DNA of 32,322 bases, from positions 1-32,322 of IMG/VR virus record IMGVR_UViG_3300042483_000676; one strand, 5' to 3'. Made by a program: the position numbers and the translations under genes. Position 1 is the stretch's first letter; every line of letters begins with the position of its first letter. Of this stretch, positions 1-32,322 are shown piece by piece. The DNA comes from a virus. The notes below the pieces were generated by a model. The model was not told the DNA's origin, made no database searches, and saw only the letters and a program-made list of their open reading frames with translations.

Positions 1-645
1 TAAACATAAATCATAAAAATCTTTTGGTATTGCAGGTAAAGAACAATTTCCAACATAAGATTCGGTAATAAGTATGTTTGTTACCATATCAATTTCCCAA
101 CTTCCTGTGGTTCCTGTCGGATAAAATCCGTCTTCATTTAATACATTATAAGGTGTTGTTTGACACTCTAAAGTTTGACAGAAATACCATTCATTCGTAG
201 GTTGATTCCAAAAAACATAACCCAACTGTTGTATTCCAGATTGTAAGAAGTAATATGGTTTACCATTTTTTAAACCAAGACTATCACTATTAACATAAAC
301 AACTTGATTATCAACAACCCCCGAAACTATAAAACACATTCCTGAAATTGTTAAAGTTTCCGCAGTTAACACACAAGTTGTGTTTGCAGTAAAATCACCA
401 TAATAATCAACAACCGTCGCTGAATAGTCTCCAATACCAATATTAGATAGTGCCGGAGCAAAACTCCCAACTTCCCAATAAATTGTGTATGGTGGTGTTC
501 CTCCCGTTATTATTAAAGCCGCAGCCCCATCAAATGACTTATCGGTCGATGGATTTTGCACAATACAATTAACTCCCATTGGAAAAATGGTAATGACATC
601 ACACTCATTTGGTGGTTTAACTGTTGGTATATTAGAATCTCCCAT
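1..645 (-). CDS. SprB-repeat-like virion/adhesion protein, C-terminal part missing
   Basis: An open frame of 215 codons starts with ATG at 645-643 and stays open to the left edge, so the C-terminal part is missing. Residues ~15-90 resemble one SprB-type beta-sandwich repeat: a Cys, then a GGTPPYTIYW segment, then GIGDYSATVVD and a further Cys. Such repeats build long adhesins in Bacteroidota (SprB of gliding flavobacteria). The rest is unrecognised and contains GKPYYFLQSG and NEWYFCQT segments. It is the last gene seen in the fibre cassette, 14 bases after the glycosyltransferase-like gene, and an AATAAATA motif (plus strand) lies 5 bases before its start. A role in host contact is inferred from domain type and neighbours. 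Confidence 0.75.
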   Translation of the reverse strand, partial: MGDSNIPTVKPPNECDVITIFPMGVNCIVQNPSTDKSFDGAAALIITGGTPPYTIYWEVGSFAPALSNIGIGDYSATVVDYYGDFTANTTCVLTAETLTISGMCFIVSGVVDNQVVYVNSDSLGLKNGKPYYFLQSGIQQLGYVFWNQPTNEWYFCQTLECQTTPYNVLNEDGFYPTGTTGSWEIDMVTNILITESYVGNCSLPAIPKDFYDLCL

Positions 646-659
646 TACTTAATAAATAA

Positions 660-1640
660 TCAAATATTGTATTTTTGAATATAAGATTTCATATTATCAA
701 TATATTTTATGGTGGAACTTTTTGAATCCACATAATCAAAGTGATTAATATTTTCTTTTATCTTTTCGATCGGGTCAACATTTATGTAGTCTCCCTTATA
801 AAACTTAGTGGTTTTCAGATCATCAGTTACTCCTGCCATATGTAATATGGGTCTTTTTTCGTAAATACTTATAGTATCTGTTGCCCAAGAAAAATCTAAT
901 TCTTTTGTGATTTTAGTTTTAACTCCGTACAACCAAAGGTTCCATAATAAACTCCACATTTCTGCTGTCCAAAATTGTATTTCACCTGGTGAGATTGGAA
1001 ATCTTCTTTGATAATCTAACATTTGATTATAAAGATCGATTGAATCTTTATATATTTTATCCCACAACTCTGCATTTGTATTTTTAATTAGATATTGCCC
1101 CCCACCAGCGTTGTCTCTATTTTCCTTGATTACTTCAACATCAATTCCAATAACTTCAGCCATTTCAGATAAAAGTTGATTTTTCTCTGAGTTTGGGTGA
1201 TTTCGTTCATATCTTTTACAACAATCAACAATATAATCATAACCGATATATCCTAAGGTATCAGATAAATAACATACATCATCTTTCAATAGTTCATTAA
1301 AATTGGGGAGTTCTCTAAATATAATATCCGCATCGTGTAAAAAAAATAATTTCCCGTGATCAGGATTTGACTGAATCCATTGGGATATTAGATATGGTTT
1401 AATAGATGGTATGTAATGTTTTTTTCTCCTTAAATCTTCATAATGATGCACATTAATTCCAAATTCTTTTAATTCAATTGATTCTTTAGATGGTTCACCA
1501 TTGTTATTAACAATTCCTAAAACCACATGAATCTGATTTGGATCTATTCCATTTTCAATAAAGTTATGAACATACAATTTGATTTGCCAAATAAAATAAG
1601 GTACATCAGGCTGTGCTGTCACAAATAGAATTTTTTCCAT
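660..1640 (-). CDS. Glycosyltransferase-like protein (GT-A fold, DxD)
   Basis: A 326-residue protein with the layout of a small GT-A glycosyltransferase. The N-terminus (MEKILFVTAQ) is strand-like. A DxD-type motif lies in FFLHDADIIF (Asp103, Asp105), where metal and nucleotide-sugar would bind. An NAGGGQ segment is at 177-182 and FWTAEMW at 223-229. A C-terminal ILHMAGV followed by KFYKG (His267 to ~283) recalls the His-x-Gly ... Lys region of GT8-like enzymes. No signal peptide or membrane segment is visible. It lies between a collagen-like fibre gene and an SprB-like gene, so a virion fibre is a plausible acceptor. Sugar donor and acceptor cannot be told from sequence. The family call rests on motifs only. 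Confidence 0.6.
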   Translation of the reverse strand: MEKILFVTAQPDVPYFIWQIKLYVHNFIENGIDPNQIHVVLGIVNNNGEPSKESIELKEFGINVHHYEDLRRKKHYIPSIKPYLISQWIQSNPDHGKLFFLHDADIIFRELPNFNELLKDDVCYLSDTLGYIGYDYIVDCCKRYERNHPNSEKNQLLSEMAEVIGIDVEVIKENRDNAGGGQYLIKNTNAELWDKIYKDSIDLYNQMLDYQRRFPISPGEIQFWTAEMWSLLWNLWLYGVKTKITKELDFSWATDTISIYEKRPILHMAGVTDDLKTTKFYKGDYINVDPIEKIKENINHFDYVDSKSSTIKYIDNMKSYIQKYNI

Positions 1641-1674
1641 ATTAAAAAATTAAATGAAAAAGTTATAAAGTGAA

Positions 1675-2883
1675 TTAGTAGACTTTATTTAAAACAAAGT
1701 AATCAGAATAAATAAAATTCGCAATGTTGGTTGAGTCAAATTGAGCAGTAATATCTAAAGTGTTTGTGGTCGTTGTATCAAACGTAGTATTATTTATTGT
1801 CGTAAATCCAGCCGCTGAATAATCAGCAGATGAGTTACCAATAAAAGTAAAAAACCCTGAAGACACGATACTTGCGTTTCCAGTACCACCTGTCGCTCGA
1901 ATAGTAAAACTAACATCAAAACTAAAGTTAGAGTCTGTAACCGTAGGCATATTAATTAATCCTGTGTCCCCTAAAATAACCGAACCTGTTTTAATTTTAA
2001 TTCGTAGATCATCATTATTTTGTGATCCAATATCTCCAAACATTTTTATGGTAAAAGAATCTCCCACCGAAAAACCACTTGCAGGAACACTCAATGTTCC
2101 ACTCCCACTCCCAATAATACTTAGTTCAGATGTTGTTCCTGAAACAACCGCACTCGTACCTGTTTGAGAAAATAACCCATAAACATAAGGATATGGACTA
2201 ACTGGTGAAGTACCGCTGGTACCATCACTACCATTAAAAACCCAAGATATTGTATATTCTAAACCATCGGTTAGTGTTCCGTTATTAACAATATTAGTTA
2301 CTGCCAAATCATATTTATTTGAGACCCCTAATATTTGCGTACAACTATCTATTGACCATATACCAATAACACTATTGTTCCCAACTTCCGTTAATTGTAA
2401 TAAAAATGTTTTTGATAATATAATTAACGATTTAATTGTGGATAACCAAGTATCGTAATCCGCATTATTTATATCGTACTGATTTACTGTTATTTGAGTT
2501 ATTGACCCAATATTTAAATTATCAACCGTAAAATTAGTTGGTGTTGCGCCATTAATAAAATCTAAATTCCATCTACCAGAATTTGATCCATCATTTCCTG
2601 AAATTCCTATTCCATTAGTACCTGATGTTCCGTTAGTACCCGAAGTCCCATTTGTTCCTGAAGTTCCATTTGTACCTGATGTCCCACTAGTTCCTGAAGT
2701 TCCATTTGTGCCTGATGTCCCACTAGTTCCTGTAGATCCTGTAATAAGAGATATAACCTCACTAATTGGTGTTTTATAAGATGATCCCGCAGGATTTTGT
2801 GATGTATCGCCAGTAATCACGATATGAATTAAATCGTTAGGTGTTACACCCGTTGCAAATGTTTGATCTGTAAGTAATGCCAT
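1675..2883 (-). CDS. Collagen-like tail/virion fibre protein
   Basis: A 402-residue fibre-like protein in three parts. Residues 1-48 (MALLTDQTFATGVTP...) form a short head that may anchor it to the particle. Residues 49-90 are 14 consecutive Gly-X-Y triplets, almost all GTS or GTN, with no proline. A middle domain follows (GRWNLDF onward), and the end (~230-402) is Gly/Ser/Thr-rich and beta-rich, resembling the C-terminal knobs of phage fibres. Collagen-like stalks are common in phage tail fibres, where they trimerise. With no proline, the triple helix would need another stabiliser, possibly sugar on Thr/Ser; the next gene is glycosyltransferase-like. A TATTTATA motif lies 7 bases before the ATG. 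No similarity to a named fibre was recognised. Confidence 0.75.
   Translation of the reverse strand: MALLTDQTFATGVTPNDLIHIVITGDTSQNPAGSSYKTPISEVISLITGSTGTSGTSGTNGTSGTSGTSGTNGTSGTNGTSGTNGTSGTNGIGISGNDGSNSGRWNLDFINGATPTNFTVDNLNIGSITQITVNQYDINNADYDTWLSTIKSLIILSKTFLLQLTEVGNNSVIGIWSIDSCTQILGVSNKYDLAVTNIVNNGTLTDGLEYTISWVFNGSDGTSGTSPVSPYPYVYGLFSQTGTSAVVSGTTSELSIIGSGSGTLSVPASGFSVGDSFTIKMFGDIGSQNNDDLRIKIKTGSVILGDTGLINMPTVTDSNFSFDVSFTIRATGGTGNASIVSSGFFTFIGNSSADYSAAGFTTINNTTFDTTTTNTLDITAQFDSTNIANFIYSDYFVLNKVY
2614..2739 (-). repeat. GTS/GTN collagen-like triplet repeat
   Basis: This codes for 14 Gly-X-Y triplets (residues 49-90 of the fibre). At DNA level it is built from 9- and 18-base units; a 36-base unit at 2663-2698 is repeated at 2699-2734 with only two differences, indicating recent duplication. 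Confidence 0.85.
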
Positions 2884-2890
2884 GTCAAAT

Positions 2891-2898
2891 TATAAATA
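2891..2898 (-). promoter_or_regulatory. TATTTATA motif before collagen-like fibre gene
   Basis: An exact TATTTATA on the coding strand, 7 bases before the fibre ATG at 2883, inside a 20-base intergenic gap. Confidence 0.4.
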
Positions 2899-2903
2899 TC
2901 TTA

Positions 2904-3200
2904 TTATTGGAATTCGTAAATATCTCCACTCATAAAGAAGAAATATTCTAAATTTTGGAACTGTTTCGGTAATTGTCCTATTGTACAATATATTATTTCC
3001 GATACTGAACAACCAATTGAATCAGTTATCGTTAATTGTAATGCAGGAGCAGTATTAAATTCTATTGGTAATGTAAACGTGATTGGAAATGTGGTTCCAC
3101 TTCCAATATATTGACATTGATTCCCATAAACATCACAAGCATACCCACTGAATGGGGGTATGATATTAGTAGTATTAAATATGGTAACTTGATTTGCCAT
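2904..3200 (-). CDS. Small SprB-like single-domain protein
   Basis: A 98-residue protein of unknown function. It has paired-Cys spacing (YACDVYGNQCQY), a beta-rich middle and an ITDSIGCSVSE segment that resembles the closing strand of SprB-type repeats (TDxxGC). It may be a one-domain relative of the modules in the large neighbouring adhesin. The C-terminus is aromatic (YFFFMSGDIYEFQ). No signal peptide is visible. It sits between the adhesin and the collagen-like fibre, which suggests a virion part or a fibre-assembly partner; that is inference from position. Confidence 0.6.
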   Translation of the reverse strand: MANQVTIFNTTNIIPPFSGYACDVYGNQCQYIGSGTTFPITFTLPIEFNTAPALQLTITDSIGCSVSEIIYCTIGQLPKQFQNLEYFFFMSGDIYEFQ

Positions 3201-3231
3201 TAGTGTTAATAAATTTTATATCAATTGGGCT

Positions 3232-6200
3232 TTATGGTGGGCAAGTACCCCAAATTGGTTTAGGTAATACCCAAGATATTGCGCCAGAAGCAAAATTTGA
3301 TGGTGTGGAAGGTATTAATGTCACACACCAACCACTTAAATCTTGATTAAAAACAACATTATTCCTAAACATATTGTTCATAGTATTAACATTTGAGACA
3401 TCCCAAGAACTAATGTCTTGATTGAACGCGGTTGCTCCAAAAAACATATCGTTCATATTAGTCACACCCGAAACATTCCAAGAACTAATATCTTGATTGA
3501 ATGTCGTACCATAAAATATTTGACCCATATTAGTAACATTCGAAACATTCCAAGAACTAATATCTTGATTGAATGTGGTTGCCCCAAAAAATAAAGCCCC
3601 CATATCTACAACACTCGACACATCCCAAGAACTAATGTCTTGATTGAACGAGGTTGCTCCACCAAACATACCGTTCATAGTAGTAACATTTGAGACATCC
3701 CAAGAACTAATATCTTGATTGAATGAGGTTGCCCCAAAAAACATTATTGTCGTAGATGTAACATTAGACACATTCCAAGAACTAATATTTTGGTTAAACG
3801 ATGAGTTAGCGAATGTTCCACCCATGTTGGTTACGTTGGAAACATCCCAAGAACTTATATCTTGATTAAATAGGGTATTATTAAAACTACCAACTAAATT
3901 TGTTATTGTTGATACATCCCACGAATTTATATTATTAACCGTTGTTAACCCTGTACAATTTATAAATAAAAGACCTAAAACGGTATTACTACTTAAATTA
4001 GGAATATCAATAACACTTGGTATATTTAAATTTATACAACCATTAAAAACCGAACCAACATTACTTAATACCACATCACCCCACCTTAACACGCTTATTA
4101 TTTTATCACGAGATGTAGTATCATAGGAGAATCCAAAAGAATTAATAGTTCCCGTTATAGTCACCGTGTAATCACCAATTACTGAGTAAGTATGTGTTCT
4201 ATTCGCATATGAATTAACAGATGTATTACCATCCCCCCATTCAATAGTTCCACTATAGGTGCCCAAAGAATCGTAAGGTAATGAAATACTATCACCAGGT
4301 GAATCTATAGACCATACTGTAATAAATGGTGATGGTGGTATATCACAACTAACACAAGATATATCATAATCAATCACTAGATTAACAATAACTTGATTAT
4401 CTTGTAAAGGATTAACTAGTTGTGTTGTACAATTTTTACTTACTTCCTCACAAGTTGTTGTTATTGTAATTCTATTTGAGATTATATCTATTGTTGTCCC
4501 TGACACACCATCAAAAGAATCTATTGTGTCTATTATAGTATCTGCCCATAATTGATCACTTGGATAGTCAGTTGCTCCCGTTGAAACGTAAAACTCGGTT
4601 TGTGCTGATTGTGAACCTATTTGCGCATATATTGAAAATATTGCTTCATTAATGATACAATTTGTATCCCCACTCGTTAAGTCAGTAAATCCCTCCAAAT
4701 ACATGGATTTAATGTCTCTTTTAGTAATCATCCCACTATTTTCAAATTGGTCACTACAAACATTATAGTATCTATAATTTGAATATTTTTTAGTACCTAT
4801 AAGTGTTTGATATTTTGTTAAAACACATCCGTCAGCATCAATTATTTCACAACTATAAGTTCCAGCGGTTAAACCTGTCACGGTACTACCCGTTTGGGAT
4901 CCTGTAGTTCCACCACTCCAAACATATGTAAAAGGTGGTTCTCCACTCGTTATAAATGCGGTTATTGATCCGTCATTACCAATCACAGGTTGTGTTGGTA
5001 GTAAATTAAAAAATACAGATTGACTATTATCAATAAAAATCGGAATAGTCTGAACACAAGCCGGTATTCCTGAGTCTTGTACGGTCAAACTATAATTACC
5101 ATATTTCAAATTTGTAAAAGTACTAACTGGTGTTGTGTTTGAGGTCGGGTTATATGAAGGCCCAACTAATGTAAATGAATATGGTAATGTACCCCCCGTA
5201 GAAACCGTAACTTGTAAAACACCATTGTTTTGACCACAAGTTGTTCCTGTTGTAGACCCACTAATGGTGTATAAATTTGTTGAGTTAATATTTGTAGTAG
5301 CAGTATAAGTACAAGCAATTGAACTCACGGTCACTAAATAAGTACCATTCGTTAGTCCGTAAAAAAACTGATTAGAATTATTTAAGGTTCCTGTTTGTTG
5401 AATCCCTGTTGAACCTGAAATCGACACTTGTAGGTTAGTAGCACTACTCAATCCGTTATCAACTAAAACTTGTATTATACCGGCATTTGTTGAGCAGATA
5501 GAATTTGTTGTGTTAATCGCAACACTTGTAAATGAATTAGGTGTTAATAAACTAACACTTTCATAGATTGTACAAAGTCCTGCATCTGTAACTAAAAATG
5601 AATATGAACCTGAAGTAAGTCCAGTAAAGTTTACCGAAGACCCAAAAGTAATTTCAACTTGACCTGTGGACGCACTAAAGAAATATGGTGGAGTACCATT
5701 TAACACTATAAACTCAACTTCTCCGTCATTTTGGAAGCATGTTGGTTGTGAAATAACTATAAACCCACCTGAGGTTATTGGTAAAACTTCATTAACCGTA
5801 AATAACTGAACATCCGTACAATTTTCACTATTTGTTATTGTTGCAGAATACGTTCCGGCAGTTAAACCAGTTATTGTTGCACCTGTTTGTGTGACGTATG
5901 AAGGATCCCAAGTTAGTGTATATGCCGAAATTGGTGATGTTAAACCTGTTAGGAAAATTTTACCACTACCAGGACCTAAACACGATGCGTCGTCAACAAC
6001 ATAACCCCCAAAAGTAAAAGGGTTCGATGGGTTGATTATTACTGATGCCGTAACACCTGTACAACCACCACCGTCATTTGCAACAATATAGTATGTTCCC
6101 GCAGATAATGACGTAAAATTATAGTTAGTCGTTACCGAAGTTGCTGAAGTAATATAAGTATCATCCCCATCATATAATTGGAATGTCGTAAATCCATAAA

Positions 6201-6534
6201 CACCAGATGTAAAACCGGTTATTGACCCATTATCAAATCCACATGTTGTGGGTTCTGAATCTATTGTTACGGTAGTTCCTGATGAGATATAAACCGATTT
6301 TACGATGGAGGCATTTCCACCATCAATTATTTCTAAAAAATAAGTTCCTCCCGTTAAACCACTATAATAGTACTCATATGGTGCCGTTAATCCAGAACTC
6401 GGTAATGGACAAGATGGTGAAATACAACTAACCGCAAACGGAGGTGTGTCTCCCGTAATTTGTAGGAAAACTGCCCCATCACCTCTGTTTTGACAATCGC
6501 CAGTTATATTAAATTGTAAAATAGATATACTCAT
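3232..6534 (-). CDS. Large multidomain adhesin-like tail protein: SprB-like repeats, PKD, DUF285
   Basis: An 1100-residue protein built from adhesion modules. Residues 1 to ~590 hold about seven SprB-like beta-sandwich repeats, each with an early Cys, a GxxPPYxF-type strand and a GLTxGTYxxxVxDxxxC ending. A Cys-containing linker domain follows (~590-740). A PKD-like domain (WGDGNT at 766, then [15 protein letters not shown]) covers ~745-800. From residue 869 there are eight 24-25-residue units ([12 protein letters not shown]...FNQD), the BspA/DUF285 surface-protein repeat. Families of this kind mediate attachment in Bacteroidota and other bacteria, so receptor binding by the tail is the likely role. 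The start ATG shares a base with the stop of the 995-residue gene upstream (TAATG), suggesting translational coupling with baseplate genes. Confidence 0.85.
3325..3930 (-). repeat. In-frame DUF285 tandem repeat (72/75-base period)
   Basis: Eight tandem units code for WDVSNVTNM-type repeats. The conserved Trp codon recurs at 3403, 3478, 3550, 3625, 3700, 3775, 3847 and 3919, giving periods of 75, 72, 75, 75, 75, 72 and 72 bases. Short blocks such as AAGAACTAATATCTTGATTG (plus strand) are nearly identical between units, so the array can expand or contract without a frameshift. Confidence 0.9.
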
Positions 6535-9521
6535 TATCCGTTACAAAAAATTTCAAAGTTTATTCCAACATTCAATTCAAAGTCATCAAAGTTTGGTGTA
6601 CAATTATTATTAAACACAACTAATTCTTCGGTGTCTTCATCTATATTATAACCATAACCTGATGTTAGTAAATTGGTGAATGTCTGTTGAATTGCGGTTA
6701 CCCATTCTTCAGGTGTTGGGAAACTTCCCGTTCCAATACCGGTAAAGAATTCATATTCCTCAATTTGAACTCCGTTAATTCTAACATCAACATACCACGT
6801 ACTTATTGTTGTATTTAATTGACAGTCATTAGGGTTTACACCTTGTGAAACAAAGAAGTCTTGTAATGTTTGATTTAACACAACCCCAAAAGAAGTAACG
6901 TTTGGATCTGTAGTCCAAGGATATAATCCACAAATCACTTGTTGTACAGGACAATCAAGTACATATAGTTGAGTTGTAAGATCACAAGGTTTACAAGGCA
7001 CAGGGATAAATTTACAACCTTCTTGTCTTCTCCACACAAATTTTTGTCTATGAAATATTGAATTTTCTAATCTAACACCTGTGTTCCATATCGTGGTTGC
7101 TGGTATCATTTGTTCAACTAACCGTACCCAATAATCACCCATACCATTAACAAAATCAATCATTGTTTGATATGTGAAGTTATCGTTTGGTATTCCCGCT
7201 TGTGTTAAAGACTCAAGATATCTCCAATAAATCATTTGTAATGTTGGGTATCCTCCTGTTTTACCATCAGTAATAAATTGACGGTTACGAGTGTTAATCA
7301 TATTTCTCCAAAATGTTTGAGCAAACTCAAAGAATGTTTTTTGTTTTGGTTTCGGGACTATAGTTGTCCAATCAATCCCTCCTGGTTTAGGATATGGATT
7401 TGGGGTATAACATGGTGAAGGTGGTGTGTAAAATAAACCTTGTTCAGGTATCGGATAATTGTATTCTCTAGACATAGTCCAAACATCATAAACCAAACCT
7501 TGAGCCGGATTCATCATAACATCTACGTTTTTAACGTTTAATGTTAAACATTCTTCACCAACAGAATAATAAGCTGTAAAACCGCCATCAGATGCGGTTC
7601 GTAATGTTGAGTTCGTATCTACCCAACTTTTTTTGTTGTCCTGAATATTTCTTAGTTTGTATCCTAAATCCATATACGGAAAATGTCTATATCGTTGCAG
7701 GTATTCTTCACCATAATTGAATGGCAAAAGTTGTGTTTGGTAATCAGGGTTGTTTCCCGTAAAAACTTCGTTCGTTGGGATTGCAAATTCTGGCATTCTA
7801 TGGTCAGGTGTTGACTGATACCACCCCCCACCAATTTGGAAGAAATATTCTTCTGTTGGTACCGGCATTTTTGGACAACCAAACTCATCAACAGGATAAT
7901 CATCCCTTGTCGTTAAAACATTTGCATTTGTTGTTGTCGTTGTAAACCCAGTGTATTGAACACCCTGAATTGAGAATATATTTGTCGTTTCGGACACCGG
8001 AAATTCTTGAGTAAAATTACCTAAACTGATTTGAGCGTATTGTTGGTTAAATTCAACCATATCAATTCTTCTATCGGCAACATAGATATGTTCATTAAAA
8101 TCAATAAGTGCTTCAGGAGCTCCAACCATTCTTAATAAACACTCAATTGATTTTCTTGTACCTTTTGATTTAAATAGGTAAGCCGAATTCAATATCAAGT
8201 TTCTATAAAACTGATAATTTATTTCTTCAGGTGTTGGTCCGATTTGAAGTCCTGGAAAACTATTAGGTTGGGTTGTGAAAACCGCCTGTAATAATTCTTC
8301 TTGAGATATTGGTGAAAAATTTGTAGCCCACCCTAAGGTTTGTGCTAAGTTTTTTAATAATTGGGAGGGGATATCGTTTTGAACACTATAGTGTACACTA
8401 TTGATATTCCCTAACGCTGTTATAAATGATCTCGTTTCGTCAAAACTTCTACCATATAGTTGTAATAACTTCTCAAATTTTTGATCGGTCGTATCGAATT
8501 CTTTCAACGCACCTGTGGTCATAAACCTTGAAATTAAGTTAGTATTGTATTGATCTAAATTATACGCAAAGTTATTAATTTGAGTTAAATAATTATCAAA
8601 TGATACTGTGGATATATCTAAATTCCAAATACCCCCAACAGGCCATCTAGCACTTTCTTTAGTAATTGCATAAGATCCATCATCTTGTTCCACCGGAACA
8701 AAGAATTGTGACGTATATGGAGGACTAACTTTTCTATTAAGTAAGAAATTTTCAACATTATCAAAATCCAAATTGAAGACCTTATTAATCTCGTAATCAC
8801 TTGGTCTAACAACCAAATATTCATCTGACACTTGTAAACCCCCAAAAGGATTTCCGTCAACTATTATTTTTAATGTTGTAGAATCACTATTTGTTGGATA
8901 TAAGTAGTTGAGAGGATATTGTAGACCATTTACGAACAAAACATACTTCTTATACTCAAGTGTCATATTTCTCAAGAGTGAAACAGGCATTTCATAAAAT
9001 CTCATATTTGTTTCTGCATTTACAGAAAAATCAATTTCAAAAGGATTTTGTATGGAAGATAAATATATCTCTAATGTTGTGTCATCCGATTGTTGATCGT
9101 ACACTATATTAATTGCGGTATTCTGTTTAACAAACGTTGGCGAAATAGGAGCAACCTCAAGTCCAGCTGGGAAAAAATTAATTATTTTTGTCACAGAAAC
9201 TGAGAACCTTTTAACTAAAGACCCATATTGTGTAAAGTTAGTGACTTGTGATAGATCGTAATTTGGATATACCCTATAATTGTTTGCTAATATATTTGCA
9301 GATTCTGCCTGACTATCAATATTCATTGACTCCAAACTGATTGGGTCTGAAAAAGTACCAATCGTGAAAGTCCTATTTTGTTTTTCACTAATACCTGTGG
9401 TAAAGTTAAAATTGGCTTGCGTTAGCCCACCACCAGTAACTAACTGAACTCCAACCAAGTTGTTTGAGAACTGATTTGCAGCACTACTCTGAGGGGGACA
9501 AAATAATTTATCTATAGCCAT
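6534..9521 (-). CDS. Large baseplate/tail structural protein with P2 gpI-like segment
   Basis: A 995-residue virion protein. Residues ~340-480 resemble the P2 gpI / TIGR02242-type tail protein region: a [15 protein letters not shown] helix, [11 protein letters not shown], then [18 protein letters not shown] leading into a short helix ending at LLRMVGAP. In P2-like phages that protein joins the baseplate wedge to the fibres. The flanking regions (1-340 and 480-995) are unrecognised; a cluster of Cys lies at the C-terminal side ([12 protein letters not shown]). It sits between smaller structural genes and the adhesin, consistent with a baseplate periphery or fibre-attachment role. Start and stop both overlap neighbours by one base (TAATG). 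Its length is far beyond gpI, so it is at best a fusion or a distant relative. Confidence 0.7.
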
Positions 9522-10426
9522 TAAGCTGTGATGTTATTAAAAGCTTTAGAGAAATCAATATTCTCACCACGATCCTGTCTAACCTCATATAACAAACTAT
9601 TAAATTGATCTTTAATTTCATACAAGTTGTATTGTTTGTAGATGTTGTTGTTAGCATCGTAAATGGTGTAAATACCATCCTCAATTGATTTAGTTTGATT
9701 ACCATAAAGAGCAATTGCAAGAGTTGATATATCTTGATCAACTATTTCTATTTCAGTCGTAATCGGATTGAAGAAGGTGTTTGTTATTATAATAGTTTGG
9801 TTTGGTTGACCAATATAAGGTGTTGCACTTGGTTTATTAGTTGGTGATGATGACGGAGATAAAGTACAAAACAAAAGATTTGTAGATCCTTCAACATATC
9901 TATATCTAATAGATTTCTGTGAAGTATTAGTTAAATTTTGAACAACTGGCTCACAATAAAATGATGAGGTAATAATCCTAAAAAAGTTTGGTATTTTTGT
10001 GCCATCCGAATTCAAATATTCAACTCTAAACCCAACTAAACCTTGATTAACAAATTTGTTTTTATATTCTGAAGGAACATTATTAAGATCAACAACAATA
10101 CCTTTAACATTTGGTAATGAAGATAAAACACCACAATCAGTTATTATAGTTCTGATTTCTGCAGGTCTTATCATAAGAGTGTAGATACCCAATTTATTGA
10201 ATTGGTCTGCCGGTAATTTTAAATTATATAATCCACCCAAGATTTCCACAGAATTACCACCAGTAGTGTCATTATTAAAATATGGTCTTAACACATCTTG
10301 AGCATTTAATGTCGTCAAAACAAAATTTTGAGTGTCGTCTCTAGACTCTGTGTATACCATCACAATCTGTACGTCTTCGGGACTTACATCTGCTGGTCTT
10401 ATCGTTCCATAATTTCCTGTTGCCAT
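9521..10426 (-). CDS. Putative baseplate structural protein
   Basis: A 301-residue protein of unknown family. It is soluble and beta-rich, with no signal peptide or membrane segment. A Ser/Pro/Thr linker (SPSSSPTNKPSATP, ~210-225) separates an N-terminal domain (~1-205) from a C-terminal one. Its position in the run after gp25 and gp6 corresponds to the T4 gp7-gp11 region, so a baseplate or fibre-linking part is likely, but no single T4 protein is recognised. The ATG is preceded by an A-rich AAAAAAAGGAAAAAG stretch, one of the few places with a GGA-like purine run, and by a TATTTATA motif 22 bases upstream. Its stop overlaps the next start (TAATG). Confidence 0.55.
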   Translation of the reverse strand: MATGNYGTIRPADVSPEDVQIVMVYTESRDDTQNFVLTTLNAQDVLRPYFNNDTTGGNSVEILGGLYNLKLPADQFNKLGIYTLMIRPAEIRTIITDCGVLSSLPNVKGIVVDLNNVPSEYKNKFVNQGLVGFRVEYLNSDGTKIPNFFRIITSSFYCEPVVQNLTNTSQKSIRYRYVEGSTNLLFCTLSPSSSPTNKPSATPYIGQPNQTIIITNTFFNPITTEIEIVDQDISTLAIALYGNQTKSIEDGIYTIYDANNNIYKQYNLYEIKDQFNSLLYEVRQDRGENIDFSKAFNNITA

Positions 10427-10448
10427 CGTATATTCTTTTTCCTTTTTT

Positions 10449-10456
10449 TATAAATA
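10449..10456 (-). promoter_or_regulatory. TATTTATA motif before 301-residue structural gene
   Basis: An exact TATTTATA on the coding strand, 22 bases before the ATG at 10426 and directly after the stop of the PKD gene. An AAAAAAAGG purine run follows, possibly aiding ribosome binding. Confidence 0.4.
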
Positions 10457-10457
10457 T

Positions 10458-11633
10458 TTACGTTACTACTTTTTCAATCGTAAAGTATTTGTATCCGTAT
10501 TTTTGTAAATCCCCAACATTATCAACCTCACCTAACCTCATCACATTCTCTAAAGGTGTATACTTACCCCTCTCTATGTAAACATTGGTTATTATTTCAG
10601 GTTGGTCTATAACATTGAGTAATCCCTCATTTTTTGTAATTCCTGTCATTAGAAGTTCATCAGGAACAAATCCATATGATTCTAAAAAATAAATTGTATA
10701 ATCCTCATAATCGTGATAGATCACATCATTCATTGTATACGCAGTATAAATCCCATTTGGATCTACCCCATAAAAAGTTCCAATACCACCTGTCGACCCC
10801 GTGACTTGAACACCTAATTTGTATTTACCCGCAACTAAATTATTTTTTGGTCCGTATTGTGCCAAGTCATTTAAAGTCGACTCTGTATAACCTGTAATTG
10901 GGAATGGGACAGAAGTGTAGTTATAAGAGTAATAATCGACAACATTTGTATTAGAATCTCCAGTAAATAGGTAATTGTAACTCACAGGAGTTGCACTCCA
11001 ACTACCCCCCGCAGGATAAAAAGTAATTGTACCATCAGGGTTGGGTATCGTAACATTTGTGAATGGGGTATTCACAGGTTTTTGTACTTTTGATATACCC
11101 CAAGGCGAATTAGCCGTTAATGTTATAAGATATTGGTTTTGACTAGTCGGATAAATATGTGTAATTGGCGTTATCCCCAATACGGTTTGATTCGGCGATC
11201 CATCACCCCAATCTAACGTGAAAGTTACTAAACTAAGAAACTTAATAAGTTCTAAATCGGATGTGTTATAGAATTTATAAGTATATGGGTTAATTGTATC
11301 GGCAGTGACGATAAAATTGTTTAAAACATCTGCCTGTACTATCATTCCATCAAAAGGAGAATAATAACCTATATCGACCGCAGATTCTGTAATCATTATA
11401 TTAACAGAAAGTCCCGTTAAAAATGATGTTCCACCTGTGTTTCCACTTAAAAGATATGACATCGGTAGATATACCCCTGTTTGACCTACATCACTTCTTG
11501 TTTGAGTTGAGTCTGTCAAACAACACGGGTCAATAAAATTTAGAATATTGGTATCGCCAGTAAATCCAACAAATGTTAAGTCGGATTTTATATTCTCGGG
11601 AGATATTACAAATTTATAATCAAGTGATTCCAT
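10458..11633 (-). CDS. PKD-domain-containing putative baseplate/tail protein
   Basis: A 391-residue protein with one PKD-like domain at about residues 115-190: strand FTLDWGDGSP (WGDG at 142-145), then THIYPTSQNQYLITLTA. PKD domains are Ig-like spacers found in surface and virion proteins. The N-terminal part has a Cys pair (DPCC) and Gly/Thr-rich loops; the C-terminal part (from ~200) is unrecognised. No signal peptide or membrane segment is visible. It begins at a TAATG overlap with the preceding gene and so is probably co-translated with its structural neighbours. It may be an exposed baseplate part or fibre connector; this is inference. Confidence 0.6.
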   Translation of the reverse strand: MESLDYKFVISPENIKSDLTFVGFTGDTNILNFIDPCCLTDSTQTRSDVGQTGVYLPMSYLLSGNTGGTSFLTGLSVNIMITESAVDIGYYSPFDGMIVQADVLNNFIVTADTINPYTYKFYNTSDLELIKFLSLVTFTLDWGDGSPNQTVLGITPITHIYPTSQNQYLITLTANSPWGISKVQKPVNTPFTNVTIPNPDGTITFYPAGGSWSATPVSYNYLFTGDSNTNVVDYYSYNYTSVPFPITGYTESTLNDLAQYGPKNNLVAGKYKLGVQVTGSTGGIGTFYGVDPNGIYTAYTMNDVIYHDYEDYTIYFLESYGFVPDELLMTGITKNEGLLNVIDQPEIITNVYIERGKYTPLENVMRLGEVDNVGDLQKYGYKYFTIEKVVT

Positions 11634-12439
11634 TATGGGTTTACGTATTCATACCAAATTATCGGTGATGTACTATCACCAACTCTAAGTTGAGTTGATG
11701 TAGAAAACACTTCGTAAGTTTTGTCAGTATAATCTAACTCTACCTTATAATAGAAATAGTCTGCATTATTGAATTGGAACTTATTTGGGGTAATTAAATC
11801 TTGTTTTATATTCGTCATCTGTTTAAAAATCCCAAGTCTAGCGTTAAAAAATTTTGCTGTCATATAAAAAGTTGAGATATCAATAAAGTTTCTATGTCTT
11901 AACCAATATATGTAAAACCCTTCTTTATCGGCTCCAATACTATCTAAAATCATTGTTGGTTTTTTTATTTCAACAGGTGGTTGAGAGGGATTAATAAATG
12001 CGGTTTCTGTGAGTCCTTGTTGTATTGGCAAAATAATCGACAAATATAATTGTTGAGTACTTTCATCAGGAGTATCATACAAATCGAGTTTAAAGAAAGA
12101 CTTTGTGAAAGGTTTAGAATAATAATAAATCTCTTGAACTGAAAATCCTTCATTTAAATAACTACTTGACCAGTTACCGACAGTATTCGCAGTAATTGGT
12201 AGTGAATCGTCATAAAAGTTAAATTCATAATCAATCGCAGTGTTAAAATTAGGATACACTTTATTAGAAAATCTTGCAACTTCAAAATCTGCAGCAATAC
12301 CAGTAACCTCTTTAATTGCACTAACTTCCAACTCGGAAATACTATCATCACGACCCATGAAATCCCATTGCATATTGATCGGGATATTCAAATATTTGTT
12401 CGTATCATCTTTAACTATTTTAATTCTATTCACACTCAT
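11633..12439 (-). CDS. Putative baseplate/tail structural protein
   Basis: A 268-residue protein of unknown family, beta-rich and rich in Tyr and Phe. Its N-terminus carries NKYLNIPINMQWD (Lys15, Tyr16, Asn18, Trp25), which matches DKYINVNLEQDWE in the 1875-residue protein encoded just upstream at the same residue numbers. The two may share a docking segment. No catalytic motif, signal peptide or membrane segment is visible. It overlaps the preceding gene by 14 bases and the following gene by one (TAATG), so it belongs to a tightly coupled structural block. T4 gp8-gp11 are positional counterparts, but nothing in the sequence ties it to one of them. Confidence 0.55.
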   Translation of the reverse strand: MSVNRIKIVKDDTNKYLNIPINMQWDFMGRDDSISELEVSAIKEVTGIAADFEVARFSNKVYPNFNTAIDYEFNFYDDSLPITANTVGNWSSSYLNEGFSVQEIYYYSKPFTKSFFKLDLYDTPDESTQQLYLSIILPIQQGLTETAFINPSQPPVEIKKPTMILDSIGADKEGFYIYWLRHRNFIDISTFYMTAKFFNARLGIFKQMTNIKQDLITPNKFQFNNADYFYYKVELDYTDKTYEVFSTSTQLRVGDSTSPIIWYEYVNP

Positions 12440-14225
12440 CGGATATTGGTTCTGGAATTGTACTTATGTTTATTGGAACCTTCCCTAATTGTGAATAATC
12501 ACTCGGTATATTGTATCCCTCAGGGGTTATTCTAAAAATTGAATTTAGGAATGGGTAATGAGCATCATTTAAATAAGGGTAATCAACCCCAACACCATCC
12601 GTATCAATAAATCCATATGGGTATAAATCTCTCCAACGAAAAAGTGCGTTCGTTGTTGAATAATATGAATAGTCAGGGATGCCAACAACATTTGCACTAT
12701 CACCTTCCTCAATGTAATCAGAAAAGGATCTGATCTGAACTCCTCTGTGTGGTTGATAAAAGTAACCAGGTTGGTTTGTCTGCGGTAATATATTATCTAA
12801 CTGAAACCATTGCTGATTATACGTAAATTTATGTTGATAGGTTGAGATCACTCTCTCTAATTGTTCAAAATCATTCCACTCACAAAAATCACCATCAATA
12901 ACATCACCTTTAGATAACATATCAAAATAATAAAAAGGACCTGTTCCAAATAACGAATTATACTGACTTTGATTAATCATCGTACTCGAATTGGAGTTAT
13001 TTGTATCCCACCAAATTTGAGGTTTTGATTTATCTAAAAAAGTGTTAAAATCCCACCCTTGTTTTAATTTGTTAGTCCAACCAAAGTATCCTCGCCAAAT
13101 AGTCGTAAAAAATAATTCACTAACAGGTCTTTTTTGGTTATCCAAAAGTGGTCTAGTATCAACATCACAATTAAATGATAATGTATATGATCTTGACCCT
13201 TCCTTTACTGATGTTCTTTTTCTTTGGTCTGGGGTTAAAGATTTTATTTCACACTTTTGTTTATTATTATAGATATTTTGTTCATAACCAGCATTCACCA
13301 AAACCGCACATTCAGGATTAGTTAAAATTTTATGTTTCCTAACATAATATTCACTGATGGTATCTGCAGAATTTGCAGGATTAATAACTCGTTTAAGTGT
13401 ACCTTGACTTAAACTAATAAATGTTGTTCCAGTGTATCCCACATTTCTGATACTAAAAATATAGTCTTCAGATCCTGAACCACCATCACCCAAACTTGAT
13501 ACTTGGAAGAATGAATTACCATTATAGTTTGTGGTAAGTAGGACAAATTCACCCTGTTGTAATCCATGAGTCATAGGACATTTAAAAGTTATAGAGTTTT
13601 TTTGTTGATCCGTTCCGGCAATTATCACATAAGGTATTCCTTGACTTGCAGTCCAATTCCAAGAAAGATTTGTTTCTGGTTCGATAGCATACAAGGATTT
13701 GTTATAATCATTATCATATACATAACTTAAATAATGTGACCAATTGTAAGTTGTTGCACTTACAGATTTAAAATCTAAATGTTTTCCATTACCAAAAGTA
13801 TATCCCGAAACATTAATATCCGTTCTAATAAAATCAAACTCAGGATATTGTGGGAAACCATCCCACGGAATTGCAGAATTTACTGATTGAGATTGTACCG
13901 AAGGGACATTCCCTGTGGGATAGTATGAAGATGCGTTTTTAATTGCGTTTGTATAATATAAATTATCTCTATAAGGTGGATAGATTGTTGATCCTGTGTA
14001 CGCATTTTCAAAAACTAACATAAACTTAACAACAGGTCTAAATGTAAAAGATTCTTGTCGTTCGTCGTCAAAAACATCAGAGAGCTTTAAGTCTACAGAC
14101 CTGTCAAATTCTACAAGTTCTTTTTGTGTCTGAACTAATGGTAAATTAAGTTGTTGGTCCTGTTTAGGAGCCCCTTTATACCTCTGGGTAGATTGTATTA
14201 TTCTTGTTGACGGATTTATTTCCAT
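12426..14225 (-). CDS. Putative baseplate/tail structural protein
   Basis: A 599-residue protein of unknown family. It starts with a hydrophilic, Gln-rich arm (~1-60, with RIIQSTQRYKG and LPLVQTQKELV) that looks extended and could thread into a neighbour. The remainder is aromatic-rich (many Tyr, Trp, Phe) and probably beta-structured, as in many phage baseplate and tail proteins. No membrane segment, signal peptide or enzyme motif is visible. The start overlaps the stop of the 1875-residue gene (TAATG), and its own end overlaps the next gene by 14 bases, so production is probably coupled. The role is inferred only from position in the tail cluster. Confidence 0.55.
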   Translation of the reverse strand: MEINPSTRIIQSTQRYKGAPKQDQQLNLPLVQTQKELVEFDRSVDLKLSDVFDDERQESFTFRPVVKFMLVFENAYTGSTIYPPYRDNLYYTNAIKNASSYYPTGNVPSVQSQSVNSAIPWDGFPQYPEFDFIRTDINVSGYTFGNGKHLDFKSVSATTYNWSHYLSYVYDNDYNKSLYAIEPETNLSWNWTASQGIPYVIIAGTDQQKNSITFKCPMTHGLQQGEFVLLTTNYNGNSFFQVSSLGDGGSGSEDYIFSIRNVGYTGTTFISLSQGTLKRVINPANSADTISEYYVRKHKILTNPECAVLVNAGYEQNIYNNKQKCEIKSLTPDQRKRTSVKEGSRSYTLSFNCDVDTRPLLDNQKRPVSELFFTTIWRGYFGWTNKLKQGWDFNTFLDKSKPQIWWDTNNSNSSTMINQSQYNSLFGTGPFYYFDMLSKGDVIDGDFCEWNDFEQLERVISTYQHKFTYNQQWFQLDNILPQTNQPGYFYQPHRGVQIRSFSDYIEEGDSANVVGIPDYSYYSTTNALFRWRDLYPYGFIDTDGVGVDYPYLNDAHYPFLNSIFRITPEGYNIPSDYSQLGKVPINISTIPEPISDECE

Positions 14226-17200
14226 TATTCTTCTACGGTTGCAACATAAAGTTTATAGAATCTATTGATTGCTGTTTTTCCATTGTTTAAACCAAAATAG
14301 AAATGGTATGGTGCTCCAACAACAACAGAATTTTGATAATTAGTACTTGGGTCACCTTGACTTATATTTGCTAATGGTGTTATTGGGAGTGGATTTCCAT
14401 TAATATCAAAACTAGCAAGGTAGCCAACTTGTGTTAAACTTGTTTGATACTTTTCATTTGGAGATATAAAGTCTAAATCTTGATATTTTTTACTGAAGAA
14501 TCCTGCATTGAAAGATGAGTTTGTGTACCAATTATTATCTTCAGAACCAAATATATTAGGAGTACCTGTGTATGTATCGGGAGTCGTTATAAACCATTTG
14601 TAATGAGGTACAACTTGTGATTTTGGGTATCCAAATTTTTCTTCAATCAATGGATTAAAATTATATGTCTCAATTCCTGGTGACATTATTTTTCTATATC
14701 TAAGTTCAGGAGTACTCGCAGTAAAGAATAGACCCATAATTGGTTTAATCTTTTCTGGGATGACTGAATTTGGAATCCCATTTTGATTATCTCCAAAATA
14801 GATATAATTAGGTGATGGTACATTTTCAGTAATGAAAGGTAGTACTTTCCATTCTGAATTAATCGACAACATTTGAGCCCAATCACCATCAATTCTATAA
14901 CCCCCACGATCACTATTAAAGAATTGTATAATACCTTTACCCTCACTACTATCCCCACCTGTTGATATAGGTATCATTCTTTGTCTAACACCTTCATTTA
15001 GTATACGAGACAAGAACCCTAACTGAACAATACTTGAATTATCCTGATATGAAGAAGATTTTAACTGATCCGCATAATAAGAACCAAAGTCATTATCATC
15101 ACCTGAACAACAAATTTCATTAATAAAACTATCTCTAGGTCCTAAATCGACCACAGTCGTTGGGAATTGTATTTGTTTTTGATTATATCCCAAACCTGGA
15201 AACTTTAATAAATTTCCACCAATAGGAGTATCAGGAGAATCCTTACCTATGAATTTATTGGTTACGCTGTTCCAAGGCGATGATCGATAATAAAAAACAT
15301 TTGTTAATTCATTAAACATTATCACATCCTCACAATAATTGTAAGTTGTTTCTTGTTGTATACTGAATGTTGTTCTCTTGTTAAAATTAAACATATAGAG
15401 AACTCCATTTATCCAATTGTTTTGGAATGTTTGAGCAAATACACCTCTACAAGCTGCAAAATTCATAGTGAATCTTGTTTTCCACTCCAAGAAAAGACGA
15501 GCATCTTCAGGATATTCAGCTAAGTAAGTTTTATTTAATAAACAATAACATCCGTTAATCATTCTATTTTCAGGAACTGAACATGATCCTTGAGGGAGTA
15601 CACCGACATTTGATCCTGATCCAGAATAACACGCTAATGGTACCATTCCTTCACAAGTTAATGTCTCAGTTAATCCTGTCGTAATTGGGTCATCGTCAGC
15701 ACTTTCACCACTTGCTAAATCACCACCCGCAGAAATCGTTGGTTCTGTTTGTAACCCACTAGCAGCATACATCGCAAAATTATTATTTTGATGAAGAGCA
15801 TAACCTGTATGTGATTCAACTCCGTTTTCGATTTGGGTAGAAGTTGGTAATCTATCACTTCTCATTATAATATTAGTACTTTGGAATTGTACACCAGTTA
15901 GTCCATATCGGTAGTATGCTGGCGAATAAAGTGCCGATAAATTACCCTCAACATTTGGGTTATTAAACCATCCATCACAATAATTATAGTATTGTTTTTC
16001 TTGACAATTTTGATTACACCCTGTAGGACAAATTGGTGTTGGGATATCGTTACTTGTTTTAATTGTTTTTGTGAATAATTGTAAGTTCCAAGCTAAGAAA
16101 CCACTACCCCCAACATAAGGTGATGTATTAGGCATAAATGTATAGTCTGTACCCCCTATCATATTTGTCAAACCTCCACCAATAGTTAATTGAGTCGATG
16201 TTTGCCAGTTACTTGGTGCTGGGTAACCAAATGGAGTGTAATTTCCAATCCCCGTTAAAGAAGTATCATCAGTACATAAATAAAAATACGGCAAACTTGA
16301 GGTAAATGCCGAGAATTGTATTACATCAGGTATAAATGAAAATGATGGGAAATATAAATCAGTTGAGTTATTTGTTGGTGTATTATGACTCAAAGGCTTA
16401 TTACCCGAACTATAGGAATAACCTTTAATTGGTTGGTTTATATAATAAGATCCTTCAATTGTCACATAATCATTTAATGATGTATATCCAAATATTTTAG
16501 ATAAATCATACTTAACTGTTTGCTTAGGCGTATGTGGGTCAACCCCTCTAACAAAAATACAAACCTCAAGTCCTTGCCACTCATTCATAGAGGTAATAAC
16601 ATCAGGTATAGTTCTTTGAATCATAGTTGTTGTATCAGTACTTGGACAAGCTGGTGTTAAATAAATTACGTCATGTGAAAGATATCCAATCGGATAATAT
16701 GTCGATGGAAATGAAGTACTTTGTAATCCAAAGAAATCACTCGCAGTGAGTCCAGTAACCATTTGGAAATATTCAACATCTGTTGGGTATTGTAGGTAAG
16801 CCTGCTCCACACTACTATTGCCCGTAACCGGTAATTGACTAACTTGTGGTAAATTAAGGACTACTTGACTTGATAATGAGTTCGTTGGGGAAGTCGGATT
16901 TGCATAATTTATAGTAACAGTTGTTTGACCTGTTAATGTAGTACCAGTAATTGCGTTTGTTCCAAATTGATTTAATGTTGCTCCCGTTAGATTTATTAAT
17001 CTATTAGGTGATTGTGAATCAGTAAAATTAGGATCTTGGAAAGTACATGCATTTCCGATCCCAATTTGTGAGATAGTACCCGGACTCATTAAAATCACAA
17101 CGACTTGATCTGTAAAAGATTGTGACGCTAATGATGGATTTATTTTAGTTTCTATTTGATTTACCTGACCACCAGTATTAAAATACTTATCTCTTAAGTT

Positions 17201-19852
17201 AAAATCATTAAGTCTTTGTGGAAAAGTTGCAGATAACGGATACGCAAAATACCTTTCATCACGGTTCACATCCAATGAATCTTTTCTTGCCGACCATAAA
17301 AATGGTTGAGGTGCGTGTAATAAATATTTTTCATTACCATATAATCGATTTGGGTTAGTTGACGATAAAACATCATACCCTGAAACCATTCTTGTAAAAT
17401 CTAAAGAAGCTTGTATCGCTAAATCTTGATTGATATCATCATCACCAATAAGAGTTCCCAAAGTTTTATATGGACCTGAACTACCACACTGAAATGGTTC
17501 GTCTGGATCTTCAGATGTTACTAACAAATTTGGGTGATCTAATAAGTACGATCCTGCAGAATTCACCGGTGCAATAATAGAGTTAGCAGGAATTAAAGTC
17601 ATATCGTAGAATCCTGTTGACCCTCCTTGAGCAGCCGCATTAACACTGTTTTCAATTGAATTTGAATCGAAATCATCATCTTGTTCTGCATTTCCACACG
17701 CACAATCGCAACTTGTACAATCAGGATATGAAATCATTGGTAATCCAATTCTTGGGAATCTTTTAACTTTAATTGCCGCAAGTATCGCAAACGCGGTAAA
17801 CGCAGCGGCTAAAGCAATTTTAAAGGCGGCAATTGCGATTTGGGCAATTCCCCATAATATTAATCGTATTACTTCACCTAAAAATCCTGCATTAATAACA
17901 GCACCTAAACCAATACTTAAGATACCTGCCGCGGAATTGATTGCCTGAATACCTGACTGAATAGCTTCTAATCCTGATACAATCGCATCATATGTTAAAA
18001 AAATACCTAAAACTATTAAAACATATTTTAAAATTGGCCAAGTAAATGACACAAAATGGGCAATAAATAAAAGAGTAAGGATTGGAAAGGTTAATACATT
18101 AATTAAAACGTTAAAAACAAAAAATATTGCATCAAAATTTCTAATAATATCATTAACTGGAAATGTATTTACCGTAGACTTACAACTTCTATCGTCAATT
18201 TCTTTTATACCTAAATGTTTTGCTCTTCCAATTCCGTTTTTATATCTATCAAGAAACATTGCGGTAGTATAAACCTTATTATAATTAAATTCATAAAAAG
18301 TATCTTCACAATTAATCGCTTCTTCTGGATTCACATAGTCATCCCAATCAGTCGAAAATGAATACGATTGTAATAAGTCAAAAAGTTGTGATGAGTATTG
18401 ATTAAATGAGAAAATCTGATCTTGTGTTGAATCTAAAGGAACTCCGTTTATTTGAAGGGTGTCTCCAACATTAAGTTGTATTGAATTTATACTTCCAATG
18501 TAGGGTAACCCATTGATTATAATTTGGTAGGACTCTGAATTAATCACATCTGACGTTGATAAACCTGAATCAAACGACATTGTATACGTTATACCTGATG
18601 TTAATCCAGCTGCAATCGTATAATCATAAGGTGTTGAGTCATATGTTTGGAATGGATCTATACCAGAATTACTCCATCCATACTCCTTAACATTAGGAAC
18701 TAAAAAGTCAGCACGAAGAAAACTAGATTGTAAACCTTCCTCATTTTGCCATCTAAATTTAAACCTATATTTTCCTTTTGTTGGTACACCCACTTTAGGG
18801 TCATTTGACATTGATAATTGACCGAATTCGTTAGTATAAACGTAATCCATATTCATAGGAACATTTAATAAGTACGTACCATCCCCATCAATTACTTTCC
18901 CCCCTTGTTCAATTGCATATCTCTCTAAAATTGGTAAACCATTAGTATCCGAAAATATCGTTTGACGAATCGCTTGTATTTCTCCAGGACCTGCAACCAT
19001 CTCACAAAGATTTCCTGTGTTCTGTTTTGGTTTACAACTAACTTTTAACGCATTATCATCAGTGGTTGATATAATTGATCCCATGAAGATTGAAGATGGT
19101 TGTATCGTAAGATTTGCAAGTTTAGAGAGATCAAAATCTACTCTTGTAATACCAACTTGGCAAAGATCGTTATCACCCCAAAATGGTCTAACATCTACAT
19201 CAAAAACTAAATTTTTAATCTGTGGTAATTCATTTAAGTTTGTTGAGGATTTAAATCTTGCACCATTTACTTGAGTTTCGGTTGCCAATCCTTGCAATAT
19301 TAAATCCTGTGGTACTACTGAAAAACAACCTATGTCTGAAATATCCACATCCATTACAATAGTTTGAGTTCCAACAGGAACTCCAAAAATCATAAAGTCA
19401 CCACTTTCATTAGTCGATACGGTGAATCTATAATACTTGTCAAAGACTTCTATATATGAACCATCCATTAACATATCAGCCTTATTAGGAAATGTTCCTG
19501 TTGAGGAGTGTCCATTATATGATGGTAACTTTGGTAATAGATTATATCGATATCCTTCTTCGTTAGTATCATTAACCGATTTAAAAGGATAAAGATCTGT
19601 TATTGCAGGATCTAATTCATCAGTCGCATCTAAAGGTATGAATACTGAAACTTTCGCATTTGGTAATCCAAACCCATTATTTACATAAACTCGACCCGTT
19701 ACAACACCATAGTCAGAACAGAATCTAGTATATACGTCGTTTGCTAAAATCTTCAAAGATAATATCTCTAAAGATTCCCAATCTTGCTCTAAATTAACGT
19801 TTATGTATTTATCGACACCTACTTGTGTTCGTATTCTATATGATTTTGGCAT
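14225..19852 (-). CDS. Giant baseplate-region protein with hydrophobic segments (gp7 position)
   Basis: An 1875-residue protein, the largest in the window. Residues ~50-175 resemble a carboxypeptidase-regulatory-like beta-sandwich (VTGRVYVNNGFGLPNAKVSV, later ESGDFMIFGVPVG). Residues ~573-697 form a long hydrophobic, Ala/Ile/Leu-rich stretch with several potential membrane helices, followed by a basic patch (KVKRFPR) and a Cys cluster (CTSCDCAC, 712-719). The C-terminal two thirds is Cys-, Tyr- and Asn-rich and unrecognised, with further clusters (CPTGCNQNC, ENRMINGCYC). It follows gp6, where T4 has gp7, but has no clear gp7 similarity and is nearly twice its length. A membrane-inserting tail part is one reading; buried hydrophobic packing, as in tape measures, is another. 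Confidence 0.7.
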   Translation of the reverse strand: MPKSYRIRTQVGVDKYINVNLEQDWESLEILSLKILANDVYTRFCSDYGVVTGRVYVNNGFGLPNAKVSVFIPLDATDELDPAITDLYPFKSVNDTNEEGYRYNLLPKLPSYNGHSSTGTFPNKADMLMDGSYIEVFDKYYRFTVSTNESGDFMIFGVPVGTQTIVMDVDISDIGCFSVVPQDLILQGLATETQVNGARFKSSTNLNELPQIKNLVFDVDVRPFWGDNDLCQVGITRVDFDLSKLANLTIQPSSIFMGSIISTTDDNALKVSCKPKQNTGNLCEMVAGPGEIQAIRQTIFSDTNGLPILERYAIEQGGKVIDGDGTYLLNVPMNMDYVYTNEFGQLSMSNDPKVGVPTKGKYRFKFRWQNEEGLQSSFLRADFLVPNVKEYGWSNSGIDPFQTYDSTPYDYTIAAGLTSGITYTMSFDSGLSTSDVINSESYQIIINGLPYIGSINSIQLNVGDTLQINGVPLDSTQDQIFSFNQYSSQLFDLLQSYSFSTDWDDYVNPEEAINCEDTFYEFNYNKVYTTAMFLDRYKNGIGRAKHLGIKEIDDRSCKSTVNTFPVNDIIRNFDAIFFVFNVLINVLTFPILTLLFIAHFVSFTWPILKYVLIVLGIFLTYDAIVSGLEAIQSGIQAINSAAGILSIGLGAVINAGFLGEVIRLILWGIAQIAIAAFKIALAAAFTAFAILAAIKVKRFPRIGLPMISYPDCTSCDCACGNAEQDDDFDSNSIENSVNAAAQGGSTGFYDMTLIPANSIIAPVNSAGSYLLDHPNLLVTSEDPDEPFQCGSSGPYKTLGTLIGDDDINQDLAIQASLDFTRMVSGYDVLSSTNPNRLYGNEKYLLHAPQPFLWSARKDSLDVNRDERYFAYPLSATFPQRLNDFNLRDKYFNTGGQVNQIETKINPSLASQSFTDQVVVILMSPGTISQIGIGNACTFQDPNFTDSQSPNRLINLTGATLNQFGTNAITGTTLTGQTTVTINYANPTSPTNSLSSQVVLNLPQVSQLPVTGNSSVEQAYLQYPTDVEYFQMVTGLTASDFFGLQSTSFPSTYYPIGYLSHDVIYLTPACPSTDTTTMIQRTIPDVITSMNEWQGLEVCIFVRGVDPHTPKQTVKYDLSKIFGYTSLNDYVTIEGSYYINQPIKGYSYSSGNKPLSHNTPTNNSTDLYFPSFSFIPDVIQFSAFTSSLPYFYLCTDDTSLTGIGNYTPFGYPAPSNWQTSTQLTIGGGLTNMIGGTDYTFMPNTSPYVGGSGFLAWNLQLFTKTIKTSNDIPTPICPTGCNQNCQEKQYYNYCDGWFNNPNVEGNLSALYSPAYYRYGLTGVQFQSTNIIMRSDRLPTSTQIENGVESHTGYALHQNNNFAMYAASGLQTEPTISAGGDLASGESADDDPITTGLTETLTCEGMVPLACYSGSGSNVGVLPQGSCSVPENRMINGCYCLLNKTYLAEYPEDARLFLEWKTRFTMNFAACRGVFAQTFQNNWINGVLYMFNFNKRTTFSIQQETTYNYCEDVIMFNELTNVFYYRSSPWNSVTNKFIGKDSPDTPIGGNLLKFPGLGYNQKQIQFPTTVVDLGPRDSFINEICCSGDDNDFGSYYADQLKSSSYQDNSSIVQLGFLSRILNEGVRQRMIPISTGGDSSEGKGIIQFFNSDRGGYRIDGDWAQMLSINSEWKVLPFITENVPSPNYIYFGDNQNGIPNSVIPEKIKPIMGLFFTASTPELRYRKIMSPGIETYNFNPLIEEKFGYPKSQVVPHYKWFITTPDTYTGTPNIFGSEDNNWYTNSSFNAGFFSKKYQDLDFISPNEKYQTSLTQVGYLASFDINGNPLPITPLANISQGDPSTNYQNSVVVGAPYHFYFGLNNGKTAINRFYKLYVATVEE

Positions 19853-19928
19853 GCAAAATTAGTTTTTTGATAAATAGTTTATTTCCCATTTTCAATAAAA
19901 ATAAACCCGTATCTGAAAAAATAAATGC
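19853..19928 (-). promoter_or_regulatory. 76-base gap between gp6 and the giant gene, possible regulatory site
   Basis: The longest gap in the structural block. On the coding strand it contains TATTTATC (19869-19876, one base off TATTTATA) 16 bases before the ATG, and an inverted repeat GTTTATTT ... AAATAAAC (8 bases each, 14-base loop). There is no GC-rich stem or following T run, so it does not look like an intrinsic terminator. Confidence 0.35.
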
Positions 19929-21770
19929 CTATGAGAAATTAACAGATGTTAGATTAAGAACCCTAACGGTAATGTCTTTGTTAGGATAACGAATTTGATA
20001 AATTTGTGTTGGGGTAGCAAATAGGGTATCTGCCGTTGGTTGAATCTGTCTATTCACAACATCTGAATAAGGCATGGATGTTTGAGATGAGGAATATTGA
20101 CCACCAACTTGATTAAAAAACGATATGTCTGAAATACTAACAACACCATTTTCTGTCTGTATTAATCTTCTAAGCTCAGAGATATTAACATTTTGACCCA
20201 ATTCTCTAACTAATGGGTTAAAGAACTCACCAACAATTTGAATTGTTTTTGCAACGATCGCTCCTTGATTTTGACTATTATCTAATACAACATCAACAGT
20301 AACCGCCAAATCAATCGTCTCGGCAGCTTCAATAGAAATGTAATCGTTAATCATCCTATAGTTCGATAGATAATTTGCAACATTCTGTTTTAATGTATTT
20401 GAAACAACGTTTGTTAAAGAACCACTAGTGTCGTAAGACAACATTTTAATTCTGATTTTATTATTTTCTTCAGTAATCGCAACTTTTGCAGGTGCCCCAA
20501 ATTGAGAAGGCATCGTTCGTATAATTGAATTATAATCATTAACCGTCACCGCTCTGTTTTGAGCCGCAAAGTTAAATGATACCATATTCCTAACATCATC
20601 AAGTGTTGGTTGGTTCGCTCCTCCAATTGCGGCCGTCACATTATTACATTGTAAACTATTAATCACACTTTTATTCGCGGTTTCAGATGGTCCGTTAACT
20701 GCAAATGAAACCGTTCCAATTTGATTAATTGTATTTATACCAAGATTACTAGCCAATCCACCACCTATCCTATATTGGACGAATAGTGTCGTATTTGGAG
20801 TTAATGCCGCTCCCATAGAGTAGTTGTTAGTATATCTGCTTAAATCAAATCCTTTTCCATCACGAGCAAACTCCCTAAGTTGTTCTTCTGCTGAAATATT
20901 TCCACCACCAAAAGTCATTTTACAAAAACCTTCAGGAGTATATTCAGAAATAAACTTGTTTGATGTCGTAATATATCTACCAACTTTAATTCCAGGTTGA
21001 TCTGATACTTTGGTTGGGTCTTCAATAAAAACTCTGTCTTGCACTAAAGCATCAACCTCAAACCATCTATCATTACCCACCGTTAAGAAATCTTGAGGAT
21101 TTGGTATTGTAGAATATTGGGTTCCTTGTTTTAAAAGGAGACTTGTGATACCTAACACATTTTTTTCAGGTAAGAATAATTCTAAATAAGGTTTAACATC
21201 ATTTGGAGTAATAACTCTTTTATATACTTTTGTTATACCATTAACAACCACATCCCTTTTTATAATGGTATAGTTTAATAACTTTCCATTTGAATCAAAG
21301 TTAGGTACTTTAACTCTATTTGGCGATCCTTCAGCATTTATTGGTGAGGCAAAATCAATATCGTATACAGTCTCAAAAGGTTGTCCCCCACCATTTACTT
21401 GAGACCCTCTTCTTAATATCCCACAATATCTTAAATCTTCTCGATCTCCAAATGCTGGTACCGTAATTGAAAAGTCAATTAATGCAACTGAAGGTCTTTG
21501 TCCCGGTATTTTTAAACCGTAAGTTCTTGCAATATTATAAATTGAGTTTTTTTGTTGCGCAAACTGAAGTACGGTTTCTTGTATACTTCTGTCTATTTGA
21601 TAATTTAAGTTATCTGTTACAGCAGCATTCAAATCTAACATCACTGAGAAAATACCAGCGTCGTTAAAGTTTTGAACTAATTCAGGGTAATAAGTTCTTG
21701 TGAAATTAATTAATTCTGTCCTTACCCCTTGAAAGTCTCTTACGGTGTAGGAAATTTTTTTTTCTGCCAT
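19929..21770 (-). CDS. 6: Baseplate wedge protein, T4 gp6-like (Baseplate_J)
   Basis: A 613-residue protein matching the T4 gp6 / Baseplate_J type; T4 gp6 is 660 residues. The N-terminus (MAEKKISYTVRDFQGVRTEL) and the helical segment with MLDLNAAVTDNLNYQIDRS are characteristic. The repeating beta domain and the C-terminal region with VNDYNSIIRTMP and LVRELGQNVNISELRRLI are as expected for J-like wedge proteins. gp6 dimers form the wedge ring around the tail tube and hold gp25. The gene lies 6 bases after gp25, as partners often do. A GT- and A-rich spacer of 76 bases with a GATAAATA motif separates it from the giant gene that follows. Confidence 0.9.
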   Translation of the reverse strand: MAEKKISYTVRDFQGVRTELINFTRTYYPELVQNFNDAGIFSVMLDLNAAVTDNLNYQIDRSIQETVLQFAQQKNSIYNIARTYGLKIPGQRPSVALIDFSITVPAFGDREDLRYCGILRRGSQVNGGGQPFETVYDIDFASPINAEGSPNRVKVPNFDSNGKLLNYTIIKRDVVVNGITKVYKRVITPNDVKPYLELFLPEKNVLGITSLLLKQGTQYSTIPNPQDFLTVGNDRWFEVDALVQDRVFIEDPTKVSDQPGIKVGRYITTSNKFISEYTPEGFCKMTFGGGNISAEEQLREFARDGKGFDLSRYTNNYSMGAALTPNTTLFVQYRIGGGLASNLGINTINQIGTVSFAVNGPSETANKSVINSLQCNNVTAAIGGANQPTLDDVRNMVSFNFAAQNRAVTVNDYNSIIRTMPSQFGAPAKVAITEENNKIRIKMLSYDTSGSLTNVVSNTLKQNVANYLSNYRMINDYISIEAAETIDLAVTVDVVLDNSQNQGAIVAKTIQIVGEFFNPLVRELGQNVNISELRRLIQTENGVVSISDISFFNQVGGQYSSSQTSMPYSDVVNRQIQPTADTLFATPTQIYQIRYPNKDITVRVLNLTSVNFS

Positions 21771-21776
21771 ATACTA

Positions 21777-22235
21777 TTAAATATTGATGATGATAAAATC
21801 TTGTGATTCAAATGCTGAGTTAGTTATTCTATAATCTATTTTAATTCTTGCAGTATGTTCAAGTTGTGAAATGTTTGGAACAGAAAACTCCCTTTCACCA
21901 TACTGATTTATAGTATATCCTTTATCCTCTAATCCTGTTGATCCTGGTTCTACAGTAATATTTGTAATTTGTAGGTTAGGCATAAAAGTTCTTACTGTAT
22001 CCCGAATCTCCGCTTCAATGTCAGAAAATGTTGGACCATCAAGTGGTTCAAATATAAATTCATATAATCTAGTTCCAAAATTTGGTAAAAAATATCTTGA
22101 CCCTTTTTTAGTTAAAAGTAGATGAACTAAATTTGACCTAGTTTCCCCTTCGGTAGATTCAGTAACATCTAAATATCTTCCTGTGAATGAATCAATAAAA
22201 GGAAAAGAAATACCGTATGTAATGCCGTTTGCCAT
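21777..22235 (-). CDS. 25: Baseplate wedge protein, T4 gp25-like
   Basis: A 152-residue protein of the gp25 / GPW family, a wedge subunit that starts sheath assembly. The core motif is NFGTRLYEFIFEPLDGPTF followed by a helix with IEAEIRDTVRTFMP; a C-terminal strand (HTARIKIDYRI) follows. The frame is open further upstream to an ATG at 22295, but that extension is AT-rich with unusual content (FYLKKIELIFICD) and would run through the polyU tract of the preceding terminator. The start at 22235 (MANGITYG) fits the family length better and has a TATTTATA motif 6 bases upstream. It is the first gene after the replication operon terminator and opens the structural block. Confidence 0.9.
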   Translation of the reverse strand: MANGITYGISFPFIDSFTGRYLDVTESTEGETRSNLVHLLLTKKGSRYFLPNFGTRLYEFIFEPLDGPTFSDIEAEIRDTVRTFMPNLQITNITVEPGSTGLEDKGYTINQYGEREFSVPNISQLEHTARIKIDYRITNSAFESQDFIIINI

Positions 22236-22241
22236 ATCACA

Positions 22242-22249
22242 TATAAATA
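22242..22249 (-). promoter_or_regulatory. TATTTATA motif before gp25
   Basis: An exact TATTTATA on the coding strand, 6 bases before the chosen gp25 start. It overlaps a weak promoter-like pair, TTTACT (22268-22273) and TATATT (22246-22251), spaced 16 bases. The 58 bases between the terminator and the gene must hold any promoter for the structural operon, and nothing stronger is visible. Confidence 0.4.
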
Positions 22250-22293
22250 TAAGTTCTATTTTTTTTAAGTAAAAACTATAAAAATTATCTAAC

Positions 22294-22322
22294 AAAAAAA
22301 AATCACTACCGAAGTAGCGATT
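22294..22322 (-). terminator. Intrinsic terminator with UUCG loop after nrdA
   Basis: On the minus strand AATCGCTAC, loop TTCG, GTAGTGATT forms a 9-bp stem with one G-U pair, closed by the stable C(UUCG)G tetraloop, and is followed by about nine T. It starts 9 bases after the nrdA stop and separates the replication/nucleotide operon from the structural genes. Confidence 0.9.
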
Positions 22323-22331
22323 CTTGTTTCA

Positions 22332-24761
22332 TTAGGAAGAACATCCGAAACATTCGAAATCGGAGTCTTCAGGTCTCGTAGGTGGATTCATATTAATTAA
22401 ATCCACTTTAGGTATCTCAATATCAACCTTACGTTTTTCTTTTTTAGAAATATCAACAGCTAAGTGTTTTGCTCCTGTAGATATCGCTTTTGTTCTCACA
22501 TAATAACAAAGAGTTTTCAAACCTTGTTCCCACGAATGGAAATGTGATGAGGTAATCTTTGATAATGTAGGGTTGGACATATAGATATTCATTGATTGTG
22601 ATTGGTCAATGAATGGTGCTCTGTCGGCTGCCATGTCAATAAGTTGTTTTTGCGAAATCTCCCAAATTGTCTTATACTTAGGTATCAAATGTTCAATTCG
22701 TTTAACTTTCTTATTGTAATTCTTATCTTCAGGATCTAAGTAGTTATTGAAATTAATGTTTTGTATCGACCCTTCATTTATGATAATTTCATTTTTCAAG
22801 TCCTCACACCAAACACCTATTTTTTCAAAGTCACTAATTAAATATTTGTTAACAATTAAAATCTCCCCTCCAACAACTCTTCTATTAAATAATGCTGAGT
22901 GTGCAGGTTCTGTCATCTCAAATGATCCCGTTATTTTAGCCGAAGAAGCCACCGGCATTTGTGCCGTGAATAACGAATTACAAACACCATAAGTCGCAAC
23001 GCTCTTCTTTAACATATCCCAATCCCACATTCCTGAAAGTTGTGTTTGATCAATACCCCACATATCAAATTGAAATACTCCTTCAGACATTGGTGACCCT
23101 TTAAAGAATGAATATGGTTCATGTTTACCATTCATACACAACTGATTACTTTCGTAGATTGATGCGTAATAGATGGTTTCAAAAATATCTTTATTCAATT
23201 TTTTAGCCTCTTCAGATGTGAAAATATAATCCATTAAATAAAAAACATCCGCCAAACCTTGAGTTCCGATAGCGATTGCTCGTTGTTCTAATCCACCTTT
23301 TCTACCTTTTTCAGTTGAGTAATTATTAATATCTACAACTTTATTAAGTGATTTAACAACCTTTCTAACCTCATTAAACAACAATTCAAAATCAAATTTC
23401 CCATCATTAATAAAGTTTTTCAAGACCATCGACGATAAAGTACAAATTGCAGTGGTTTCCTCATCAGTATATTGATAAATTTCATTACAAAGATTTGATT
23501 GTTTAATCACCCCAATGTTTTTGTGGTTGGTTTTCTTGTTAGCACTATCCTTAGCACATAAGTAAGGAATACCAGTCTCAACTTGAGACTCAATAATTTT
23601 ACTCCAAATTTCCTGAGCTTTAACTTTTTTTCCAAGACCCATTGATACTGCCTTATTGTAAGTCATTTCATACTCATCACCAAACGATTCTTGAAGTGCT
23701 TTTAGTCCAGCTCTTTTAATATCATTAGGACAGAACAAATACCAACTATCATCGTTTTTAACCGCTCTCATAAAATTATCAGGAATCCAAAGTGCTGTAA
23801 ATAAATCACGAGCTCTTAATTCTTCAGCACCTGTATTCTTTTTAATGTCTAATAAATCAAAAATATCTTTATGCCAAGGTTCAAGGTAAATTGCTGCGGA
23901 TCCAGGTCTACGACCTTGTTGATTAAAGAATCGTAATGATTCATTAACAATTTTAAGGTATTTTAATAGTCCACCGGCATACCCCCCAGAACTTGAGATT
24001 CTACTCTCTTTACTACGAATGTTAGACATAGAAAGACCAATACCCGCAGCGTCGGATGAGAATGTTGATATATCAGTTAGCGTATCTAACAACCCTTTTC
24101 TTGAATCTGAATCATTATAATGTAATACACAAGAAGCTAACTGAGGAACCTTAGTTCCCGAATTGATCATAATCGGTGTTGCTTTTGATATTAACTGATT
24201 AGATAGTGATGTGTAGTACTCAATAGCATCATTAAGATTGTTAGTCACCCATAATGCAACTCTCATATACATATGCTGTGGTCTTTCAATTACTCTACCA
24301 TTTGATTTTTTCAACAAGTACATTTCTTGTAATGATCTCCACGCAAAGTAATCAAAATTATAATCATTTTCATGATTGATAGCCGCGTCAATCGTATCCT
24401 CACCATATAGTTTAATAGTTTCAATCAACTTTTCATTAATGATATCATCCTCATAGAGTTCCATCATTGTTTGTGAAAAACTTTCTTTTGTTTCCTTATG
24501 GTACGAAGAAATCGCAACATACGAAGCCAGTCTAGAATAATCGTGGTGACTTCCTGTATACGAAGCGGCAATTTCATAAACTAACTTATCTAACTCTTTA
24601 GTCGTAACATCACCTTCCGTTGGAACTGAAGTAATTACTTTAATGAATATTTCATCGGAGTTTACATTCAATCCTTTTGCAGCACGTTTTACTCTATTGT
24701 ATATTTTTTGTGGGTTAAATGATACGATCTCACTCCCTCGTTTTTTAATTTTTAATGACAT
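22332..24761 (-). CDS. nrdA: Class I ribonucleoside-diphosphate reductase large subunit
   Basis: An 809-residue protein that reduces ribonucleotides to deoxyribonucleotides with NrdB. The N-terminal ATP-cone (about residues 4-90) is present, so allosteric activity control is likely. Active-site features are intact: Cys211 in ASC, NLCNEI at 423-428 with the thiyl Cys425, Cys440 in AIC, RRPGSAAIYLEPWH at 284-297, and the radical-transfer pair in LCYYVRTKA. The C-terminus ends in CFGCSS, a CxxC pair that would pass electrons from thioredoxin or glutaredoxin to the active site. The gene lies 10 bases after nrdB and ends the operon. Supplying dNTPs fits the replication genes around it. Confidence 0.97.
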   Translation of the reverse strand: MSLKIKKRGSEIVSFNPQKIYNRVKRAAKGLNVNSDEIFIKVITSVPTEGDVTTKELDKLVYEIAASYTGSHHDYSRLASYVAISSYHKETKESFSQTMMELYEDDIINEKLIETIKLYGEDTIDAAINHENDYNFDYFAWRSLQEMYLLKKSNGRVIERPQHMYMRVALWVTNNLNDAIEYYTSLSNQLISKATPIMINSGTKVPQLASCVLHYNDSDSRKGLLDTLTDISTFSSDAAGIGLSMSNIRSKESRISSSGGYAGGLLKYLKIVNESLRFFNQQGRRPGSAAIYLEPWHKDIFDLLDIKKNTGAEELRARDLFTALWIPDNFMRAVKNDDSWYLFCPNDIKRAGLKALQESFGDEYEMTYNKAVSMGLGKKVKAQEIWSKIIESQVETGIPYLCAKDSANKKTNHKNIGVIKQSNLCNEIYQYTDEETTAICTLSSMVLKNFINDGKFDFELLFNEVRKVVKSLNKVVDINNYSTEKGRKGGLEQRAIAIGTQGLADVFYLMDYIFTSEEAKKLNKDIFETIYYASIYESNQLCMNGKHEPYSFFKGSPMSEGVFQFDMWGIDQTQLSGMWDWDMLKKSVATYGVCNSLFTAQMPVASSAKITGSFEMTEPAHSALFNRRVVGGEILIVNKYLISDFEKIGVWCEDLKNEIIINEGSIQNINFNNYLDPEDKNYNKKVKRIEHLIPKYKTIWEISQKQLIDMAADRAPFIDQSQSMNIYMSNPTLSKITSSHFHSWEQGLKTLCYYVRTKAISTGAKHLAVDISKKEKRKVDIEIPKVDLINMNPPTRPEDSDFECFGCSS

Positions 24762-24771
24762 AATATAAATT

Positions 24772-25719
24772 TTAAAAGTCCTCTGTAAATGTTATTGTTT
24801 CATTCAGTTTAGCTTTCTGATATTCCATCGTTCTTGATTCAAAGAAATTACCCTTTGTTTCAATCGCAATCTGTTCCATAAACTTGAATGGTTGTTCTAC
24901 GTTGAATTCTTTACTACAACCCATTTTAACTAAAAGTCCGTCAACTACAAATTCAAGGTATTGTTTCATAAGATTTGAATTCATACCGATAAGTGAAACT
25001 GGTAATGACTCAGTTATAAATTCCTTTTCAATTTCAAGCGCCGATAACAATATTTCTTTAATTCTTTTTTCAGATGGTCTTTCTTCCAAATGGTGAGTCA
25101 ATAAGTGAATTGCAAAATCACAATGTAAATTCTCATCTTTAAATATGAGGGTGTTAGCATTACACAATCCTTGCATGATTCCTCTTGATTTCAACCAAAA
25201 GACAGAACAAAATGATCCTGAGAAAAATATACCTTCAACCGCAGCAAATGCAATTAATCGTTCCGCAAATGATGTATTTTCAATCCATTCCAATGCCCAT
25301 TTAGCTTTCTTCTGAACTGCAGGTAACCTATCTACAGCATTAAAACATTCGTCTTTCTCCTTATCGTTGTGGATATAAGTATCAATAAGTAATGAATACA
25401 TCAACGAGTGGATATTCTCCATTGCTAACTGAAATCCGTAAAAGAATTTAGCTTCAGGATATTGTACTTCCCGGTAAAAGTTTTCCGCCAAGTTTTCATT
25501 CACAATTCCATCAGATGCTGCAAAAAAGGATAATATGTTTTTAATGAAATATTTTTCATTATCCGTCAAAGTTTCCCATTCTCTAATATCGTTAGTTAGA
25601 TCCACCTCATCTGTTGTCCAAAAAGCTGCTTGGTGTTGTTTGTAAAATTCCCAAATATCATTGTGTTCAATCGGAAATATCACGAACCTGCTAGGATTTT
25701 CAACTAGTATTTTTTCCAT
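24772..25719 (-). CDS. nrdB: Class I ribonucleoside-diphosphate reductase small subunit
   Basis: A 315-residue diiron radical subunit. All metal ligands can be placed: Asp70 ([10 protein letters not shown]), Glu101 and His104 (ENIHSLMY), Glu162 (VEG), Glu196 and His199 (DENLHC). Tyr108, four residues after His104, is in the radical-tyrosine position, so it looks like a normal Tyr-radical class I enzyme. The C-terminal tail (ITFTEDF) is the expected acidic/aromatic peptide that docks into NrdA. It starts 21 bases after the helicase gene and ends 10 bases before nrdA, as usual for the pair. Confidence 0.97.
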
Positions 25720-25740
25720 TTTTTTATTTTTAATTGTTTA

Positions 25741-27123
25741 TTAATTTGTTTGAGCTCCGGTTTGTTTTCTTTTATCAAGAAGTTCACGAACTCTTTGTCT
25801 TTGTCTCTCTTCTTTCTGCTCTTCAAGTCCAAGAAATGTCATTGAACTTTCAGTATCAATCTCAATCATAGCATTATCAAATTTACAATTCTCAAATATA
25901 ACACCATCGTCCCCAATACGAGACTTAGTTATTGCAATTGTCGCCAACTTAAGTTCTTTTTGTTGTAGTGTTTTCGCCACTGATATAATAACGTGACCCA
26001 CTTGTGCTTTTTTAATTGACCCACCCATTTGATCTGTTGTTACCACCTCAGATGAAATTGACGCTCTATTACCTTGTGTTGCCGTCCATCCAACAAGATC
26101 CATTTCGTGACACATCGCCTCAAATGCTCTCATTACAGAACCCTCACTTTTCCACTCATCACCCAAATTTTTATCAGGAACCACACAATCAATATAATCT
26201 AAAACAATCATATCAACCTTTATTCCGTCAGAAACCATCTTTCTAATTTGACTTTTGATTTGTAACATAGTTAACGTATCCGATGGTAACTTTTTCATAA
26301 TTAGTTTATTCGGCATAGTTTCCTCAATCTCTCTAACTCTTCTTGTAACTTCTTCTCTTTTCTCTGACAAATCGTCAGGATGAATTTTAGTCCACAATGT
26401 GTAATGCTTTCTTTGAATTATCTTTGGATTGTCCTCAAAGAATACTTGAAGAACGTTAAAACCTAAGTTAAATGCGTGGTTCGCCATCTTCGTTAAGATG
26501 GTTGATTTACCCACACCTGTAGGTGCTAAGATAACGCCAATTTCTCCCTTTGCCAAACCCCCTTTTAATAGTCGATCAATTCCTGGTATTCCCATTGGAA
26601 TAGGGTGTCTGTAATCGTCTTCAAGAACTTGTTCAAGGTTTGAGAATACATCTAACGTCGATGTATCTTTTGCTCCAACCTGAAGGGCTGTTTTTACCAT
26701 CTCTTCAAGGGTATCATAGTTTTCAAACTCACCCCCGTCAATGATCTTTTGTGCTTTACCCATTACCTTTTGAAGTTCCTGTTGTTTACAGAATTTCAAA
26801 GCCTTTTCTTGTACAAAATCTACTCCGTCTATAGGAGCATCCTTAATTTTCTTAATTGTGTCTAACACAATTTTAGACGCCACAGCTTGTTGTAGTTCAG
26901 ATTTTGTAATCTGGTCAAGTGTTTCAAATGATGGTGTGTGTTCGTATTTTAGATAATACTCTTTCACCATCTGAATTATTATTTTAAAGTACTTGTTCTC
27001 AAAATAACCATTCTCGATAACATCAAGAATCGAATGTGAAAAGTCTTTATCAACAATAATTTGATTTAATAATTGTAATTGGAATGTATTCCCTAAATAT
27101 TCAAAATTTTTACTAGTCGCCAT
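25741..27123 (-). CDS. 41: Replicative DNA helicase, DnaB / T4 gp41 type
   Basis: A 460-residue RecA-fold hexameric helicase that unwinds the fork. Walker A is APTGVGKST (200-208), Walker B DMIVLDYID (304-312), followed by TATQGNRAS (~347-355), the sensor strand VGHVIISVAKT, and KSRIG near 400 as the likely arginine finger. Residues 1-150 are the helical N-terminal domain; the C-terminus is charged (EEQKEERQRQRVRE). No intein or primase domain is fused. The primase is not in the window. It lies in the replication operon between an unknown gene and nrdB. A GATAAATA motif (plus strand) precedes the gene by 23 bases. Confidence 0.93.
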   Translation of the reverse strand: MATSKNFEYLGNTFQLQLLNQIIVDKDFSHSILDVIENGYFENKYFKIIIQMVKEYYLKYEHTPSFETLDQITKSELQQAVASKIVLDTIKKIKDAPIDGVDFVQEKALKFCKQQELQKVMGKAQKIIDGGEFENYDTLEEMVKTALQVGAKDTSTLDVFSNLEQVLEDDYRHPIPMGIPGIDRLLKGGLAKGEIGVILAPTGVGKSTILTKMANHAFNLGFNVLQVFFEDNPKIIQRKHYTLWTKIHPDDLSEKREEVTRRVREIEETMPNKLIMKKLPSDTLTMLQIKSQIRKMVSDGIKVDMIVLDYIDCVVPDKNLGDEWKSEGSVMRAFEAMCHEMDLVGWTATQGNRASISSEVVTTDQMGGSIKKAQVGHVIISVAKTLQQKELKLATIAITKSRIGDDGVIFENCKFDNAMIEIDTESSMTFLGLEEQKEERQRQRVRELLDKRKQTGAQTN

Positions 27124-27157
27124 ATTTTTTTTTCTCTTTTAGTAAAGATAAATAGTA

Positions 27158-27607
27158 CTAGTTTTTAATAAATTCTGGATAAAAATAATTTAAATCTTTA
27201 TCGGATAAAATGTCAGTTAAGTCAGCCATTATTGCTTTTAACTTTGGGCGTAGGTCTACGGTGTATCTAACCTTCGGAGGGTATGGTTTAGCGTCAAACT
27301 GTCTATGACAAATTGTCAGGTCGCCAATCTTAATAATTAAATTAAAATTTTCGGCACCATCAGTAATTGATGTGTTTAGAATTTCTGGATTCTCCAAAAT
27401 TTCATATTGGTTATCTAACATATAAACCGTAGAACGCATCTTTAGGCTATACATTAACTCTCTTCGTAGTGTATCAATGTGATCATAAAACTCTTCGGAT
27501 TTATGTGCGTTTTTATTAAACCCTCTCACATTGAAAAATCTCTGTACTACGATGTTGTCATTACACGTTAACAAAAATTCTACTTTTGTTATGTCCTGTT
27601 CTCTCAT
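27158..27607 (-). CDS. Unknown conserved-looking protein in the replication operon
   Basis: A 149-residue protein of no recognised family. It reads as a compact alpha/beta protein: beta start (TKVEFLLTCNDNIVVQRFF), a helix with DHIDTLRRELMYSL, more strands (NFNLIIKIGDLTICHRQF), then a DLRPKLKAIMADLTDIL helix and an aromatic end (NYFYPEFIKN). No zinc, nucleotide or membrane motif is visible. It starts 10 bases after rnh and ends 34 bases before the helicase gene, so a replication accessory such as a helicase or primase partner is possible. Only position supports that; T4 gp59 is longer and not visibly similar. Confidence 0.7.
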   Translation of the reverse strand: MREQDITKVEFLLTCNDNIVVQRFFNVRGFNKNAHKSEEFYDHIDTLRRELMYSLKMRSTVYMLDNQYEILENPEILNTSITDGAENFNLIIKIGDLTICHRQFDAKPYPPKVRYTVDLRPKLKAIMADLTDILSDKDLNYFYPEFIKN

Positions 27608-27617
27608 TTGTTTTTTT

Positions 27618-28631
27618 TTAATTTTTTTTGTTTCTAAAATTTGTTTTTTCTTTTCTCGATAATTTTAAGAATGGTTTCAAAAAATTTACCCAATTATCAT
27701 CACCTTTCGGTAGGTATTTGAAAAATCCGTCTTCCATCATCATCTTAATTAAGTTTCTATGTCCTCGTCCGTCGGGATCCATCGACTCCGAATGATACAT
27801 TTCAACCAATTCTTTTCCTTCTTCAGAAATTAAAGGTTTTGATAAGTCAACTATTTTTTCGTTTATTAAAAAGAACTCGTTTCCTAATGTCCCTTCTTTT
27901 GTTTTTCCGTTGATTAAATTATTTAAGACCACAATATTTTTGTTTTCTTTTAGTAATTCTTCTCCCCTTGTTAAAATATCAGTAAAAGATATCTTCGAAT
28001 CAAGTATTTCAGGAAAAAATTTAACTAAAGTTTTCTCGCCCAATAAACTTATCCCATCAATGTTGTCCGATGTATCACCAGCAAGGACTTTAAAAGTCAT
28101 AACATTGTAGTGGGGTATTGAGCAATCCTTAAATTTAATGTTATCACCAAATTTATAATACGACCTTAAGTTTGGGGAATAGATAGATACTGATTCAGAT
28201 ATTAATTGGGTTAGATCCTTATCGCTTGAGAATATGGTTTTCTCTTCATTTAAGGATACTTGACAATAATAAGCAATAAGATCATCCGCTTCCGAATTTT
28301 CAACCTCTAATTGTCTTATAAACATCTCTTCAAGATATTGTTTAACCCTTGTCTTTTGTTTGTTAAATGAATCGGTCTTCTCCTCACTATCTGGAGAAGA
28401 CTTACGATTCATTTTATATTTGGGGTATAATAATTTTCTTTGAGACGAATTTGTATCACTATCCCAAAAGACCATAACTTTGTTAAAGTTAGTTTCTTCT
28501 AAAAATTTACGGATTGTGTTAAGAAAATGCCAAGTTCCACCAACGTGTTCCCCATTATTATAGAAATCTTTAACTCCGTGAAATCCAATTTTTAATAAGT
28601 TGTTACCATCAACAATAAGTGTTTTGGTCAT
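27618..28631 (-). CDS. rnh: RNase H / 5'-3' exonuclease (FEN family, T4 rnh type)
   Basis: A 337-residue flap-endonuclease-family enzyme that would remove RNA primers. The metal-binding acids are in place: Asp8 (LIVDGNNLL), Asp57 (VFWDSD), Glu111/Glu114 with Asp116-Asp117 (ENSEADDLIAY), Asp137 and Asp139 (FSSDKDL), Asp186 and Asp189 (LAGDTSDNIDGI). The last motif starts the helix-hairpin-helix DNA grip (SLLGEKTLVKFFPEI). A basic arch region (RKLLYPKYKMNRK) carries the Lys/Arg used for flap selection. It lies downstream of uvsX. T4 RNase H is 305 residues, so length fits. A replicase-fused polymerase domain is absent. Confidence 0.9.
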   Translation of the reverse strand: MTKTLIVDGNNLLKIGFHGVKDFYNNGEHVGGTWHFLNTIRKFLEETNFNKVMVFWDSDTNSSQRKLLYPKYKMNRKSSPDSEEKTDSFNKQKTRVKQYLEEMFIRQLEVENSEADDLIAYYCQVSLNEEKTIFSSDKDLTQLISESVSIYSPNLRSYYKFGDNIKFKDCSIPHYNVMTFKVLAGDTSDNIDGISLLGEKTLVKFFPEILDSKISFTDILTRGEELLKENKNIVVLNNLINGKTKEGTLGNEFFLINEKIVDLSKPLISEEGKELVEMYHSESMDPDGRGHRNLIKMMMEDGFFKYLPKGDDNWVNFLKPFLKLSRKEKTNFRNKKN

Positions 28632-28663
28632 TTAATATTTTTAAGTTGTTTGTAAATATACTA

Positions 28664-29650
28664 CTAATCTTCGATTTCTTCAACAGATTCATCCAATAAA
28701 TAATCAGACGAACCTAACTTTGTCTCCCAATAATCAGAATAGTCTTTTTTATACTTATCCAACGATTCTTTTGTGTCAACAATATATCCTTGTGGTACTG
28801 CGATAATCTTACCATCTTTATAACCAAGTCCATTGACGTGATTCTTTAAAATAGAAATCTTTGTTCTAATTGCGAAAGATACTTTTCTACCATTTTTGGT
28901 TGCGTCGATGTGACTAATACCCGCTTTCTTTTGATTACCAAATAAGAACACTAAACTACTCGCTAACCATACCGCAGTTCCACCTTTAGCCTGAATTTCA
29001 GGTTGGCCAAATGGATTGTCAGGAAGAAGTACCCATGGCTGATTTAATATAACCATAGTATTGTAATATGGGTGTTCTTCTTTTTTTGATTTAGATATTC
29101 TCGAATGAATTCCCATTCCGATTTTATCCGCCAATACTTTAGCATTATGCATTCCACCACCTTTACCATCAAAAGTCATTTGACAAGGAATAGATCCAAT
29201 ACTATCCCATAAGAATAATAAACTATAAGGTATGTCTCCTTTTTCTTGGGCATCAAGAATGTTGTTAATAAATTCAGTCGCTTGTTCGATAACATCAAAA
29301 GAGTCGTTGAATATAAACATCCCGTCGTATTCACCAAGTTCGTTTTTTTCTGCTTGTAACCCTAATTCAATCGCATGTTCCCAAGACCATTTCTTCTCAG
29401 TAATAATAAGAATTGGTAAATGACCTTTTTTTTGTGCATCCGCCGCAGCAAGAATCATTGCCGTTGTTTTTGAAGTATTTGAATGTCCTAAAAACATACT
29501 AATTCCACCCATAACAGGTCCTGGTAATCCACAAGCCTCCATAAAGGCTTCTCCACAATTATAGAAACTTTCAGGTTTATATTTTGTTTTTGTGGAAAAC
29601 TTATCTTTGATTGATTCCAAAGATATTTCTCTTTTTCTTATTGCCGCCAT
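28664..29650 (-). CDS. uvsX: UvsX-type RecA recombinase
   Basis: A 328-residue RecA-fold strand-exchange protein. Walker A is GHSNTSKTT (55-63), with Ser in place of the last Gly; T4 UvsX also departs there (GPSKSFKS), which favours UvsX over bacterial RecA. Walker B is YSLLFLWDSIG (~142-152). VILNQPW (~200) and the KGGTAVWLASS region match loop and strand positions of the family. The acidic C-terminus (DESVEEIED) probably tunes DNA binding as in RecA. It starts 1 base after the small gene upstream, in the gp32 operon, where the two would work together in recombination-dependent replication. Confidence 0.93.
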   Translation of the reverse strand: MAAIRKREISLESIKDKFSTKTKYKPESFYNCGEAFMEACGLPGPVMGGISMFLGHSNTSKTTAMILAAADAQKKGHLPILIITEKKWSWEHAIELGLQAEKNELGEYDGMFIFNDSFDVIEQATEFINNILDAQEKGDIPYSLLFLWDSIGSIPCQMTFDGKGGGMHNAKVLADKIGMGIHSRISKSKKEEHPYYNTMVILNQPWVLLPDNPFGQPEIQAKGGTAVWLASSLVFLFGNQKKAGISHIDATKNGRKVSFAIRTKISILKNHVNGLGYKDGKIIAVPQGYIVDTKESLDKYKKDYSDYWETKLGSSDYLLDESVEEIED

Positions 29651-29651
29651 A

Positions 29652-29882
29652 TTATTTTATGATTTCGGTATTATATTTACGAATTTGTTCTAACGAATCA
29701 AGTTTGTCTTTTGCATTTGCATATTTTTCAACCAATTTATCCATCTCTTCAAGGTGTTGTGGGTGTTCACCGATTCCAACAGCCGAAGTTAAATAAATCA
29801 ATAATGTTGCTTCAGCTTCCGCCATTTCACTTTGGTATTTTAAGGACAATGCCTCATACATTTTTTCTGCTATTTTGCTCAT
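29652..29882 (-). CDS. Small helical protein between gp32 and uvsX
   Basis: A 76-residue, highly charged protein, predicted almost wholly helical: a first helix (IAEKMYEALSLKYQSEMAEAEATLLIYL), a GIGEHP turn at ~35-40, then a second helix (LEEMDKLVEKYANAKDKLDSLEQI). It looks like a helical hairpin or a coiled coil. No known family is recognised. It starts 24 bases after the gp32 terminator stem-loop and ends 1 base before uvsX, so it is almost certainly made together with UvsX. A recombination-mediator role like UvsY is conceivable but T4 UvsY is about twice as long and no similarity is visible. Confidence 0.75.
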   Translation of the reverse strand: MSKIAEKMYEALSLKYQSEMAEAEATLLIYLTSAVGIGEHPQHLEEMDKLVEKYANAKDKLDSLEQIRKYNTEIIK

Positions 29883-29905
29883 TTGTTTTTTTTAAAAATA
29901 TAGAT

Positions 29906-29935
29906 AAAAAAACGGGAACAATAAACTGCTCCCGT
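29906..29935 (-). terminator. Hairpin terminator directly after gp32
   Basis: On the minus strand ACGGGAGCA, loop GTTTAT, TGTTCCCGT forms a 9-bp stem with one G-U pair, then seven T. It lies 18 bases after the gp32 stop. Genes downstream in the same operon have no other clear promoter here, so partial readthrough is the simplest explanation. Confidence 0.85.
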
Positions 29936-29953
29936 CATACTTTTTTCTAAAAA

Positions 29954-30817
29954 TTAGAATGGTAATTCTTCGTCAATCTGATCATTAGATTGAGGATCTG
30001 CCACTTCATCAATTGATTTTGACTTTGATCCTCCCATAGAAACTTCCGCAGTTTCGTTGTTCGAATAAGCGTAACCACCTTTCTCAGAGTCCCAACGTGG
30101 AGTTTCTCCTCGAGCAATTGCTTCAAGATATTCTACAGGTTTTTTGGAATATACATCCTCCCAAGTCATTTCATTACCAACCCATTCAGACATTTCATTT
30201 TCATTTTCTGAAATTGGTGCTGGATCATCATACATAACTGTTTGAATAACAGTATACATCGCTCCTTTACCTGTTTTAGCCTTTGTCAACTCAAGGATTA
30301 AATCACGTCCTGTGTCAGTATCAGTAATATCACCTTTAGCCTTCCAAATAGGAATGATTTTATCCAAAATACCTTCTTGCTTGTAGTTGTGTTTAAATCT
30401 CCAAAATTTAACACCATCTTGTTCGTTATCTCGGTCAATAACTTTAACGATATAAAATTTACGAGCTTTGTATTGAGTCGCCAATTGTTTATCGGATTCT
30501 TTGCCCGTAGACATTAACTCTTCGTATACCTCATTTAGGGGAGAACGCTCATTGTTATTCTTTGAGGGATCGTAAAATTTTTGCCATTTACCGTCCACTT
30601 GAATCTCGTGGAACCATACTTCTTTGAACGGTGAAGATCCGTCTATTGTAGGAAGAATACGGATTCGTCTCTGTCCTTGTTTTTCATTATCTTTCAAAAG
30701 TGCCGCGAAATATTTTTTCATTCGGTCTTCTGAAGACATTTTAGAACCGCTAGCCGCGCTGTTCTGTGTTGATTTTTCGTACTGTGATAATACAGCATCT
30801 AATGAAGTTGTCGCCAT
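29954..30817 (-). CDS. 32: Single-stranded DNA-binding protein, T4 gp32-like
   Basis: A 287-residue protein with the gp32 layout: a basic/Ser-rich N-terminal arm (~1-35), core with QGQRRIRILPTIDG, WFHEIQVDGKWQKFYDP and KFYIVKVIDRD strands, and an acidic tail ending in DEELPF. gp32 coats ssDNA and coordinates helicase, polymerase and UvsX; the tail recruits partners. The core zinc site of T4 gp32 (one His, three Cys) is not intact: His70 may remain, but the protein has no Cys at all, and the region that holds the three Cys in T4 reads YDPSKNNNERSPLNEVYEEL. The gene is preceded by a perfect sigma70-type promoter and followed by a terminator, matching high demand. Confidence 0.9.
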   Translation of the reverse strand: MATTSLDAVLSQYEKSTQNSAASGSKMSSEDRMKKYFAALLKDNEKQGQRRIRILPTIDGSSPFKEVWFHEIQVDGKWQKFYDPSKNNNERSPLNEVYEELMSTGKESDKQLATQYKARKFYIVKVIDRDNEQDGVKFWRFKHNYKQEGILDKIIPIWKAKGDITDTDTGRDLILELTKAKTGKGAMYTVIQTVMYDDPAPISENENEMSEWVGNEMTWEDVYSKKPVEYLEAIARGETPRWDSEKGGYAYSNNETAEVSMGGSKSKSIDEVADPQSNDQIDEELPF

Positions 30818-30848
30818 GTGTAAATAAAATTTAAAAGTTTATAGTGAA

Positions 30849-30877
30849 ATTATAATCGTATTAAATGTTATTGTCAA
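30849..30877 (-). promoter_or_regulatory. Perfect-consensus sigma70-type promoter for gp32 operon
   Basis: On the minus strand TTGACA (30872-30877) and TATAAT (30849-30854) are separated by exactly 17 bases, matching the bacterial sigma70 consensus at 12 of 12 positions. The predicted start of transcription near 30842 gives a leader of about 25 bases before the gp32 ATG. It lies 9 bases after the upstream terminator. Confidence 0.85.
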
Positions 30878-30886
30878 ATGGTATTG

Positions 30887-30916
30887 AAAAAAAAAGGTCG
30901 GAAATTCCGACCTTTT
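30887..30916 (-). terminator. Intrinsic terminator before the gp32 operon
   Basis: AAAAGGTCGG, loop AATTT, CCGACCTTTT forms a 10-bp stem (six GC-rich pairs at its heart) on the minus strand, followed by a run of T (nine from the stem end onward). It lies 4 bases after the stop of the acidic gene and isolates it from the gp32 promoter. Confidence 0.9.
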
Positions 30917-30920
30917 CTAT

Positions 30921-31580
30921 TTAAGCATTAAATCTGTTCAGTAAGATGTTATCTTCATCTTCCATAGGTTCGTTAAATGTCTGTTCTATATCTGAAGGAC
31001 TATAATTTTCAACATCGTCTTTAGTTAAAACATATTCATTCTTACCTGACGCTTCCATCTCATCTTTTTTCTCGTCAAAGAAATCCGCTAAATTTTGTTT
31101 GTATGGACCTGAATCTAAACTTCTAAGTTCCAATTTTTCTTGTGGAGTTTTTGGTCTATACTTTTCTAATTTATTTTCAATGTTATCTATCTTAGAAACA
31201 ATAGAATCCATCTCAGACAATTTTTCCTCCATCTTAGTAATTTGGTCAAATAAATTGGTAAAATATTCTTCTTGTTTATCTGACATAGTTTTTTGAGAAT
31301 CAATTAAATCTGTAATATCAATTTCTTCAGTTTCTCCTTCGCCTTCTTCACCTTCTTCAGGAATTGCTTCAACATCCACATCAGTTTCTAAATCAACAGG
31401 AGTTGCTTCTGCGGGAGCGACAGGTGGAGCCGGTACACCGCCTTCAGCAGGAAGTTCACCTGGTATTGGCGGCTCAACACCTAAATCAGTAGGTAGTGGT
31501 GGAGCTTCTTGTTCCATTACATATTTATTGATAGAATTATATCTAGCAATTTCATTTATTATCTTTTCATCTAAACTCAT
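30921..31580 (-). CDS. Acidic, proline-rich coiled-coil protein, unknown
   Basis: A 219-residue protein with no recognised family. Four parts can be seen: a short N-terminal helix (1-20), a Pro/Ala/Val-rich linker (~25-70, PAPPVAPAEATP), a strongly acidic stretch (~70-95, EEGEEGEGETEE) and a coiled coil (~100-145, FDQITKMEEKLSEMDSIVSKIDNIENKL). The C-terminal part has KNEYVLTKDDVENYSPSDIEQTF. No signal peptide or membrane helix. Low-complexity acid plus coiled coil occurs in prohead core or scaffold proteins and in virion-internal proteins; that is a guess, and nothing nearby supports it directly. It overlaps no gene; the upstream gene ends 1 base before its start. Confidence 0.75.
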   Translation of the reverse strand: MSLDEKIINEIARYNSINKYVMEQEAPPLPTDLGVEPPIPGELPAEGGVPAPPVAPAEATPVDLETDVDVEAIPEEGEEGEGETEEIDITDLIDSQKTMSDKQEEYFTNLFDQITKMEEKLSEMDSIVSKIDNIENKLEKYRPKTPQEKLELRSLDSGPYKQNLADFFDEKKDEMEASGKNEYVLTKDDVENYSPSDIEQTFNEPMEDEDNILLNRFNA

Positions 31581-31581
31581 C

Positions 31582-31806
31582 TTATCCGTTTAATAATGTT
31601 TTTATACCATGACTGGTTTCTACTTGTATTTTTTTGAATGCTCTTTTAGTATTATCCACTCTTTCGATTAGACCATCTTTCATTCTAACCGTATAACAAT
31701 CTCCGGTGTCAAGGTCACAAACTTGTTTTGTTCCATCTCCCATATCTTTTTCAGAAACTTTAGTGTTTTTTCCAAGATAATTATCTAATAATAATTTTGT
31801 ATTCAT
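31582..31806 (-). CDS. Small unknown protein
   Basis: A 74-residue protein of unknown function. A central CDLDTGDCYTVRMKDGLIERVDN segment (two Cys, then a beta hairpin) is the main feature, preceded by an N-terminal LLLDNYLGKN and followed by a basic strand (TKRAFKKIQVE). I chose ATG at 31806 because a TATTTATA motif lies 12 bases upstream, and a GTG at 31830 would put that motif inside the coding sequence. The alternative adds eight residues (MIFINKKS) and overlaps the previous stop by 4 bases. It ends 1 base before the acidic coiled-coil gene, so the two are probably co-expressed. Confidence 0.65.
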   Translation of the reverse strand: MNTKLLLDNYLGKNTKVSEKDMGDGTKQVCDLDTGDCYTVRMKDGLIERVDNTKRAFKKIQVETSHGIKTLLNG

Positions 31807-31818
31807 ACTCTTTTTATT

Positions 31819-31826
31819 TATAAATA
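31819..31826 (-). promoter_or_regulatory. TATTTATA motif before small unknown gene
   Basis: An exact TATTTATA on the coding strand, 12 bases before the ATG at 31806. It also contains TTTATAAATAAA context (A-rich downstream). Part of a recurrent pattern in this window; function unknown. Confidence 0.4.
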
Positions 31827-32322
31827 TCACTTAATCCACAAATTATCAAAAATTTTGTAGGCCACTTTGAATTCCTCAATTAATTTATCAAACTCACCTG
31901 CTCCATTTTTTTCTATTTGTACATAAACGTTTGAATCTTGGTTTACAGGATAATGTAACACATATTGTTTTGCTAAATTATTTACAACTTGTAGTTTTTC
32001 ATCATTTGGGTATTTTTCACTGAAAATCTTAGAATCTTCAATTAAAAAAGTATCGATCCCCACAACTCTATTTAATACAAAATTAACAAAGTCTATAGGT
32101 GATCTAAAACCTACAACAGGTATGTTTTTATTTACCCCTCTTGAAACACAAAAGTATTTTCTATTTATATAAGTATAAAAAGTATCACCATAAACTTCCT
32201 CTAAATTTATAGTACTAAAATTATACTCATATGCCGAAATTTTTGTTCCATTCGAGTCCCCTGAATCTACAAACACATAAGTGAATGCCATCGCCGCAAT
32301 TCTAAACGATGTAGATCCTGTC
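31827..32322 (-). CDS. Unknown protein, probably 5'-truncated by the window edge
   Basis: The frame ends with TGA at 31827-31829 and stays open to the right edge. An ATG at 32291 would give 154 residues (MAFTYVFVDSG...). However, the ten codons before it continue as TGSTSFRIAA, are not AT-rich, and carry no TATTTATA motif, which differs from other starts here, so the real start may be outside the window. The visible part is mixed alpha/beta with NIPVVGFRSPIDFVNFVLNRV, and a helix near the end (DKLIEEFKVAYKIFDNLW). No family is recognised. The T4-like layout offers no firm clue to function. Confidence 0.6.
   Translation of the reverse strand, partial: TGSTSFRIAAMAFTYVFVDSGDSNGTKISAYEYNFSTINLEEVYGDTFYTYINRKYFCVSRGVNKNIPVVGFRSPIDFVNFVLNRVVGIDTFLIEDSKIFSEKYPNDEKLQVVNNLAKQYVLHYPVNQDSNVYVQIEKNGAGEFDKLIEEFKVAYKIFDNLWIK

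Follow-up and report, generated by a model that had tools for sequence, protein, structure and literature searches.

Directly behind the gp6-like baseplate wedge gene of a viral contig we found a gene for an 1875-residue protein that carries about 125 consecutive, mostly hydrophobic residues, beginning with a membrane-grade helix kept in every diverse relative compared. We tentatively propose, at somewhat below even odds, that the protein is structural, part of the baseplate of a contractile tail, and that its hydrophobic block is shielded at rest and inserts into the host envelope when the baseplate rearranges. It is poorly resolved how contractile phages handle the lipid layers in their path, and the solved wedges are soluble machines; our literature search found no account of multi-helix membrane segments in wedge proteins. 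If a protein at the wedge position does insert into a membrane, the baseplate would itself be a device that acts on membranes. If the block is a buried core instead, this would still be a new and very common kind of baseplate protein.

A giant gene behind gp25 and gp6

The window is the whole stretch of DNA analysed, 32,322 nucleotides of IMG/VR record IMGVR_UViG_3300042483_000676. The first-pass annotation had placed an 1875-residue protein in a baseplate operon, and the frame is indeed open over 1875 codons on the minus strand (Table 1); the plus-strand reading of the same interval is full of stops and was rejected. No Pfam family names the protein, and PHROG, NCBIfam and PDB sequence searches returned nothing that names its family. 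In the representative loci the gene order is gp25, gp6 and the gene of the 1875-residue family, and the genes downstream are identical in kind wherever the contigs extend far enough. The genes on the 3' side encode proteins of 599, 268, 391, 301 and 995 amino acids, none of a known family, and searches of the 599- and 268-residue proteins against the PDB gave chance-level matches only. The best conserved downstream gene encodes the 301-residue protein (window 9521-10426), at 72-94% in most relatives and 51% in locus L171, yet it fits no known family and isolated phages have no match for it. The window also encodes, at 3232-6534, an 1100-residue protein with DUF285 (E 3e-76) and SprB repeats, likely a host-surface binding protein of a Bacteroidota phage.

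Table 1. Positions in the window of the 1875-residue protein gene, its parts and its neighbours
Feature	Position	Strand	Basis or remark
Giant baseplate-cluster protein, 1875 aa	14225..19852	(-)	ORF and family searches
Residues 1-45, N-terminal segment	19718..19852	(-)	about 0.8 conserved; low prediction confidence
Residues 44-251, transthyretin-like / carboxypeptidase regulatory-like domain	19100..19723	(-)	fold search and PF13620
Residues 403-490 (about 400-495), beta-rich domain, fast-changing	18383..18646	(-)	pLDDT about 88
C557, ahead of the hydrophobic block	18182..18184	(-)	invariant in 46 aligned sequences
Residues 573-605, helix A, conserved membrane-grade helix	18038..18136	(-)	hydropathy and alignment
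Residues 606-697, variable hydrophobic extension	17762..18037	(-)	relatives differ in length; hydrophobicity kept
Residues 695-701, basic patch KVKRFPR	17750..17770	(-)	sequence
Residues 712-719, CxxCxCxC (YPDCTSCDCAC)	17696..17719	(-)	C712, C715 and C717 invariant in 46 aligned sequences
Residues 1451-1500, conserved C-terminal core (NNWINGVLYMFNF)	15353..15502	(-)	kept in distant short relatives
gp6-like baseplate wedge protein, upstream gene	19929..21770	(-)	PHROG baseplate wedge, E 3e-19
gp25-like baseplate wedge protein	21777..22295	(-)	PF04965, E 5e-11
599-aa protein, directly downstream, order conserved	12426..14225	(-)	no known family
Three more genes (268, 391, 301 aa), order conserved	9521..12439	(-)	no known family

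One protein search yielded 84 relatives, and two profile searches of viral contigs confirmed at least 592 and at least 591 places for the family. Hundreds of members come from environmental samples and none from isolated phages, of which 50,697 records gave no tblastn match to the 1875-residue protein or to L079, L171 or L172. The superfamily spans 809 residues (L172) to over 2200 (L213). A record of 272 kb (G001, the contig of L019) holds the same cluster together with sheath and hub genes, from which we conclude that the tails of the group are contractile and its genomes large; its sheath protein (G001 116037-119387) is unusually large, at 1116 residues, with the known sheath match confined to the C-terminal part. 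The phages carrying the family are probably large, uncultured and Bacteroidota-infecting.

Contigs with very distant relatives have been assigned to one rumen Bacteroidales MAG, one Bacteroidota MAG and one Prochlorococcus single-cell genome; gp6 adjoins the gene in all three, and gp25 is present in two. The phage-like contig inside the Prochlorococcus genome (L171), which has the same baseplate cluster, comes from a cyanophage of this group or else from a Bacteroidota phage present as a contaminant. The short relatives L079 (8001-11504, 1168 aa) and L212 (gene from about 3938, 1181 aa) are without the central region; in the former the Cys motif is followed by a second pair of strongly hydrophobic helices, and the latter has a hydrophobic pair near residues 693-733. 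Some copies are split: in L057 (3116-6981) the gene breaks within the hydrophobic block, where ...LLLTFVR is followed by an out-of-frame jump of ~35 codons (junction near 4740) that may reflect either a true deletion or faulty assembly, and L048 and L052 are split at other places.

Domains, hydrophobic block and cysteine bracket

Residues 44-251 form a transthyretin-like beta sandwich with a TNxxGxFxxxxxPxG-type motif, in agreement with the carboxypeptidase-regulatory-like domain read earlier from the sequence. Structure search with the AlphaFold model superposed this region on carboxypeptidases N and D, at their C-terminal domains (Z 9.9 and 9.5; 2.0-2.3 Å, 76-80 residues), the match with Z 9.9 being 2nsm (2.0 Å over 76 residues). 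The domain belongs to PF13620, which all eight aligned family members matched, weakly (best E 3.4e-5), the 1875-residue protein alone reaching 15.5 bits, under the cut-off of 32.3. The segment ahead of it, residues 1-45, is a candidate contact with gp6.

Both AlphaFold models, of residues 1-1155 (46 sequences, pLDDT 64) and of residues 745-1875 (pLDDT 62), were only partly useful. They describe a protein rich in beta strands, with long helices at 575-645 and 655-695 whose pLDDT is about 37-71 and whose placement is not given. The beta-rich domain at 403-490 gave weak structural matches only. A fold search with the C-terminal half found no match at Z 2 or more; because the model is poor there, this is no evidence of a new fold. 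Weak cupin matches from the first Foldseek search were set aside. The protein has no N-terminal hydrophobic signal.

The hydrophobic stretch described by the first-pass annotation stood up to comparison. Mean Kyte-Doolittle hydropathy (KD) is 1.59 over residues 573-697, against -0.19 for the whole protein, and charge is confined to about 9 of the 125 residues. The best 125-residue window (KD125) scores 1.60, where 2000 shuffles reached at most 0.97, nine T4 baseplate-region proteins at most 0.19, and any other scored ORF of the window at most 0.51. In the 272-kb relative, too, no other ORF of 250 or more amino acids has a hydrophobic zone as long. It is not uniform, comprising four 20-residue segments (586-605, 612-631, 640-659 and 672-691) that are membrane-grade on the simple hydropathy scales KD and GES.

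The first of these segments lies in helix A. At the position of helix A, the best-scoring stretch is never below GES 20 or KD 1.78 in any of the 99 diverse relatives; GES 28 is reached in 93 of them, and the best 20 residues are uncharged in 83. N581 and H599 within the helix are nearly invariant. Going by hydropathy, such conserved helices class the product as a putative integral membrane protein.

Beyond helix A the relatives diverge in length. The block ranges from one helix to about four, with ~45 residues in total in L044 or L066 and ~130 in L037, and the single helix of the shortest relatives sometimes has Glu, Asp, Lys or Arg inside (L170, L223, L238). Among close relatives 96% of the hydrophobic positions in residues 606-697 stay hydrophobic, and pairwise identity is 0.60 there versus 0.84-0.91 in the flanks. 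Strict hydrophobicity with drifting sequence is the usual pattern for lipid-facing helices.

An invariant bracket of cysteines surrounds the block, C557 before it and YPxCxxCxC after it. The basic patch and the CxxCxCxC cluster noted in the first pass are both present (Table 1); the fourth cysteine, at 719, is not conserved. Among relatives with the downstream YPxCxxC, a script found the upstream Cys in 56 of 57, and the exception, L247, carries one by eye (DESCESENVKFPTN). The upstream Cys is present in 16 of 36 relatives that do not have the motif (Fisher p 1e-9 against the motif carriers, a value confounded by descent). C557 and C712/C715/C717 probably pin the ends of the loop together, through a metal or a disulfide; the AlphaFold model has low pLDDT at these four residues. 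A subgroup (L171:10001-14914, L176, L180-L185) has a strongly Cys-rich central region, with up to 62 Cys in 1510 residues (4.1%), and mostly does not carry YPxCxxCxC; its members are possibly disulfide- or metal-rich tail proteins. For large Bacteroidota phages, the transthyretin-like domain, helix A, the Cys bracket and an NNWINGxLYxF core make an annotation signature.

Proposed insertion into the host envelope and other readings

We infer that the protein is part of the virion, where the N-terminal segment and the transthyretin-like domain would probably join it to the gp6 ring. The hydrophobic block, of one to four helices, would be looped out between Cys 557 and the CxxCxC at 712-717 and, in the resting baseplate, shielded between subunits. 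Rearrangement of the baseplate on the host would then expose the block, which would insert into the host envelope, helping to seat the baseplate or loosening the membrane ahead of the tail tube. The earlier suggestion that the block inserts during injection is possible. A more specific version has a Cys-clamped multi-helix hairpin on the wedge proteins that contraction sets free to make a ring in the host envelope, serving as anchor or pore; this version we consider rather unlikely.

What speaks for insertion is the loose sequence held under strict hydrophobicity, together with the variable number of helices. A rival account, which we hold almost as plausible, is that the block never meets lipid: helix A would be buried in the baseplate with gp6 or with its own copies, and the extension would be a hydrophobic bundle in a soluble assembly. 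The block would then resemble the single membrane-grade helix of T4 gp7, presumably buried there too. That helix (residues 887-906 of the product of L252:7061-10159, GFGFIAITLLTMFINVGLTL; conserved pattern RFVHPxGFGFxxITLLTxFIN) scores GES 41.0 and KD 2.07, is conserved in distant gp7 proteins, and belongs to a protein present in the solved baseplate structures. The GenBank record of T4 gp7 notes a predicted integral membrane domain. The 1875-residue protein scores GES 41.9, which overturns the premise of the first pass that a membrane-like segment is foreign to gp7; T4 gp11 reaches GES 36.9. Since T4 gp7 is a wedge protein with an equally hydrophobic helix, one such helix is no proof of membrane insertion. 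The near-invariance of N581 and H599 inside helix A likewise speaks for specific packing, and burial is also favoured by the minimal relatives, which hold helix A alone, some with charges, and by the three-helix bundles that gp6 and gp7 relatives form (PMC6300606, PMC10457771). However, the known core bundle of a gp7 relative is N-terminal, whereas helix A is at about residue 450-600. The hydrophobic zone spans 65 residues here and 21 in T4 gp7, with KD50 and KD125 of 1.95 and 1.60 against 0.54 and 0.05; T4 baseplate proteins as a set reach KD50 of at most 0.89. In addition, the extension varies in sequence and length yet stays hydrophobic, unlike a tightly packed core. Insertion and burial thus stand nearly level, and our lean to insertion is very slight.

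Two further accounts place the block in a membrane by other routes. The protein could be a non-virion protein of the host membrane or an assembly platform, such as one that keeps nascent baseplates at the inner membrane, and a multi-helix block would be natural in a membrane protein; we consider this improbable, as the gene stays between structural genes even in very divergent relatives and the protein has large folded domains typical of tail proteins with no hydrophobic signal at its N-terminus. The first-pass annotation had offered a tape-measure-like buried segment as an alternative. That the block is tape-measure-like or ejected, and travels through the tube to make a channel in the inner membrane, is the least probable account. 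Other phages have tape-measure proteins that are credited with aiding DNA transit and that turned up when hydrophobic and transmembrane segments were searched for (TP901-1, PMC5099701). The gene studied here, however, sits in a wedge cluster behind gp25 and gp6, its product is rich in beta strands, and it matched no PHROG tape-measure family. Moreover, the 272-kb relative has a separate tape-measure-like protein of 614 residues beside the hub and sheath genes, which by position and composition would be the tape measure. That protein has no hydrophobic segments, which leaves the 1875-residue protein as the best candidate of the cluster to act on a membrane.

Comparison with known systems

Within the protein, the PF13620 domain differs from those of carboxypeptidases in having a long insertion and in being one domain among several, with no enzyme attached. 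Of uncharacterized proteins, A0A8S5LA66 (Myoviridae sp. ctPuP5, 994 aa), a structure match, is 42% identical over 371 aligned columns. Flavobacterium phage immuto and Microcystis phage Mel-JY01 have distant gp6 relatives and a baseplate gene upstream in the same order, but their large proteins (1265 and 1336 aa) lack the hydrophobic block and the CxxCxC and show no similarity by profile; homology to the proteins of 1265-1400 aa that follow gp6 in other phages was rejected, as there was no profile signal. Agrobacterium phage Milano has Cys-rich contractile-tail proteins and a disulfide-locked baseplate (PMC10811340), which offers an analogy for the relatives with 3-4% Cys, the bonds here being putative.

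The first-pass annotation had assigned the protein to the gp7 position. As a statement of gene order, directly behind gp6, this held; as homology it did not, since hhalign of the superfamily against six gp7 proteins gave a probability of 0.2% and there was no PHROG match. The gp7 family is also marked by a 1:2 complex with gp6, held by a core bundle and a trifurcation domain; for the C-terminal half of the 1875-residue protein, the fold search with its low-confidence model returned nothing at Z 2 or more. We therefore do not file the protein as a member of the gp7 family, and "gp7" is a positional label only, although the protein may work like gp7. With T4 gp7 (Straboviridae) it shares the place of its gene, the very large size of a wedge protein and a membrane-grade helix of equal strength. 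T4 gp7 has one such helix and the 1875-residue family up to four, and it is the length of the hydrophobic zone that sets the two apart.
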